Source of the DNA: Syntrophobacterales bacterium
Lineage (GTDB): Bacteria; Desulfobacterota; Syntrophorhabdia; Syntrophorhabdales; Syntrophorhabdaceae
Direction of reading: 5' to 3'
NCBI GenBank assembly: GCA_031274925.1
Contig: JAISPL010000025.1
Coordinates: 1-64,000, forward strand
DNA: 64,000 nt
Below, in pieces: positions 1-64,000 of this stretch. Position numbers and translations under genes: made by a program. Positions within the stretch are counted from its first letter, which is position 1; every line of letters starts with the position of its first letter. Under the pieces are notes generated by a model. That model was not told the DNA's origin, did not search any database, and was given only the letters and a program-made list of their open reading frames with translations.

Positions 1-210
1 ACAAGACTATTACTTGCACATCAAAGAATGCGAATTCAGATTTAACTTCAGAAACGAAGACGTTTATGATATTTCAGTGAAAATAGTCAAGAAATTTTAG
101 GAAGTTCGTGGAAAGACCCTTAATATGATATAATAATTGCTTCGTATCGGTTCGACTCGCAGTGAATGTGAGTTTGCAAGGGAAGACAATTTATATCAGA
201 GGACGTTGAT

Positions 211-675
211 ATGAAATTATTAAATATAATAAAACCAAGATGGATGAGCAATAATTTTGAAAAAGCGCTAAAAGCCGTCAGTAAACTGACCGACCAAAAT
301 TTGCTGGCCCATGTTGCTGAGAATGCCAAAGACAGTGCTGTACGCATGGAGGCGACTGACAGGCTGACCGACAAAAACAGCGCACAAAAATTTATGCTGA
401 CATCGCCGAGAATGGCTTGTACAGCAAATATAGTCGCGAAGAAGCGGTGAACCGCCTGACCGACAAAGACATATTAAGAATGATTGCGAATGGTAGCGCG
501 GAAAAGTATCTCTGCACGCGGACAACGAGTGAAACAGAAGTGGTATATGATGAGTGGATGGTTGCAGGTGGGGGCATACGAGGGACATTTTGATACTACA
601 GAACATGTAACCCACATCTACGAACACACCTTAGACCTCCGCGATGTCGCCCGTAGACGACTGGTTGCATTGTGA
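211..675 (+). pseudogene. HEAT-repeat-like protein, frameshifted remnant
   Basis: The frame opening at ATG 211 encodes short helical repeats of the pattern K/R-L-T-D-x-x-x-L followed by A-x-x-R-L-T-D, as in bacterial HEAT-repeat proteins. At about 385-395 the repeat pattern leaves this frame and continues in another, with A-E-N-G and then E-E-A-V-N-R-L-T-D-K, until a stop at 591-593. A third frame ends with a further repeat-like tail (D-V-A-R-R-R-L) at 673-675. The simplest reading is one gene broken by at least two indels, the first probably a lost T in the run near 390. No partner or function can be named; such repeats usually act as protein-binding scaffolds. Sequencing error cannot be excluded. 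Confidence 0.6.
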
Positions 676-748
676 AATATCATTAATGAAAATATAGGGA
701 TTGCTTGTTTGAAAATAAGCATTTTCTAACCCTGCTCCCAAAATGAAA

Positions 749-778
749 GAAGCGAATACTTTGTTACGTATTCGTTTC
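749..778 (+). terminator. hairpin after the HEAT-repeat remnant
   Basis: Eleven-base arms at 749-759 and 768-778 pair with one G-T wobble around an 8-base loop and are followed by TTCTCTCT. The T tract is weak, so this is a probable rather than textbook intrinsic terminator. It lies between the HEAT remnant (plus) and the recombinase remnant (minus) and could serve either. Confidence 0.4.
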
Positions 779-784
779 TTCTCT

Positions 785-1235
785 CTATTCCGTATAATCA
801 AGCTGTCTTTGCCTCCGCTTTTTCCGGCTCTTTTTTGGCAGGGTGCTCGCAGAAACGAACATGTCTTTTGCAATATCCTCTGGGTGCAGGGCGTTCTTTT
901 GTGCGTCCATTTCCATTTTTTCTTTGCTTTTGTCTGTTCCTCGTATTCTTTTTGCCTGCAATTTCCCTGTGCTCATGTACAAGGATTTTTTTCACAAGCT
1001 CGTTGAACATGGTCGTTGCCAGCGTGTCAAAGTTTTCGTACTTCCAGACAAGGGCGATAAGCTTGTCAGCAGACTTGCGGTTTTTCTCAAACGCCGGTGA
1101 AGGTAGCTTCGATTTCTTCAATCTCTTTTGAAAGGGCCTTTTGCTATGTGACATACTGTTCATCAAGAGATATACATCCCGCGTTCCGCTGGTTTCTGCT
1201 ATATTTGATATGGGTTGTAACCGATTAAAGAGCAT
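785..1235 (-). pseudogene. large serine recombinase C-terminal remnant
   Basis: On the minus strand the frame contains F-E-K-N-R-K-S-A-D-K-L-I-A-L-V, then K-Y-E-N-F-D-T-L, then M-F-N-E-L-V-K-K-I-L-V-H-E. This is the pattern of the DUF4368-type C-terminal region of large serine recombinases (TnpX/Tn4451-like). Upstream of it, another frame gives S-L-D-E-Q-Y-V-T and Q-K-A-L-S-K-E-I-E-E-I-E-A, the coiled-coil segment expected just before. The lysine-rich tail continues in a third frame to a stop near 785. The catalytic N-terminal resolvase domain is absent. This is therefore a frameshifted tail of a site-specific recombinase, the residue of a lost mobile element. Confidence 0.6.
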
Positions 1236-1545
1236 TAAATCTCGTCAAGGTATCTCTCAAAAAGAGACGCAGCTTTCAGAAGGTTCGGTGGAAAAGGAAT
1301 GGTTCTCTCAAAGAACCCTTCGATACCTGGAAACCTCTCCAAGGGAAATCTGATATAAAAACTGAAGAAAGGAAGATTATCCTCCAGCAACCTCATATCC
1401 ATTTAGGACCCCGCATTCAGTAGGCGTATGGCATGTCATAATAGACGAAACAGGAGAGAAGGGCCATATTTGATGTCAATGTAAGGGGGGACAGAAGTAG
1501 ATGTCCAAGCGAGAGAGGAGGGGAAAAGGGAAGAAAAGAAAGGGG
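1225..1545. repeat. dispersed repeat, copy 1
   Basis: Blocks at 1225-1251 (AAAGAGCATT and CTCG-CAAGG), around 1330-1360 and at 1422-1466 (AGGC-TA-G-CATG, TAATAG, AAAC-GGAG-GAA-GG) recur in the same order at 40327-40545. The match is around three quarters by eye, with different spacers. No reading frame is conserved across both copies. It lies beside the serine-recombinase remnant, so it may be a decayed mobile-element end. The rest of 1236-1688 shows no gene. Confidence 0.5.
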
Positions 1546-1688
1546 CTGGTTGGGGACCTTGACCCTTTGAATCGAAAGCGGATATAATTAGGTGTTGGTA
1601 CCCGGAAGAATTTCCGAAAAGTATCCCGGGGCCTGCCGGTATTTAAACAAGATGTTTTCTATTGACCTCAAGAGAAGGAGGATGTGCC

Positions 1689-2231
1689 TTGAAAACAGTT
1701 GTTCTCTTTGGAAGTCCGCGCAAGGACGGTAATACAATCCAGCTTGTCAGGACAGTGTCGGATGTGTTGAAAGCTAGGGGCGGGAACGTAAGGATGCTTT
1801 ATCTCAATGACCTGAACATCAGGCCGTGCCAAGGCTGCTACGTCTGCCTGGAGAACGGTGTGTGCAGGATTAACGACGACATGAAGGACATACGGAAATA
1901 CGTCATGGAATCGGACCTCATCGTGTACGCCACTCCAGTCTACTGGTTCGGGCCGTCGGGGCAGCTGAAAATCACCATGGATAGATCGATTGCCTTTATG
2001 GATGAAAATTATAATTCCAGGATCAAAGGGAAGAAGGCGATTACGCTTATGACGTGCGAGGATGAGAAGCAAGATACATGCGAGCCTGCCCTCGGGATGT
2101 TCCGAAAGACCTTTGATCTCCTGAATATTGACTGTGCGGGAAACATGGAAGCACTTGGCTGTAGGAATAAAGGTCCCATAAAGCAGGAGTATGTAGAGGA
2201 AGCCCGAAAGCTTGCCGAATCAATTGCATGA
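1689..2231 (+). CDS. flavodoxin-fold NAD(P)H-dependent FMN reductase / iron-sulfur flavoprotein-like
   Basis: A protein of about 180 residues with the NADPH-dependent FMN reductase fold. The N-terminus T-V-V-L-F-G-S-P-R-K-D-G-N-T is the phosphate-binding loop for FMN, followed by a cysteine-rich loop P-C-Q-G-C-Y-V-C near residues 47-54 and C60. P-V-Y-W-F-G-P-S-G lies near residue 83. In the iron-sulfur flavoprotein (Isf) family such clustered cysteines bind a 4Fe-4S cluster, so low-potential electron transfer or oxidant detoxification is plausible; the substrate is unknown. The start is taken as TTG 1689 because AAGGAGGA lies at 1675-1682; an upstream TTG at 1662 would put this Shine-Dalgarno inside the gene. 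It overlaps ttcA by four bases, so the two are co-transcribed. Confidence 0.8.
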   Translation: MKTVVLFGSPRKDGNTIQLVRTVSDVLKARGGNVRMLYLNDLNIRPCQGCYVCLENGVCRINDDMKDIRKYVMESDLIVYATPVYWFGPSGQLKITMDRSIAFMDENYNSRIKGKKAITLMTCEDEKQDTCEPALGMFRKTFDLLNIDCAGNMEALGCRNKGPIKQEYVEEARKLAESIA

Positions 2232-2962
2232 ACGTACCGAAAGCCCTTTACTTCATTACGAAGAAGGTAGGAAAGGCTGTCTGGGATTATAAAATGCTTA
2301 ACGATGGGGACAAGATCCTTATCGCTGTTTCAGGTGGTAAGGACAGTCTTGCCCTGCTCCGCATCATGCAGGAAAGACTGAAATATGTGCCGGTCAGGCA
2401 TGAAATCATTGCGTGTCATGTGGATATGGCTTTCAAATGGATGAACACGGAAGCCCTTGTCAGGCATTTCGAGAAGGAGTCGGCTCCTTACGTAATTACC
2501 CACGCTCCGGAAGGCTGGAGGGGCACAGAGGACGATCCCGGCTGTTTCTGGTGCAGTTGGAACAGGAGAAAAGCTCTCTTTGATCTTGCCCGTACTGTGG
2601 GTGCCACCAAAATCGCTTTCGCCCATCATATGGATGACATTGTGGAGACCATGCTCCTGAACCTTTTTTTTCAAGGCGAGATAGGCACCATGCGGCCTTA
2701 CCAGGAAATGTTTGGCGGTGAACTAGCAATAATAAGGCCTCTTGCGTACGTTGAAGAAAAGGAGATCATCACCCTCGCCGCTAAGCTTACCCTTCCTGTC
2801 ATCTCATCTCAATGCCCTCATGGCGATACATCCAAAAGGAAGATTGTAAAAGGCCTTATCGCCGAGATGAAAAAGCACAACAAAAATGTGAAAAAGAACA
2901 TATTCAGGAGCCACACGCGTATCCGAAAAGAATATTTGCTCGACATAATGAATATACCATGA
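2228..2962 (+). CDS. ttcA: TtcA-family tRNA 2-thiocytidine biosynthesis protein
   Basis: A 244-residue ATP-dependent thiolation enzyme of the PP-loop superfamily. The PP-loop S-G-G-K-D-S is at residues 35-40. A C-x-x-C pair (C-F-W-C) followed by N-R-R-K comes near residue 100, and a third cysteine in S-Q-C-P-H-G near 197. These correspond to the three cysteines that hold the 4Fe-4S cluster in TtcA, which makes 2-thiocytidine at tRNA position 32. It is shorter than the E. coli enzyme (about 311 residues) and belongs to the wider TtcA/TtuA group, so the modified base is not certain. Its ATG overlaps the stop of the flavoprotein gene (ATGA), which hints that the reductase may feed electrons to the cluster; that is inference. 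Confidence 0.8.
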   Translation: MNVPKALYFITKKVGKAVWDYKMLNDGDKILIAVSGGKDSLALLRIMQERLKYVPVRHEIIACHVDMAFKWMNTEALVRHFEKESAPYVITHAPEGWRGTEDDPGCFWCSWNRRKALFDLARTVGATKIAFAHHMDDIVETMLLNLFFQGEIGTMRPYQEMFGGELAIIRPLAYVEEKEIITLAAKLTLPVISSQCPHGDTSKRKIVKGLIAEMKKHNKNVKKNIFRSHTRIRKEYLLDIMNIP

Positions 2963-3023
2963 TGATAACTTCAGGAGAGACGCTGAGCTTGGATGACATT
3001 GGAGAGAACCGTCAAGTTTTCAC

Positions 3024-3173
3024 TTAGGTGGCCTTGCTGGGTCTGAAAGCGATCGATGCAAATGCCAGGATGACAGCGGGAATCTCCGGTTCGGAGATGC
3101 TCTCGTTGGTGGCGGGCTGACCCACGGTGAATCCACCCCGGATGGCGCGGTAGTCTTCTTGTTTGGGATATTT
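3024..3173 (-). pseudogene. unidentified C-terminal gene fragment
   Basis: The minus strand is open for about 49 codons to a stop at 3024-3026, without a start codon. It has a coherent composition (Y-P-K-Q-E-D-Y-R-A-I-R-G-G-F, then E-P-E-I-P-A-V-I-L-A-F). A second frame just upstream carries S-A-Y-M-G-L-K-G-E-A-L. It looks like the tail of a degraded gene, but the family is not recognised. Nothing else is seen between ttcA and the efflux operon. Confidence 0.25.
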
Positions 3174-3354
3174 TTAGGTTTCTATCCCTCATACAAGGCT
3201 TCGCCCTTGAGTCCCATATATGCGCTTCGGTATGAGTTGGTTCTGCGAGGGGGACACGGTATGTTTTTTTGCGCTATTATTGAGCAGAGTTATGGCCATG
3301 AAATGATCTGAAGCCATAGATTGAGATCAACGATTTTTGGAGGATAAAAAAAGG

Positions 3355-4572
3355 ATGGATATGGAAGAAACTGACAAACAGCAAAAATCTGCCGAAGCGC
3401 AGCCTGTGAAAATGCGCTTTTTGTGGTGGATTGTCTTGCTCGTAGCCTGTCTTCTGGGCGCGGGAATTTACATACTCCTCATAAGACCTGGCACGGCCCA
3501 AGACCAGATCAAACAGGCCCCAATGAACCAGGCGCGGATAGTACCAGTTACGGCAATGGCTGCCAGAAAAGGAGATTTTGGCATCTATGTGAGCGGACTC
3601 GGGACGGTCACTCCGGTTTATACGGTCACAGTCAAAACCCGCATTGATGGGCAACTGATGGATGTTTACTACCGGGAAGGTCAGCTTGTGAAGAAGGGGG
3701 ACCTGATCGCTCAGATCGATCCAAGACCTTTCGAAGTGCAACTGGCTCAGGCCGAGGGGCAGTTGGCACGGGATCAGGCATTTCTCGCAAATGCCAGGGT
3801 CGACGCCACCCGCTACCGGACGCTTTGGCAGCAGGATTCAGTCTCGAAACAGCAGCTTGACACCCAAGAGTCACTCGTGAGGCAATACGAAGGTACGGTG
3901 AAGATCGACCAAGCGGCGATTAGCAATGCAAAACTTCAGTTGGCCTACTGCCGTGTCACCGCGCCCATAAGTGGCAGGATAGGACTTCGCCTTGTTGATC
4001 CAGGTAACATAGTTCGCGTGGCTGACACGAACGGCCTCATCGTAATTACCCAGCTCCAGCCCATTGCCGTGACATTTCCCATCCCCGAAGACCATCTTCA
4101 ACAGGTCCTTCGCAGATACATGGCCGGAGCGGAATTATCGGTCGAAGCGTTTGATCGGGAGCAGAAGCAGAAACTTGCCATAGGAACGTTGCTCACGATT
4201 GACAATCAGATCGACACGAGCACAGGAACCGTCAAACTGAAGGCAACATTCCACAACAAACAAAATGAACTTTTCCCAAACCAATTCGTAAATGTCCGCC
4301 TGTTAGTGGATGTGAGGCGGGGTGTCACGATAGTACCTTTGTCTGCCATACAAAGGGGTCCTCAGGGTACATTTGTGTACGTGGTTAAAGAGGACCGGAC
4401 GGTGACTGTGCGCCCGGTCGGTATGGGAGAGGTCCAGGGAGGCGATGCCGTGATAACGACAGGGATCTTGCCCGGTGAAATGGTGGTTACGGATGGTGCG
4501 GAAAGGCTCCGGGAAGGCATAAAAGTGGATCTGAGAGATTTCAACAAAGGAGTTTCCCCCAAGGGACGCTGA
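3355..4572 (+). CDS. mdtA: RND efflux periplasmic adaptor (MdtA-like)
   Basis: Membrane fusion protein of about 405 residues that bridges the inner-membrane pumps and the outer-membrane factor. After a short charged N-terminus comes one membrane anchor ([16 protein letters not shown]). The biotinyl-lipoyl half-motif V-K-T-R-I-D-G-Q-L follows, then a coiled-coil hairpin rich in Q and A, then the second lipoyl half ([10 protein letters not shown]) and beta-barrel domains. This order is typical of the HlyD/AcrA family and closest in feel to MdtA. Starts at TTG 3337, ATG 3355 and ATG 3361 are possible; GGAGG at 3339-3343 favours 3355, AAGG at 3351 favours 3361. Its stop overlaps the first pump gene, making a single operon with the next three genes. 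Confidence 0.9.
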
Positions 4573-7500
4573 TGAATATTTCCCGCCCCTTCATCACACG
4601 ACCCGTGGCAACGACGTTGCTTATGATCGCCATTTTCCTGAGTGGTGCCGTGGCATATAAGCAGCTTGCCGTATCCGCCCTTCCCCAAGTCGATTATCCG
4701 ACTATTCAGGTCAGGACGTTTTATCCTGGGGGAAGCCCCGAAGTCATGGCCTCTTCAGTGACTGCCCCTTTGGAGCGCCAATTTGGCCAGATGCCCGGCC
4801 TTACTCAGATGACCTCCACCAGCTCAAGCGGCAGCTCTATAATTACGCTCCAGTTTACCCTTGATCTCTCCCTTGATGTGGCTGAGCAACAGGTCCAGGC
4901 AGCCATAAACGCATCATTTAACTATCTGCCCAAGGATCTCCCAATCCCACCCGTCTACAGCAAGGTGAACCCCGCCGATGCACCGATACTGACACTCGCG
5001 CTTACTTCAAAGACCATGCCTTTGACTCAGGTGGAAGACTTAGCGGATACTAGGTTTGCCCAGAAAATTTCTCAACTCCCCGGAGTGGGTCTCGTGAGTA
5101 TCAGCGGAGGCCAGAGGCCAGCGGTGCGGATTCACGTGAACCCAGTGGCCCTTGCCGCATATAACCTGACGCTGGATGACCTCAGGTCGGCTATTGCTTC
5201 CGCCAATGTAAATCAGGCCAAAGGGAGCTTTGATGGTCTGCGGCTTTCGTACATTATAGGCGCCAATGACCAACTGGTTACGAGTCAGGAATACAGTAAT
5301 CTGATTGTTGCGTATCGCAACAACGCGCCCGTGAAGCTTTCCGACGTGGCCGAAGCGATCGACGATGCGGAAAACGTGAAACAGGCTGCTTGGATGAATG
5401 GTGATCCTGCGGTCATTGTGAACATACAGCGGCAGCCCGGAGCAAACGTCATTGAAGTGGTGGACCGGGTAAAAAGAGTGCTCCCTCAGTTTCAGGGTAC
5501 GTTGCCACCCGCAGTGAAGGTTTCCATATTGACCGACCGTACCAGTACTATACGGGCCTCGGTCCATGATGTCCAGTTCGAGATGATGCTCGCGGTAGCC
5601 CTCGTTGTTCTTGTGATGTTCCTTTTCCTTCGTAATGCTTCTGCGACGGTTATCCCGAGTGTCGCCGTGCCTCTCTCTCTTGTCGGCACGTTCGGGGCCA
5701 TGCATCTCCTCGGGTTCAGTCTGAACAACCTTTCCCTCATGGCGCTTACTATCTCCACCGGTTTTGTGGTGGATGACGCTATTGTCATGATTGAGAACGT
5801 GACACGATACATTGAGGCTGGAGACCACCCGCTCCAGGCGGCGCTTAAAGGCTCAAAGCAGATCGGATTTACCATTCTCTCCCTCACCGTCTCCCTTGTC
5901 GCCGTTCTGATTCCACTGCTATTTATGGCTGACGTGGTGGGCCGTCTTTTCCGTGAGTTTGCCATCACCCTGGGCATTACCATAGTAATCTCGGCAATTG
6001 TATCGCTTACCCTCACACCCATGATGTGCGCCAAACTCCTTAAAAAACACAAGGGTGCGACACAGGAAGGACGATTCTACACCTCCTCTCAGAGGATATT
6101 TGACCGGATGATCGGGTTCTACGGGAGAACTCTGACATGGGTTCTTAAGCGACAAAAAGCCACTCTCTGGGTGGCGGTGGGTACCCTGTTTGGTACCATG
6201 CTGCTATTCTACTATGTCCCTAAAGGTTTCTTTCCCATCCAGGATACGGGAGTTATACAAGGGATATCGGAGGCGTCTCAGTCCATCTCCTTCCCCGCTA
6301 TGGCAGAACGTCAGCAGGCGCTGGCCAGAGTTGTTCTGAAAGATCCGGCGGTTGAAAGCCTTTCTTCTTTCATCGGTATAGATGGGACCAATGTAACGAT
6401 CAACAGCGGCCGAATACTTATCAATCTCAAACCACTGTCAGTCAGGAAGGTAAGCGCGTCCAACGTGATCCGTCGGCTTCAACCGGAACTTGAGAAGGTT
6501 GAAGGAATCACGCTCTTCATGCAACCCGTGCAGGATCTTACTGTGGACGCGAGGGTAACCAGAACTCAGTATCAGTATACTCTCGAAGACCCTGATATCA
6601 ATGAGCTGAACACCCTGTCGCCGAAGCTCGTGGAGGCACTCCGCAACCATTCCGATCTTCGTGATGTGAGCAGTGACCAACAGGATAAAGGACTGTATCT
6701 GGCGCTGGAAATCGACCGTAGTACGGCATCGAGACTTGGGATTACGCCGCAGCAGATCGACGATGCCCTTTACAGCGCCTTCGGCCAGCGGCAGGTTTCC
6801 ACCATTTTTACCCAACTGAACCAGTACCGTGTCGTCCTTACGGCAAAGCCTGACTTTCAGCAAGGACCATCCGCACTCCAGTCCATATATTTGCGCGGCA
6901 CGCACAGCGTACAGGTGCCTCTGAACTCAATCGTCAAGGCATCCGAGACAACGGGTCCGCTGGTTATCAGTCGTCAGGGTCAGTTTCCTGCCACGACGAT
7001 CTCCTTTAATCTGGCGCCGAAGGCGGCCCTCGGAGATGCGGTCACCACGATTGAGTCTGCGGAGAAGAAGATGGACTTCCCACCGAGCATCAGAGGAAAT
7101 TTTCAAGGCACTGCCCAGGCATTCAGGGTTTCCCTAAAAAATGAACCGATCCTCATACTGGCTGCTCTGATAACGGTTTACATCGTCCTCGGAGTACTCT
7201 ACGAAAGCTACATCCACCCGATTACGATCCTTTCCACACTCCCTTCCGCCGGCGTGGGGGCGATTCTCGCGCTCATGGTCTGTCGCTCGGAGTTTAGTGT
7301 CATTGCCCTGATCGGCATAATTCTACTCATAGGTATTGTGAAGAAAAACGGTATCATGATGGTGGACTTTGCCTTGGAAGCGGAACGCAATGAAGGGAAG
7401 AGTCCGGCGGATGCAATTTATCAGGCTTCTCTCCTGAGGTTTCGGCCCATTATGATGACTACCATGGCGGCACTTCTCGGGGCGCTACCATTGGCTCTCA

Positions 7501-7691
7501 GTACGGGGGTAGGGTCGGAACTAAGGCGGCCCCTCGGCATTACCATCGTGGGCGGCCTTGTCGTCAGTCAGTTATTGACTCTTTACACAACTCCAGTGAT
7601 CTATCTTGCCTTCGATCGGATGGCCAGATGGGTGCGCACCAGTCGGTCAGGAACATCGGACAGTGCCGAGGACGGCCGTAATTCCCAATGA
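4572..7691 (+). CDS. mdtB: RND multidrug efflux pump subunit (MdtB-like)
   Basis: A 1039-residue inner-membrane proton-driven transporter of the HAE1 RND family, the full usual length. It opens with [13 protein letters not shown], typical of these pumps, and has a first membrane helix, a large periplasmic porter loop, and a membrane block with [12 protein letters not shown] near residue 405 (the paired aspartates of the proton relay). A second porter loop and a final membrane block with [15 protein letters not shown] follow. It starts one base inside the adaptor stop codon. The second pump gene overlaps its 3-prime end by four bases. In MdtABC the two pumps form a mixed trimer; the same arrangement is inferred here. 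Confidence 0.92.
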
Positions 7692-10600
7692 ATATCTCAT
7701 CTGTTTTCATCCATAGACCGGTAGCGACTACGCTTATTACACTTGCAATAGTACTCTCCGGCATAGTTGCAGTCCAGATGCTGCCAGTGGCCCCCCTTCC
7801 CCAGGTAGACTTCCCCACTATCCAGGTAAACGCGGGGTTGCCTGGAGCCGATCCCGCGACCATGGCTACGTCGGTAGCAGCTCCTCTTGAGCGCCAGTTT
7901 AGCCGCATCGCGGGCGTCACGGAAATGACATCCACTAGTTTTCGCGGTTCTACGAGTATTACGCTCCAGTTCGACCTTGACCGCAACATCGACGGGGCTG
8001 CCCGTGATGTGCAGGCAGCGATCAACGCGGCGCGGGGTTTTTTGCCGCCCAATCTTCCAAACAATCCGATCTACCGGAAGGTAAACCCTGCAGATGCGCC
8101 GATCCTTATCGTTGCCCTTCAGTCTGACGTGATAGGTGTGCCCCAGTTATATGACGCGGCGTCCAGTATAATGCAACAAAAACTTTCCCAGACGAAGGGG
8201 GTGGGACAGGTAATCGTGGGAGGTAGTTCCCTCCCTGCGGTCAGGGTGGATTTAAATCCCACCGCCCTAAATAAGTACGGGATAAGTCTGGAAGATGTGC
8301 GTGGAGTACTTGCCTCGACCAGTGTGAACCGACCGAAAGGCCAAGTGACGGAGGGCAACAGAACGTGGGAAATTACTGCCAATGACCAGCTTCGTAGGGC
8401 AGTCGATTACCGTCAGGTAATTGTTTCGTATAAGTCTGGCTCAGCCGTAATGCTTCCTGACGTGGCCACTGTTGAGGATTCGGTGGAGGACATCCGCACC
8501 GCCGGAATGGTAAATGGCAAGCCTTGCGTAATGGTGATCATTTTCCGCCAGCCAGGGGCCAATATTATCGGTACAGTTGACCGTGTCCGGGATATCCTCC
8601 CTCAATTGGCTGCAGCCTTGCCTGGAAGCGTCAAGGTTTCTGTCATACAGGACAGGACCCCACCCATACGCGGCTCTCTCAAGGATGTGGAGAAGGCGCT
8701 CCTCGTTTCGGCCGCTCTCGTGATCCTCGTGGTCTTCGGCTTCCTGAGACGCATCCGCTCGACGGTTATCCCCGCCGTTGCGGTGGGGGTTTCCCTTATC
8801 GGCACCTTTGGGATCATGTACCTATGTAACTACAACCTCGACAACCTCTCTCTTATGGCGCTTACCATAGCGACTGGGTTTGTGGTGGACGACGCGATCG
8901 TTGTCCTCGAAAATATCACCCGGTATATGGAAAAAGGTTTGTCTCCCATGCAGGCGGCATTAAGGGGGTCGAGGGAGATCGCCTTCACGGTCATCTCAAT
9001 GAGCATTTCTCTTGTCGCGGTCTTTATCCCCATCCTTCTCATGGGGGGGATGGTAGGCCGCCTGTTCCGTGAGTTTGCAGTCACCCTGTCTGCGGCGATA
9101 TTAGTATCCCTCGTGGTCTCCCTCACCACCACTCCCATGATGTGTGCGACCCTTTTGAGGCCGGAAAATAAATTCTCGAACCATCGTTTCTGCAAGGCAA
9201 GTGAGAGTGTCTTTGATTGGATGAAGGGCAGATACGACGTGACGCTCAGGTGGGCACTCCGCCATCACAAGTTCATGCTCTGCATCACGGTGGCTACGGT
9301 GATTGCAAGTATCGTTCTCCTTTATACCGCTCCGAAGGGGTTCTTCCCGGAAACGGACACAGGACGTATCCGGGGTACGATACAGGCGGAACAGGACATT
9401 TCATTTCAAGCCATGAAGGCGAAACTAGCAACTGTGATAGACATCATAAAGGAAGACCCAGAAGTGCTTTATGCCGCAGGTTTTACCGGCGGCGGCAGCG
9501 CGGCGAACACTGCGACCCTTTTCGTCACGCTGAAGCCCTTTGAAGAGCGCAAGACAAATATGGCGAAGCTTATGGCGAGGCTCAGAAATAAACTTGCGGG
9601 ACTTCCCGGGACGCCTACCTATCTCCAGCCTGTTCAGGACCTGCGTGTGGGTGGCAGGATGGGCAATGCCCTATATCAGTATACATTGCAGGCCGCCGAA
9701 TTTTCGGACCTGACGACATGGTCCCCTCGTCTTCTCCAGAAATTGCGCACCTTGCCGGAGTTGGTGGATGTGAGTAGCGACCAGCAAAACAAAGGGCTGG
9801 AGGCCACACTCGTTGTTGACAGAGCCACGGCTTCCAGACTTGGCATCAACGCGGCGCTGATTGATAACATATTATATGATGCATATGGCCAGCGTCAGGT
9901 CTCGATTACCTATACACTCTTGAACCAGTATCGCGTGGTGATGGGAGCGGCGCCCAGCTACCGGCAGAGTCCCGATTCTCTTAAGGATATCTACGTTCCG
10001 TCCACCGCCGGTTCCATGGTGCCCCTCAGTGTCTTTACGCATTTTGAACGGAATTCCACCTCCCTTGCAGTTCCACACCAGAGCCAGTTTCCTGCGGTCA
10101 CTATCTCCTTCAATCTGGCCCCCAAGGTATCGCTCGGGGATGCGGTAGCGGCGGTCGAGAAAGCCGAGCGTGACATGGGATTGCCAGGAACCATCCGCAC
10201 AAGGTTCGCCGGGGTGGCACAAGCGTTCAAAGACTCCTTGGCCAACCAGCCGCTTTTGATCCTGGCAGCTCTCGTAACGGTCTACATAGTGCTTGGTATG
10301 CTTTATGAGAGCTATATTCATCCCATCACAATCCTATCCACCCTGCCTTCAGCCGGCGTGGGGGCGATGCTTGCGCTGCGCATCTTCGGCACTGAGTTGA
10401 GTCTTATTGCTCTCATCGGTATTTTTCTTCTTATCGGTCTTGTGAAAAAGAACGGTATTATGATGGTTGATTTTGCGCTAGAAGCGGAACGGAGCGAGGG
10501 AAAGAGGCCTGAGGAGGCAATATATGAAGCCTGCCTGCTCAGATTCAGACCTATTATGATGACCACTATGGCCGCGCTTCTTGGAGCGCTCCCTTTGGCC

Positions 10601-10807
10601 TTCGGAACTGGTGTTGGCTCGGAGCTTCGCCGTCCTCTCGGTATTACCATCGTAGGCGGTCTCACGGTAAGCCAGATGCTTACGCTTTACACAACACCGG
10701 TGATGTACCTTTACCTTGACCGCTTCAAGGCCTGGATTAAAGGTGAGCGAAAGGAACATATCTGGCGTAGTCGCAGTGAAATGAGTCAGGATCCGGCGGG
10801 TCCTTGA
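7688..10807 (+). CDS. mdtC: RND multidrug efflux pump subunit (MdtC-like)
   Basis: The second RND pump, also 1039 residues, clearly paralogous to the one before it (shared N-I-S-x-x-F-I-x-R-P-V-A-T start, F-V-V-D-D-A-I-V proton-relay motif, [18 protein letters not shown] near residue 880, and an identical [15 protein letters not shown] block). The porter loops differ more than the membrane helices, as expected of two subunits of a mixed trimer with different drug-contact surfaces. ATGA overlap with the first pump shows translational coupling. An outer-membrane factor gene starts 20 bases downstream, so all four components of a tripartite pump are encoded together. Confidence 0.92.
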
Positions 10808-10826
10808 TCTGATGAGGTGAGAAAAG

Positions 10827-12398
10827 ATGTTGCAATCGATAAATTCGAAAGACAGGATAAAAATACAGAGGCTGTTGCCGGTTTCCATTCGGATCATTCC
10901 CTCTGTCTTTGTCCTTACGGTACTCCTGTTCCTTACTGCGTGTGCGGTTGGTCCTGACTACGTGAGGCCTACGGTTCCAGTTCCGGAATCCTACAAGGAG
11001 AATGCGGGATGGAAAGTGGCGGAACCGTCGGACTACATTGATCGGGGCAGATGGTGGGAAATCTACAATGATCCGCAATTGAACGCCCTTGAAGAGCAGG
11101 TGGATATTTCGAACCAGAACATAGCCGCAGCAGAGGCGGTGCTTCACCAGGCGCTTGCGCAGGTCAGGATGGACCAGTCCTTTTTCTTCCCTACCATAAC
11201 GACTAATCCGTCGGCAACGCGTTCGTTGAGATCTTCGAGTCTTACTTCAGGCTCTACGCCATCCGGCACGAGTACCATCTATTCGGCCCCCCTCACTCTG
11301 TCCAGTTGGGAGCTTGATGTCTGGGGGCGCATACGACGTACGGTGGAGGGGGATCGGGCGAATGCTCAGGCGAGTGACGCCGACCTCAAAGGGGCGCGAC
11401 TGAGCGCCCAGACCTCACTTGCCCAGAACTACTTTACGCTCCGGACTCTAGATCGGATGAAACAGCTTCTTGATACCACGGTTGCTGCCTATGAAAAAGC
11501 GCTGCAGCTTACGAAGAACCAGTATGAAAGCGGGATCGTCTCACGGGGAGACGTACTTCAGGCTGAGACCCAGTTAAAGAGTATAAGGGCTCAGGCAATT
11601 GATTTGGGAGTCCAGCGAGCACAAACAGAGCATGCCATCGCCGTGCTCGTGGGAAAACCAGCCTCCGAGTTTTCTATTCCTGTATCACCTCTTGATACAG
11701 TGCCGCCCCTTGTACCAACAGGCGTTCCATCCGAGCTTCTGGAGCGGAGACCAGATATAGCCGGCATGGAGAGACGTATGGCTGCGGCGAATGCCCAGAT
11801 CGGCGTGGCGAAGGCTGCCTATTTCCCCGCCGTTACTCTAAATGGGGCAATGGGCTATCAAAGTAATGGCATGTCCAACTGGCTTACATGGCCAAACCGG
11901 TACTGGGCGTTGGGAACGATGGTAAGTCAGGCTCTTTTTGACGGAGGCTTCAGATTTGCCCAGAGCGACAAGGCGAGGGCGGCATATGATCAGTCCATAG
12001 CTGCATATCGGCAGATGGTATTGACTGCGTTTCAGGAGGTGGAGGATAACCTCGCATCCCTTCGTATGCTGGAGGAGATGGCTTCTGTGCAGGACGATGC
12101 GGTAAAAACCGCAAGGAAATCTGTGGAGATTGCCCTTAATCAGTACAAAGGTGGGACAGCCAATTATCTTGCTGTGGTCGTGTTGCAGTCGGCAGCTCTT
12201 TCAGCTGAAAGGACGGCAGCTACCATTATGAACAATAGAATGACCGCGAGCGTGCTTCTCATCAAGGCCCTCGGAGGCGGTTGGAATGTGGAACCCTTTT
12301 TAGGGGTGGATAATGGATCCGCCAAGAGAGTACAACAGGAACCCGAGCCTGTGGAGGCTCCGCCGACGGAAAAGACGACTTCCTCGAATGATGGATAG
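10827..12398 (+). CDS. NodT-family outer-membrane efflux lipoprotein
   Basis: A 523-residue TolC-like outer-membrane factor. The N-terminus has a hydrophobic stretch ending in a lipobox L-T-A-C with the acylated cysteine at residue 39, then G-P-D-Y-V-R-P, the hallmark of the NodT/OprM branch. Two long helical repeats follow, with L-A-Q-N-Y-F-T-L-R and Q-Y-E-S-G in the first and Q-Y-K-G-G in the second, building the periplasmic tunnel. The mature end is proline- and glutamate-rich. GAGGTGAG sits just before the ATG. It completes the tripartite pump made with the adaptor and the two RND subunits. No local regulator gene is present, so control of the operon cannot be read from the window. Confidence 0.92.
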   Translation: MLQSINSKDRIKIQRLLPVSIRIIPSVFVLTVLLFLTACAVGPDYVRPTVPVPESYKENAGWKVAEPSDYIDRGRWWEIYNDPQLNALEEQVDISNQNIAAAEAVLHQALAQVRMDQSFFFPTITTNPSATRSLRSSSLTSGSTPSGTSTIYSAPLTLSSWELDVWGRIRRTVEGDRANAQASDADLKGARLSAQTSLAQNYFTLRTLDRMKQLLDTTVAAYEKALQLTKNQYESGIVSRGDVLQAETQLKSIRAQAIDLGVQRAQTEHAIAVLVGKPASEFSIPVSPLDTVPPLVPTGVPSELLERRPDIAGMERRMAAANAQIGVAKAAYFPAVTLNGAMGYQSNGMSNWLTWPNRYWALGTMVSQALFDGGFRFAQSDKARAAYDQSIAAYRQMVLTAFQEVEDNLASLRMLEEMASVQDDAVKTARKSVEIALNQYKGGTANYLAVVVLQSAALSAERTAATIMNNRMTASVLLIKALGGGWNVEPFLGVDNGSAKRVQQEPEPVEAPPTEKTTSSNDG

Positions 12399-12713
12399 GT
12401 AGCAGATGGCCTCCACAGGAGTAGCAATATATATTTTATACACGAGACTTAAATAAGCGAGATAATTGTCGGAAGATGGAACAAGGAAGGACGAAATACG
12501 GTGAGGACTCGATTGCAAGGTTGAAGGATTATTATCCTTACAGGAAACAGATTTATACGGGCTTCTTTCTATCATCGTGACCGTCGCGATCTTCAAGCTT
12601 GTATGTGACGCTTTCCTGAAATGAAGGGAATATACACATCCAATCGTTTATTCTCGACTCTTGTTGAAACGGCAAGACCGTTTACCTGGCAGATGATCAA
12701 ATAGCAAAGAAGG
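12399..12713. other. intergenic stretch, no gene seen
   Basis: No reading frame with a credible ribosome site or family pattern is visible between the efflux operon and the next pseudogene. No strong terminator was found after the outer-membrane factor gene. Confidence 0.5.
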
Positions 12714-13289
12714 ATGAGCATGAAAAGGGCGTTAAATGTGGTCGCTGATTTTCATGATTACTTTTATCGCACAGTTTATATCGGCCCATAATCAGGAGAC
12801 GATGAAAAAAGATACGGAAGATCTGGGAGTTGTGGCGTCGTCGGTGGCGTTGGAGGCAATGACGGTGAGTGTCCGGTGCGGCGAAAAGAACAGTAACGAT
12901 CAAGCATGCCGACGATGCGATAAGAACCATCAAGGCAGGCTAGTAGGTTAAGAAGTTCGACCAGATCAGTGCCGGAGATAAAGCGGAGGCCATGTTCTTT
13001 GAATTGATCGCTATTTTCGTGATAAAATCTGGTGATAAAGTGTATACCTCTTACGCGAGGGCTGTGGGAGCAGCGGCGCCATGGGGGCTAAACAGGATTG
13101 TTTGTAGTGGATATCTTTCAGATAACGGTGAAGATTCGGGATATAGATTACAAGAAGCATGTAATGACATGCTTTTGAGCCGGGGGCAATGCAAGGACGT
13201 TCAAGGGCAAGACGGTATGGAATCTCGACTAGGTCAAGGCGGGTAATGAGCTCGTGTTGCCGCTGGTCGACGCGGTGGTTATTGCCTAG
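12714..13289 (+). pseudogene. degraded small periplasmic protein with two related beta-domain repeats
   Basis: Read across three frames, this stretch gives an N-terminal signal-like segment (L-I-F-M-I-T-F-I-A-Q-F-I-S-A), then T-V-T-I-K-H-A-D-D-A-I-R-T-I-K-A-G, then K-F-D-Q-I-S-A-G-D-K. It ends with R-D-I-D-Y-K-K-H-V-M-T, a second T-F-K-G-K-T-V block and V-K-A-G-N-E-L-V-L. The two halves share the pattern (T-V-T-I-K or x-V-M-T, then a T-x-K-A/V core, then F/L-D-Q-V-K-x-G-D). I recognise this as a family of small exported proteins with paired beta domains, without an assigned function. In-frame stops (in the second half at about 13180, 13225 and 13287-13289) and at least two frameshifts make it non-functional. 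A putative start ATG 12714 follows AGAAGG. Confidence 0.5.
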
Positions 13290-13370
13290 GAGAAACCGCA
13301 ACACAGGATCATGGACAGAAGTCTGTCGATTTTTTAGGAATCAACGATAGGCTATCCATTATGGCCGATT

Positions 13371-13811
13371 TTATGGGCCAATAGCCTTGGTTCTCAATGA
13401 TTCAATCAGGACTTCCGGCACCGGAGCAACTTTCCGTGATCTGTAGTCAAACGCAAGAAGCCCTGTCTCGGCCAGTGCGATTATCCGATTTTCTCGTGTT
13501 ATCCGCTGAAACAGCCGGAAACCGAGGCGGGCAAGTTCACCGATATGGGTGTCGATCAGGAGCTGATCGAACATAAAGGCCTCGGCCTTATATTCTACGG
13601 TCAGGTCAGTCATTATTATTCCTGTGTGACCGTCTCCGAGATTTGTCTCGTTTACGCCCATGGTGCGAAACATGTGGGCCCGGGCAGTGCCCAATAGAGA
13701 AACGAGTGCATCGTTACCCAGATGTCCGCCGTAATTGATGTCCCGCGGCTGAAGCGTCATAGTATAATGAAACTCGTAACGGGGCTTTTCAATCAATCTA
13801 GTTCTCGGCAT
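13371..13811 (-). CDS. acyl-CoA thioesterase (4HBT hot-dog family)
   Basis: A 146-residue single hot-dog domain. D-I-N-Y-G-G-H-L-G-N-D near residues 24-34 is the variant of the 4-hydroxybenzoyl-CoA thioesterase signature in which an acidic residue and N-Y/H-G-H-x-N/G-N-D form the active site. The central helix A-R-A-H-M-F-R and strand V-E-Y-K-A-E-A-F follow in the expected order. It probably hydrolyses an acyl-CoA in the cytoplasm; chain length or aromatic preference cannot be read. AAAGGGGA precedes the ATG by about seven bases. It stands alone on the minus strand among pseudogenes, so the context gives no pathway. Confidence 0.8.
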   Translation of the reverse strand: MPRTRLIEKPRYEFHYTMTLQPRDINYGGHLGNDALVSLLGTARAHMFRTMGVNETNLGDGHTGIIMTDLTVEYKAEAFMFDQLLIDTHIGELARLGFRLFQRITRENRIIALAETGLLAFDYRSRKVAPVPEVLIESLRTKAIGP

Positions 13812-14277
13812 GGAGCGTCCCCTTTAGTAATTTTCGTGAAGGTGATGAATCTCAATGACCTTCTATACCACTTAGGAGCGCGTATGTCAAAGCTCTTTCG
13901 GCACCCAATTTGAGGAGGTCCTGGGCTGGGGTTGGCTTCTTGAGTGGCATTTGCTTGGGTATCTCAGGCGTAAAACGCGCATTGTATCTCGCATTTTTTT
14001 ATGGTTGACTTGACTATCTTAATTGTTCTCTCATTTCCGTATTAACGGGTCACTTGATTTGATCCCATCATTTTTTAGGTAAGACTCTCTTTTTCTATTC
14101 TATACCTACGAGGAAAAATTCAGGCTCAATGAGCATCTCTGCTGTAGGTGACGATGGACATGGTTTGAAAATTAAAGAGAATCCAGTTTTTATTTGACCG
14201 TTACTCATAGTAAATGATACTTTCTGTATGTTGATAAATTTTAGTGATAACGAAATGATTTGAAAAGAGAGGTCTTT
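13812..14277. other. intergenic stretch between divergent genes
   Basis: No supported gene. Contains the upstream regions of the thioesterase (minus) and DUF3617 (plus) genes. The AT-rich part 13980-14250 has no convincing consensus promoter that I can fix. Confidence 0.4.
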
Positions 14278-14700
14278 ATGATGCGGAATGTAATAGTTGT
14301 GGGAGTGGTTATACTCAGTTTCGTCATAGCGGGAGAAGCGTCGGCACAAATGAAGGACGGTCTCTGGGAAATCACTACCAAAATAGAAATGAAAGGAATG
14401 CCAAACCAGATACCTGCCATGACGGTGAAACAGTGCATGACAAAGAATGACATAACCCCGAAACCGATGGGTAAGGATCAAAACTGTAAAATAAAAGACC
14501 AGAAGATCATGGGCGACACGGTGACCTATGCCATGGAATGCAAAGGAAAAGATGGGACGGTAACGGAGAGTGTCGGCAAGATGACTTACAAGGGCGATAG
14601 TTTTGAAGGCAGTAACAATATAACGACGAAGAGTAAACGGGAAACGATGCAGATGACAAGCAGGATGACCGGCAAGTACTTGGGGTCCTGCACGAAATAG
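14278..14700 (+). CDS. DUF3617 family exported protein
   Basis: About 140 residues. A signal peptide (V-I-V-V-G-V-V-I-L-S-F-V-I-A-G-E-A-S-A) precedes the mature start Q-M-K-D-G-L-W-E-I-T-T-K, the signature opening of DUF3617 proteins. A C-M-T-K motif, paired cysteines (N-C-K-I-K and M-E-C-K-G) and a terminal G-S-C-T-K fit the family, whose members are periplasmic with unknown function. Starts at ATG 14278 and 14281 are both possible after AGAGAGG at 14266-14272; the upstream TTG at 14260 overlaps that ribosome site and is rejected. It is monocistronic. Confidence 0.8.
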   Translation: MMRNVIVVGVVILSFVIAGEASAQMKDGLWEITTKIEMKGMPNQIPAMTVKQCMTKNDITPKPMGKDQNCKIKDQKIMGDTVTYAMECKGKDGTVTESVGKMTYKGDSFEGSNNITTKSKRETMQMTSRMTGKYLGSCTK

Positions 14701-14840
14701 AGCAAGTTAGCTTAATCTCTCGAACGACACGGCTATAAGCGTTAACGATATGTCTGGTGCCTGAACAGGGATCGGAGACAAGGTGTTGAGATTTCAGCCG
14801 TTTTCTGTCGCATAACACCCTGTCGGCATAAATGAGACCA

Positions 14841-14896
14841 TTTGGAACCGGGTAATTATGAATCGTACTGCTTCTGAACCTTTTGTCGGTTCCAAA
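14841..14896. repeat. inverted repeat upstream of the aldehyde dehydrogenase gene
   Basis: Perfect nine-base arms TTTGGAACC (14841-14849) and GGTTCCAAA (14888-14896) are separated by 38 bases. A separate perfect six-base hairpin, CGGGCA/TGCCCG, is at 14914-14930. Both lie in the 347-base gap before the aldehyde dehydrogenase gene and might be an operator or leader structure. No gene is seen in 14701-15047. Confidence 0.35.
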
Positions 14897-15047
14897 TATA
14901 TATCATATATTTTCGGGCAAATCCTGCCCGTGTCAGCTTGGGCGCAATCATCTGATGATTTTTTTGTCCCGATCTTATATATTATTAATTATTTTTCTGA
15001 TAAACGGATAACAGAAGTCCTTGTTGAAACCAGACTTAATGGTGATA

Positions 15048-16643
15048 ATGAGTAATAATTGCCGGGAGATGTTTCCCTCCCACGAAAATGATATACCTGA
15101 GAGATTTACGAGAGATATCCCCGTTGTATTTGACCAATATCTTATAGGTGGGAGGCTTCGCAGTTGGGATGGGTCCTTTAGGGAGGTTTGTTCCCCGGTC
15201 TGCGTGCGTACCAGGACAGGTACAGTCCAGAAAGTCATAGGTATGTACCCACTTATGACGGAGAGAGAATCGTGTGAAGCGCTAAGCGCGGCTGTGGGAG
15301 CATACGACTACGGGAGAGGAACTTGGCCTGCCATGAGCTTGGGGCAGCGGATAGAACAGGTGGAGGAGCTTGTTTCCGGGATGCTCGCTTACAGGGACCG
15401 GATTACGACTCTTCTTATGTGGGAAATAGGAAAGTCGTATCACGATGCTCAGCACGAATTCGATCGGACAGTGCACTACGTAAGGGATGTCGTTGGTGCT
15501 TTCAGGGACATGAGTGCCAAGCCGCCACGGATTGTGGAGGAGCATGGCATTGTGGGGAGGATAGGAGAATCGCCCCTGGGGGTTGTCCTCTGCATTGGAC
15601 CCTTCAATTACCCTTTATTTGAGACCTTTACCGCACTTGTCCCGGCTCTGCTTGCGGGAAACACGGTAATTTTCAAGCTTCCGAGGTATGGTGCGCTCAT
15701 TTATCAGCCCCTTCTTGAGGTCTTGGCCGGTCTGTTCCCGGCTGGAGTGGTTAACATGATTTCGGGAGAGGGGCGAGTGATAATTCCGTCCCTTCTTGCT
15801 TCCGGACAGGTCGACGGCTTCGCTTTTATCGGGACAAGCGAAGTCGCATCTTTTCTGAGAGGGCTTCATCCTAAACCCCATAGGCTTCGTTGTATTCTTG
15901 GGCTGGAGGCGAAAAATCCCGCCATCATATTGGCTGATGCTGATCTTGAGACAGCGGTAAAGGAATGTCTGTCAGGGGCGCTTGCCTTTAACGGACAACG
16001 TTGCGCGGCATTGAAAATATTTTTTGTACACGTGACTATCATGGAGGAATTCCTAAACCGTTTATCTGGTGCCGTGGAGAATGTGAAATGCGGAATGCCA
16101 TGGGATGATGGTGTAATGGTGACTCCTCTCGTGGAGCCGGGCAAGCCTGTGTACCTGAAAGAACTCACAAAAGATGCCGTTGGTCATGGAGCCATGGTGG
16201 TTAATGAAAAAGGCGCTATTACAGACAGCACCTTCTTTTATCCCGCCATCCTCTCTCCTGTTACCTCTTCTATGAGAATCTACCGGGAGGAGCAGTTTGG
16301 TCCTCTCATACCTGTGGTTCCATTTAATGACATTGATAAAGTTATTCGCTACGTGCAGGACTCAAATTACGGACAGCAGGCAAGCGTCTTCGGTAGAGAC
16401 ATGGATGAGATAGCGCTCGTTGCGAATTTTCTTACAAACCATGTATCGAGAGTAAACATTAACTGCCAGTGCCAGAGAAGTCCGGATACCACCCCTTTTA
16501 CAGGAAGGAAGGATTCTGGTGAAGGAAGCCTCTCCGTTTCTGACGCTATTACCGCGTTTACGGTTCCTTCCTTTATCTCTGCCAGAGATACTGAAGAGAA
16601 TAGGAAGATCGTGGAAGTGACAAGCCGGATGAAAAACGGCTGA
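15048..16643 (+). CDS. NAD(P)-dependent aldehyde dehydrogenase, GapN-like
   Basis: An ALDH-superfamily enzyme of about 531 residues. The segment G-P-F-N-Y-P-L near residue 185 holds the catalytic asparagine. G-L-E-A-K-N-P-A-I-I near 290 holds the general-base glutamate in place of the common E-L-G-G-K, and F-N-G-Q-R-C near 322 holds the nucleophilic cysteine. Y-R-E-E-Q-F-G-P-L, the cofactor-binding Glu-Phe segment, follows. The S/N-G-Q-R-C and glutamate contexts resemble non-phosphorylating glyceraldehyde-3-phosphate dehydrogenases (GapN) more than fatty-aldehyde enzymes, so GapN-like activity is suggested but not proven. The protein is longer at its N-terminus than typical GapN (about 475-500). 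Starts are ambiguous: ATG 15048 is chosen after GGTGATA; ATG 15039 and 15069 are alternatives. Confidence 0.75.
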   Translation: MSNNCREMFPSHENDIPERFTRDIPVVFDQYLIGGRLRSWDGSFREVCSPVCVRTRTGTVQKVIGMYPLMTERESCEALSAAVGAYDYGRGTWPAMSLGQRIEQVEELVSGMLAYRDRITTLLMWEIGKSYHDAQHEFDRTVHYVRDVVGAFRDMSAKPPRIVEEHGIVGRIGESPLGVVLCIGPFNYPLFETFTALVPALLAGNTVIFKLPRYGALIYQPLLEVLAGLFPAGVVNMISGEGRVIIPSLLASGQVDGFAFIGTSEVASFLRGLHPKPHRLRCILGLEAKNPAIILADADLETAVKECLSGALAFNGQRCAALKIFFVHVTIMEEFLNRLSGAVENVKCGMPWDDGVMVTPLVEPGKPVYLKELTKDAVGHGAMVVNEKGAITDSTFFYPAILSPVTSSMRIYREEQFGPLIPVVPFNDIDKVIRYVQDSNYGQQASVFGRDMDEIALVANFLTNHVSRVNINCQCQRSPDTTPFTGRKDSGEGSLSVSDAITAFTVPSFISARDTEENRKIVEVTSRMKNG

Positions 16644-16714
16644 CCCCGGTATAGACGAGGACCAGTTTTTTGGATGCAGTCAAGTCGGGGTGGCCTTATA
16701 ATTAGATGTCGCAT

Positions 16715-16932
16715 CAGATCAACAAGACCACCTCGGAAATCAATTAGGTTGCCGTAGCATCCGAACAGGAAACGGCAGCAAAAACGAGATTGCGATGAGT
16801 ATTCAGCAGATTTCGACGGTGATACGAGAGACAGCCCATAGGATTCAGGATAATACAGGCGCTTCAGCTCAACTTGCCGGTATCCAGAAGAAACTGCAAA
16901 ATGGTCAGGCAGTTCACGATATGACCGAATAA
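16715..16932 (+). pseudogene. methyl-accepting chemotaxis protein tail remnant
   Basis: Two frames together give Q-I-N-K-T-T-S-E-I-N, a stop, V-A-V-A-S-E-Q-E-T-A-A, then after a frame change E-I-A-M-S-I-Q-Q-I-S-T-V-I-R-E-T-A and A-S-A-Q-L-A-G-I. This is the usual sequence of the cytoplasmic adaptation helix near the C-terminus of MCP receptors. Only this tail is left, with one stop and one frameshift. The rest of 16644-17051 contains no gene. Confidence 0.55.
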
Positions 16933-17051
16933 GTGAATCCAGGATGGAAGCCGATGCGGCATGAAAGCCGTGGCCCTTTTTTCTTGCATCACACTCACCG
17001 TTTTTCTTGTTGCTTTATCACCCTTAACCCTGTTAATTTAGAAAGTTGGTA

Positions 17052-17819
17052 ATGGCCGGAAATTTTTTTATAAATATCCCATACCGGAAGGTCAGGCAAA
17101 ATTTCAAGAGAGTCCTGAGTTTGGGCATAGGTATGGAGATCTACTTGGAAAATCACCTGTTAGAAGAATTGGTTGCTTCCGAAGTGAGAGAGTTAAGGAG
17201 TAACATTGAGGGGAACGGTCTGGAGTGTACTGTGCATGCCCCTTTCATGGACCTGAGTCCGGGAGGATATGACCGGGAAGTCAGGAGGATCACAAGAGAG
17301 AAACTGAAGAAGACAGTCGAGATCGCGGCTTTGCTCCGCGCGAAGGCCGTTGTATGCCATCCTGGTTATGATAAATGGCGGTTTAATAGAAACGATAAGC
17401 TATGGCTTGACAGGAGTATTGAAACGTGGACTGAAGTGCTCAGAGAGGCGGAGGGAGGCCTCATGGTCCTGGTGGAGAATATTTTTGAGGAGCAACCGTC
17501 TACGCTGATAGAACTCTTCGATCATTTCCGGGAGGAGAACCTGTGGTTCTGCTTTGACTCTGGCCATTTCAATCTTTTTTCTACCGTTTCTCTTGACGGG
17601 TGGCTCACGCCTCTGAAAGGGCATATCAGGGAGATGCATCTTCATGACAATCACGGAGGTTGGGATGAGCACCTTCCGGTGGGGGCGGGGACTTTTCCTT
17701 TTCGCGAATTGAAGGCGTTCCTTAGGGGGTGGTCTTCCGATATTATGTTCACCAGTGAAGTGCACGGTGAGGACCGGGCAGAGGAAGGCATAAAAAAATT
17801 AAAGGAGTTTCTATCATAA
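17052..17819 (+). CDS. TIM-barrel sugar phosphate isomerase/epimerase family protein
   Basis: A 255-residue protein of the AP-endonuclease-2/xylose-isomerase-like TIM barrel. Barrel strands carry metal-ligand-type residues: T-V-H-A-P-F near residue 60, V-V-C-H-P-G-Y-D near 105, L-V-E-N-I-F near 145, F-C-F-D-S-G-H near 175, H-L-H-D-N-H-G near 205 and F-T-S-E-V-H-G near 240. This set of His, Glu and Asp ligands is the two- or three-metal centre of the superfamily, which covers sugar epimerases and endonuclease IV. No assignment to a specific reaction is possible. ATG 17052 is used (a TTG six bases earlier is weaker). purL starts directly after the stop codon, so it is co-transcribed with a purine gene. 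Confidence 0.75.
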   Translation: MAGNFFINIPYRKVRQNFKRVLSLGIGMEIYLENHLLEELVASEVRELRSNIEGNGLECTVHAPFMDLSPGGYDREVRRITREKLKKTVEIAALLRAKAVVCHPGYDKWRFNRNDKLWLDRSIETWTEVLREAEGGLMVLVENIFEEQPSTLIELFDHFREENLWFCFDSGHFNLFSTVSLDGWLTPLKGHIREMHLHDNHGGWDEHLPVGAGTFPFRELKAFLRGWSSDIMFTSEVHGEDRAEEGIKKLKEFLS

Positions 17820-20801
17820 ATGACTTACAGGATTGAAGTCGCATATAAAGAGGGAATCAGAGACGTTCCCGGAGAAAAACTGAAGAAGCGCATTAAAGGC
17901 GATTTCGGGTTGGAAGTTGAGGTTCATGTCGCGGATGTCTATACAGTCGACGGAGATGTTGAAAGCCGTATCATTGATGTGCTTGCCCAAGACGCATTTA
18001 TAGATCCTGTTACTCAGATAGGGTATATGAACGGCCCTGCTCCCACAGACGCCGACTGGGTGATTGAAGTAGGATTCAAGCCCGGGGTGACGGACAATGT
18101 GGGAAGGACTGCGCGAGAAGTGATTGAGGCCTTGTCAGCAAAGAAATTCAGAGAAGGGGAAGGGGTTTTCACGTCCAGGCTATTCTTCCTGAGAGGCAAG
18201 TTGGACAAGAAGGATGTTGTACGCATCGCTGAGGGTATGCTTGCCAATACGCTTATCAACAGGTATACATACAAGAGCAAAGACCAGTATGTGAAAGACA
18301 AGGGCATGGGCATATATGTGCCCAAGGTTGCCATTACACATGAGCCTATTGTTGAGACCTTCCCGCTGACTGCCAGTCTTGATGAGATGATGAAGATCAA
18401 CAGGGAAAGGACATGGGCGCTTTCGCGGGATGAAATGATCGCCATTCAGCGGTATTTCATCCGAAAAGAGGTCAGAGAAGAGAGAGAGCGGGTAGGCCTC
18501 ACGCAAGCTCCTACAGACGTGGAGATGGAGGTCCTTGCCCAGACATGGTCCGAGCACTGCAAGCATAAAATATTCAATGCCGTCATAAGGTATGAGGAGG
18601 GGGGGGGCGTACGCACCATCGATAGCCTTTTCAAAACTTACATAATGGGTTCCACCGAGGCGATACGCACGCAGAAAGGCCATAGAGATTTCTGCCTCTC
18701 CGTCTTCAAGGATAATGCAGGAATTATACGGTTCAACGAGAGATTCAATCTTGCGTATAAGGTTGAGACGCACAATACGCCTTCTGCTCTCGACCCTTAC
18801 GGCGGCGCCCTTACAGGGATCGTAGGCGTAAACCGTGATCCTTTCGGCACTGGCAAGGGGGCCAAGCTTGCATTCAATACGAATATTTTCTGCTTTGCCC
18901 CTCCTGACTATAAAGGGGATATGCCGCCGCGCCTCCTTCACCCCAAGAGAGTTCTTGACGGTGTTCGGGAAGGTGTGGAGCATGGGGGCAACAAAAGCGG
19001 TATACCGACCGTGAATGGCTCTCTTGTCTTTCATCAGGGCTATCTCGGTAAGCCTCTGGTTTTTTGCGGTACGTGCGGGATTATGCCCCGCACCATAAAA
19101 GGTGAGCCGACTTACACGAAGCAGGTCTGGAGAGGCGATGCGATTGTTATGGTTGGCGGTAAGATAGGCAAGGACGGCATTCATGGCGCTACGTTCTCAT
19201 CCGAAGAACTATCTGAGGTTTCGCCCACGAGCGCCGTCCAGATAGGAGACCCTATCACGCAAAAAAGAATGACCGATTTTCTCCTTGTAGCGCGGGACAT
19301 GGCCCTCTACACCTCCATCACGGACAATGGGGCAGGAGGCCTTTCGTCTTCGGTGGGCGAGATGGCGCAGGATACGAACGGATGTATTATCCATATTGAC
19401 AGGGCGCCGCTAAAATACCAAGGGCTTTCGCCGTGGGAGATACTCCTCTCAGAGGCCCAGGAAAGGATGACTGTTTCAGTAAGCCCGGATAAATTGGACG
19501 AGTTCATGGAGCTTTCAGAAAAGATGAACGTTACGTCCACAGTGCTGGGAGAATTTACTGGGTCGGGTAAATTCCACGTACTGTACAAGGGAAAGACCGT
19601 GGCTTACCTTGATATGGATTTCCTCCATAATGGGCTTCCGAAAATGAACCTCCCTGCGAAGTGGGTTCGTGTTATAAGGGATGAACCTGCGGTCAAGGAG
19701 CCCGACGATTACGGCACGGTTATCAAAAAGGTTCTAAGACGGTGGAACGTGTGCAGTAAAGAGCACGTGGTCCGCCAGTACGACCACGAGGTTCAAGGTG
19801 GAAGCGTGGTCAAACCCTTAACCGGCAGCCTCAATAATGGACCGAGCGATGCAAGTGTCGTAAGGCCCGACCTCGACAGTTCCTGGGGGGCGGTGGTAAG
19901 CCATGGGATATGTCCAAAATACAGTGAATTCGATACCTACAATATGGTTGCTTGTGCCATTGACGAGGCAATAAGGAACAATATCGCCACTGGCGGCGCT
20001 TTAAACAGAATGGCTCTTCTTGACAATTTCTGCTGGTCTGACCCCGTGGTATCTGAAAGGAACCAGGAGGGTCCATACAAACTCGCCCAACTCGTGCGGG
20101 CCAACATGGCTCTTTATGACTACACTACCCTTTTCGGCACGCCGTGCATATCGGGCAAAGACAGCATGAAAAACGATTACATATTTAAAGATATAAAGAT
20201 TTCAGTCCCTCAGACTGTACTGATATCGGCTATTTCAGTAATCGACGATGTGAGCCGCGCAGTAACCATGGATTTCAAGGAAGGCGGGGATCTTGTTATC
20301 ATCATCGGAAAGACATATGGCGAAATGGGAGGGTCGGAGTATTTTGCCTCGTTAGGTCTTCATGGCAACATATCTCCAAGAGTGAGGGGGCGAAGCGCGA
20401 AGACGATATATACCCGCCTTGAAAGAGCCATCAGGAACGGCATAATCAGGTCCTGCCATGACGTCTCGGACGGAGGCATTGCCTGTTCTCTTGCGGAGAG
20501 CGCGTTTGCGGGTGGTTTGGGGGTGGACATAGACCTGTCACGGGTACCTTCCGCTGGGGTGTTCAGGGACGATCTTCTTCTCTTTTCAGAGTCCCAGAGC
20601 AGATTCATAGTGTCTGTGAGAGAAAGCGATTACAAAGCATTCCAGGCGCTGATGAAAAGCGTTTCCTACAGTGTCATAGGAACCGTAAGGAAAGACGATA
20701 GCTTCGTACTGAAGGGGATTTACGGTAACACGATCGCTCACCTTAAAATAGATGAGTTGCGTGAGGAGTGGCAGGCTCCGTTCAGGGAGATATTTGCGTA
20801 A
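17820..20801 (+). CDS. purL: phosphoribosylformylglycinamidine synthase PurL with fused PurS-like N-terminus
   Basis: A 993-residue enzyme for the fourth step of purine synthesis (FGAR + ATP + glutamine to FGAM). Residues 1-170 contain two PurS-like halves (R-I-E-V-A-Y-K-E-G near 5 and V-I-E-V-G-F-K-P-G-V near 80), imitating the PurS dimer. The rest is the duplicated ATP-grasp-like AIR-synthase fold with Q-T-W-S-E-H-C-K-H near 240, V-E-T-H-N-T-P-S-A near 315, D-P-F-G-T-G-K-G-A-K near 340 and a second-half G-K-D-S-M-K-N. There is no glutaminase (PurQ-type GATase) domain, so a separate PurQ must be encoded elsewhere. This layout lies between the small three-subunit form and the 1300-residue fused enterobacterial form. 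Confidence 0.9.
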   Translation: MTYRIEVAYKEGIRDVPGEKLKKRIKGDFGLEVEVHVADVYTVDGDVESRIIDVLAQDAFIDPVTQIGYMNGPAPTDADWVIEVGFKPGVTDNVGRTAREVIEALSAKKFREGEGVFTSRLFFLRGKLDKKDVVRIAEGMLANTLINRYTYKSKDQYVKDKGMGIYVPKVAITHEPIVETFPLTASLDEMMKINRERTWALSRDEMIAIQRYFIRKEVREERERVGLTQAPTDVEMEVLAQTWSEHCKHKIFNAVIRYEEGGGVRTIDSLFKTYIMGSTEAIRTQKGHRDFCLSVFKDNAGIIRFNERFNLAYKVETHNTPSALDPYGGALTGIVGVNRDPFGTGKGAKLAFNTNIFCFAPPDYKGDMPPRLLHPKRVLDGVREGVEHGGNKSGIPTVNGSLVFHQGYLGKPLVFCGTCGIMPRTIKGEPTYTKQVWRGDAIVMVGGKIGKDGIHGATFSSEELSEVSPTSAVQIGDPITQKRMTDFLLVARDMALYTSITDNGAGGLSSSVGEMAQDTNGCIIHIDRAPLKYQGLSPWEILLSEAQERMTVSVSPDKLDEFMELSEKMNVTSTVLGEFTGSGKFHVLYKGKTVAYLDMDFLHNGLPKMNLPAKWVRVIRDEPAVKEPDDYGTVIKKVLRRWNVCSKEHVVRQYDHEVQGGSVVKPLTGSLNNGPSDASVVRPDLDSSWGAVVSHGICPKYSEFDTYNMVACAIDEAIRNNIATGGALNRMALLDNFCWSDPVVSERNQEGPYKLAQLVRANMALYDYTTLFGTPCISGKDSMKNDYIFKDIKISVPQTVLISAISVIDDVSRAVTMDFKEGGDLVIIIGKTYGEMGGSEYFASLGLHGNISPRVRGRSAKTIYTRLERAIRNGIIRSCHDVSDGGIACSLAESAFAGGLGVDIDLSRVPSAGVFRDDLLLFSESQSRFIVSVRESDYKAFQALMKSVSYSVIGTVRKDDSFVLKGIYGNTIAHLKIDELREEWQAPFREIFA

Positions 20802-21294
20802 GACATTCGTTAGTCATTAGCGGTATATATCTTTCGGACTCTTTGGCAGAAAAGTAACTTGGAATTCCATCGTCCGTTCCTCCGTGTTCTTTCATTCTGA
20901 CATCATCTTGTATGTTTTTTTTGGATTTACCGCGTTTATGATACACAAACCAAAGGCAGTTCCATGATACGCTGCCAGTGAGGGTAGTTCTTTGTCAAGG
21001 AAGAGACAAAGAGGAGCAAGCCCTTATCTGTCTTATCTACTGAGATCTCATGGCCGGTCAACAGGTTTTTCATTTCCCTGTCGTCGCTTGGGCTGTCTCG
21101 TTCTGACCCAGGCCTATCTCGACATTTTTCTTGAAAAACGAGTAACGTATGTAGGTTGTCCCCCCCCCTTGTAAGGGATGCACTCTACGCGGTCGCTCCC
21201 TTGTCCATTCAAGCGTTGCGAGCCGTGCTCGTTTTTAGGGAGCGGATAGGGCAGGTTTACTGTCTTCCATATCTTGACTTAAAGGGTATGGGAT
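20802..21294. other. intergenic stretch between convergent genes
   Basis: Lies between purL (plus) and the subtilase gene (minus). A minus-strand open frame of about 75 codons ends near 20945 (it includes M-K-N-L-L-T-G-H-E-I-S-V-D-K). It has no clear ribosome site and no family match that I recognise; it could be a gene fragment. Nothing else is seen. Confidence 0.3.
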
Positions 21295-23676
21295 CTATTT
21301 GCCAGTTCCCTTAAGAGATACTATTGTCTGCCCATTTGGGGCATTGGGGACATTGGATGTGATGGTGAGGGAGTCCGTATACGTGGTTTTTACGGCATCA
21401 GGCGTGAAGATGATGGAAACAGGGCATGAGGCGCCTTTTGCTAATGTCTGACCATCATTGCAATTGGTTGAGCCTATGACAAAAAACCGCTCACTGGCCA
21501 ATGACACGCTTCTGATAACGAGATCGGACAATCCTGTATTCTTGACGCTAATGGTCTTGGTGAGAGAAGTGTTTGCCGCTACGGAACCGAAATTGAGAGC
21601 TGAGTGTACGGTGATCTTGGGCGGAACCACATTGGCCTTCAGTTTTACTGTCAGCCCATTAGGTTTATTGGTGGCGTTGGAAGTGATAATAAGTTGTCCG
21701 GTCTTGACTCCAAAGGAACCAGGGCTTATCTGGATGGTTATGCCGCAACTCTCTTTTTTTCCGATAGGCGAAGCAGTACAGTTGTTTTCGGTTATTTTAA
21801 ATTCAGAGTCTGGCTGGGCGGCGGCTTTATATATCGTCAGGTGTGAGGTGCCCGTATTTCTAAAGGTGACCGTTTTTTGAAATGGACCAGCCATCTTTAA
21901 ATTGCCAAAATTGAGGGTCCCAGAGGAGGGCGATATCTTGGGTGGGGGATTGAAAATGGCGGTGATATACGACACTGAGTTGACATTCACGGTACAGACC
22001 GATCCTGATGGCCCCGATGATGTGGAGTCGCACCCATCCCAACTGTCCAGGAAGGAATTCTTATTTGGCTTTGCTTCAATGGTTACGTCTGTTCCTTGAG
22101 AATAGGCCCCGAGACAGGTATATTTGTCTGTTGAGCAGTCAAGATCAGTTCCGATGACTGTCCCCTTTTTAGTGCCCCCTATACTGGCAACAATGGCGGC
22201 GTCGTTATACGCTTTATCGATGTTGATCCGTTTTTTGCTTATTTTGGCACACTTGCCGGAGCCAGGGGCGGTCGTCCCTGTTGCGGCTAATATATTCTGT
22301 ATGTCACTTACGCTTAGGTCTGTGGTGGCAAAGGGGAACCTTTGCCGCATCACGGCGAATGCCCCGGCTACGTGGGGGGCAGCCATGGACGTGCCTGCCA
22401 TGAGAGCGGAGCCCCTTTCAGGGATAGATGATGTGATATAATAATTGGTGAAGGTGTCGCCTCCGGGAGCAAGGAGGCTTAGAAAAGATGCAGTATTGGA
22501 ATAGCTTGTCACGTTGTCTGAGTTACCTGTCGCGCCGACGCTAATTGCGGACGATATGCAGGCGGGGAACGTCAGGGCGCCGCAGTAGCCTTTGCCTTTT
22601 TCGTCCCCGTTTCCGGACGCCACAATGGTGGCGATTCCGGCGTCTCTCAAACTATCTATTGTGTCCTTGAATGGTTTGTATTGTTTATCGCAGCTCGCTT
22701 GGGTGGTATACTTGCCGCTGCCGATGCTCATATTTACCGAGGCAATATTCGTACCTCGTAGCTCGTAGACTCTTTCGAGACCCTTGAGTATATCTGCCGT
22801 GCTCGCTCCGACGCATGGAGAAACCCTCGGGTAGCAGAGCGAGGGGTGATTAAGACGGGAAAACACTTGTATGGCGATGATACTGGCCTCCGGGGCCACA
22901 CCTCCCCCAGGACTTTCATTTACACCCGTCCGACCGGCCGCGATCCCTGCCACGTGCGTTCCATGGTCGCAGTTGGGGGGAGTACATCCGTTGATGACGT
23001 AAGGTATAGCCGACCCGTCGGCAATGGATTCGGAGGCGCCGTCGGGGCAGAGGGAAGAAATAAGGCCATCGCTGGTGTTTGTTGAATAACATGCCTCAGA
23101 CACCACAGCGCCACTGAGGTAAGGATGGCTCTTGTCGACGCCTGTGTCGAGTATGGCAATGGCAGTGCCTTTTCCGGTCACGTCTGACCCGCGCAGATCA
23201 GTGACCCCGATTAATTGCATATTCCAGTCTATGCCTGTCGCCGGTGGAAGGAAAATGTCCTCTACGATGCTTTCAACAAGCCGGGACGAACGGAGGGCAT
23301 CCAGAGTCTCCTTGTCGACAGTCATAGCCAGATAGGGAATATATTTATACCTGTAGGCGGCAGCCGATTGTAATCCATTTGAGGCGAGTTCGGAAATGAC
23401 AGACTGCTGGGCGTTTGAAATGGTCGTGTAATGCGCCATTGAAAATGGAAAGGAAGGTTCAGGGATGAAACCAGCCTTGGCTCCCACTATAATTCTTACA
23501 GAACCCTTGGTTGCGGCTGTTGAGGCAAGGACTCTGTAATTATCGGGGGTTACAAACTTTGACTCATTTGCATCGTTGGCAGAGGCTTCGCCTGGGCCTG
23601 CAAAACCAGCGGCCACAAAAGCAAAAGAACTTACCAATAAGACAATATTTACCCAAATACGAATGTTGCTGATCAT
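21295..23676 (-). CDS. secreted subtilisin-like (S8) serine protease with C-terminal ASH-type domains
   Basis: A 793-residue exported protease. A signal peptide spans about residues 1-33 and an I9-like prodomain region about 58-140. The S8 catalytic domain has Asp in A-I-L-D-T-G-V-D (D177), His in H-G-T-H-V-A-G (H238), the oxyanion Asn in A-S-G-N-G (N356) and Ser in G-T-S-M-A-A-P-H (S430). Cysteine pairs near 195-235 and 281-288 suggest disulfides. Then comes a short beta domain with D-S-W-D-G-C. Two choice-of-anchor-D/ASH-like domains follow, each opening with L-N-F-G-N-L or L-N-F-G-S-V and K-T-V-T-F-R-N-T-G or K-T-I-S-V-K-N-T-G, probably binding modules. GAAGGGG precedes the ATG. It is predicted to act outside the inner membrane; no secretion partner is adjacent. 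Confidence 0.88.
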   Translation of the reverse strand: MISNIRIWVNIVLLVSSFAFVAAGFAGPGEASANDANESKFVTPDNYRVLASTAATKGSVRIIVGAKAGFIPEPSFPFSMAHYTTISNAQQSVISELASNGLQSAAAYRYKYIPYLAMTVDKETLDALRSSRLVESIVEDIFLPPATGIDWNMQLIGVTDLRGSDVTGKGTAIAILDTGVDKSHPYLSGAVVSEACYSTNTSDGLISSLCPDGASESIADGSAIPYVINGCTPPNCDHGTHVAGIAAGRTGVNESPGGGVAPEASIIAIQVFSRLNHPSLCYPRVSPCVGASTADILKGLERVYELRGTNIASVNMSIGSGKYTTQASCDKQYKPFKDTIDSLRDAGIATIVASGNGDEKGKGYCGALTFPACISSAISVGATGNSDNVTSYSNTASFLSLLAPGGDTFTNYYITSSIPERGSALMAGTSMAAPHVAGAFAVMRQRFPFATTDLSVSDIQNILAATGTTAPGSGKCAKISKKRINIDKAYNDAAIVASIGGTKKGTVIGTDLDCSTDKYTCLGAYSQGTDVTIEAKPNKNSFLDSWDGCDSTSSGPSGSVCTVNVNSVSYITAIFNPPPKISPSSGTLNFGNLKMAGPFQKTVTFRNTGTSHLTIYKAAAQPDSEFKITENNCTASPIGKKESCGITIQISPGSFGVKTGQLIITSNATNKPNGLTVKLKANVVPPKITVHSALNFGSVAANTSLTKTISVKNTGLSDLVIRSVSLASERFFVIGSTNCNDGQTLAKGASCPVSIIFTPDAVKTTYTDSLTITSNVPNAPNGQTIVSLKGTGK

Positions 23677-23711
23677 TGCCCCTTCACTATAAACTTTCGC
23701 CTTAGTTCAGC

Positions 23712-24269
23712 TTATCCGATGTATGGGAAGCCATAGGTATCAAGGGAGACACTCTCCTTGAGGGGTCTTTTCGGTGTAGTTCTAGGTATTTCATCAAAGT
23801 AACCGACCGGGGTCAATTCTACAACGGCAAACTCTTCAGGCACCTTAAGTATCTTCTTTGCAGCCTTTGCATCAAACATGCCCACATGCACGGTTCCCAG
23901 ACCGAAGCCCCACGCTGCAAGGACTATGTGTTCCATGGCGATACCCGCATCAAACATCAGCCAGTCCCCTTTGTATGTGGCGGGAACTCCTTTATGATAA
24001 CCAGATAGTCCTTTTTTTGCGATGATGCAGATCACACACGGGGCATTTGTAACAGCCTTTTTGGCGGGATTAGTGGGGGGCAACGTTTCGCCAAGGGCTT
24101 CCATTACGCATCGGTTTTTTACCACGATGAACCGTGGAACCTGGGTGTTGGCCCATGATGGTGCGTTTCTTGCCGCATCAAGGATCTCAATTATTATTTC
24201 GTCCGGGACCGGGTCGGTCCGGTATTTTCTCACGCTTCGTCGTTCACGTATCGCCTTAAGCAGTTCCAT
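23712..24269 (-). CDS. nitroreductase family FMN oxidoreductase
   Basis: A 185-residue flavoprotein. It opens M-E-L-L-K-A-I-R-E-R-R-S-V-R-K-Y, where the R-R-S-x-R segment binds the FMN phosphate. It continues with N-A-P-S-W-A-N-T-Q-V-P-R near residue 40, D-A-G-I-A-M-E-H-I-V-L-A-A near 115 and G-L-G-T-V-H-V-G near 130. These are the FMN-contact motifs of the small nitroreductase/NADH dehydrogenase family. Nitro compounds, quinones or flavins are possible acceptors. ATG 24269 follows TAGGAG by five bases; an upstream TTG at 24296 lacks one. It is separated from both neighbours, so probably monocistronic. Confidence 0.85.
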   Translation of the reverse strand: MELLKAIRERRSVRKYRTDPVPDEIIIEILDAARNAPSWANTQVPRFIVVKNRCVMEALGETLPPTNPAKKAVTNAPCVICIIAKKGLSGYHKGVPATYKGDWLMFDAGIAMEHIVLAAWGFGLGTVHVGMFDAKAAKKILKVPEEFAVVELTPVGYFDEIPRTTPKRPLKESVSLDTYGFPYIG

Positions 24270-24401
24270 AGTCGCTCCTAGCACCTGATTTTCCAATATA
24301 GCGCAAGAAAGACAAGACTGTCAAGAATGATGTAGTTTTGAAGTTCCTCCTGTATTGGCCGTCTTTTAACTCTTAGCTGATTAAAGAGGGCCTGGATTTA
24401 C

Positions 24402-24758
24402 TTATGGATTGTAGTGAAAGGAGAGCCAGACCGTCTTTCCGCTCTTATCCGTCCATTCGACCCGGTGTCTTACGTGGGCGGGAATGGAGACGTAATCCCC
24501 AGGACCCATTACTCGGACATCCCTTTCGCCCTCGAAAAGGAGACCCGCGCTGCCCGTGAGAAGGATGACCCATTCCGACGTCTCCTGATCATACCACTCC
24601 CCCGGTGCAGTGGCGTGGCCGTCAGATACAATGCGTTCCATCCTGAAGCCTTTAGTGGCAAGAAGGATCTCAAGGAGTTCTTCCTTCAGGGAATGAGGAA
24701 CCATGGAATAGATGTTTCCCTGTTTTCCACCCTTTGGTGCGGGATTGTGCTTTACCAT
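24402..24758 (-). CDS. cupin-domain protein
   Basis: A 118-residue single cupin barrel. Motif 1 is degenerate (G-H-A-T-A-P-G-E-W-Y-D then E-W-V-I-L-L-T-G); motif 2 is G-D-Y-V-S-I-P-A-H-V-R-H-R-V. The protein probably binds a metal through the His and Glu residues; its ligand is unknown. Its start codon overlaps the stop of the large GH13 gene by one base, so the two are translationally coupled. This suggests a link to polysaccharide handling, for example as a sugar-binding or isomerase-like accessory. It is the downstream member of the pair. Confidence 0.7.
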   Translation of the reverse strand: MVKHNPAPKGGKQGNIYSMVPHSLKEELLEILLATKGFRMERIVSDGHATAPGEWYDQETSEWVILLTGSAGLLFEGERDVRVMGPGDYVSIPAHVRHRVEWTDKSGKTVWLSFHYNP

Positions 24759-27700
24759 CAGGTCTCCGGTCCGGTTTTCAGGGACCGCAGGAATTCCACG
24801 ACGCGATACCCCGATCGTTCGGAGGCCCTGAGAAGCAGCCCGACGAGAGAGCGATATTTCTTAACTTCAGCCTCAGTCAGGTCTTCATCTGTGGCCCTCT
24901 CTTTCGCCTCCAGCGTGACGGTTTCGGCAGCAAGAAATGAAATAAGCATGTCACGAAGGCTGTCCCTGTTGAACCAAAGGATTTCCTCATATTCGTTTAC
25001 CTGGAGGAATCGCCTTGCCTCCTCATCAGCGAAAAGCCGCTCAAAGCCTTCATGGAGCTGCGCTGTGCCCATGGCTTCAAAGATATTTTCGTAATTATTG
25101 AGAAGCTTGACCATAATCGTTGCACCATATGCCGACTGGTCGTCCATCCCGAGATTCTGGAAGACTGCCGTAATGATAGGCCCAAGGTACCATTCGTCGA
25201 TCAGCCTGCGGCTTTCCGCGGAACTAAGTGGTTTTTGCGTGACCATACGGCCCGAATACCTGGTGATGACCCAAGCGGCTAGAGTATAAAAGGTAGCAGG
25301 GTTCATCTCCTTTTCATGGCACGAATAGCCGGTTTCCCGGTTAGCGGACCCGTTGCCCTTTACTCTTGCTTCAGGCGGACATGACGGTGTAAGCAACAAG
25401 GATTCAAGCATGAGGCGCATAGTGTTTGCCTCTGCCACTTCGTTCCCTTGACCGTCGCCATGTTTTTTTATCTCGTGGAGGAAATTAAGGGCTTGGCCTT
25501 CCATTTCATTCATGAGGCGAGATGGGATCACCCGGTCTTTCGAAACAAGCGCTTGCGTATGAGCTTCCCAAAGTTGGCGCAATGTGCTGGCATTCATCAA
25601 TTCCCGGAAAGCATGAAGCGCAGGCTGGAGAAGCATTTCGGCAAGAGATTTTTCTATGTCTGGGACTCCGCGGCCGTTAAGGTGTGAGACGAGACGTGAG
25701 TAATGGTCCCACTCGTTGTCAAAAACCTCTCTAAAATCGAGAAAGACGTGATAATCATAGGCTCCGAGTTCCAGGTAGAGGCCTTTCTCGTGGATTTCCT
25801 TATTCTTTCTTATAAATTGAAGGTTTGATGCATGGTCTCTGAAGATCGTGAAGGCGTCACCGTTGTCTTGCAGGGCGAGTCCTTCGCCAAGAGACTTCTG
25901 CGCGAGGTTTCGTGAATCACCATGGCCGGTCTTCTGTGAATAGGCTACTGCCATCTTGATCCAGCCGGCGGTCTCAGCGAATTTATTGTGATAGGCAACA
26001 ACAGTATGCTGGCCGCCGTGTTTGTTTGAATAGGCAAATACATCTTCGTTCACGTGGCCTTGAGAGGTAAAGAAATCGTAGAAAAGAAAATGCTCTACGC
26101 CGGCAAACAGGTATCTCAGGCGAAGGAGAGGGAATATTTCCCGCTCGTGCCGTTTGATAAGGTGAGGGTCAGGCGTCTCGTCCCAGTATGCCCTCCGGTA
26201 TTCCATGCCATATTTTTCACTGAGTCCCTCAAGTTGGCCATGACCGAACATGGGCAGACCAGGCATGGTTATCATCAAGATGCAGACGCCGAAATATTTG
26301 CCGTCCTTGTCGAACTGGTCCACTGCCGTCCGTTCGTCAGGATTGTTCATGAAATTAACGAATCTTCTCAGGACTTCTGGGTCGAATTCAAGAGTATTTT
26401 TCATGGTTTGACGGTATCCCGCGTTGTCCTCGTCCCGGAGCATATGCATGAAGGCGCTGTTGTAAACTCTGTGCATGCCGAGGGTGCGCACGAAATAGCC
26501 TTCCAGAAGCCAGAATGCTTCGGCTAGAAGGAGGGTATCGGGCGCTTCTGATGCCACGCGGTCTACGACCTCCCGCCAGAATTCCTTGGGCATGGCATGA
26601 TTGAATTCTTCTTTGGCGAGACCGTGCTCCGCCCGTGTCGGGATCGCTCCCCCCGTGCCTGGTTCCGGAAACCAGAGTCGCTGGTAATGCTTCTTCGTGA
26701 GTGTCATGGCTGCATCGAAGCGGATTACCGGGAACTTTCGTGCCACGTGGAGAATAGTCTGGATCATTGCCTCTCGAACCTCAGGATTCAGGTAGTCGAT
26801 CTGTGCTGTGTCGTTCCACGGCATGCTCGTGCCGTCATTTCCATGGTAGACATAACGTTCACTCCCAGTCCACCGGTCAACCCGCTTGAAAACCACTGCC
26901 GCGTCGGTACGGTTGTAATAATGGTCTTCGACGAAGATGCCCACTCTTTCATCATGGGAAAGATCAGCGCCGCTAAAGGAGTACCAAGGGTAGGGGTTGT
27001 AATCCAATGATATGAACCAGTCCGGGTGTTGAATAGTCCATCTTGAGTAAATACCCACATGGTTGGGTACCATATCGCTTGCGAGACGGATACCCCGGAG
27101 CCATGCCCTTTCTTTGAGGCTTGCGTATGCTTCCTCTCCCCCCAGGTCTTCCGCGATCTCATAGTCGTAGAGAGAATAGGCGGAAGGAACCGCCTCCGGG
27201 TTACCACACAACTGTTTAATCTTTTGTGAGGAAGGGCTTCTTTCCCAGACGCCGATCAGCCATAGTCCGGAAAAACCCTGACGAGAAAGGGTGTCCAACT
27301 CTTCGTCTGGTATCTCATCGAGACGGCTGATGGACCGCCCGAATTTTTTTGAGAGCTGATCTAGCCACACGTAGATGTTTTTAGCCATAAGGACGAGACG
27401 TGGCATCCAGTCTCTGTCAGGACTGAATTCTTCAGCTTCGCATTCAAGACCAGTGTTTTTGTACTGATATGCCCTGGATTTGCCGGGGCCAGGGAATGTG
27501 AGTTTATCTTCTTCTTTGAAGAGATCAAGTCCACCCAGGATACGCCGGATGAATCCTTTGAGGAGAATCCCCCAACAGCCCCTTATGTATTCAAGCTGAC
27601 CTGAAAGAGAATTGGGCACCAATACCGCAGGACTCCTTAGCATGTCCACAAGGCGCTGGTTGTCGGGGCCAAATGTCGGCTGGGTATCGAAATACATCCT

Positions 27701-28267
27701 AAGCCCTGATATTATGTGGGCGTAGACGGTCGTCTGCTTAAGGGCCGTGTCGTCGAAGAATTCCATAAAAGGAGAAAAAGCCGGGTTCATATTGGCGAGC
27801 CAGAGGAGGAGCATCTCTTCAAGTACGACGACGCGGTTCGGAGTATCTCCGGTAACGCCACTTATATAGTCTTCAAGGGAGATCTCGCCCCGGTATACCG
27901 CAACAGGGGGAAACTGTTCTGTAAATTCTCTGATGGTTCTATCCACTTCATCTCTATCAAGGGTCTGATAAATAGAATTGAGGGCCTCCTCCATGGCATT
28001 CTCGTTGCATTCACGCCTGAACAACTGGATGACATAATGGAGGATTTCGTCGATAAGACCCATAGCCGATACCTGCCCTGGTTTCACCGCCTGATCGGGA
28101 AAACTCTTCAAATCCCTCTTCTGGTTGATCTTCTGGGCAAATACTCGTGCCGCCCTAAAGTCGGCAAAAATCACGTTTCCGTTAAACGAAAAAATTGAGT
28201 TGTCGAAATGATAATGGTCCCGGGCCCTTCGGGAAATGTGAAATTCCAGGACGGCTCTGTATTTCAT
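24758..28267 (-). CDS. very large GH13 alpha-amylase-family protein
   Basis: 1169 residues, about twice a normal amylase. Residues 1-320 are a helical N-terminal region with no family that I recognise. A GH13 barrel occupies about 320-830, with region I D-M-V-P-N-H (398-403), region II R-F-D-A-A (nucleophile D518), region III L-A-E-A-F-W (acid E583) and a region IV variant M-N-N-P-D-E (D644) instead of the usual N-H-D. A long helical C-terminal region (about 850-1169) follows. All three catalytic carboxylates are present, so it should be active on alpha-glucan, perhaps glycogen in the cytoplasm, as no signal peptide is seen. The missing histidine of region IV is unusual. A DPE2-like malQ lies 9 kb away. 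Confidence 0.8.
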   Translation of the reverse strand: MKYRAVLEFHISRRARDHYHFDNSIFSFNGNVIFADFRAARVFAQKINQKRDLKSFPDQAVKPGQVSAMGLIDEILHYVIQLFRRECNENAMEEALNSIYQTLDRDEVDRTIREFTEQFPPVAVYRGEISLEDYISGVTGDTPNRVVVLEEMLLLWLANMNPAFSPFMEFFDDTALKQTTVYAHIISGLRMYFDTQPTFGPDNQRLVDMLRSPAVLVPNSLSGQLEYIRGCWGILLKGFIRRILGGLDLFKEEDKLTFPGPGKSRAYQYKNTGLECEAEEFSPDRDWMPRLVLMAKNIYVWLDQLSKKFGRSISRLDEIPDEELDTLSRQGFSGLWLIGVWERSPSSQKIKQLCGNPEAVPSAYSLYDYEIAEDLGGEEAYASLKERAWLRGIRLASDMVPNHVGIYSRWTIQHPDWFISLDYNPYPWYSFSGADLSHDERVGIFVEDHYYNRTDAAVVFKRVDRWTGSERYVYHGNDGTSMPWNDTAQIDYLNPEVREAMIQTILHVARKFPVIRFDAAMTLTKKHYQRLWFPEPGTGGAIPTRAEHGLAKEEFNHAMPKEFWREVVDRVASEAPDTLLLAEAFWLLEGYFVRTLGMHRVYNSAFMHMLRDEDNAGYRQTMKNTLEFDPEVLRRFVNFMNNPDERTAVDQFDKDGKYFGVCILMITMPGLPMFGHGQLEGLSEKYGMEYRRAYWDETPDPHLIKRHEREIFPLLRLRYLFAGVEHFLFYDFFTSQGHVNEDVFAYSNKHGGQHTVVAYHNKFAETAGWIKMAVAYSQKTGHGDSRNLAQKSLGEGLALQDNGDAFTIFRDHASNLQFIRKNKEIHEKGLYLELGAYDYHVFLDFREVFDNEWDHYSRLVSHLNGRGVPDIEKSLAEMLLQPALHAFRELMNASTLRQLWEAHTQALVSKDRVIPSRLMNEMEGQALNFLHEIKKHGDGQGNEVAEANTMRLMLESLLLTPSCPPEARVKGNGSANRETGYSCHEKEMNPATFYTLAAWVITRYSGRMVTQKPLSSAESRRLIDEWYLGPIITAVFQNLGMDDQSAYGATIMVKLLNNYENIFEAMGTAQLHEGFERLFADEEARRFLQVNEYEEILWFNRDSLRDMLISFLAAETVTLEAKERATDEDLTEAEVKKYRSLVGLLLRASERSGYRVVEFLRSLKTGPET

Positions 28268-28656
28268 TTATCCATGGTAGCACAGGGGTAGAATAGAGTC
28301 AATCAAAGAAGTAAGTGGCGTATGATGTTGATTTTTTTGGGGACGGTCTCCTGATAATATAAGAAAAGATACTGGGTTATGCTGACGCTGCGAGGAAGAA
28401 AGAGAGATGAAAGATTATAGATGAAACGATCAAGAGGATTGATGAAAGACTCGCGCAATCCAGAAAACATGATTAGATGGACGATAGAAATCTTGAAGAA
28501 TTTGTGCAGTTTCTCGGGACTGCTAATAAGGAGACCACGGAGTTTTTTGGATAACTTTCCCATGAGTATCAAGGAAAAGATGATCGGATACGAGAAAGCG
28601 ACACAAGAAAAAATTGGGTCAGATTAATTATTGGAAGGGGGAGTGACGACTGACGA
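28268..28656 (+). other. intergenic stretch with a possible coiled-coil gene fragment
   Basis: Between the starts of GH13 (minus) and the end of xseA (minus). One plus-strand frame from about 28405 to 28650 reads as a charged helical segment (D-E-T-I-K-R-I-D-E-R-L-A-Q then N-L-E-E-F-V-Q-F-L-G-T-A). It has in-frame stops at about 28454 and 28549, so at most it is a fossil. No other signal is seen. Confidence 0.25.
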
Positions 28657-29862
28657 CTAACTTACCACCTTGACACCCAGTTCCCCCTTGTGGAGTCGTA
28701 TGGTGAGTTTTTCCTCCGGGGCGACTTGGTTTTGGTCTGTCACCACTTCGTTTGTTCCGGTTTTCACCGTAATACTGTAGCCTCTCTTCAGGATATTCTC
28801 TGGATTCATATCTAGAAGACGCTGGGTAAGTGAATCGACTGCAGCCTTTTTGTCTTTAAAGTAAAAGGAAAACCCGTGAACCAGGTTGTTACCGATTTCG
28901 TCCACATACATCCGATAATTTACCATAAAATCCTTTTGCTCTTTAAGGTCCATCATCCCTTGAAAAAGAAGGAGTTTGGACCGCTCAAGGAGTTTTCTCA
29001 TTCCCTGTTTGAGTCTTGCATCCATATCGGTGAGAAATGTGGATAGCTCTTTTTTGTCCTTTACCACCAGGTCTGCCGCTGCCGTGGGAGTGGGCGCCCT
29101 CACGTCGGCGGCGAAATCGCAGATCGTGAAGTCTATCTCGTGGCCTACCGCCGAGACTACAGGTATTTGGGAAGAGCATACAGCCCGGGCCACGACTTCT
29201 TCGTTGAAAGGTGAGAGGTCTTCAATAGACCCTCCTCCACGACCTACGATGATCACATCCACTTCGCCGGTCGAATTAAGATATCTTATAGCTTCCGCTA
29301 TTTCATGGCATGCTTCATCACCCTGGACCTTTACAGGGCACACGAGGATGCTCATGTTGGTGAACTTGTCGAAGATAATCCTCAGCATATCCCGTATTGC
29401 GGCACCAGCAGGAGATGTGACAATTCCGATCCTTTCCGGCAGAAAGGGCAGAGGTTTCTTCCGTTCAGGCGAAAAAAGGCCTTCTTTCAGGAGCCTTTCT
29501 TTCAACATCTGGAATTTTAGTTGCAGCAGGCCGACGCCTCTTACCTCTATAACATCCACAAGAAGTCGGTATTCGCCACGCTTCTCGTAAACGTCCACCC
29601 GGCCCTTGCATATAATGGCAGTTCCATCTTTAAGCGCGCCATCGGGATATTTCCCCAGGAAATTGAAGACCACGGCTTTTATAGTGGCAAGATTGTCCTT
29701 CAGGGTGAAATAGAAATGGCCTGAAGGGTAGAGTTTGGAGTTAGATATTTCCCCTTCCACCAGCACATCCCGGAATTGGCTATTAATAGACTGTCGTATA
29801 CGGGACGAGAGTTCGGATACGGTATATACGTAAAGTCCCCATTCTGTGGAAGAACGCGCCAT
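28657..29862 (-). CDS. xseA: exodeoxyribonuclease VII large subunit
   Basis: 401 residues. The N-terminal OB-fold begins V-Y-T-V-S-E-L-S-S-R-I-R and holds V-E-G-E-I-S-N near residue 36. The catalytic core has R-I-G-I-V-T-S-P-A-G-A-A near 143 and V-G-R-G-G-G-S-I-E-D-L near 205. A long coiled-coil follows, and the C-terminus has L-K-R-G-Y-S, all in the order of XseA. With the small subunit XseB it degrades single-stranded DNA from both ends during repair; xseB is not in the window. The ATG begins directly after the thiC stop, placing a DNA repair gene at the end of a thiamine operon. Confidence 0.93.
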   Translation of the reverse strand: MARSSTEWGLYVYTVSELSSRIRQSINSQFRDVLVEGEISNSKLYPSGHFYFTLKDNLATIKAVVFNFLGKYPDGALKDGTAIICKGRVDVYEKRGEYRLLVDVIEVRGVGLLQLKFQMLKERLLKEGLFSPERKKPLPFLPERIGIVTSPAGAAIRDMLRIIFDKFTNMSILVCPVKVQGDEACHEIAEAIRYLNSTGEVDVIIVGRGGGSIEDLSPFNEEVVARAVCSSQIPVVSAVGHEIDFTICDFAADVRAPTPTAAADLVVKDKKELSTFLTDMDARLKQGMRKLLERSKLLLFQGMMDLKEQKDFMVNYRMYVDEIGNNLVHGFSFYFKDKKAAVDSLTQRLLDMNPENILKRGYSITVKTGTNEVVTDQNQVAPEEKLTIRLHKGELGVKVVS

Positions 29863-31152
29863 CTACTCCTGTTTTTTGAAATAGTCCTTGACTATCTTCA
29901 TGGCGCAAAATTCGCCGCACATGCTGCATACGTTGTTTTCAAGTTTCCTTTCTTTTCTGAAGTCACGTATCTTATCGGGATCAATGGCGCACGATGTCTG
30001 ACCTTCCCAATCGAGGGCTTTGCGGAAGATTGACATCGCCTTGTCTTTAGCCATGGCCTTCTTATCTCCTCGTGCCACGTCGGCCGCATGGGCGGCGATC
30101 TTACATACCATGACGCCATCTCTGACGTCGGCTGGCGTGGGTAACCCCAGATGTTCGGAAGGCGTTACGTAACAGAGGAAGTCAGCTCCGTAAAAACCGG
30201 CAAGAGCCCCGCCTATGGCGGAGGTTATATGGTCATATCCGGGAGCTATATCGGTAACTATGGGGCCTAATACGTAAAACGGCGCATCATTGCAAAGCGT
30301 TTTCTGCAGGATCATGTTCGTCTCTATCAGGTTCAAAGGCACGTGCCCCGGTCCTTCTATCATTACCTGGACTCCGTTTTTGATCGCCTCCTGCGAGAGC
30401 TCCCCGAGGATTATAAGCTCCTCCACCTGGGCCCGGTCGGTAGCATCGGCGATACAGCCGGGCCTCAGTGCGTCGCCGAGACTCAGCGTCATATCGTACT
30501 TTTTAGCAATGGCAAGCAGTCTGTCATACTGTTCGTAGAGGGGGTTTTCTTTTTCGTTGACGATGATCCATTCCGCAAGGAACGCCCCTCCGCGACTTAC
30601 GATATCGGTTATGCGCCCCTGATTTTTCAGCCTTTCCAAAGATCTTTGCGTTAAGCCGCAATGGACGGTAACGAAATCGACCCCGTCCGCACCGTGTTTT
30701 TCAATGACATCAAAGAGTTCGTCTGGTTCCATTTTGGTGATTGTCTTATTCTTTTTCACCGATTCCACGGCAGCCTGGTATATAGGAACCGTGCCTAGCG
30801 GTATGCCCGCATGGGATATTATAGTCTTCCTGATTTTGTCGAGGTCGCCTCCTGTGGAAAGGTCCATGACGGCATCAGCCCCGGCTTTAAGGGCCATCTC
30901 CAGTTTCCTGAGTTCCGTATCGGCGTCTACCATTTCAGATGAAGTGCCGATATTTGCATTGACCTTTACGCTCAGACCTTTCCCTACTCCTTTTGGTGTA
31001 TAATTTCGATGCCCGTTGTTGGCCAGAATGGTTGCCTTTCCCTCTGCCACGGATTTGCGTAAGGCCTCTGCATCTATGCCTTCATCGTGGGCGACACGCT
31101 CCATTTCTTCCGTGATCTTTCCTTCCCTTGCTGCGCTTAATTGGTTTTTCAT
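29863..31152 (-). CDS. thiC: phosphomethylpyrimidine synthase ThiC
   Basis: A 429-residue radical-SAM enzyme that turns aminoimidazole ribotide into HMP phosphate for thiamine. The N-terminus (A-R-E-G-K-I-T-E-E-M) and the D-L-S-T-G-G-D motif near residue 98 are typical. The C-terminal C-S-M-C-G-E-F-C-A-M-K carries the C-x-x-C-x-x-x-x-C that binds the 4Fe-4S cluster, which in ThiC lies at the C-terminal end. The protein is of the short bacterial/archaeal type, lacking the N-terminal extension of E. coli ThiC. It overlaps thiDN by four bases, so the HMP-making and HMP-using steps are coupled. Confidence 0.95.
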   Translation of the reverse strand: MKNQLSAAREGKITEEMERVAHDEGIDAEALRKSVAEGKATILANNGHRNYTPKGVGKGLSVKVNANIGTSSEMVDADTELRKLEMALKAGADAVMDLSTGGDLDKIRKTIISHAGIPLGTVPIYQAAVESVKKNKTITKMEPDELFDVIEKHGADGVDFVTVHCGLTQRSLERLKNQGRITDIVSRGGAFLAEWIIVNEKENPLYEQYDRLLAIAKKYDMTLSLGDALRPGCIADATDRAQVEELIILGELSQEAIKNGVQVMIEGPGHVPLNLIETNMILQKTLCNDAPFYVLGPIVTDIAPGYDHITSAIGGALAGFYGADFLCYVTPSEHLGLPTPADVRDGVMVCKIAAHAADVARGDKKAMAKDKAMSIFRKALDWEGQTSCAIDPDKIRDFRKERKLENNVCSMCGEFCAMKIVKDYFKKQE

Positions 31153-32477
31153 GTTCTTATGATCTCCATCTTTTTAATAAGTTTCAGAGGGTCTTCGGCA
31201 AAAAGTCTTATGATGGCCTCTTTTCCAATATCTCCCATATCATAAATTATATCAGGCGGATGATTCGTTCCCTGTAAAGCCTTCTCTACCAGAGGATCAA
31301 AGTTTTCCCCTATCCATTCCTCTGAGGGCTTAGGCTCTACTTTTCCGTCCGCCAAGATAACATCCATTCCTTCTGTACGGGCTTTTTTTATTGTTTCCTC
31401 GCTGAATCGGACATTTGCACAGGATCTAACCCATGGGTAGTGTTTCATGAAAGTCAGGACCATCCTCGCTACGTGGGAGGATGCGCCAAAGCGTGGCTCG
31501 CTTTTCACAAGGACGCGGCCCTCATGAGAACCTATCCTGCCCGGAAAGGCAGCTATGTCCTCAATCCCTGAGGCGTTGGCAATCCCGTAACATACGTTGA
31601 GTTGTACTTCGGGGATAAATTCGACAATGTTGCGCTCAGTCAAGTGTGCCCCGGCTTTTCTCAAGGTGCTGATGACCCTGTAGCGATCAGCCTCTTTGCT
31701 GTGTGTGAGACCAGCCGAGCTATAAAAATATCCTTTTTCATCTATGTGGTAACTCTCGTTCAGCATGGTCGCCATGTACTCCTGACAGGCGAGGAAGCTC
31801 TCTCGGAGCGGATATCCATGAGAGAGAAATGCGGTAAGGGCAGCCGAGAAGGTGCATCCCGTGCCGTGGACATGTTTGTTTCTTCGTCTTTTTTGGAAAA
31901 GTGAGAAATTCCTTCCATCGTACAGAACGTCGACTGGTTCTCCTGCCATGTGCCCCCCCTTGACTACCACGGCGCGTGGTCCCATCCGGCATATAGTCTC
32001 CGCAACCTCCTTCATGTCGTCCGTGTTTTCGATTATTCTTCCGGTGATGACCGAAGCCTCCGGGATGTTAGGGGTAACCACTGAAGCAACCGGAAAAATG
32101 GTGTCAATCAGATACCTCAACCCTTCCGTGGTGATAAGAGGGGTCTCGTTCTTCGCACGCAATACGGGGTCGATCACTACGGGAATGTTTTTTTTATCCT
32201 TTATGAAGGACGCGATCTCCCGGAGGTGTATTTCATCCCATACCACACCGATTTTGATTCCGTCTATCCTCATCCCCAGGCCAGCCATCCCAAGCATGAA
32301 CGCAAACTGATTCGCCGGGGTGGGATAGACGGCCTCCACGCCTCTGGGGCCTTGGGCCACCGTTGCCGTAGGGACTGACAAGCCATGGACACGGAGAGAA
32401 AAGAAGACGTCCAAGTCCTTTGTGATACCTGCCCCTGACGAGGGGTCATAACCGGCTATGGTAAGGATGTTTTTCAT
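31149..32477 (-). CDS. thiD: bifunctional HMP-phosphate kinase / thiamine phosphate synthase (ThiD-ThiN)
   Basis: 442 residues. Residues 1-260 are ThiD (I-A-G-Y-D-P-S-S-G-A-G-I at the N-terminus, V-I-D-P-V-L-R near 97 and the anion-hole G-T-G-C-T-F-S-A-A near 207), which phosphorylates HMP phosphate. Residues about 265-442 are ThiN, the alternative thiamine phosphate synthase (G-S-H-E-G-R-V near 315, then F-G-A-S-S-H-V-A-R near 328), replacing ThiE. This fusion is common in archaea and in some anaerobic bacteria. I see no TPP-riboswitch THI-box in the 110-base divergent gap upstream, so control is of another kind or from further away. First gene of a thiDN-thiC-xseA operon. Confidence 0.9.
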   Translation of the reverse strand: MKNILTIAGYDPSSGAGITKDLDVFFSLRVHGLSVPTATVAQGPRGVEAVYPTPANQFAFMLGMAGLGMRIDGIKIGVVWDEIHLREIASFIKDKKNIPVVIDPVLRAKNETPLITTEGLRYLIDTIFPVASVVTPNIPEASVITGRIIENTDDMKEVAETICRMGPRAVVVKGGHMAGEPVDVLYDGRNFSLFQKRRRNKHVHGTGCTFSAALTAFLSHGYPLRESFLACQEYMATMLNESYHIDEKGYFYSSAGLTHSKEADRYRVISTLRKAGAHLTERNIVEFIPEVQLNVCYGIANASGIEDIAAFPGRIGSHEGRVLVKSEPRFGASSHVARMVLTFMKHYPWVRSCANVRFSEETIKKARTEGMDVILADGKVEPKPSEEWIGENFDPLVEKALQGTNHPPDIIYDMGDIGKEAIIRLFAEDPLKLIKKMEIIRT

Positions 32478-32587
32478 AAGCCCTGATCCGACGGAAAAAT
32501 ATACCTTTCGTGTATAAGTTTTCCAAATATATCATACTTTTGGCACAAGTTGTAGCATAAGATGTTTCTTTACTCACGGGTCAAAAG

Positions 32588-33637
32588 ATGTTAAAAACAC
32601 CAGTGATGAACACTTCATGCGCAATCCTTGCGGGGGGCAGGAGCAGGAGAATGGGCGAGGACAAGGCGCTCCTTAAACTCGGCGGTCGCCCTCTGATAAA
32701 CCATGTATATGAGAAGGCACGGCGTGTATTTGACGACATTATCATCATCTCTAACCATCATCATGGTTTTGCGGGAATTGATGTGTCGGCCCTGCCGGAT
32801 GTCCTTCCTGTGAAAGGCTCCATCGTCGGGGTAGTTTCGGCGCTGATGTATGCTTCCACTCCCTATGTCTTCGTCCTGGCGTGTGATATGCCAAACTTAA
32901 GCGAGAAGGCGCTTGTGTACATGGCGGAGGAGGCTCGCGGTGAGGACGTGATTGTTCCCCGCACGGCCCATGGTTATGAGGCGCTCCATGCCATTTATAG
33001 CAGGTCCTGTATCTCCCATTTTCTGAGCGCCATTGAAAGGGATTGGCTCAAAATCACAAGCGTGTATCCCTATCTCGCGGTAAGGGAATTGACGGACGAA
33101 ACAGTCTTCCTGCAAGAAGGGCGTTATGTATTTTCAAACATCAATACCAGAGAGGACCTGCTGGCCGCCTCCGAATTTTATGACGGAGAAAGACTTGCAG
33201 TACGGAAGATGACGCAGAAAGATCTGAGTGATATCCTCGCAATAGAAAAAGAGTCCTTCCAATCCCCATGGACGGAAAGGCTTTTTGAGGAGGCTCTTTT
33301 ATCACCCATTGCCTTCAATTTTGTTATAACGGTGGGGAATGATATTGTCGGCTACTTGTGTCTTTACGCGGTGGAAGATGAGGCGCACATCCTAAACATT
33401 GCCGTCAGTCCGCTGCACAGGCAGAAAGAATACGCGTCCATGCTTATGGGCATAGCGATAGAAGAACTGACGGGTAAGGGAATTATCCAGTATTATCTTG
33501 AAGTAAGAGAAAGCAACAGCAAGGCATTGCGCCTCTATGGGAAATTCGGTTTCACCGCTATCGGCAAAAGAAAAAAATACTATACGGATACGAACGAGGA
33601 TGCCCTTGTCATGTATCGTACACAAGGGAATGGATAA
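32588..33637 (+). CDS. MobA-like guanylyltransferase fused to RimI-like acetyltransferase
   Basis: 349 residues with two domains. Residues 1-205 are a MobA/MobA-like NTP transferase: C-A-I-L-A-G-G-R-S-R-R-M-G with K-A-L-L (12-31), A-C-D-M-P-N near 98 and the tail F-S-N-I-N-T. MobA attaches GMP to molybdopterin. Residues about 210-349 are a GNAT acetyltransferase like RimI, with the N-terminal F-Q-S-P-W motif, A-V-S-P-L-H-R and the C-terminal E-V-R-E-S-N-S-K-A-L-R-L-Y-G-K-F-G-F. Its acetyl-CoA loop H-R-Q-K-E-Y-A departs from the usual R/Q-x-x-G-x-G/A. MobA and RimI act in unrelated pathways (molybdenum cofactor; acetylation of ribosomal protein S18), so the fusion is unusual. First gene of a run with pyrK, pyrD and recJ. 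Confidence 0.82.
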   Translation: MLKTPVMNTSCAILAGGRSRRMGEDKALLKLGGRPLINHVYEKARRVFDDIIIISNHHHGFAGIDVSALPDVLPVKGSIVGVVSALMYASTPYVFVLACDMPNLSEKALVYMAEEARGEDVIVPRTAHGYEALHAIYSRSCISHFLSAIERDWLKITSVYPYLAVRELTDETVFLQEGRYVFSNINTREDLLAASEFYDGERLAVRKMTQKDLSDILAIEKESFQSPWTERLFEEALLSPIAFNFVITVGNDIVGYLCLYAVEDEAHILNIAVSPLHRQKEYASMLMGIAIEELTGKGIIQYYLEVRESNSKALRLYGKFGFTAIGKRKKYYTDTNEDALVMYRTQGNG

Positions 33638-33642
33638 TAACT

Positions 33643-34398
33643 GTGGATGATATTGAAGGAAGAATATCTTCAAATAAACTGATTATACCCAACTACTATT
33701 TGCTTACCATAAAACTTTCGAAGCCCATGGAGCGGGCAGTGCCAGGACAATTCGTGATGCTTCGCATACCAGGTGGCGAGGTATTCTTAAGGAGGCCTTT
33801 CGGCATCTACCATTGCGAGGGGCGAGACCTCACCATTATGTATAAGGTTGTGGGCAAAGGCACCGAGCGGCTGAGCAGTTCGCAGGGGAATGAAATCGTC
33901 TTTGTCCTTGGTCCTCTAGGGAAGGGATTCCATGTAGAAAAGAGAGACCGGTATGTGGTGGTGGCTGGAGGTATAGGTATTGCGGGTGTTCACAGCCTCA
34001 TTAAGCGACTGAATGAGAAGGCGACGCTTTTTTTCGGCTGTTCTTCCAAGGAAGAGATGACTTTGATTGAAGACCTAGAGCATTTGAACCCGTATATCTC
34101 AACAATGAATGGCTCGTATGGCTACAAGGGCGACGTGGTGGCCCTTCTCGGCGCTCATCTCCAGACAATGAAAGGCAATATAGAGATTTTTACCTGCGGA
34201 CCGGGTCTGATGCTCAAAGGGCTGAAGGCGCTCATAGAAAATGACAGGGTGCCGTGTCAGGCGCTTGTCGAAGAACGTATGGCGTGCGGCCTTGGTCTGT
34301 GTTTCGGCTGTGTAATAGAGACGGATGATGAAGCGGAACCATTTAGAAGAGTATGCAAGGAAGGACCTGTATTCGACCTATGGCAGATACGACTGTAA
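33643..34398 (+). CDS. pyrK: dihydroorotate dehydrogenase electron-transfer subunit PyrK
   Basis: 251 residues. An N-terminal FAD-binding beta barrel with F-G-I-Y-H-C-E-G near 52 is followed by an NAD-binding half with V-V-V-A-G-G-I-G-I-A-G-V near 105. The C-terminal cysteine cluster C-G-L-G-L-C-F-G-C with a fourth Cys in R-V-C-K-E-G holds the 2Fe-2S centre. Together these identify PyrK, which passes electrons from PyrD to NAD+. The start is GTG 33643, six bases after the previous stop. PyrD begins inside its 3-prime end, matching the PyrK-PyrDB heterotetramer. Confidence 0.92.
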   Translation: MDDIEGRISSNKLIIPNYYLLTIKLSKPMERAVPGQFVMLRIPGGEVFLRRPFGIYHCEGRDLTIMYKVVGKGTERLSSSQGNEIVFVLGPLGKGFHVEKRDRYVVVAGGIGIAGVHSLIKRLNEKATLFFGCSSKEEMTLIEDLEHLNPYISTMNGSYGYKGDVVALLGAHLQTMKGNIEIFTCGPGLMLKGLKALIENDRVPCQALVEERMACGLGLCFGCVIETDDEAEPFRRVCKEGPVFDLWQIRL

Positions 34399-35300
34399 AG
34401 CTTTATAGTAACACACTCCGAAATCCGGTGATGAACGGTTCTGGCACCCTCGGGTACGGAAAAGAGATTGAGCCGCTCTGGCCCATAGAGACCCTAGGCG
34501 CCTACGTGACCAAAGGACTCTCATTGAGACCGCATCACGGGAACCAAGTACCTAGAGTATGGGAAGAACGCTACGGGATGATCAATAGCATCGGCCTCCA
34601 AAATGTGGGTGTTACGCGCTTCTTTGACGAATACTTTCCTCTTTTCAGGAAAAAGAATACCCCTGTCATCGTCAATTTTTTCGGATTCACAGAAGATGAG
34701 TATGTTGCCTGCGCGGAGAACATAAAACCGGATCCGCTCATAGTGGGGCTTGAAATAAACCTTTCATGCCCTAACGTGAAAAAAGGAGGCATAAGCTTTG
34801 GAAAGGATCCAGACATGGTTGGCGGGATTATCCGGCAGGTGAAGGCCGTTACCCCGATTCCCCTCATAGCAAAGCTGACACCTGAAGTGAAAAATATTAT
34901 GGATATCGCATGTGCCGCCCATGAAGCCGGTGCTGACGGTCTTACCCTCATCAATACCATTCCCGCAGCAGCAGTAGATGCGGTTGGGAAAAAAGTACCC
35001 ATAAAGGGAGGGCTTTCAGGCCCTGCCCTTAGGTCTGTGGCCCTGAGGGCTGTGTACGAAATCTCGAAGGCTGTACCTGTGCCGGTCATAGGCTCAGGGG
35101 GGATCATGGACTACATGGACGCCGTCTATTTTTTTATGGCCGGCGCCAAAGCGGTCGAGATCGGAACCGTTACCTTCGTTGACCCCTTCGCCATACCGAA
35201 GATCATTGACGGAATAAAAGATTACATGGAAAGAGAACGTTATGCGGACATGGACAGCATTATCGGGTGCGCACATTGTGAAGACTTGAATGGCCGGTAA
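34380..35300 (+). CDS. pyrD: dihydroorotate dehydrogenase catalytic subunit (class 1B)
   Basis: About 306 residues, the usual class 1B length. It oxidises dihydroorotate to orotate in pyrimidine synthesis. N-P-V-M-N-G-S-G-T-L-G-Y-G near residue 14 and L-S-C-P-N-V-K near 130 (catalytic cysteine, the mark of class 1B rather than the serine of class 2) are visible. T-L-I-N-T-I-P, G-L-S-G-P-A-L-R and G-S-G-G-I-M-D for FMN binding follow. ATG 34380 gives the family N-terminus; an earlier in-frame ATG at 34353 lies deeper in pyrK. It overlaps pyrK by 19 bases and recJ by 11. Confidence 0.92.
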   Translation: MADTTVKLYSNTLRNPVMNGSGTLGYGKEIEPLWPIETLGAYVTKGLSLRPHHGNQVPRVWEERYGMINSIGLQNVGVTRFFDEYFPLFRKKNTPVIVNFFGFTEDEYVACAENIKPDPLIVGLEINLSCPNVKKGGISFGKDPDMVGGIIRQVKAVTPIPLIAKLTPEVKNIMDIACAAHEAGADGLTLINTIPAAAVDAVGKKVPIKGGLSGPALRSVALRAVYEISKAVPVPVIGSGGIMDYMDAVYFFMAGAKAVEIGTVTFVDPFAIPKIIDGIKDYMERERYADMDSIIGCAHCEDLNGR

Positions 35301-36957
35301 CAAAACCGTTGAACTGCTCTCCAGGGAGTTAGGTCTGAGCAACCTGTGTGCACGAATTCTCTTTTCCCGGGGATTTTCAGACCCAAGAAAAGCGAAACTC
35401 TTTCTTCATCCCAAAATTGAAGATCTTTCGGACCCTTTTCTTCTCCCTGACATGGAGAAGGCGGTTTTAAGAGTCATTGAAGCCATCCGTACCAATGAGA
35501 AGGTGTGCATTTACGGCGATTATGACGCGGACGGTGTAACGTCAGCGGCCCTTATGATCAACTTCCTTAAACCTCTTGGGATTACACCCGTAGTGTATCT
35601 GCCTGAAAGGCGGGAAGGATACGGTCTAAACGGGGCGGCAATCAGGAAGCTCAAAAAAGAAGGAATAACACTCCTTATCTGCCTCGACTGTGGGGCTACT
35701 AATGTGGGAGAAATTAAGGAGGCGAATGCCCTCGGTATAGAGACCGTAGTAATTGATCACCATGAGACGGGCGATGAGCTGCCCCCCGCTTACGCCATTA
35801 TAAATCCCAAGAGGAAAGATGCGCAGTTCCCCACGAGGGAACTGGCGGCGTGCGGCGTGGTCTTTTTTTTTCTCCTTGCCTTCCGGAGAGTCCTTTTCAG
35901 AAACGGACAATTACCCAGAACGATAAATCTGAAGCAAGAGCTTGATCTCGTGGCATTAGGCACGGTTGCCGATATGGTTCCCCTCACTGGGGACAACAGG
36001 ATTATCGTCAAATTTGGCATGGAAATGATGAAAAAGAAACCACGGACATGGCTTAGGTCATTTTACGCCAGTCGCATACTGGCACGCGGCGCAGTAGATG
36101 AATACAGTCTCGGGTTTATCATTATTCCAAGGATTAATGCGTCGGGAAGGGTATCAAGTCCCGATCATGCGCTCAGATTCCTTGTTTCTGAAGACGAATC
36201 TGCGTCTAGGGCAATGTTGTCCGAACTTCATGATGTGAACAGGCGTAGGCAGAAGATCGAACAGGAGATAGTGAGAGAAGCGGTAGAGGCCATAGAGATG
36301 GAGAATCTAGCGGACAGGAACTCAATCGTCCTCTTCAGGGAAGGCTGGCATATCGGTGTGATCGGTATTGTTGCACAGAAATTGACGGAAATGTACCAAA
36401 AACCATCCATTGTGATCACCGAGGTGGACGGGCTTTGGAAAGGCTCGGGAAGAGGGGGGGACGGCATTGACCTTCATAATATAATCGAGTCTGTCTCCCA
36501 CCTTGTGGAGAAGTTCGGGGGGCACAAGTACGCATGCGGGATTTCACTGCTTGAGGAGAACCTCATACCTTTCAGAGATGCCTTTGATGAACGAGTTGAG
36601 GGAACTCTGCAAACAAGAGAAAAGATTATCAGGGCAGATACCAGTGCGGCTTTCGAAGAACTGACAGGCGATCTCGTGGATTTTATCGAGATGGCTGCGC
36701 CTTTCGGCATGGGTAATCCGAGGCCCAACCTGCTTCTCAAGCCCTATGCAGTGCGGATGAACAACAGGTTTGCGAAAATCATCGATGAAGCTAACCACAT
36801 GTGGCATGGTACCTTTCGGGGCCGAATCTCCATGCCGGACGACGAAAGGGCAAACATTATAGCTTCCCCTGTTATAAAAGAGGATATGGGCGAGAGGTTC
36901 ATCCATCTAGCCATAAAGGAATTTGTGACCCCGGAAGGAGTGAATCTACCCTCGTAA
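35290..36957 (+). CDS. recJ: single-stranded-DNA-specific exonuclease RecJ
   Basis: 555 residues of the DHH superfamily. Motif I is I-Y-G-D-Y-D-A-D-G-V-T-S near 77, with C-L-D-C-G-A near 133 and V-I-D-H-H-E-T near 154 (the DHH motif itself). L-G-T-V-A-D-M-V-P-L near 220 and the DHHA1 region G-R-G-G-D-G-I-D-L-H near 390 follow. RecJ degrades 5-prime ended single strands in recombination and mismatch repair with manganese. It starts inside pyrD, so translation is coupled to pyrimidine synthesis genes. Confidence 0.93.
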   Translation: MAGNKTVELLSRELGLSNLCARILFSRGFSDPRKAKLFLHPKIEDLSDPFLLPDMEKAVLRVIEAIRTNEKVCIYGDYDADGVTSAALMINFLKPLGITPVVYLPERREGYGLNGAAIRKLKKEGITLLICLDCGATNVGEIKEANALGIETVVIDHHETGDELPPAYAIINPKRKDAQFPTRELAACGVVFFFLLAFRRVLFRNGQLPRTINLKQELDLVALGTVADMVPLTGDNRIIVKFGMEMMKKKPRTWLRSFYASRILARGAVDEYSLGFIIIPRINASGRVSSPDHALRFLVSEDESASRAMLSELHDVNRRRQKIEQEIVREAVEAIEMENLADRNSIVLFREGWHIGVIGIVAQKLTEMYQKPSIVITEVDGLWKGSGRGGDGIDLHNIIESVSHLVEKFGGHKYACGISLLEENLIPFRDAFDERVEGTLQTREKIIRADTSAAFEELTGDLVDFIEMAAPFGMGNPRPNLLLKPYAVRMNNRFAKIIDEANHMWHGTFRGRISMPDDERANIIASPVIKEDMGERFIHLAIKEFVTPEGVNLPS

Positions 36958-37437
36958 CCCTCCTTTTGTTTTTCCAGCCGCTCCTTTTCCCTCTCTCCTG
37001 TCCCATATTCTTCCCAGCATCGGACTGGAAAAGCTTGAAGGTATCGTCGTCACATAGAACCCGTGACCCATCCCGAAATAGTAAAACACAATGGAGGTAT
37101 CTTTGATGACAGTTCCCAAAAAGAATTTCCCCTCTGATGATGAAGGAAAAAATCAGATATACGGTGTGATCAAGTCTGCCGGAAATACATCTTGCACTGC
37201 AGATATGACGACAAGCTTAAATACAGGGTACGGAAAAAATTATGATCAATCAACTATTTGATCTCTGAAATAACGATAAGTACGATCTCTGGGCTACCAA
37301 GCGCTCCGTTTCCCGGCGGTCAGCCCATGCTGTCGTTTCAAGTTGTTCAACCTGTTGACTTACTCCACGGGAGTTTAGTATAAAGGCAGGAAGGCGGCTG
37401 GATACGGTTCTGAAAATCTGCTTTAGGGGCGGGCGAT
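36958..37437. other. intergenic stretch with one possible small ORF
   Basis: Between recJ and malQ. It contains the 51-codon frame listed separately (37106-37261) and otherwise only sequence with no recognisable gene, repeat or strong promoter. Confidence 0.4.
37106..37261 (+). CDS. possible small ORF of unknown function
   Basis: 51 codons from ATG 37106, preceded by a good GGAGGT (37093-37098) at seven bases. The product is polar, with one cysteine (N-T-S-C-T-A-D-M) and no membrane segment. No family is recognised. A strong ribosome site in a region otherwise without genes is the only reason to list it. A second frame across the same bases also reads as charged protein, so it may be a broken gene. 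Confidence 0.25.
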   Translation: MTVPKKNFPSDDEGKNQIYGVIKSAGNTSCTADMTTSLNTGYGKNYDQSTI

Positions 37438-40206
37438 ATGCACATATACTTCAATGTTTTCTGTCACACCCAATGGGGACAGCACGTCTGTGTCCTCGGT
37501 TCGCTGCCGGAGTTGGGAAGCCAAGACCCTTCGGCGGCAAAGAAAATGTCTTATTCTTCCGTACACATGTGGGTTGCGGAAATTGTCCTTCCCTCTGAAC
37601 GAGAAGCTGTTTTCGAGTATAAATACTTTATTACCAATAATGCGGGAAGTATCCTCTTTCAAGAGACGTGCATGCGAGTTTTTGCGCTCAACCGGGAAGG
37701 CCTCCCTGTCTTGAAACCACAGGACCGACTTGAAATCATTGATGAATGGAATTCTCCGTCCGATCCGGATTCCCTCTTATTGACCGCGCCACTTGTCGGA
37801 ACGATTTTCAGACGCATAAGTAAGGAAAAACCGACAAGCCAGCCAGCCGAGACCGGTGGCGAGTCAGATTCTACTGTGGTCCGGCTGAGTCTTATCAATC
37901 CTCGTGTGATGGATGGGGATACGGTCTCGGTGGTGGGGGCCATCAAGGATATTGGAGAATGGGACATTGAAAAGGCCGCTCCCATGGACCCATCCGGTTT
38001 TCCATGCTGGACCCTTGATCTGGCGGTAGAAACAAAACGCCTGCCTTTTCTTTACAAATATGTCGTGAAAGATAAGACAGGCAAAGTCGTTGCTTACGAG
38101 GAAGGCCCTGACCGCAGTTTCCAGTTTTCAGACAACCGTTTCCAGGAAACCGAGCGACAGACCCGTTTTGTCGCTGTGACGGACAATAAATTTCGGTACA
38201 AAAAGAAATGGAGAGGCGCCGGAATAGCCGTACCTCTCTTTTCTATTCGCAGCGACAGAGGCTTAGGTGTAGGAGAGTTTACTGACCTCAAAGGTCTTAT
38301 CGACTGGGCCTGTGAATCCGGCTTCCGGCTCATCCAGTTATTGCCCATCAATGACACCATGGCTACCATGACCTGGACGGATTCATTTCCTTACAGCTGT
38401 ATTTCTGTGTTTGCCCTTCACCCGCTATACTTGAATCTCGACGATATCGGCGGTCTGCCGGAGGGGATGGATAAGGAAATTGAGATCCACCGGGTTAGGC
38501 TGAACGGCTCTGATGTCCTTGAGTACGAGAAAGTCATGGCTGTCAAGCTTCCTCTCCTCCGGAGAATCTTTGAAGCCGAAAAAGATGGATTCCTTTCATC
38601 CCCGGAATTCAGATCTTTCCTGGAGCAGCACAGTTACTGGTTGTGCGTTTACGCCGCTTTCTCCGCTCTCAGGGATCATTTCCACACCAGCGACTTTCTT
38701 AAGTGGGGGGAATACAGCGCGGCGAGCGAGAAAGATATAGAGATCCTGACCGCACCGGAATCGGAACACTTTGACGGGGTAGCATTCTACTATTTTCTCC
38801 AGTATCATCTCCATCTCCAATTTTCCGAAGCCTCCCGATATGCGCGGGAGCATGGGGTGGTCCTGAAGGGAGATATCCCTATAGGGATTCAGAAGCGGAG
38901 TGATTCTTGTTGGATCAATCCGCTTCTGTTCAATATGGACCGGTCAGCAGGCGCACCCCCTGACCCGTTCTCCGACGCAGGGCAGAACTGGGGCTTCCCC
39001 ACTTATAACTGGGAGGAAATGGCTCTGGATAATTATTCATGGTGGCGTCACCGCATGAGTCATATGTCGCTCTATTTCCAGATGATACGCCTTGATCATG
39101 TGCTCGGGTTCTTCAGGATCTGGGAGATTCCGGACGGGTTTTTATCTGGCCTCATGGGGCGGTTTAACCCAGCCCTCGCTATTACCGGTGACGAGCTTAT
39201 GCAGCTGGGCATCTGGGATGTTGACCGTCTTACCGAACCATATATAACGAGCTGGCTCGTGAAGGCTGTCTTCGGTCGGGAATGGACCAGAATTATGACC
39301 GATTGTCTCGAAGAGCAGGAACAGGGACTGTTCAGATTGAAATCTGAATTCCGCACCCAGAGTCTTGTGGCACACTCCCTCGCCGCTTATGACCACGGTG
39401 CGATGGCTGAGGGGATACGCAGAGACAGGTTGGAAGATGACTTTTTTACCCTGATATCTAACATGATTTTTTTCAAGGACCCCATACAAAACGGCTTCCA
39501 TCCCCGTATCAACATGAGTGATACGGCATCCTTCGCCTGTCTCGAAGGATGGATGAGAGAAAAGCTGTTCTCCCTCTATAATGACTATTTCTATCATCGC
39601 CAGGAAGATCTTTGGCGGGAGCATGCTATGGTTAAACTGCCGGCCCTGAAAAAAGCTTCCAACATGTTGATCTGCGGTGAAGACCTGGGAATGATCCCTG
39701 ACTGCGTGCCTGTAGCCATGGAAGAGCTTTGTCTCCTGGGTCTCCGCATACAACGTATGCCCAGGGAACCGGACCGAGAGTTCGGATATCCCTGGGAATA
39801 TCCGTATCTCACGGTCTCAACCACTTCCAGCCACGACATGTCGACGATGCGGGCATGGTGGGAAGAGGACCGGGCCCGCACGGAGCGGTATTTCAAGAAT
39901 GTGCTTGGTCATGAAGGGGAAGCCCCTCTCACGTGTGAACCAGCTATAGGTGAGGAGATCATCAGGCAGCACTTAGAGTCGCCCTCCATGTGGGCGATCT
40001 TTCCCATTCAGGACATTCTTGCAATAAGTGAAAACCTTAGAAGGCCCGGGAATCCACGGGACGAGCAGATCAACGACCCCGCTGTAATGTTCCATTTATG
40101 GAGATTCAGGCTCCATTTGTCTGTCCAACAATTGCTTGATGGGAAGGACTTTTCATCTAAGTTGCGAAAATTGATGGAAGAGTCCGGCCGCAATACCCCC
40201 TATTAA
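37438..40206 (+). CDS. malQ: 4-alpha-glucanotransferase with two N-terminal starch-binding modules (DPE2-like)
   Basis: 922 residues. Two CBM20-like modules come first (about 1-105 with L-G-S-L-P-E-L-G, and about 140-235 with V-V-G-A-I-K-D-I-G-E-W). A GH77 barrel follows (about 270-900) with S-D-R-G-L-G-V-G-E-F-T-D-L near 280, nucleophile region R-L-D-H-V-L-G-F-F-R-I-W near 545, acid/base C-G-E-D-L-G-M-I-P near 745 and S-S-H-D-M-S-T near 800. This is the architecture of plant DPE2 and some anaerobic bacteria, where the modules bind glycogen-like glucan. It transfers alpha-1,4-glucan chains, maltose being a common donor in DPE2. It may work with the large GH13 protein in glucan turnover. No signal peptide, so cytoplasmic. 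Confidence 0.92.
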   Translation: MHIYFNVFCHTQWGQHVCVLGSLPELGSQDPSAAKKMSYSSVHMWVAEIVLPSEREAVFEYKYFITNNAGSILFQETCMRVFALNREGLPVLKPQDRLEIIDEWNSPSDPDSLLLTAPLVGTIFRRISKEKPTSQPAETGGESDSTVVRLSLINPRVMDGDTVSVVGAIKDIGEWDIEKAAPMDPSGFPCWTLDLAVETKRLPFLYKYVVKDKTGKVVAYEEGPDRSFQFSDNRFQETERQTRFVAVTDNKFRYKKKWRGAGIAVPLFSIRSDRGLGVGEFTDLKGLIDWACESGFRLIQLLPINDTMATMTWTDSFPYSCISVFALHPLYLNLDDIGGLPEGMDKEIEIHRVRLNGSDVLEYEKVMAVKLPLLRRIFEAEKDGFLSSPEFRSFLEQHSYWLCVYAAFSALRDHFHTSDFLKWGEYSAASEKDIEILTAPESEHFDGVAFYYFLQYHLHLQFSEASRYAREHGVVLKGDIPIGIQKRSDSCWINPLLFNMDRSAGAPPDPFSDAGQNWGFPTYNWEEMALDNYSWWRHRMSHMSLYFQMIRLDHVLGFFRIWEIPDGFLSGLMGRFNPALAITGDELMQLGIWDVDRLTEPYITSWLVKAVFGREWTRIMTDCLEEQEQGLFRLKSEFRTQSLVAHSLAAYDHGAMAEGIRRDRLEDDFFTLISNMIFFKDPIQNGFHPRINMSDTASFACLEGWMREKLFSLYNDYFYHRQEDLWREHAMVKLPALKKASNMLICGEDLGMIPDCVPVAMEELCLLGLRIQRMPREPDREFGYPWEYPYLTVSTTSSHDMSTMRAWWEEDRARTERYFKNVLGHEGEAPLTCEPAIGEEIIRQHLESPSMWAIFPIQDILAISENLRRPGNPRDEQINDPAVMFHLWRFRLHLSVQQLLDGKDFSSKLRKLMEESGRNTPY

Positions 40207-40629
40207 AAGACTGTCGTCCCGACATTATACCGTCATTATAAAGGCCTTCTTCCCTGACAGATATCAGGAAGATGATCCTGGACAACCTCTCCTGCTCTTT
40301 TTTATGTTTTACCAATTCTTAAGCGTGTAAAGAGCATTGAGTCTCGCCAAGGATGGGTATTCGTAGTATGAGAAACCTCCATAAAGGGGACATACCCATA
40401 ATGTCATGGAGTTTGTACTCTTAGAGATAAGACCCCATCCCTTAAGAGAGGCATACGACATGCCGTAATAGGCAAAACGGGAGGGAAAGGCCCGCCGATG
40501 TGTGGGAGATACCTATATAGGCGGCTAGGGGAGAGGAGGGGGAGGGAGCAGGGCGGGATACTGCATTGATTTAAGAGGCTTTTTGGTGTAGAGTAACGGA
40601 AGAATGGCTATATTTTTTTGGTGATAAAC
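40207..40629. other. intergenic stretch holding a dispersed repeat
   Basis: No gene is supported. An imperfect hairpin (about 40243-40270, CTTCC-CTGA with TCAGGAAG) follows malQ without a T tract. The second copy of the dispersed repeat fills most of the rest. Confidence 0.4.
40327..40545. repeat. dispersed repeat, copy 2
   Basis: Same ordered blocks as at 1225-1545: AAAGAGCATT with CTCG-CAAGG at 40328-40352, GAAACCTCC with an A-rich tail near 40372, and AGGC-TA-G-CATG, TAATAG, AAAC-GGAG-GAA-GG at 40449-40492. It ends in a purine-rich G-A tract in both copies. The spacers differ in length, so the copies have diverged by indels. Confidence 0.5.
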
Positions 40630-41754
40630 TTGCGGATTGGAATTGCTATTCAAACTTTTGACCCTAAGAAGGGTGGAGCTGAGCGGTACTCTTATGACCT
40701 TTCGTTGAAACTTGTCAAGTTGGGTCATTCGGTGGTGGTTTTTTGCCGCCGTGGAGTTTCCCTGCCGGGCGTTACCCTGGCCCAGGTAAATACAGCCTCC
40801 TATCCGCGATGGCTTCGATCTCTCTCTTTTGCCCTGAATCAGCGGAAGATCTCAAAGGCACAGAAGCTCGACGTAATGCTGGGGTTTGGAAATGTCTTTG
40901 AGGCCGATGTGTACCAGAGTCACGGCGGCGTGCAACACATATGGATGAGGCGGGAGATCGAGAGCTACCGGGACCCGGTGGAACGAAGGTTTAAGGCCAT
41001 GCTCCTCAAGAGCAGCCTCAATCAGAAGATCCAGCAGTGGATTGCGGAATACCCTATCAGGAACCGGAAATATAAACGGATTGTGGCCATATCAGGCATG
41101 ATCAGGGATCATATGGGAAAACATTTTGGCCTTAAGCCGGATGACTTCCAGGTGGTTTATAACGGCGTTGATACGATGCGGTTTAGGCCTTTAGATGATG
41201 CGGGCGGTCTGGCCAACGGAGCCACCAGGAGGATTTTATTTTCTGCCGGAAATTTCAGGCTGAAGGGACTTTTCCCCCTTCTTCAGGCATTGGGAGAACT
41301 TGCAAAGGAACGCCGTGACTTTCACCTCACCGTCCTCGGGCGTGGCCGCAAAGAGCGCTATTTGAGCCTCATCGGAGAACTTGACGTGGGAGATCTCGTC
41401 ACGTTCCTGGGAGAGACGGCCCATCCGGAGCGAATCTACGCCCAATCCCATATCCTGGCCCATCCTACCTATTACGATGCATGTTCCCTCACGACCATGG
41501 AGGCCATGGCTGCCGGACTCCCCACCATTACCACCCGATGGAACGGCGCCTCCGCCCTTGTCTCTCTCAAAGAGGGTTACGTCCTCAATGAACCGGCTGA
41601 TGTGGCGGGCCTTACCTCGGCCCTCCGAGACCTTTGCGACGACGATCGGCGGCGGGAAATGGGCCGGAATGCGAGGGCCAAATTAGAGACTTACACGATT
41701 GAAAGGAATGCAAAAGAGATGGAAAAAATACTCGTAGAGGCGGGAAATGGCTGA
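40630..41754 (+). CDS. GT4-type glycosyltransferase, LPS core type (WaaG-like)
   Basis: About 374 residues with the GT-B fold. N-terminal R-I-G-I-A-I-Q-T-F-D-P-K-K-G-G-A-E-R-Y and the donor-binding half with Y-N-G-V-D (near 180) are seen. F-S-A-G-N-F-R-L-K-G follows, as does the E-x7-E-type motif S-L-T-T-M-E-A-M-A-A-G-L-P (near 290). The sequence resembles WaaG-type transferases that add a hexose to heptose in the LPS inner core. TTG 40630 is preferred: GGTGAT sits five bases upstream and the frame gives the family N-terminus; TTG 40618 and GTG 40621 are alternatives. First of five overlapping genes. Confidence 0.85.
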   Translation: MRIGIAIQTFDPKKGGAERYSYDLSLKLVKLGHSVVVFCRRGVSLPGVTLAQVNTASYPRWLRSLSFALNQRKISKAQKLDVMLGFGNVFEADVYQSHGGVQHIWMRREIESYRDPVERRFKAMLLKSSLNQKIQQWIAEYPIRNRKYKRIVAISGMIRDHMGKHFGLKPDDFQVVYNGVDTMRFRPLDDAGGLANGATRRILFSAGNFRLKGLFPLLQALGELAKERRDFHLTVLGRGRKERYLSLIGELDVGDLVTFLGETAHPERIYAQSHILAHPTYYDACSLTTMEAMAAGLPTITTRWNGASALVSLKEGYVLNEPADVAGLTSALRDLCDDDRRREMGRNARAKLETYTIERNAKEMEKILVEAGNG

Positions 41755-42379
41755 GATATCGGACGAGTGGTCGAAGCTCTTCTCGTACAGGTATAGAATT
41801 CATAAGAAATACAAGGAGATATGGGAGGTACCCTTGGTTAAGAAGCGTTCCATCCTCCTCAAGCGTTACCTCAAAGATGGCATGGCGGTCCTTGATGCGG
41901 GGGCGGGCATGAAAGGTATAAAAGACGAAATCGCGGACCTCGGTATCCATGTGACTTACAAGAGTATGGACATTGACAGGAGTAATGAGCACGACTTCTA
42001 CGATGTGGCTGACATACACGAGAAATTTGACGCCATCATTATGTTTGAGGTGATTGAACATTTAGACCTCGAAAACGGGCTTCAATTTCTCAAAGGATTG
42101 AGCGAGAAGGTGAAGGATAAAGGGATTATCATCGTCTCCACGCCCAATATCTTCAACCCCTCCCGGTACATGCGGGATTCGACGCACAAGATCTTTTACG
42201 GGTACGACGAACTCTGCGGTCTCCTCAATCTTGCGGGGTTCGGCATAAAAGATGTCTGCCGCTCATTCAACGATGCAATCCACCGATACATTCTCAAAGT
42301 CCACATTCTGGGATGGCTCTTTCGCGTCCTTTCCATAGACTACGCCCTCTCCGTTTTTGTGGTTGGAGAAAAAGAGTGA
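41747..42379 (+). CDS. SAM-dependent methyltransferase, cell-envelope cluster
   Basis: 210 residues, class I methyltransferase fold. Motif I is V-L-D-A-G-A-G-M-K-G (near 48), motif II M-D-I-D-R (near 72), F-D-A-I-I-M-F-E-V-I-E-H-L (near 95) and I-I-V-S-T-P-N-I-F-N-P near 128. The order matches methyltransferases found in glycan gene clusters (Methyltransf_11/23). It overlaps the upstream glycosyltransferase by eight bases and the downstream one by four, so a glycan or lipid methyl group is the likely product; the acceptor is unknown. Confidence 0.8.
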   Translation: MAEISDEWSKLFSYRYRIHKKYKEIWEVPLVKKRSILLKRYLKDGMAVLDAGAGMKGIKDEIADLGIHVTYKSMDIDRSNEHDFYDVADIHEKFDAIIMFEVIEHLDLENGLQFLKGLSEKVKDKGIIIVSTPNIFNPSRYMRDSTHKIFYGYDELCGLLNLAGFGIKDVCRSFNDAIHRYILKVHILGWLFRVLSIDYALSVFVVGEKE

Positions 42380-43371
42380 CGCAGCGCGCGAAGATTCTCT
42401 TTTTTATCCAAGGGTCCAATGTGGCTGCCAGCAGACTCCGGGTACTTCAGTACCTTCCGTACCTCGCGGAGGAGGGTATTTCTGCGGAGGTATTGCAATT
42501 CCCGCGCGGGCCTAAAGAGTGGATATCCATGATGCCGTCCCTCAAGAGTTCCGACATGGTTTTTGTCCAGAGGAAACGCCTCCCCCTCTACGCACTCCTT
42601 TTAATCCGCCGCCTGGGGAAAAAGATCATCTATGATTTCGACGATGCGGTGATGTTCAAAAACTCCCTTTCCACTAACCCCTATTCTTTAAGAAGGAAGA
42701 TGAGCTTCAAAAGGATGCTTGCATATACAGACCTTGTGATCGCTGGAAACCGGTTCCTTAAAGGCGAGGCGGAAAAATATCACCGCAATGTCCGCGTCCT
42801 CCCCACGCCAATTGACGGAAAACGTTACCTGGCAAAGATATACGAGCCGAGAGAAAGAGTGAATATAGGATGGATCGGCGACCATGGGAGCATCCATTAT
42901 ATGGAGAGCTACAAGGACGTTTGGGAGAAGATCGGAAGCAGGTATGGCAAGAAAGTCCTTCTCACCATTATCTGCGACACTTTCATTGAGACAGTCAATA
43001 TGGAGACGAAGAAGATATGGTGGAGCCGGGAGAGCGAGGTCGATTCTCTCCTTAATCTCGACATCGGGGTTATGCCTCTATTTGACGATCTCTGGTCGAG
43101 AGGCAAGTGCGGGTTCAAAATCATCCAATACATGGGCGTTGGCGTGCCTCCTGTCTGTACGCCTGTGGGCATCAACAGGGATGTCGTGGAAGACGGGGTG
43201 AACGGATTCTGGGCGATGACAAAAACGGACTGGATAGATAAGCTTTCGGCGCTCATTGAGGACCCGGCCCTCCGGGAATATATGGGAAAAGAGGGCAGGG
43301 CGCGGATTATGGAAGGCTATACAGCTGAGGCGTGCGCTCCGACACTGGTCGACTGGGTCATGGGGCTTTGA
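42376..43371 (+). CDS. GT-B glycosyltransferase, first of a paralogous pair
   Basis: 331 residues. The start is GTG 42376, overlapping the methyltransferase stop as GTGA after GGAG; the longer frame upstream is not needed. N-terminal K-I-L-F-F-I-Q-G-S-N-V-A-A-S-R-L-R, then I-I-Y-D-F-D-D-A-V-M, then I-G-W-I-G-D-H-G-S (donor-domain start). W-S-R-G-K-C-G-F-K-I-I-Q-Y-M-G-V-G-V-P follows near residue 245, the region that contacts the nucleotide sugar. The D-F-D-D-A motif is shared with the next gene, so they are paralogues from a duplication. Substrates are not readable. Confidence 0.8.
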   Translation: MTQRAKILFFIQGSNVAASRLRVLQYLPYLAEEGISAEVLQFPRGPKEWISMMPSLKSSDMVFVQRKRLPLYALLLIRRLGKKIIYDFDDAVMFKNSLSTNPYSLRRKMSFKRMLAYTDLVIAGNRFLKGEAEKYHRNVRVLPTPIDGKRYLAKIYEPRERVNIGWIGDHGSIHYMESYKDVWEKIGSRYGKKVLLTIICDTFIETVNMETKKIWWSRESEVDSLLNLDIGVMPLFDDLWSRGKCGFKIIQYMGVGVPPVCTPVGINRDVVEDGVNGFWAMTKTDWIDKLSALIEDPALREYMGKEGRARIMEGYTAEACAPTLVDWVMGL

Positions 43372-44324
43372 AAAAAAGGATACTCTTTATTACCCACCGT
43401 AATCCCCAGGGATACAGAATTCAGCAGTATTTCCCCTTTCTCGAAAAGAGAGGGTTCGAGGTGGAGCTTTGTACTACAGAGTCAACTTTTTTGCAACTCC
43501 TTGAGCGGGTCCGCGCGGCCGATGTGGTCTACATTCAGCGCCTCCTCCTGAGTTCCTTAAAACTCCCAGTAATGAGAAAACTCGCGAAGAGGATCGTCTT
43601 TGATTACGATGACGCCATCATGTACGGGGCAAAAGGAGAAAGCCCGACGAGGCGAAGAAAATTCAAGCGAATGATCGCTGCAGCAGATGCGGTCCTCGCG
43701 GGAAACATATTCCTACTTGAAGAGGCTAAACGCCACCGCCATGATGCCCTCCACTATGTGCCCACCGTGGTCGATACGGGCGAATACCCGGTAAAGGTCC
43801 ACGAGAGGTCGGTAAACCCTGTCATGGGCTGGATCGGAAGCAGTTCCACCTTAAGGTATATCCGTGATATAAAAGGGCTCATCGCATCGTTTCTCAAAGC
43901 GGGGCAATACTCCTTTGAGGTGGTGGCTGATGCTCCCCCTGACTTCGAACTGACCGGCATGATATTCAGGAAATGGGAAAAGGAGAAGGAAAAAGCCATA
44001 CTCCTCAATTTCGACATAGGGATTATGCCCCTTACGGACGATACCTGGTCCCGCGGTAAGTGCGGTCTCAAACTTATACAGTACATGGCGTTAGGACTCC
44101 CGTCTATAACCAACCCGGTAGGCGCTGCCAACGAGATCATAACGGACGGTGTCGACGGCTTCCTCCGGACGAAGCTGGAAGAGTGGGAGACAGTCGCGAA
44201 AGAGCTTGCCGCAGATCCGGACTTGAGGAGGAAAGTAGGAAAGGCCGCCCGCGAGACCGTGGAAGAACGATATTCCTTAAGGGTTTGGGGTCCCAGGGTC
44301 GCGGAGATTATAGACTCCTTATGA
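43368..44324 (+). CDS. GT-B glycosyltransferase, second of a paralogous pair
   Basis: 318 residues. TTG 43368 overlaps the previous stop (TTGA) and starts the family N-terminus K-K-R-I-L-F-I-T-H-R-N-P-Q-G-Y-R. V-F-D-Y-D-D-A-I-M near residue 78, G-W-I-G-S-S-S-T-L-R-Y near 158 and S-R-G-K-C-G-L-K-L-I-Q-Y-M-A-L-G-L-P near 235 are nearly the same as in the gene before. The pair probably adds two successive sugars of an LPS core or other envelope glycan. The kinase-fold gene overlaps its end by four bases. Confidence 0.8.
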   Translation: MKKRILFITHRNPQGYRIQQYFPFLEKRGFEVELCTTESTFLQLLERVRAADVVYIQRLLLSSLKLPVMRKLAKRIVFDYDDAIMYGAKGESPTRRRKFKRMIAAADAVLAGNIFLLEEAKRHRHDALHYVPTVVDTGEYPVKVHERSVNPVMGWIGSSSTLRYIRDIKGLIASFLKAGQYSFEVVADAPPDFELTGMIFRKWEKEKEKAILLNFDIGIMPLTDDTWSRGKCGLKLIQYMALGLPSITNPVGAANEIITDGVDGFLRTKLEEWETVAKELAADPDLRRKVGKAARETVEERYSLRVWGPRVAEIIDSL

Positions 44325-45721
44325 AAGTCCATATCATAAATGGCACGAAATGGCGCCTTGAAGACGAAGGCCTCCTCGAAATTCTAGGCCAGGTTACGGG
44401 TAATGGAGCGGTAAGGAGGGGTTATGCCGTATATCCCTATAGAGACGGGAAGGTCTTTATAAAAGCATTCCTGGAAAAGGGGTTGTCCGGTTTCGTGAGA
44501 AACAAGATCCTCCCCAGAGGAAAGAAGGAATTTGTTGCGGGTACTCGGCTCATCTCCTTTGGAATTGCCACGCCAAGGCCCCTCGGATACGGGATCACGC
44601 CAAATGGATCGTACATAATCCAGGAGTGGATTGAGGCGGAGAATTTCTCATCCATATTGAAAAAAGGAGACGGAGCCCATCTCCTGGCAGGGCTGGCCGG
44701 ACTCTTAAAGACCTTAAAAACCCTTCAGATAAGACATAACGACCTTCATCTTGAAAATGTGCTCGTAAAGGAGGGCCGGCTTTTTCTCATAGACCTCCAT
44801 AAAATGAAGATCAAGAGGTTCTTCCGCCTCGGCGACGAGGTCTCGAATCTGGCCCATTCCCTTGTCTCTGTCTACGGTGATATGGACGAGACAGAAAAAG
44901 AGGCCTTTTTCCGAATCTATGGCGGAGATGAAGCGCGTCGGCCCCTGGAAAAAGAGATAGGGAAGCTTGCGGCCAGATGGTTCAGGAAGAAAAGACAGAG
45001 GGCCTTTGATCAGACCTCAAAGATTGAGGTAAGAGGAAACAGGCTCTGCGTGGCGGATTGGAAAGGCTTGAGCTTGGGCAGTCTCGTGGAAACCATAAAA
45101 CAGGATAAGAAGGTCAGGGTCGAGAGGTATAGCGACCATATACGGAAAATTTACCGGGACAAGAGACGGCTCAAAAAGGCATGGAAGTCCCATGTGGTCT
45201 TTCTTTACATGAGCCTTCCGGTTGTGCCTGAGCCCTATTATCTGGCCCTCCCTGAGCAGGGTCAACCGGGCTATATTGCAATGGAAGACCTGAAAGGTAA
45301 AGGCGAGGAACTGGACCGCTACCTTGACCGCCATTATGACACAAATAGCTATTCAGAGCGGAAGCATTTCATAGACAGCCTCTGTGGTTTCTTCGACAGC
45401 CTCTTTAAGTGGGGCATCGTGCACAATGACGTGAAAGGGTGCAACCTCTTCGTGATTGGCAAGGATGCCTTTGTATTTCTCGATGTGGAAGATTTCACCT
45501 TCGATTTCCTTACCGCCGACTGTATGGAAAGGATGTTCTTCCAGCTCAACACCACCATTCCCAAGCGGATCGTCATGAGGGACAGAATGAGGTTCTTCGT
45601 CAGGGTCACATCTTCCTTAGAGATGGACAAGAAAGCCCTCTTCCGCAAACTTCTTTACAAATCAGCGAAAGCAGAGATCGTGTACGAGGGGATATCCGGG
45701 CTTGTGAAGGAGAAATGGTGA
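44321..45721 (+). CDS. tandem kinase-fold protein, lipopolysaccharide kinase-like (WaaP/InaA type)
   Basis: 466 residues with two complete kinase-like halves. Half 1 (about 1-245) has V-F-I-K-A-F (ATP lysine), the catalytic loop R-H-N-D-L-H-L-E-N near 137 and metal site I-D-L-H-K near 156. Half 2 (about 250-466) has H-N-D-V-K-G-C-N near 375 and F-L-D-V-E-D-F near 391 in the same relation. Both keep the catalytic Asp and Asn; the second metal-site motif is D-V-E-D instead of D-F-G. The family phosphorylates heptose or Kdo in the LPS inner core, and the genes before it fit that. ATG 44321 overlaps the previous stop (ATGA); the longer frame upstream runs inside the glycosyltransferase gene. Confidence 0.78.
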   Translation: MKVHIINGTKWRLEDEGLLEILGQVTGNGAVRRGYAVYPYRDGKVFIKAFLEKGLSGFVRNKILPRGKKEFVAGTRLISFGIATPRPLGYGITPNGSYIIQEWIEAENFSSILKKGDGAHLLAGLAGLLKTLKTLQIRHNDLHLENVLVKEGRLFLIDLHKMKIKRFFRLGDEVSNLAHSLVSVYGDMDETEKEAFFRIYGGDEARRPLEKEIGKLAARWFRKKRQRAFDQTSKIEVRGNRLCVADWKGLSLGSLVETIKQDKKVRVERYSDHIRKIYRDKRRLKKAWKSHVVFLYMSLPVVPEPYYLALPEQGQPGYIAMEDLKGKGEELDRYLDRHYDTNSYSERKHFIDSLCGFFDSLFKWGIVHNDVKGCNLFVIGKDAFVFLDVEDFTFDFLTADCMERMFFQLNTTIPKRIVMRDRMRFFVRVTSSLEMDKKALFRKLLYKSAKAEIVYEGISGLVKEKW

Positions 45722-45797
45722 GAGCTTAAGCGGTGATTAAGTAAATACTTCTAAAAAACCATTTCCTGTCCTCTGCAGGACATTGATAAATATGATA

Positions 45798-45826
45798 TTT
45801 ACTTTTACGGCTCAAATCAGTATACT
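45798..45826 (+). promoter_or_regulatory. sigma70-type promoter of tRNA-Ser
   Basis: -35 TTTACT (45798-45803), 17-base spacer, -10 TATACT (45821-45826), ten bases before the mature tRNA 5-prime end. The position and close -10 match support it. Confidence 0.6.
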
Positions 45827-45835
45827 TTGCCCAAT

Positions 45836-45927
45836 GGAGAGGTGACCGAGAGGCCGAAGGTGCTCGCCTGCTAAGCGAGTGTACGGATAAAACCGTACCC
45901 AGGGTTCAAATCCCTGCCTCTCCGCCA
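45836..45927 (+). tRNA. tRNA-Ser (anticodon GCU)
   Basis: The acceptor stem GGAGAGG (45836-45842) pairs with CCTCTCC (45917-45923), with G discriminator and an encoded CCA (45925-45927). The anticodon stem CTCGC/GCGAG encloses loop CTGCTAA with anticodon GCT at 45870-45872, reading AGC/AGU. The T-arm has GGTTCAAAT, and a long variable arm (GTACGGATAAAACCGTAC) is the class II feature of serine tRNAs. At 92 bases this is a normal tRNA-Ser. Confidence 0.97.
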
Positions 45928-46290
45928 TTAGTATTTCCGCTTGATTCAAACGGTTGATTTTTAAGTTTACTCCACCACATTAATACTACGCACGTAAGCG
46001 CACAGATGTAGCGTCCCTTAAGTTTTTCTGTCCTGTGGTGTATACTTTTAAGAAATACAGGAACAAAATAACTGTATATACTTCTATGAAGATCACGTGA
46101 TATTTATGATCAAATACTGCCGACAAATTTTTAACGGAAGAGCGCTGCACGCAAATCAAAATAATTGAAGAAAACCACTATCAAGACTACATCCTTCTGT
46201 TCATATCAATTCCACCAATTACCCCTCCCTCCCCGAAAGAATTCCAGATATTTTTGCATCCAGTATTTTGATGATTTGTGACGTTTTTTC
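45928..46290. other. AT-rich accessory stretch after tRNA-Ser
   Basis: No gene is visible. It holds repeat A. The 3-prime end of the tRNA is not seen again elsewhere in the window, so no phage-type attachment site is claimed. Confidence 0.4.
46141..46218 (+). repeat. repeat A of a pair flanking the radical-SAM island
   Basis: A 77-base segment with core CAAATC-AAATAATTGAAG, then AAAC--CTAT, then GTTCATATCAAT-CCACC, recurring at 49306-49384 in the same orientation with about three-quarters identity by eye. In one frame both copies read alike (C-x-Q-I-x-I-I-E-x-N-x-Y), so the pair may be gene fossils rather than a bare DNA repeat. Confidence 0.5.
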
Positions 46291-46319
46291 TTGACAATAT
46301 CCATATATTACCGTATACT
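46291..46319 (+). promoter_or_regulatory. consensus sigma70 promoter
   Basis: -35 TTGACA (46291-46296), exactly 17 bases, then -10 TATACT (46314-46319). It is the best promoter match I find in the window. The predicted start is about 46326. Confidence 0.7.
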
Positions 46320-46325
46320 ATATCT

Positions 46326-46643
46326 TCTTTAAATTCTTAAATAAAGGATTTAGATGAGAGCACAGCCATAATTTTTCCCTCTGCATAAAACAACAACATA
46401 ATGTTCTGTCCACGCAGCAACAGGGGGAGGTATTTTGCCCCTGAGTCTGTCTCTAAACGTGCCTCTTGGCGTCTCAAAGATGGCCTCTTCCGTTCCCATT
46501 GCTTCTGGTGATGCGGTTATCTTCCCCGCAGGAAGCGGCACCCCTATTCCAGGGGCCGCCGCTTGTTCCATGAAGGCTGGCCCCTCATTCAAGCAAACCA
46601 GCGCTTTTTTCGGAGAGACGTTCTCCATAGAAAGCGCTTTTTT
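46326..46643 (+). ncRNA. candidate structured RNA or short transcription unit
   Basis: A ~318-base unit between a consensus promoter and an intrinsic terminator. Inside are inverted repeats that can form hairpins: CAGGGG/CCCCTG at about 46421-46444, GCGG-CA-CCCCT/AGGGG-CCGC at about 46533-46559, AGGGGCC/GGCCCCT that competes with the previous one, and GCTGG/CCAGC. Open frames exist on both strands here (TTG 46435 plus; ATG 46628 minus) and neither is recognised, so a small protein is possible. It does not match the tmRNA, 6S, RNase P or SRP sequence signatures known to me. Confidence 0.35.
46600..46643 (+). terminator. intrinsic terminator of the short unit
   Basis: Arms AGCGCTTT (46600-46607) and AAAGCGCT (46631-46638) pair perfectly, with an inner GGAGA/TCTCC stem. 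They are followed by a T run ending at 46643. Confidence 0.7.
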
Positions 46644-46782
46644 ATTTATTATATATCAACGACAAGTATATGGGCACGGTCTATGGCCGGGACGATGAAT
46701 ACAGAACATTTCCCAACATTAGGGGGGCTACGATGGGGCGATGATATACTGCGGCAGCGCTTACCGCACAGTGGGAAGCGTC

Positions 46783-46846
46783 AGAGCGGGTCCTGTCACG
46801 GGTTATCGCCGCCGATGGCGTTGATACGGAGAACCGGACCCGCTCT
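46783..46846. repeat. inverted repeats upstream of the cysteine-rich gene
   Basis: Perfect 11-base arms AGAGCGGGTCC (46783-46793) and GGACCCGCTCT (46836-46846), then a second pair GGTAAAC (46868-46874) and GTTTACC (46898-46904). A frame through 46660-46865 has one stop and reads like protein (E-R-V-L-S-R-V-I-A-A-D-G-V-D-T-E-N), so this could also be a gene fragment. The remainder of 46644-46990 shows no gene. Confidence 0.35.
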
Positions 46847-47005
46847 TTCCGTTCGTATCGGGCTTAAGGTAAACTGTCCACCTTTTGCTGGCGATCTGTT
46901 TACCATTGCCCGCGAGAAAAACTGTTGTGCCTTTGGGCGATAAAGCAAGATTCATGGGAATGCAGATTCATCTAATTAAAAACTTTCAATAAAGGAGGAT
47001 GTATT

Positions 47006-47392
47006 ATGGCCGAAGTAAAAATTTCAAAAGGGCTGGCGACAGTCAGCTTAAACAAAGAAGGGGTAGTCAGCATGGTAATGGATAAAGCAGTTTTCGTTGA
47101 GGCAATAAAGAAATTTTTTTATTGTGTCCCTTGTTGTAAATTGATCAGCTGCCCCAACTTGATGAATATCTGCCCCCCTGTGTTATGTGACCATGGCTGT
47201 TTCTTCGCGAAGCCTGGTGACTGTTATCATATCGGCCTGCCAGACGGTAAAATCGTCCAGGACCAGGATAGGAATAAAATCAGCTTAAATAAAGAAGACA
47301 TGCTGGAAATGGCCAAAAGTGGGATCTTGACCCCCGAAGATTTGGCGATCATTGCTGTGGAGATTCGTGATTCGCTACTAACTCGCGGCTAA
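47006..47392 (+). CDS. cysteine-rich small protein, candidate RiPP precursor
   Basis: 128 residues after a strong AAAGGAGG seven bases upstream. Eight cysteines lie in the middle third (C40, C43, C44, C49, C56, C61, C65, C73), with prolines between them (V-P-C-C, S-C-P, I-C-P-P). The flanks are cysteine-free: residues 1-38 are amphipathic and 91-128 are acidic helical. The element S-L-N-K-E occurs in both flanks (14-18 and 93-97). No family is recognised. Its position, 81 bases before a radical SAM/SPASM gene with an attenuator-like hairpin between, suggests it is the substrate of that enzyme; nitrile hydratase-like or metal-binding leader proteins are alternatives. No signal peptide or membrane segment is present. 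Confidence 0.6.
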   Translation: MAEVKISKGLATVSLNKEGVVSMVMDKAVFVEAIKKFFYCVPCCKLISCPNLMNICPPVLCDHGCFFAKPGDCYHIGLPDGKIVQDQDRNKISLNKEDMLEMAKSGILTPEDLAIIAVEIRDSLLTRG

Positions 47393-47412
47393 CCACCTAA
47401 AAAGCAACAATC

Positions 47413-47446
47413 AGGGGCCGCGTTGGCTTTATGAAGCGCGGCCCTT
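47413..47446 (+). terminator. GC-rich attenuator-like hairpin between precursor and maturase
   Basis: GGGCCGCG (47415-47422) pairs perfectly with CGCGGCCC (47437-47444), extendable by one wobble and one A-T pair, around a 14-base loop. Only a short AT-rich tract follows. A partial terminator here would let the first gene be made in excess of the second, as is usual for RiPP precursors; that role is inference. Confidence 0.5.
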
Positions 47447-47473
47447 AATAAATATTATGAGCGGAGGCGCAAT

Positions 47474-48856
47474 TTGAGACTAAGCAGTTATCTGATCCTG
47501 TCGGATCGCTTGAAAAACGGCGGTTACGCAGCCCTGAGCGGCCTATCCGGCGCCATAGAACTAATAAGCGAGGGCCTATATCAGTTATTAGAAAAGATCA
47601 CTCTTAGCGGGGAACCCCGCTCGCTCTGCATTGAGAAAGATTCTCTCCCACCAGATATACTGGAGACTTTTATACGTCGCGGCCATATCACCGAAATAAG
47701 CCACGAAGAAGAGCGTTCTTATGTTAAAGAAGTAGCGTCAGCTCTCCATGAGATTAGCGCAGCACACCCCAATGTGGTGGTTATTCCCGATCTCGACTGC
47801 AACTACCGCTGCATTTACTGCTTTGAAAAGCCTCTTCAGTCCAAGCTGAAAGAGCGTAAGACGAAAATGGATAAAGTAGGTGTGGATAACTTCTATCGCT
47901 CAATCGACCAGCTTGCATCACAGATAGGCCCCATATCAGGGGGAATTACCCTCTATGGCGGCGAATCCCTCAGTGCGGAAAATAAAGAGGTTGTGGGGTA
48001 TATCGTAGAAAAGGGAGTAAAAAATGGACATAAATTTTTCGCTGTCACCAACGGACACGACCTGGACGCCTATTTGGGGCTTCTGGGAAGAGATAAAATC
48101 TCAAATCTGCAGATAACAATTGACGGGCCTCAAAGTATTCACGACAGGCGCCGGATTGCCTTGGACGGCAGCTCTTCTTTTCAAAAGATCATGAATAATA
48201 TAGGCCGGGCAATTAAAGAGACCGATGTGTCTATAGGGGTGCGCGTCAACCTGGACGGGGACAACTACCAGGCCTTTGGAGAGCTTTTAAGTGTTTTTGA
48301 TCAGGAAGGCTGGCTCAATGATAATAGAATATCCGTTGGTGCTGCAATCGTTGACCAGAGGGACCAGCGCGGGGCAGTGTTTCCCGTGCAGGATATAAAT
48401 AAAGTAAAAGCGGAACTGTCCGGAGTGACGGGTCAGTACCCCAATGTGGAAATCGGCAGTCAGCGGTCGTCAAGCAGAGGCAGAGTTCTATCATCGCTGG
48501 CATCAAGTAAACCCTACGGCCTCCGCAGCTCTTATTGCGCCGCCAGTAGTGGAATGTATATTTTTCTGCCTGATGGGACCATATCATCCTGTTTGGACTC
48601 TTTGGGTGAAGAATGCAGCTATATCGGCAGCTATTCGGCAGAGGGCTTGTTTCTCGACAAAGACAAAATAGCCCATAGATTCAACCGTTCCGTCGCTAAT
48701 ATACCCGCCTGCCTGGACTGCAAATATTGCCTTGTATGCGCCGGAGGATGCGCGCAGTACGCCGAATATAATTTCCATGACATCTATCCCTTATTGCGAA
48801 GATTTTCCGGAGACTTACTCCTGGGTATTGGCGGAGGCTGTAGAGAAATATCTTAA
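47474..48856 (+). CDS. radical SAM/SPASM peptide-maturase-like enzyme
   Basis: 460 residues. Residues 1-95 begin L-S-S-Y-L-I-L-S-D and resemble the peptide-recognition region found at the N-terminus of many peptide-modifying radical SAM enzymes. The radical SAM motif C-x-x-x-C-x-x-C is C109, C113, C116 (C-N-Y-R-C-I-Y-C-F), followed by Y-G-G-E-S near 161. A SPASM domain carries C355, C373, C381, C413, C416, C419, C422, C426 and C456, enough for two auxiliary Fe-S clusters. Such enzymes install thioether or carbon-carbon crosslinks in ribosomal peptides. The TTG start follows GCGGAGG by six bases. No transporter or protease gene is adjacent. Confidence 0.82.
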   Translation: MRLSSYLILSDRLKNGGYAALSGLSGAIELISEGLYQLLEKITLSGEPRSLCIEKDSLPPDILETFIRRGHITEISHEEERSYVKEVASALHEISAAHPNVVVIPDLDCNYRCIYCFEKPLQSKLKERKTKMDKVGVDNFYRSIDQLASQIGPISGGITLYGGESLSAENKEVVGYIVEKGVKNGHKFFAVTNGHDLDAYLGLLGRDKISNLQITIDGPQSIHDRRRIALDGSSSFQKIMNNIGRAIKETDVSIGVRVNLDGDNYQAFGELLSVFDQEGWLNDNRISVGAAIVDQRDQRGAVFPVQDINKVKAELSGVTGQYPNVEIGSQRSSSRGRVLSSLASSKPYGLRSSYCAASSGMYIFLPDGTISSCLDSLGEECSYIGSYSAEGLFLDKDKIAHRFNRSVANIPACLDCKYCLVCAGGCAQYAEYNFHDIYPLLRRFSGDLLLGIGGGCREIS

Positions 48857-49747
48857 GGCTAACGGTCTTTGATTTTTTGAGATTGTTTGCCGGGGAGGGG
48901 TATTTACGATAGATACATAATATGCTTGGCAGCCTACTTTGATATGAGCAATGAAAAAATCGAATGGGTAAAAAGACACATCAGGGGGCATATTGGAAAG
49001 GGGTGACATTAAAGGTCATTGGATTCCGACGTATAAGCCTGAACCAAACGACGCGGTCCATTGGTGCATAATTTTGCCACCTATATTCCACGTGTAGGGC
49101 CGACCTGATGGGTTGAATGGAATAGATTGGTAAACGGCACAGCATCCTTTAATCTTACCGATATTAGGCGATGCCTCTCTAACGCAACCTCAAGAGTCTG
49201 CCCTGCTCACGACCAACAAATTTGTGGAGACAGCGCAATCGGCAACGGTCAAAGTGAACCGGCCATCAATAGTTTGTCAACTTCTCAACTACCACCTGAC
49301 GAAGAACACTGCCTACAAATCGAAATAATTGAAGCAAACTGCTATAAAAGACCATATCCGCCGGTTCATATCAATCCCACCAAAACGGTACCCATGAATA
49401 AAATGAAACATCAGTACAAAACTTAAAAAAATCCCTTTTTCTCAAAAAAGTATAATGGAGAACAAACAATATATTTGGTGGAAAGGTTACTTTGTTTCCA
49501 CCATTGGAATAAACGAAGAAATAACAACATATATTGAACGTCAAAGGAGTGGAAAGACTTAAAGGCAAGAGAGGCTTGAACTATAGGAATACACTTAAGC
49601 GTGAGTTAGGGGTTATTTTTTGACAAAGGTTGGGGCGTAAGTGCCCAAAAATATGGCCCTTAAGAGCGAAGCGACATACATTATTGACAAAATGACGTTG
49701 GCCGTGGCAGACTGAAAGATAGGTCTATTTGGAAAATATTAATAGGG
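48857..49747. other. AT-rich accessory stretch with repeat B, no supported gene
   Basis: A 99-codon frame (49127-49426) spans repeat B, but its start and composition do not persuade. A 20-codon frame near 49652 (M-A-L-K-S-E-A-T-Y-I-I-D) is likewise unsupported. No terminator with a clear T tract follows the radical SAM gene. Low G+C compared with the neighbours suggests acquired DNA. Confidence 0.4.
49306..49384 (+). repeat. repeat B of the pair flanking the radical-SAM island
   Basis: Related to 46141-46218 in the same orientation, 3.2 kb away. In frame it reads H-C-L-Q-I-E-I-I-E-A-N-C-Y-K-R-P, similar to R-C-T-Q-I-K-I-I-E-E-N-H-Y in repeat A. The 450 bases before it share no clear match with the region before A. 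Confidence 0.5.
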
Positions 49748-50416
49748 ATGGACTTCTTGGCTGATCGTTTAACGGCGATTCAGAACTATTTTGAAAAACG
49801 GGTAAAGTGTTACCTTGAGGCCTATTCCACAAAAAGGCTTTCCAGCCTCACTGATGCGATTTACCGGTTCGGGTGGTATTCTCTGCGCTTCATTTTTCGG
49901 CGTACCATGCGCCATCTGGCAGTGATTCAACCTCAAAGTGTCCTTGACATAGGGTGTGGTTGCGGCGTCTATTCATTGGAGATTGCGAGAAGAGGAGCTA
50001 TGGTTACCGCTTTAGACATCTGTCGGGGAATGATTGATGCCACGGAAAGCCTTTTAAAACAGAATGGCCTTCAAGACCGAGTAACGACCATATGCGCGAA
50101 CTACCTTGATTGGTCCAAGGGAGTGACCCATGAATATGATTTGATTCTCGCCATCGGGCTTTTTGATTATGTGCATGATGCTGGTCATTACCTGACCTCA
50201 TTTCGGAGGATTACCAAAGGAGCTATTATTACCTTCCCTGCCGATTATGCGCTCTCATCGCTGGCCCAGCTAAGCTATCGGAGCCATGGGATTCAAGGCT
50301 ATTTCTACACTAAACAACAGATTGAGGAACTTCTGCTTTCAGCTGGTTTTAAGATAGTCCATTTTTCGAAGCTTTTTCCCGGCACTTACATGGTGCACGC
50401 GGTGTGTGCTTTGTGA
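49748..50416 (+). CDS. class I SAM-dependent methyltransferase
   Basis: 222 residues. Motif I V-L-D-I-G-C-G-C-G-V-Y-S is near 66, motif post-I V-T-A-L-D-I near 92, Y-D-L-I-L-A-I-G-L-F-D-Y near 135, and F-Y-T-K-Q-Q-I-E-E-L-L near 185. The sequence is of the Methyltransf_11/25 type; the acceptor is unknown. Eighty-nine residues precede motif I-like elements of shorter relatives less the usual helix, so the N-terminal region (F-E-K-R-V-K-C-Y-L) may contact substrate. It is monocistronic beside the accessory island. A link to the modified peptide is possible but has no evidence beyond position. Confidence 0.78.
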   Translation: MDFLADRLTAIQNYFEKRVKCYLEAYSTKRLSSLTDAIYRFGWYSLRFIFRRTMRHLAVIQPQSVLDIGCGCGVYSLEIARRGAMVTALDICRGMIDATESLLKQNGLQDRVTTICANYLDWSKGVTHEYDLILAIGLFDYVHDAGHYLTSFRRITKGAIITFPADYALSSLAQLSYRSHGIQGYFYTKQQIEELLLSAGFKIVHFSKLFPGTYMVHAVCAL

Positions 50417-50607
50417 CTCTGCTTGCCGGAATAGCATAGAGGAATGAACCTTCTCCAAGAGAGCCGGTTTTGAAAAAGCTCTCCTGAAACAATATATTCC
50501 CCAGAGACTGTATAGGTTGATACCTAGAGAATTGGGTATAGTACGGAAGTTCGGCAAGTGTGCGTAGGATCAATCATGTACTTGATAATGAATACTGGAG
50601 GTTTGAT

Positions 50608-52710
50608 ATGAGAAAGGCGGTGGCTACCATCTTAAGTAAAGACGGACTTCTCCGAATATTCAAACATGAAAAAAGGCCCCTTAGATTTGAAGATCTCCAG
50701 AAGGCTTTCGATCTCTCAAAGAATGACAAAAAACCCATGAGAAATCTTCTTAGGGAGATGATACGAGAAGGACTCATTGTCAGGCTCAAGAATAACCGGT
50801 TCGGTATCCCCCAGGAGATGAACCTTCGAACCGGCACTCTGTGGTGTACCAGGAGTGGAAATGGCTTTGTTGTGCCTGACAAGGAAGGCGAGAGAGACAT
50901 CTTTGTCTCGTCGCGGTACATCAAGGATGCGTTCCACGGCGACAAGGTAGTGGTAAGAGTGGAACATGCCGCACGGGGCAGAAAAGAAGGGAAAATTATT
51001 AAGGTAACGGAGCGAAAACTGCACAATGTTGTAGGGTTCATGAAGATACACAAGAATGTCGCTTTTCTCGTCCCCGAAGACGAACGAATTTCCCGCAATT
51101 TTCTTATAAGCGGCACGGGTGTGAAAAAACTGAAAGACGGAGATCTGGCCGCTGCCCGCATAACGAGTTTTCCTGACGGAGGAAGGGAACCAGAGTGTAG
51201 GATCACAAAAGTCTTTTCTGACCTTTCAACCCTTGAATCCATATCCCAGTTTGTGGAATACAAACATAACCTGCCTATGAGGTTCAGAAAAGGTACTGAA
51301 AGCGATGCGGAGAAGATTGATCCTCTTGTGCCGGCGGATGGCCGGTTAGACCTTAGAGACACAGCACACGTCACTATCGACGGCGAATTCGCGAAAGACT
51401 TTGATGACGCGGTCTATGTGGAAAAGGGCAGAAAAGGCTACACTCTTTATGTTTCCATCGCCGACGTATCTCATTATGTTGAAAAGGATTCGCGTCTGGA
51501 CCGGGAAGCCTACGAGCGAGGCACCAGCATCTATTTTCCCGGAAAGGTCCTTCCTATGCTCCCCAAGGCGTTGTCGAACGGGACATGCAGTCTCAAGCCT
51601 GACGAGGACAGGCTCACCGTCACGGCGGTAATTCAATTTACCAGGAGCGGCGATGTTTCAGGGACCGCCTTTCATAAATCAATCATAAGGAGCGCCGCCC
51701 GCCTCACATATAGACAGGTGGAAGACGCCATTGTCAAGAAAGACAGGAAGGCGCGGAGCGCGATAAGACCGTTGATTCCCATGCTCGCCCGCATGGCAGA
51801 CCTTGCGCGACTCATCGCCGGCAGAAGAGAAGAGAAGGGGAGCCTTGACTTTGACCTTCCCGAACCGGAGGTATTGCTCGACATCGAAGGGGGCATAAAA
51901 GACATATTAAGGACGGAAAGGCTATTTTCGCACAGGATTATTGAGGAGTTCATGATTGCCGCCAATGAGGCCGTAGCGAGATTCCTGTCGGAAAGTGCAG
52001 CTCCAGCAGTATACAGAATACATGAACCGCCCGAAAAAGAGAAACTGAGAGACCTGGAGAAACTCCTTGATACCTTTGCAATTCCACACAGAGGAAACAT
52101 AAAAGATATAAAGACCCTCAAGGCGGTTCTGGATACCGTAAAAGACAAGGAATACGAATTTCTCATAAACAGAGTTCTCTTAAGGTCCATGAAGCAGGCG
52201 CGATACTCCACCATTAACAAGGGGCATTTCGGGCTCGCCTCGGATTGCTACCTTCATTTTACTTCCCCTATTCGCCGATACCCTGATCTGATCTGCCACA
52301 GAGCTTTGAAGGGTGTCCTAACCGGGGGTCTGAAGTACAAAACTGAGAAAGAACTCGACCCGGCAGCCGTTCACCTCTCGGAAAGAGAGCGGATTGCCAT
52401 GGATGCCGAGAGAGAACTTGAAGACAGGATCAAGGTTCTGTTCATGAAGGACAAGATAGGTGAGGAATATGAGGGTATAATTACCCACATTACCTCCTAC
52501 GGCATCTTTGTCGAGCCTTTTGATGTCTTTGTCGAGGGGATTGCGCTTCTTTCCGAGCTTTATGACGACTACTACCTCTTTCAGGAGGACAAATACCGGC
52601 TAATCGGCAGGCGGACAAAAAAGGTCTACCGCATTGGCGACAGGGTAAGGATCAAGGTTGTTCTCGCTGATGTGGAAAAAAATCTGCTCCACTTCGCGTT
52701 TGTCCGCTGA
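50608..52710 (+). CDS. rnr: ribonuclease R
   Basis: 700 residues. An N-terminal winged helix (to about 65) is followed by a cold-shock/OB region with N-G-F-V-V-P-D near 88. The RNB catalytic domain has T-I-D-G-E-F-A-K-D-F-D-D-A (four catalytic acids near 270-283) and the helix H-Y-V-E-K-D-S-R-L-D-R-E-A. Y-L-H-F-T-S-P-I-R-R-Y-P-D-L near 550 and a terminal S1 domain with Y-E-G-I-I-T-H-I-T-S-Y-G-I-F-V follow. RNase R digests structured RNA 3-prime to 5-prime. The lysine-rich tail of the E. coli enzyme is absent. The start is ATG 50608 after TGGAGG; the in-frame upstream extension to 50560 is not supported. Confidence 0.93.
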   Translation: MRKAVATILSKDGLLRIFKHEKRPLRFEDLQKAFDLSKNDKKPMRNLLREMIREGLIVRLKNNRFGIPQEMNLRTGTLWCTRSGNGFVVPDKEGERDIFVSSRYIKDAFHGDKVVVRVEHAARGRKEGKIIKVTERKLHNVVGFMKIHKNVAFLVPEDERISRNFLISGTGVKKLKDGDLAAARITSFPDGGREPECRITKVFSDLSTLESISQFVEYKHNLPMRFRKGTESDAEKIDPLVPADGRLDLRDTAHVTIDGEFAKDFDDAVYVEKGRKGYTLYVSIADVSHYVEKDSRLDREAYERGTSIYFPGKVLPMLPKALSNGTCSLKPDEDRLTVTAVIQFTRSGDVSGTAFHKSIIRSAARLTYRQVEDAIVKKDRKARSAIRPLIPMLARMADLARLIAGRREEKGSLDFDLPEPEVLLDIEGGIKDILRTERLFSHRIIEEFMIAANEAVARFLSESAAPAVYRIHEPPEKEKLRDLEKLLDTFAIPHRGNIKDIKTLKAVLDTVKDKEYEFLINRVLLRSMKQARYSTINKGHFGLASDCYLHFTSPIRRYPDLICHRALKGVLTGGLKYKTEKELDPAAVHLSERERIAMDAERELEDRIKVLFMKDKIGEEYEGIITHITSYGIFVEPFDVFVEGIALLSELYDDYYLFQEDKYRLIGRRTKKVYRIGDRVRIKVVLADVEKNLLHFAFVR

Positions 52711-52856
52711 GGACGGAGTATAAGTACACCATACTTTGTGCGCCTTAAACCTACATTGACAAGGCGGGACCAGATATTATGTTTGCTAAAAGCATGAATT
52801 TTGGAGAAGGACGGACCGTGATGGAACATAGGGGCGGGAGTTAGGAGAGTTTTGAA

Positions 52857-52937
52857 ATGGGTGCTAATAAAGGCGGGAAAGAATCTTCCTCCCAGTCAGG
52901 AAAAATCTTTGATGGAGAATATTATATCGACATTTGA
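52857..52937 (+). CDS. possible 26-residue leader-like ORF
   Basis: Twenty-six codons after TAGGAG, nine bases before the ATG. The product is polar (G-G-K-E-S-S-S-Q-S-G). It ends 52 bases before the DUF493 gene. Between them, GAGCGA/TCGCTC arms at about 52944-52974 can pair. Coding status is uncertain. Confidence 0.2.
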   Translation: MGANKGGKESSSQSGKIFDGEYYIDI

Positions 52938-52989
52938 TTGAGCGACTACTGTGGCTCGGCCCGGGAATCGCTCTTAAAAGGAGTAACAA

Positions 52990-53268
52990 ATGGGTGTTAC
53001 TGGAACAAACAGTGGCGAAGTGTTTCAATTTCCTCTCTCGTATCCCCTTAAGGTAGTAGGGAAAAATACGAATGAATTTTACGCGACTGTAAATTCTATC
53101 ATCGAAAAGCATCTGGAGGCGAACGAAGAAGTCACATGTCGCACCAGGACCAGCTCCGGGGGAGAATATCTGTCCGTCACGGCTACGTTTAACGCCCGGA
53201 GCAAAACGCAGCTTGATGCCATATATCAGGAACTCAATAACCATGAACTTGTGATAATGACTCTATAG
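52990..53268 (+). CDS. DUF493 (YbeD-like) family protein
   Basis: 92 residues, the usual length. F-P-L-S-Y-P-L-K-V-V-G-K-N near residue 14, then an ACT-like beta-alpha-beta fold, and the C-terminal L-D-A-I-Y-Q-E-L-N-N-H-E-L-V near 78 match DUF493. YbeD lies in lipB operons in enterobacteria and has been thought regulatory because its fold resembles the ACT domain. AAAAGGAG precedes the ATG. It stands alone here. Confidence 0.85.
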   Translation: MGVTGTNSGEVFQFPLSYPLKVVGKNTNEFYATVNSIIEKHLEANEEVTCRTRTSSGGEYLSVTATFNARSKTQLDAIYQELNNHELVIMTL

Positions 53269-53913
53269 ACCTTGGTGTTCCTTTTTCCCTGCGGTCTCGG
53301 ACGAAAGCGGCCGCGCGCGGCCATGGGCAGTTTATTGCACTGCTATGGAACGTAAACCGCTTGGACGTAAACCGTATGCAGCTGGTGTTAGACAGACTGC
53401 CATTTTCGTAGTTTTTTTCATAGGGTACGCCATACTTTCTATTACTATCTTATGTCTCGCTCACGACGTTCATTGCGAGGCTTGTTTTTTCAGGCCGCCG
53501 CTGAGCCTGATACGTTCGTTAAGTCCGTCTCTTGTGCGGCCGATTTTATATGGTTGGGACACTGGCGAAACACTGTTTTCACTCCCTCATCTATTTGAAG
53601 TCTCTATAACATCCTTGTTTCCCGCCTCTCCAGCAATCAAATATTAGTTGCAATTGGTTACCATTTTTAATAAACTTCCAGTGATGGTGGGTATCCCTGT
53701 AGCGCGGAAACTCACTTGTAATTGGGATAGCAGCTCCATAATTTTTCCGTTACTATTGATCTCTTGATTTCACTTTTGGGATACGCGCAACCTCTGCGAC
53801 TTGCATGAGGGCGGTAGCCTGCCAAAAGGCTATGTCATTACCCTGAGGGCGGGCGATGTTTCGAGCCGAGACAGACTAAGATACTTATTACCAGAAAAGC
53901 TGATGGAGACGGA
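53269..53913. other. intergenic stretch, no supported gene
   Basis: It contains a 14-base perfect palindrome (53309-53322, GGCCGCGCGCGGCC) shortly after the DUF493 gene and a 100-codon plus frame with no recognised pattern. Nothing else is seen. Confidence 0.4.
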
Positions 53914-54504
53914 ATGTATACAAAGAAAGTAATTATAGGCTTGGTAATTTCTGTTTTTTCTCCATATCTCTCTTGGGGCGCGGCGGCGTCCATCATACGG
54001 AACTTGATATACCCAGATACCTGAAGAATAATATCCACTGCCAGCAGCGTTACGGTGAGTTAAGGGCGAGCTATATCAACTGGACTGACCCGGCGGGGAT
54101 AGGTCACGTGATTATTCCCGTCAATACACCCGTCATTGTGGATGTGTCAAGAAGATATCCCAGGATTGAGACCCAGAATATACCTAAAAAGACAATCATT
54201 TTTGAATTAGACAAGGGAAGAATAGAGATGAGCAGTGAGCAGTACATCAATATAATTACCTCGCCCCAACCGACAGACATTGAGCGTCGCTCGGCCATAG
54301 ACCGGAAAGGCATACAGGAAGGAAAGGTTTACGAGGGTATGACCAAGGAAAGAGTGAGAATTGCCTTGGGTTACCCTGCTGCCCATAAAACACCTTCCCT
54401 CGACAGCGCGGCGTGGTGGTATTGGACCAACATGGACCAACAGGTGGAAGTCCATGCTTGTAGAATTTGATGCTTCCGGTAATGTAATCAAGATAACACG
54501 ATAA
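53914..54504 (+). pseudogene. BamE/SmpA-like exported protein, frameshifted
   Basis: ATG 53914 starts a signal-like segment (V-I-I-G-L-V-I-S-V-F-S-P-Y-L-S-W-G). The frame then changes near 53980 to one that runs to about 54440: L-R-A-S-Y-I-N-W-T-D-P, then I-E-M-S-S-E-Q-Y, then E-G-M-T-K-E-R-V-R-I-A-L-G-Y-P-A. It ends after a second shift with V-E-F-D-A-S-G-N-V-I-K-I-T-R and TAA at 54504. G-M-T-x-x-x-V-x-x-x-L-G-x-P and the final V-x-F-D-x-x-G-x-V are the SmpA/OmlA (BamE) domain pattern. Two indels are needed, so the gene is broken or the sequence has errors. It stands 14 bases ahead of the polyene-like cluster. Confidence 0.55.
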
Positions 54505-54518
54505 GACAAACAGGGAAT

Positions 54519-55247
54519 ATGGAAGATCGAAGAATTGCGCTGGTAACCGGAGGAAGCAGAGGGATAGGGGCAGCAATTGTCCACTTCCTGGCATGCGACG
54601 GCTTTGATATCTGGCTTAATTACAGGAGTGACCATGATGCGGCATTAAAGGTCGCTCGTGGAGTGGAGGAAAAAGGGAGAACATGCGTCCTGCTGCCCTT
54701 TGATGTCTCCGATCCCGAAGACGTAGAAAAACACTTAAAACCTTTGCTGGAAAAGGAGACGCCTTACGCACTAATCAATAACGCAGGATTTAAGAAGGAC
54801 GCAATCCTCGCCTGGATGGCTGATTCGGAATGGAAAGATGTGGTTTCTGTGAGTCTCAATGGATTCTTTCTTGTCACCAAGCCAGTGGTAAACGGTATGC
54901 TGAGGAAAAAGAAGGGACGTATTGTGAATATCGTCTCTGCCTCGGGACAAAGCGGCATTGCGGGTCAGACGAATTATTCAGCCGCAAAAGCGGGTCTTAT
55001 CGGCGCCACCAAGGCCCTTGCGGCGGAAGTGGCGAGAAAAAATGTCCTTGTAAATGCGGTTTCCCCAGGCTTCATTGAGACTGAGATGGTCAAAGATCTC
55101 CCGAAGGAAATGATCTTGCCTATGATTCCCATGGGGCGCTTCGGGACACCCGCCGAAGTAGCGGCTGTGGTCGGTTTTTTGTGTTCTGAAAAGGCATCAT
55201 ACATTACGGGGCAGGTCGTTTCCGTAAACGGCGGCGCGTACCGGTGA
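54519..55247 (+). CDS. 3-ketoacyl-ACP reductase (FabG-like) of the polyene-type cluster
   Basis: 242 residues, classical short-chain dehydrogenase. The cofactor site T-G-G-S-R-G-I-G is at 10-17, N-N-A-G near 88, the catalytic serine in V-S-A-S-G near 138, and Y-S-A-A-K near 152. The C-terminal G-Q-V-V-S-V-N-G-G is that of FabG proteins. It reduces the 3-keto group of an acyl-ACP with NADPH. In aryl-polyene and flexirubin clusters this step is done by a dedicated FabG (ApeQ). It is the first gene of a run of overlapping genes to the window end. The Shine-Dalgarno sequence is CAGGGA. Confidence 0.85.
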   Translation: MEDRRIALVTGGSRGIGAAIVHFLACDGFDIWLNYRSDHDAALKVARGVEEKGRTCVLLPFDVSDPEDVEKHLKPLLEKETPYALINNAGFKKDAILAWMADSEWKDVVSVSLNGFFLVTKPVVNGMLRKKKGRIVNIVSASGQSGIAGQTNYSAAKAGLIGATKALAAEVARKNVLVNAVSPGFIETEMVKDLPKEMILPMIPMGRFGTPAEVAAVVGFLCSEKASYITGQVVSVNGGAYR

Positions 55248-55250
55248 GAA

Positions 55251-56126
55251 GTGGAACGTCTTCAAGTAATAAACGCATTATGTTTTGACATCGACGACTT
55301 GGCTCATGGTCTTAATGTGAGGAACGGGTCCCGCCTGAAGAGCAATTACCTCGTAGAAAAAGAGACTTATTCGCTGCTAGAGTCGCTTGAAGTTATGAGG
55401 ATTTCAGCGACCATGTTCGTTCCAGGATATGTGGCCGCTCGTTTCCCGCGCCTCGTGAGAGAGTTTGTCCGAAAAGGTCACGAAGTCGCTTCCCACGGAT
55501 ACACTCATATAGTACCTGCGCGATTGGAGCGAAAAGGCTTCCGTGAAGATGTCCTGAAGGGCAAAAAGATCTTGGAGGATATTCTTTCGGTCGAAGTAAA
55601 CGTTTACAAGGCTCCGGAATGGGGTATTACCGCAAAGACCCCTTGGGCTTACGATGAGTTGATCGCGGTAGGTTATAAGGTCGACCATACTGCGCAACCA
55701 GCGCTGCTTAGATTTCTCGGGCGTCGCGACGACGACATGAAGCCGTTTATCTACAAAGATTCTTTGACCGTCATTCCGGTGACATCATGCAACCTGGCCG
55801 GGCACAGTGTGCCTTTCAGCGGAGGCTTCTTTTGTGCCTACGTTCCAGCTATCATTCAGGCAGCCCATTATCGTCGCCTGAACCGGAGAGGTATGGCTTT
55901 CAATTACTATTGTCATCCTTTCGAAATTTATCCTGCCGGGTTCAACCGCCATGCGTGGAGATATGGCTCAGTACAGGCCGCCTTCTATGGGGCGCATTTT
56001 GGTATTTACAGACACCATGTATCATATCTTGCCAAACGTTTTAAATTTGCACCGCTCAGAGCCGCATATAGCGAATATCTGCCTCATGGGAACGTTTTGA
56101 CGGCCATTGGGCAGGAAGTTTCCTGA
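55251..56126 (+). CDS. polysaccharide deacetylase family protein (NodB homology)
   Basis: 291 residues, GTG start three bases after the ketoreductase stop. Motif 1 C-F-D-I-D-D-L is near residue 11, motif 2 A-S-H-G-Y-T-H-I near 81 (metal His pair), and a later K-A-P-E-W near 119. The N-terminal N-A-L-C-F-D-I-D-D resembles the XrtA-type deacetylases (N-A-L-T-x-D-V-E-D), which act on exopolysaccharide. It is normally a zinc-dependent de-N-acetylase. In this cluster it is an unusual member; a role in removing an acyl or acetyl group from the polyene's sugar or lipid anchor is only a guess. Confidence 0.8.
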   Translation: MERLQVINALCFDIDDLAHGLNVRNGSRLKSNYLVEKETYSLLESLEVMRISATMFVPGYVAARFPRLVREFVRKGHEVASHGYTHIVPARLERKGFREDVLKGKKILEDILSVEVNVYKAPEWGITAKTPWAYDELIAVGYKVDHTAQPALLRFLGRRDDDMKPFIYKDSLTVIPVTSCNLAGHSVPFSGGFFCAYVPAIIQAAHYRRLNRRGMAFNYYCHPFEIYPAGFNRHAWRYGSVQAAFYGAHFGIYRHHVSYLAKRFKFAPLRAAYSEYLPHGNVLTAIGQEVS

Positions 56127-56229
56127 ACATGTGGCTTTAGTTGTTGCTGGAATGGCGGACCTGACGCCGGTTTGTTTACATGTGGGTCAGGACAGGATAC
56201 GAACGTGACGAGATTGCAGGAAGAACCTT

Positions 56230-57450
56230 ATGTATAGAGTGGCTATAACGGGTATCGGGATCATTTCATGCCTTGGAGTGAATATAGAGGCAGTAAGTGC
56301 ATCTCTTCGAGCGGGGAAATCGGGCGTCACTGTCGATGAAAAAAGAAAGGAACTGGGGTTTCGCAGCCCCATGACCGGAGCCATAAAGGATTTCAGGCCT
56401 CACGAAACACTCTCCAGGAAGCAGTTGAAGACGATGCCTGATTTTGCAGTACAGGCATATACTGCGGCGATGGATGCGATTGCCATGTCGGGCCTCTCCC
56501 TCAAGGAGATCAGAAGCGCAGAGACAGGCTTGGTGTTTGGTTGCGATTCAAGCTGTCTCGCGGCCATAGAGCAGGCGAGAATGGTACTTGAACAGGGCGA
56601 TACGATGGGTATTGGTAGCGGATTCATTTTCCGTTCTATGACCTCGACGGTCACCATGAACCTCAATACGTTGCTCAAAACGAGAGGCGCCTGCTGGTCT
56701 ATCAGCTCCGCATGTTCAAGCGGGGGTCACGCAGTGGGGCAGGCAGCGGATTTGATTGCCCTGGGGCGGCAGGAGCGGGTGATATGCGGGGGAGCTCAAG
56801 AAATCAACTGGGAATCTATGTGCAGTTTTGATGCAATCAATGCCTTCTCGACGAGAATTGACGCGCCCCAAGAGGCGAGCCGGCCTTTTGATAAGAGCAG
56901 AGACGGCCTTGTGCCTGGCGGCGGAGCGGCGGCGATACTGCTTGAACGGTATGACCTGGCCGAGAAAAGGGGTGCGACAATTCTAGGCGAAGTGCTCTCT
57001 TATGGATTTTCGTCCGATGGTGCCAATCTTTCTGTACCAAGCGAAGAAGGTATTTCATCCGCTATGGGAAAGGCATTGAAAAACGCCGGATTGGAACCGT
57101 CTGAGATCGACTATATCTGTGCTCATGCAACCTCGACGCCTCTGGGCGATGCAGTCGAAGCATCTTCTATCTCTACCGTGTTTGGTGACAAGAAACCTTT
57201 TGTCTCGTCCACGAAGTCGATGACAGGCCACGAGTTGTGGATGTCGGGGGCATCTCAGGTGGTCTATTCTACGGTTATGGCCAAGGACGGTTTTATCGCC
57301 CCGAATGCCAATTTCCATGAACCGGACGATAGTTCTGCGGGATTGAATATTGTCAGGACTGCCATTCCTGAGCCGCCCCGGATGGTGCTCTGCAATTCCG
57401 CCGGTTTTGGTGGAACCAACTCTTGCCTGGTCCTGAAATTTCACGCATGA
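56230..57450 (+). CDS. beta-ketoacyl-ACP synthase (FabF-like) 1
   Basis: 406 residues, thiolase fold. Nucleophile C162 is in S-S-A-C-S-S-G, and the two catalytic histidines are H299 in C-A-H-A-T-S-T-P and H334 in M-T-G-H-E-L. So the triad is whole and the protein should condense, not act as a chain-length factor. In polyene pathways such enzymes elongate the chain with malonyl-ACP. It is separated from the deacetylase by 103 bases, the largest gap in the cluster, and overlaps the FAD gene by four bases. Confidence 0.88.
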   Translation: MYRVAITGIGIISCLGVNIEAVSASLRAGKSGVTVDEKRKELGFRSPMTGAIKDFRPHETLSRKQLKTMPDFAVQAYTAAMDAIAMSGLSLKEIRSAETGLVFGCDSSCLAAIEQARMVLEQGDTMGIGSGFIFRSMTSTVTMNLNTLLKTRGACWSISSACSSGGHAVGQAADLIALGRQERVICGGAQEINWESMCSFDAINAFSTRIDAPQEASRPFDKSRDGLVPGGGAAAILLERYDLAEKRGATILGEVLSYGFSSDGANLSVPSEEGISSAMGKALKNAGLEPSEIDYICAHATSTPLGDAVEASSISTVFGDKKPFVSSTKSMTGHELWMSGASQVVYSTVMAKDGFIAPNANFHEPDDSSAGLNIVRTAIPEPPRMVLCNSAGFGGTNSCLVLKFHA

Positions 57451-58937
57451 AATACGATTGCGCAGTTATCGGAGCCGGTGTGTCAGGGATGACCGCAGCC
57501 CTTATCATGGCTCAGAAAGGATACAGGACCGCCCTTCTGGAAGCCTCGCATAAGACAGCCCCCACGATCAGGGGATTCAGGCGTTGTGGTCTTTTTTTTG
57601 ACACAGGCTTCCATTACACCGGGGGCCTGAATGACGGAGAGCCCCTTGATGTGTTTTTTCGATTTCTTGGACTTTCCGGAAAGATTGAAACATATCCTCT
57701 GAATGAAAATGGATTCGACATCTTCCGGTGCCTCAATCCTTCCTTCGAGTTTTCCTTCCCTTCGGGATACGACCGGATCAGTGAAAGACTCAAGGGGGTA
57801 TTCCCGAAGGACACCCAGGCTGTCGACGCATATCTTCAGGAAGTAAGGCGTATATATCATTCCCAGTTATACTTGGATCTTGATGTGAGCGCCGATGTGG
57901 CCGGCCTTGCCACAGCCAGTGCCGGGTTGAGTCTGAGGGAGTTCCTTGATGGAGTGACGGACAATGAGATGCTCAAATGCGTCCTGTCCATGCACTGCCT
58001 TCTCCACGGTGTCATGCCGGAAGAGGTCTCCTTCACGAGCCATGCCTGCGTCGCCGGGTCTTACTACGAATCGGCAAGAGGCATAAAAGGCGGTGGTTTG
58101 AGCCTTGCCGAAGCTTTTGATGCCCGTCTTGAGGAGACAGGGGTAGAGCTGTTTTGCGGAACCGAGGTGACGGACATCCTCCTTTCGGAGGAGCGTTCTG
58201 TGAAAGGCCTCCGTTTTTGCGATGGTCATATCCTTGAATGCGGAATATGTATTTCCACGATCCATCCGCTCCAATTCCTTAGGCTTGTTCCGCCATCGGA
58301 GTTCCGCCCGGTCTATAGAAGACGACTTGAAACCCTTGAGGACACCTGTTCAGCCGTAATAGTCTACGTGGAATCAGATGTGCCTTTAGAGAGTCTAGAC
58401 AGAAGGAACATGTTGCTTTTTCCGGTGCCGTGCTTTCCTGATACGGAGCGCGATTTGCCGGTGGAGGGGAAACCGTTTTTTATTGCCAGAGCGCCTCAGG
58501 AGCATCAGGGATCGGCAAAGGAAGGATATATCATCATCTGTCCCGTGCCGAATATGGGAAGAGACAGCCGCCCTGCGGGCCTGTACTCCGACGATCCAGA
58601 AACATACCGGTCCTATAAGGAGAGTGTAAGTACGAAGATACTTGAACACATCGAATCCTCCTGTCCTGAATTTAAAGGAAAGATGACGCAAGTGGATTGT
58701 GCTACGCCTCGGACCCTGAAGAGATACACCCACAGTCCTGTTGGGAGCATATACGGGGTGAAACACGGTATCAACCAGCCAAGCCCTCTTCCTGTGACCA
58801 AAATAAAGAATCTTTTTCTCGCGGGACAGGCTGTTACGGCGCCTGGAATCCTCGGTGCGGCGGTTTCCGGTTTCCTTGCCTGCGGGAGTGTGTTGGGTCA
58901 TGATAGAATCATGGAGGAATTGAAGGGATGGGCATGA
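57447..58937 (+). CDS. FAD-dependent oxidoreductase, phytoene-desaturase-like
   Basis: 496 residues. N-terminal dinucleotide fold V-I-G-A-G-V-S-G (7-14), then L-E-A-S near 33 and F-D-T-G-F-H-Y-T-G-G near 55. The C-terminal N-L-F-L-A-G-Q-A-V-T-A-P-G near 462 binds FAD. This is the CrtI/carotenoid isomerase-like and amine-oxidase-like superfamily, so a polyene is a sensible substrate: desaturation or isomerisation of the growing chain. ATG 57447 overlaps the ketosynthase stop; the longer frame upstream runs inside that gene. It is not part of the standard aryl-polyene set. Confidence 0.8.
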   Translation: MKYDCAVIGAGVSGMTAALIMAQKGYRTALLEASHKTAPTIRGFRRCGLFFDTGFHYTGGLNDGEPLDVFFRFLGLSGKIETYPLNENGFDIFRCLNPSFEFSFPSGYDRISERLKGVFPKDTQAVDAYLQEVRRIYHSQLYLDLDVSADVAGLATASAGLSLREFLDGVTDNEMLKCVLSMHCLLHGVMPEEVSFTSHACVAGSYYESARGIKGGGLSLAEAFDARLEETGVELFCGTEVTDILLSEERSVKGLRFCDGHILECGICISTIHPLQFLRLVPPSEFRPVYRRRLETLEDTCSAVIVYVESDVPLESLDRRNMLLFPVPCFPDTERDLPVEGKPFFIARAPQEHQGSAKEGYIIICPVPNMGRDSRPAGLYSDDPETYRSYKESVSTKILEHIESSCPEFKGKMTQVDCATPRTLKRYTHSPVGSIYGVKHGINQPSPLPVTKIKNLFLAGQAVTAPGILGAAVSGFLACGSVLGHDRIMEELKGWA

Positions 58938-60166
58938 GGAGAGTCGTCGTTACGGGAATGGGCGCTGTATCGCCTTTTGGACCTGGGGCAGACTGTCTTA
59001 TGGACGGGCTTATGACGTCAAAGAGCGCGGTAAGAGCCGTCCCTGAACTCTCCCTTATAGGAGGCATGAGAACTGCGGTCGCGGCAACGGCAATCAACGT
59101 GGATCCCAAAGAAATTCCCAGGAAGTTCAGACGATCCATGTCAAATATGTCCATTTTTGCCACCCTGGCTTGCCGAGAGGCGTGCGAAATGGGACATATC
59201 GGAGAAGCGCAGTATTCGAGTGGTATGATGGGCCTGTCTATCGGCTCTACCGTCGGGAGTCCAACTGCTACCTATGACTTCTACAAGGATTTTATTCCGA
59301 ACAATAGTATCGAGGCCACGAGAGCGACATTTTTTTTTCAGATTATGAATCATTCCTGCGCGTCCAATGTAGCCCAGGCATTGGGGATTACTGGCAGGAT
59401 GTTCGCTCCTTCTTCAGCCTGTTCAACGGGCAACCAGGCAATAGGGTACGGTTTCGAAATGATCTCCTTTGGACGACAGGATATGATGCTTTGCGGAGGG
59501 GCTGACGAGTTCCATCCCCTTTCTGCCGCCACCTTTGATATCATTAATGCGGCTTCAATCAGGTATAATGATCGTCCGCATATGACCCCTCGTCCTTTTG
59601 ATATGGATAGAGACGGGGTAGTCTGCGCTGAGGGTTCCGGTATCCTTCTTCTGGAATCACTGGATTCAGCCCTGCGAAGAGATGTTCCCATTCTTGCGGA
59701 GGTGATTGGATTTGCCACAGTTTCAGACCCTACCAACATAGCGGATCCCCATGCCGACTCTATAGAGGAATGTATCAGGAAAGCCCTCCTTGATGCGGGC
59801 ATTGAGCCTCATGAAGTGGGCTACGTTAATGCCCATGCCACGGGCACGGTGTTGGGAGATGTTGCGGAGAGCCGGGCAATTGCAAAAGTATTTGGAAACC
59901 GGACCCCGGTAAGCAGTCTCAAAGGCCATCTCGGTCATACCATGGCGGCGTCGGGGGCGTTGGAGGCGATAGCTACAATCGAAATGATGAACCGTAATTG
60001 TCTTATCCCCACACTTAATCTGGATAATGTCGATCCTCTTTGCAAAGACTTGGCCCATATCAGACAATTGGAGGATGCAAGAATAGATACGGCAATCAAG
60101 AATAATTTCGCGCTGGGTGGCGTAAATACCTGCACGGTACTGAGGAGGTATGCACATGACCGATGA
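58928..60166 (+). CDS. beta-ketoacyl-ACP synthase (FabF-like) 2
   Basis: 412 residues. The active-site set is complete: C165 in S-S-A-C-S-T-G, H303 in N-A-H-A-T-G-T, and H337 in G-H-L-G-H-T. Its length and sequence differ from the first ketosynthase, with only the core shared, so the two probably act on different chains or with different partners. ATG 58928 overlaps the FAD gene by ten bases; ATG 58934 is an alternative start. The ACP gene begins inside its 3-prime end. Confidence 0.88.
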   Translation: MGMRRVVVTGMGAVSPFGPGADCLMDGLMTSKSAVRAVPELSLIGGMRTAVAATAINVDPKEIPRKFRRSMSNMSIFATLACREACEMGHIGEAQYSSGMMGLSIGSTVGSPTATYDFYKDFIPNNSIEATRATFFFQIMNHSCASNVAQALGITGRMFAPSSACSTGNQAIGYGFEMISFGRQDMMLCGGADEFHPLSAATFDIINAASIRYNDRPHMTPRPFDMDRDGVVCAEGSGILLLESLDSALRRDVPILAEVIGFATVSDPTNIADPHADSIEECIRKALLDAGIEPHEVGYVNAHATGTVLGDVAESRAIAKVFGNRTPVSSLKGHLGHTMAASGALEAIATIEMMNRNCLIPTLNLDNVDPLCKDLAHIRQLEDARIDTAIKNNFALGGVNTCTVLRRYAHDR

Positions 60167-60437
60167 AAAAATAATAGAGATTATAAATGCCTCCCTTGCG
60201 GAGGAGTTTGAGTTGGATTCGGATAAGATGGTCCCAGAGGCCGTTCTCTACGATGACCTCGGACTTGACAGTCTCGACAAAGTTGACACGGTCATCGTAC
60301 TGGAAAACACCTTCAAGATCAAAATACGCGAGCAGGAGGCTATTCGGGAGATAAAGACCCTTGGCGACATACATCGGTTTGTGATTAATAAAATCATGAA
60401 TTTGAGTAATCCTCAAGACGCAGAAACCAGGAACTGA
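60156..60437 (+). CDS. acyl carrier protein
   Basis: 93 residues. The phosphopantetheine serine is S39 in D-L-G-L-D-S-L-D, flanked by acidic helices, with V-D-T-V-I-V-L-E-N-T-F as helix II. It carries the acyl intermediates of the two ketosynthases, ketoreductase and dehydratase. ATG 60156 follows GAGGAGGT by six bases; the ATG at 60150 is too close to it. It overlaps the second ketosynthase gene by 11 bases. Confidence 0.9.
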   Translation: MTDEKIIEIINASLAEEFELDSDKMVPEAVLYDDLGLDSLDKVDTVIVLENTFKIKIREQEAIREIKTLGDIHRFVINKIMNLSNPQDAETRN

Positions 60438-60441
60438 GTGT

Positions 60442-61221
60442 ATGGACCGTGGGATGGCGAGACTGGGATTTTTTTCTATTCTCTATTCAATCCCTATGAA
60501 CATCATTGTCTACCCGATGATAGTTCTTTGGACACTCCTCGGAATACTGATGCTCCCTGTTTTTTTTGGTATCTGGAAAGTTATTGCGGATTGGGATAAC
60601 AGTCGTATCATGCAGTTTTTTATCTGGATTTACGGAAAGGGTTGGGTAGCCATAATGCTGCCTTTTGTGAGGTTCAGCAGGACTGGCTTCACAAGAGACC
60701 TGATCGGATCTTCCTATGTTATGGTAATAAACCATCTTTCATTCTTCGATTTTTACTGCATGGGTTATCTTCCGTTCCGTCGCATTGCAGCGGCGGTTCG
60801 TTCGTGGCCTTTCAGGATGCCATGGTATGCACCATTTATGCGTCTTGCCGGATATCTTGATGTTGAATCTTTGGGACCGGTGGGGTCAGTTTCAGTGGGC
60901 GCGGACATTCTCTCGAAGGGGGGATCCGTCCTTTTCTACCCGGAGGGGCACAGAAGCAAGGATGGAACGCTCCAGCGCTTTTTCTCTGGGGCATTCAAAC
61001 TCTCCGTGGAAACAGGGGCTAAAATTCTGCCTCTTTGTCTCACTGGAACTGATGTTCTTCTTCCGCCGGGACGGTGGTGGATGCTGCCGGCGAGAGTGTG
61101 CCTTGTCGCACTTCCCCCGATAGACCCCGGGAACTTCGCCGGACCTCTCGCCCATATAGAGATGAGAAAGTATACAAGGGCAGTGATGACTGAAGCCGTT
61201 CAAGGTATGAGACAATGGTGA
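60442..61221 (+). CDS. lysophospholipid-type acyltransferase (PlsC family)
   Basis: 259 residues. Two N-terminal membrane helices (about 18-45) are followed by the H-x4-D motif N-H-L-S-F-F-D (H98, D103) and the glycerophosphate site F-Y-P-E-G-H-R (E168). In aryl-polyene clusters a PlsC-like enzyme transfers the polyene to a lipid acceptor. Its place between ACP and dehydratase genes, four bases after ACP and overlapping the next gene by seven, fits that. Confidence 0.8.
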   Translation: MDRGMARLGFFSILYSIPMNIIVYPMIVLWTLLGILMLPVFFGIWKVIADWDNSRIMQFFIWIYGKGWVAIMLPFVRFSRTGFTRDLIGSSYVMVINHLSFFDFYCMGYLPFRRIAAAVRSWPFRMPWYAPFMRLAGYLDVESLGPVGSVSVGADILSKGGSVLFYPEGHRSKDGTLQRFFSGAFKLSVETGAKILPLCLTGTDVLLPPGRWWMLPARVCLVALPPIDPGNFAGPLAHIEMRKYTRAVMTEAVQGMRQW

Positions 61222-61655
61222 GCGAATTTCCCAGCCTTCCCATGGCGGCAGAGAAACTGATCCCTCAAAGGCCGCCAATGGGCGCAGTTGACCGGCTAAG
61301 CGAGTATCACGGATGTCAGGGCGTTGTGGAAGCGCATATAGACCGGGACAGTCTTTTCCTCAGAGATGATGGCTCGGTTGAACCAATGGCGCTGGTTGAG
61401 ATAGTCGCCCAATCCTTCGCGGCAGTCAAGGGTTATGAGAATCTCGTACAGGGGAAGTCCGTGGGGAAGGGCTATTTGACAGAGGTTAAGCGGTTCGAAT
61501 TTTACGGAGCCATTCGAGGAGGAGACGAACTATCGGTCGTCATTAACAAATTTGGAGAAACGGACGAATTTACTCTGGCTGAGGGCAAGATAATCTGTCG
61601 CGGCGAGGTGATGGCTTCCGGAAATCTCATGGTATGGGTTCCAAAGGAGGGGTAG
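61215..61655 (+). CDS. hot-dog 3-hydroxyacyl-ACP dehydratase-like protein (ApeP/FabZ type)
   Basis: 146 residues. The sequence follows the FabZ/ApeP pattern: an N-terminal I-P-Q-R-P-P-M-G-A-V-D-R-L, then the helix M-A-L-V-E-I-V-A-Q-S-F-A-A with the expected acid E62. But the catalytic histidine of the usual P-H-R-x-P-M is Gln (Q18). It is therefore either a variant dehydratase or a binding or isomerase protein. The family dehydrates 3-hydroxyacyl-ACP during polyene formation. It overlaps the acyltransferase gene by seven bases. Confidence 0.72.
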   Translation: MVSEFPSLPMAAEKLIPQRPPMGAVDRLSEYHGCQGVVEAHIDRDSLFLRDDGSVEPMALVEIVAQSFAAVKGYENLVQGKSVGKGYLTEVKRFEFYGAIRGGDELSVVINKFGETDEFTLAEGKIICRGEVMASGNLMVWVPKEG

Positions 61656-62317
61656 TGATTCGTAATGCGTATCTTAGAGTCTTGTCCTTTATTTTTCTAT
61701 CTTTTTTGTGCGCGGGTCTTTGTCTTGCGGCGGAAGCAATGGATGAGCAGCGGCCTAAGGATACCAGGTCTGCAGTCTTTGAACGTATCGCCGCTCAGGC
61801 GGCTGCTCTGGAGACGATCTCGAGTGATTTTATCCAAGAGCAGCATGTGTCCATGTTAAAAGAGTCTATTGTCTCCAGTGGGAGATTTGCCTACGAAAGA
61901 CCTGACCGTATTTACTGGGAGGTCATCAAGCCGTCGCCTTCCGGGTTTGCGGTCATGGGGGATAAAGCCAGGCGATGGGAGGGAGACCTCGGTAAATCAG
62001 AGATGTTTGATGTACAAAAGGTGCCTGTGGTCAGAGCGATCGTAGAACAGGTTTTTGCTTGGGCCCGTGCCGATTTCCAGTGGCTGGAAAAGAGGTACAG
62101 GATCGTGGTGACCGAGAGGGATCAAACATCCCTGAAGCTGTTCCCTCTTTCCTCTCAGGAGAAGAAATTTATCTCCCATCTGAATATCGTCTTCTCGGGT
62201 GATTGGTCCCATGTGGCCGCAGTGGACATTCATGATAAGAGTGGAGATCATATACTTATCACTTTTTCCCGCACATCCTTGAACGAACCGCTCCATAAGG
62301 ACCTTTTCCCGCGATAA
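61655..62317 (+). CDS. LolA-like outer-membrane lipoprotein carrier protein
   Basis: 220 residues. A signal peptide (residues 1-29, ending L-A-A-E-A) precedes the LolA-like fold: S-D-F-I-Q-E-Q-H-V near 57, G-R-F-A-Y-E-R-P-D-R-I-Y-W-E-V near 78 and G-D-W-S-H-V-A-A near 193. In aryl-polyene clusters such a protein (ApeK-like) may carry the lipidated polyene across the periplasm. GTG 61655 follows AAAGGAGGGG; the upstream ATG at 61634 would overlap the dehydratase gene. It overlaps the exporter gene by one base. Confidence 0.78.
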   Translation: MIRNAYLRVLSFIFLSFLCAGLCLAAEAMDEQRPKDTRSAVFERIAAQAAALETISSDFIQEQHVSMLKESIVSSGRFAYERPDRIYWEVIKPSPSGFAVMGDKARRWEGDLGKSEMFDVQKVPVVRAIVEQVFAWARADFQWLEKRYRIVVTERDQTSLKLFPLSSQEKKFISHLNIVFSGDWSHVAAVDIHDKSGDHILITFSRTSLNEPLHKDLFPR

Positions 62318-64000
62318 TGAGCCTGTTTTATACCATATTTTCAAGGGCTTTCGAATTTTTTTCCCGGCGAAAGATAATTCTGTACGCCATGATTGTTGCA
62401 GTCATGGGTTTGAGTGCGGTGGCCATGAGAGGTATTCGGCTCAGCGAAGACATAAAGCCGATGCTGCCGGAGGGCAGCTCGGATGCGGCAATAGATTTTA
62501 GGCTCCTGCAGCAGACCCCTTTTCTGCAGAAAGTTGTGATAAACCTGAAAGCTGGCCCTGAAATTGACCGGGACGGACTTGTCGAGGCAGCAGACCGGCT
62601 GGCCAAGGCATTAGGAGAGCCTTTTTATGACCGGGTAGTTGCCGGTCCGGACCTGGAGGATCCGGAGGAACTTTTTACTTGGTTTCTTAAAGCGAGTCCT
62701 TCGCTCATGACGGAATCGGATATGACGAGAATCGGAGAGTTCCTCAATCAAGAGACTGTTTCGTTGAAGCTCCAAGATGTGCGGGCCAAACTCCAATCCT
62801 CGGAAGGATGGATCATGAAGCCTCTGCTTCGTGGAGACCCGCTCGGGTTTTATATGATTGTTCTTGAGAAAATCAAATTCATGAACATGTTTAAAGGTAT
62901 GACTCTAAAAGAGAACCATTTTATAAGCGCCGATGGGAAAAATACGCTTCTGATTGGGAAAACTTCCATCAAGTTTACGGACGCTGTAGGGTCAAAAGAT
63001 CTTATTACCTACACCAAACGGATCATCAATGCCAATACCCCATCCGGTATTGCGGTCTCCTTTTTAAGTGGACATGCCTATACAACCGCGAATGCGGAGA
63101 CCATAAAAGAAGACCTCTATGTAATATTGTCCTGCGCGTCCGTTACAATTCTCTGCCTTCTCTTTCTTTTTATGCGGAATTGGAGGGCGGTTTTCGTATT
63201 TCTCGTGCCCACATCAGTGGTATATATAGCAACTGCCGGCATCCTTTCCATTTATGGCAGCATTTCTGCCGTAACGATTGCCTTTGGCTCTGTACTTATG
63301 GGCATAGCTGATGACTACCCCATTTTTACCTATCTATCCCTAAGAGACATGGGTGCATACGGGGGAACGGATGTGGCGCGCATATCGCGCCCGGTGTTGT
63401 TTAGCGGGATAACTACAATGGCGACTTTCAGCGCTCTTTTCTTTTCCGAGCTTCCAGGACAAAGACAGATTGCGATGTTCTCAATCATCGGTATTACAGC
63501 CTCCTTGATCTTCTCCCTTATTATCCTGCCTCACTTTATCAGAGGATTGCCGCCTACGGGAGAGTATGCCGTTAGGCACGTGCCAATCAAGGGAGCCGCA
63601 TACCGGACCGCTGTGGTCACCGTATGGGTACTCCTTATAGCGGCCTGCCTCATATGTGCAAGCCGGCTTAAGTTTAACGGCGATATGCGGGCCATAACCA
63701 TGGTCCCTGCAGCAATAACCGCTATGGAAGAGGAATTGAAACAGACATGGGGAGATTTTCGCGGAATGGCGATGGTCTTCACGGAAGGAATGGGTATGGA
63801 GTCGGCTCTTGAGAATAATGACCGGTTGTTCTCCTACCTCAAGAGAAGAGTTCCTCGTGACGAATTTCTGAGCATTGCTCCTTTGCTGCCGTCTGCGCAT
63901 ACCCAGGAGGCTAACCGACTGCGCTGGGAGACCAAGTGGTCAAATCAAAACAGAAACATAGTGAAAAGGCTGCTCGACATGGAGGGCGATAAGGAAGGTT
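62317..64000 (+). CDS. MMPL-family RND exporter (partial, cut by window end)
   Basis: The first 561 codons are seen; the stop lies beyond 64000. The N-terminal membrane helix is near 20-38, then a periplasmic loop (about 50-265). A membrane block starts at about 268 with L-Y-V-I-L-S-C-A-S-V-T-I-L, and V-L-M-G-I-A-D-D-Y-P near 325 carries an acid pair. The next loop begins near 460. This is the MMPL/COG4258 type found in aryl-polyene clusters as the proposed exporter (ApeM-like). It starts inside the LolA-like stop codon, so it belongs to the operon; further genes probably follow. Confidence 0.85.
   Translation, partial: MSLFYTIFSRAFEFFSRRKIILYAMIVAVMGLSAVAMRGIRLSEDIKPMLPEGSSDAAIDFRLLQQTPFLQKVVINLKAGPEIDRDGLVEAADRLAKALGEPFYDRVVAGPDLEDPEELFTWFLKASPSLMTESDMTRIGEFLNQETVSLKLQDVRAKLQSSEGWIMKPLLRGDPLGFYMIVLEKIKFMNMFKGMTLKENHFISADGKNTLLIGKTSIKFTDAVGSKDLITYTKRIINANTPSGIAVSFLSGHAYTTANAETIKEDLYVILSCASVTILCLLFLFMRNWRAVFVFLVPTSVVYIATAGILSIYGSISAVTIAFGSVLMGIADDYPIFTYLSLRDMGAYGGTDVARISRPVLFSGITTMATFSALFFSELPGQRQIAMFSIIGITASLIFSLIILPHFIRGLPPTGEYAVRHVPIKGAAYRTAVVTVWVLLIAACLICASRLKFNGDMRAITMVPAAITAMEEELKQTWGDFRGMAMVFTEGMGMESALENNDRLFSYLKRRVPRDEFLSIAPLLPSAHTQEANRLRWETKWSNQNRNIVKRLLDMEGDKEG

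Follow-up and report, generated by a model that had tools for sequence, protein, structure and literature searches.

A cysteine-rich protein and an adjacent radical SAM/SPASM enzyme form a candidate RiPP-type cassette at a tRNA-Ser/rnr insertion spot

Overview

A 128-residue cysteine-rich protein, encoded within the window analysed here (64,000 nucleotides of a contig from a Syntrophobacterales bacterium), is probably a RiPP-type substrate accompanied by its own radical SAM/SPASM maturase. This reading is based on the adjacency of the two genes on the same strand, each with its own ribosome-binding site, on radical SAM and SPASM domains that score above curated cut-offs, on the family affinities of the enzyme, whose best NCBIfam model is rSAM_vs_C_rich, and on a cysteine cluster far beyond chance. 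The strongest support comes from the nearest relatives of the maturase, which go with cysteine-rich peptides. Against it stand the lone substrate sequence, the lack of any transporter, protease or immunity gene adjoining the pair, a substrate codon use unlike that of the host, and a last SPASM cysteine that is out of frame. The original prediction had described the pair as a candidate new RiPP family. Its core, a cysteine-rich substrate with a dedicated maturase, is supported by the adjacency, the family affinities and the gene clusters of the relatives, while the "new family" amounts to one sequence.

In the scheme we propose, the 128-residue protein would be the ribosomally made substrate of the adjacent maturase, which would grip the segments flanking the cysteine core, probably by means of its own N-terminal ~100 residues. 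Through 5'-deoxyadenosyl radical chemistry and auxiliary Fe-S clusters, the enzyme would then join sulphurs of the core cysteines to nearby carbons, giving up to eight thioethers in the 34-residue core with a predicted loss of 2 Da for each. Any trimming or export of the product, as well as its biological role, we infer rather than observe.

Organization of the gene pair

The gene pair and the elements within it are as follows.

47006..47392, + strand: candidate substrate (precursor) gene, 128 aa, cysteine-rich; ATG start, AAGGAGGA ribosome-binding site upstream, eight cysteines in residues 40-73
47042..47059, + strand: flank motif copy 1, VSLNKE, residues 13-18 (SLNKE at residue 14)
47123..47224, + strand: cysteine-rich core, residues 40-73, C-x2-CC-x4-C-x6-C-x4-C-x3-C-x7-C, from the sequence and a cysteine density test
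47279..47296, + strand: flank motif copy 2, ISLNKE, residues 92-97 (SLNKE at residue 93)
47413..47446, + strand: intergenic hairpin in the substrate/maturase spacer, 12 bp stem, -26.5 kcal/mol, z -2.2, from a folding computation
47474..48856, + strand: assembled gene of the radical SAM/SPASM maturase, 460 aa from a TTG start, GGAGG upstream

The two reading frames are separated by 81 nt, in agreement with the spacing given previously, and both are open, over 128 codons in the small gene and over 430 codons of the maturase before its shifted tail. The TTG start of the maturase is backed by its three nearest relatives, whose alignments begin at the same point (MRLSSY / MRPSSY / MRASSY). In synonymous codon use, the small ORF is unlike the host and the maturase is weakly host-like. 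This fits a recent arrival of both genes, and it also leaves the case that the small ORF is coding a moderate one, with the ribosome-binding site, length and cysteine cluster in its favor and the codon use against it. The spacer hairpin is possibly an attenuator or the end of an mRNA, and could lower the expression of the maturase relative to the substrate.

A mid-chain cysteine core in a protein without detectable relatives

The eight cysteines of the small protein, at positions 40, 43, 44, 49, 56, 61, 65 and 73, fall within 34 residues, in the core (40-73) given by the original prediction, and this core lies mid-chain (residues 40-73 of 128) rather than at the C-terminus, as had also been claimed. 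Such a density, eight cysteines in 34 residues, is reached by 1 of the 107 window ORFs of at least 100 aa, namely this protein, and by 0 of 2321 ORFs of at least 100 aa in 60 control windows generated by an order-1 Markov model. The cysteine cluster is far outside chance.

No known family had been recognised for the substrate, and our searches agree. Relatives were absent from Pfam (E up to 1), NCBIfam and PDB (best PDB match E 2.3), from plasmids, viral contigs and GTDB contigs (the last by a pattern-based search), and from both the 99 nearest genomes and 395 genomes of the phylum. ORFs around related maturases, searched at maximum sensitivity, likewise contained no relative; the best E value, 0.08, was taken as chance. 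Weak matches at two further loci (L002/L003, E 0.003) were also dismissed as chance. By these searches, the protein is an ORFan, the single sequence known in the collections searched, and since no relative was found, neither covariation, nor a conserved core, nor co-occurrence with conserved cysteine spacing can be demonstrated for it. AlphaFold2 run without an alignment gave unusable models of the two proteins (mean pLDDT 44.7 and 36.4).

A small protein of this kind might instead bind metal, as a metallothionein-like or electron-transfer protein, with the nearby radical SAM gene being incidental or auxiliary. Its eight cysteines, which include CxxCC and CxxxC, would suit such a function, as would its standing as an isolated ORFan on an island; its modification is a prediction. 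The CxxCxxC ferredoxin motif is absent, however, no metal-binding family was matched in Pfam, NCBIfam or PDB, and the clade of the adjacent enzyme otherwise accompanies cysteine-rich peptides. We consider the chance of a metal-binding or electron-transfer protein to be slim.

The flanks of the cysteine core, in the RiPP-type reading, may act as leader and follower. SLNKE is the sole exact 5-mer repeat in the protein, with its copies on either side of the core; an exact 5-mer repeat, whatever its sequence, appears in 0.4% of composition shuffles. Taken by itself, this repeat suggests the hypothesis of a two-sided recognition through the (V/I)SLNKE copies. A bolder extension would make the pair a class of its own, new among RiPP or protein-stapling systems: a cross-linked core in mid-protein would be bracketed by two (V/I)SLNKE recognition motifs, the enzyme would hold its substrate on either side of that core, and the modified product would function as an intact protein. 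This we regard as distinctly unlikely.

Domains and family affinities of the maturase

The assignment of the enzyme as a radical SAM/SPASM protein held up, with Radical_SAM (PF04055) at 35.9 bits against a cut-off of 29.5 and SPASM (TIGR04085, NCBIfam) at 33.5 bits against a cut-off of 27. The radical SAM motif CX3CX2C is formed by C109, C113 and C116. The SPASM region of the assembled enzyme contains nine cysteines (355, 373, 381, 413, 416, 419, 422, 426 and 456); this count had been given correctly, but C456 belongs to a stretch read in an apparently shifted frame and does not correspond to the last cysteine conserved in SPASM domains.

At the level of individual families, the window enzyme reaches the cut-off of no NCBIfam maturase equivalog, and the small protein matches no model. 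The best equivalog is TIGR04463 (rSAM_vs_C_rich) with 119.2 bits, below its cut-off of 525 bits, followed by the geopeptide maturase model TIGR04280 (101 bits, cut-off 400), the Clo7bot (98 bits) and CefB (97 bits) models, the PapB model NF047865 (69 bits, cut-off 340), the QhpD model TIGR03906 (63 bits, E 2.1e-17) and the SCIFF maturase model TIGR03974 (55.5 bits, cut-off 425). The matches between 63 and 119 bits represent maturases of cysteine-rich, thioether-forming or otherwise modified substrates. The nearest PDB sequence is 5wgg (E 2.8e-12), an entry titled 'Radical SAM domain protein', which we take to be the SCIFF maturase CteB.

The pair can be compared with several known systems. TIGR04463 maturases have the same domain order and, at a locus of another genome (L045), a cysteine-rich partner, but the window enzyme falls outside the TIGR04463-like branch of our maturase tree. 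At that locus (L045:6148-8828), a 373-aa ORF with 23 cysteines lies 8 nt before a TIGR04463-like maturase, next to HlyD/ABC-type genes (named by eye), in contrast to the partner of 128 aa and 8 cysteines in the window. Geopeptide systems are common in the same phylum, yet their geopeptide-like partners measure about 35-45 aa, carry a CC motif and do not resemble the 128-residue protein, and the window enzyme does not belong to the geopeptide clade. Ranthipeptide systems (SCIFF/CteA-CteB and PapA-PapB/freyrasin) share with the pair a cysteine-rich substrate and a radical SAM/SPASM enzyme whose barrel is preceded by an N-terminal region. They differ in core position, as SCIFF cysteines lie within the C-terminal 45 residues (PMC8172795), and in their regular CX3D pattern, which is absent here, where thioethers are a prediction; furthermore, the window enzyme stays below the cut-offs of the PapB- and SCIFF-type models. 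Full-text searches of the papers available returned nothing on TIGR04463, on geopeptide, or on ranthipeptide together with SPASM and cysteine-rich.

QhpD staples the small subunit of quinohemoprotein amine dehydrogenase with thioethers. By analogy with this subunit, QhpC, the small protein of the window could be kept whole inside the cell, with the radical SAM enzyme stapling its core by thioethers as structural or cofactor chemistry. The QhpD substrate is a large ribosomal protein, unlike a typical leader peptide (PMC8172795). In that system, as would be the case here, the enzyme works on an intact small protein whose cysteines are internal. The mid-chain core, the long flanks, the absence of an adjoining exporter or protease and the match of the maturase to TIGR03906 all agree with this analogy. 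In contrast, seven other NCBIfam models outscore TIGR03906, the small protein has no Pfam match and hence none to the known small-subunit family, and dehydrogenase subunit genes were not found beside the pair. A search of the genome for the QHNDH domain (PF14930) gave no match, but the control gave none either, so that this search carries no weight. Taken together, a QhpC-like protein is unlikely. The pair is most likely an orphan cysteine-rich RiPP-type substrate with a SPASM maturase, a known kind of system, although its internal core and long flanks also fit a stapled protein of the QhpC type.

The nearest maturase relatives occur in cysteine-rich peptide clusters

Among 395 genomes of the phylum, three others encode a relative of the maturase above 170 bits, at 31-34% identity, and one more was found at 126 bits. 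The three (genomes G046, G085 and G120, loci L040, L041 and L043) all belong to one bacterial family, which is not that of the window. In a tree of 34 maturases, the window enzyme and these three relatives form one clade with a support of 100/96, to be read with caution as the end branch of the window enzyme is long, and are set apart from the TIGR04463-like and geopeptide-type enzymes. Like the window enzyme, the relatives begin with MRxSSY.

At each of the three loci, the maturase relative is followed by two long proteins (about 640-930 aa) and then by cysteine-rich, precursor-like peptides, encoded on the same strand at a distance of a few kb, which share the leader motif S(L/V)EELExR(L/M)E. 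From this arrangement, the clusters look like an unnamed cysteine-rich RiPP system. They differ from the window pair in the two long proteins, in a second radical SAM protein (encoded in L040 and L043), and in several precursor-like peptides with a C-terminal core; no peptide of the three clusters resembles the 128-residue protein. The two long proteins of L043 have no match in Pfam. The same locus (L043:8666-18509) also encodes a protein with a weak match to M50 peptidases.

If the RiPP-type reading is real, the pair gives the radical SAM/SPASM RiPP field an ORFan substrate whose cysteine-rich core is internal. It would also point to a deep, unnamed maturase clade present in two bacterial families, the other members of which lie in larger, multi-precursor cysteine-rich clusters. 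These clusters are a better experimental target than the window pair.

An apparent frame shift at the 3' end of the maturase gene

The C-terminal end of the assembled maturase departs from that of its relatives.

48767..48872, + strand: apparent frame shift, with a family-like C-terminal tail in the +1 frame and a stop at 48870-48872, from cysteine position and tail comparison

Every one of the 33 relatives has its last SPASM cysteine 14-17 residues beyond the CX2CX5CX3C motif; in frame 0 of the window it lies at +30 (C456). The +1 frame from about 48767, however, encodes PYCEDFPETY; in the nearest relatives, PHCFEFPRHF and PSCSEFPKHF align with it. Compared with the three nearest relatives, the +1-frame tail was equalled in score by 22 of 20000 shuffles, whereas 15409 of 20000 shuffles scored as high as the frame-0 tail, which is like random. 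These three relatives were a subset picked after the comparison averaged over all 33 had proved uninformative (306/1000, not significant); the universal cysteine position is independent of that choice. A profile of 14 relatives did not by itself reveal the frame shift, its local match stopping before the tail, and NCBIfam scans of the SPASM region with either tail did not separate the two.

The maturase as assembled is thus apparently frame-shifted near its 3' end, and C456 is probably not a cluster ligand. Because the conserved last SPASM ligand is out of frame, the copy in the assembly may be impaired, and the gene may have been recently inactivated. As judged from this one sequence, the shift may stem from a mutation, from an error in the assembly or from another cause.

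Genomic setting

The gene pair is located in an insertion of 4.6 kb (45928-50559) between tRNA-Ser(GCT) and rnr, together with a methyltransferase gene.

45836..45927, + strand: tRNA-Ser(GCT), bordering the insertion on the left; in three relatives rnr follows it directly
46137..46218, + strand: decayed remnant of an IS200-like transposase on the left side of the cassette; 80% identical to 49301-49383 over an 83-bp match
49302..49544, + strand: decayed remnant of an IS200-like (Y1_Tnp) transposase on the right side of the cassette; PF01797 at 19 bits against a cut-off of 23 bits, which it does not reach, with E 0.002 for a search of one genome; three internal stops
49748..50416, + strand: class I SAM-dependent methyltransferase, inside the insertion; PF13649, 5.8e-14

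In three relatives, the same gap measures about 80-130 nt and is empty. The substrate and close maturase relatives are absent from both congeners and from the 36 other family members searched. As the left-hand piece matches the right-hand transposase, remnants of a single IS200-like family lie on both sides of the cassette. On these genome comparisons, the tRNA-Ser(GCT)/rnr gap is a site where insertions vary, and the cassette was most likely acquired, the pair having arrived on this small island. Contamination is unlikely, since rnr and the tRNA stand on the same contig, in their expected neighborhood.

The cassette might by now be a decaying remnant, having come with an IS200-like element and since become inactive, with the C-terminus of the maturase lost and the small ORF drifting. 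The frame shift, the decayed transposase pieces on either side and the absence of the cassette from the congeners and the other family members all speak for decay. On the other hand, the remainder of the maturase and the small ORF are open, the other motifs of the radical SAM and SPASM regions are preserved, and the shift could be an assembly error. Decay is possible, if on the unlikely side; it concerns present activity and can be compatible with a RiPP origin.

Several minor features were noted around this site. In one congener (G002), the gap is occupied by other, unrelated cargo: a gene resembling a sensor kinase and a pair resembling PIN/antitoxin genes (assigned by eye). Within the window, a promoter-like TTGACA-17-TATACT (11/12) is located at 46291, 0.7 kb before the substrate gene; taken together, promoter-like sites were no more frequent than chance. 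About 300 nt past it lies a strong terminator-like hairpin (46595-46643), with no convincing ORF between the two. The segment 46291-46643 had no match in Rfam and is a possible small RNA gene. Closer to the substrate gene, at 46783-46846, a 14-bp inverted repeat (AGAGCGGGTCCTGT/ACCGGACCCGCTCT) with a 36 nt loop, followed by TTTCC, represents a possible terminator or leader structure.
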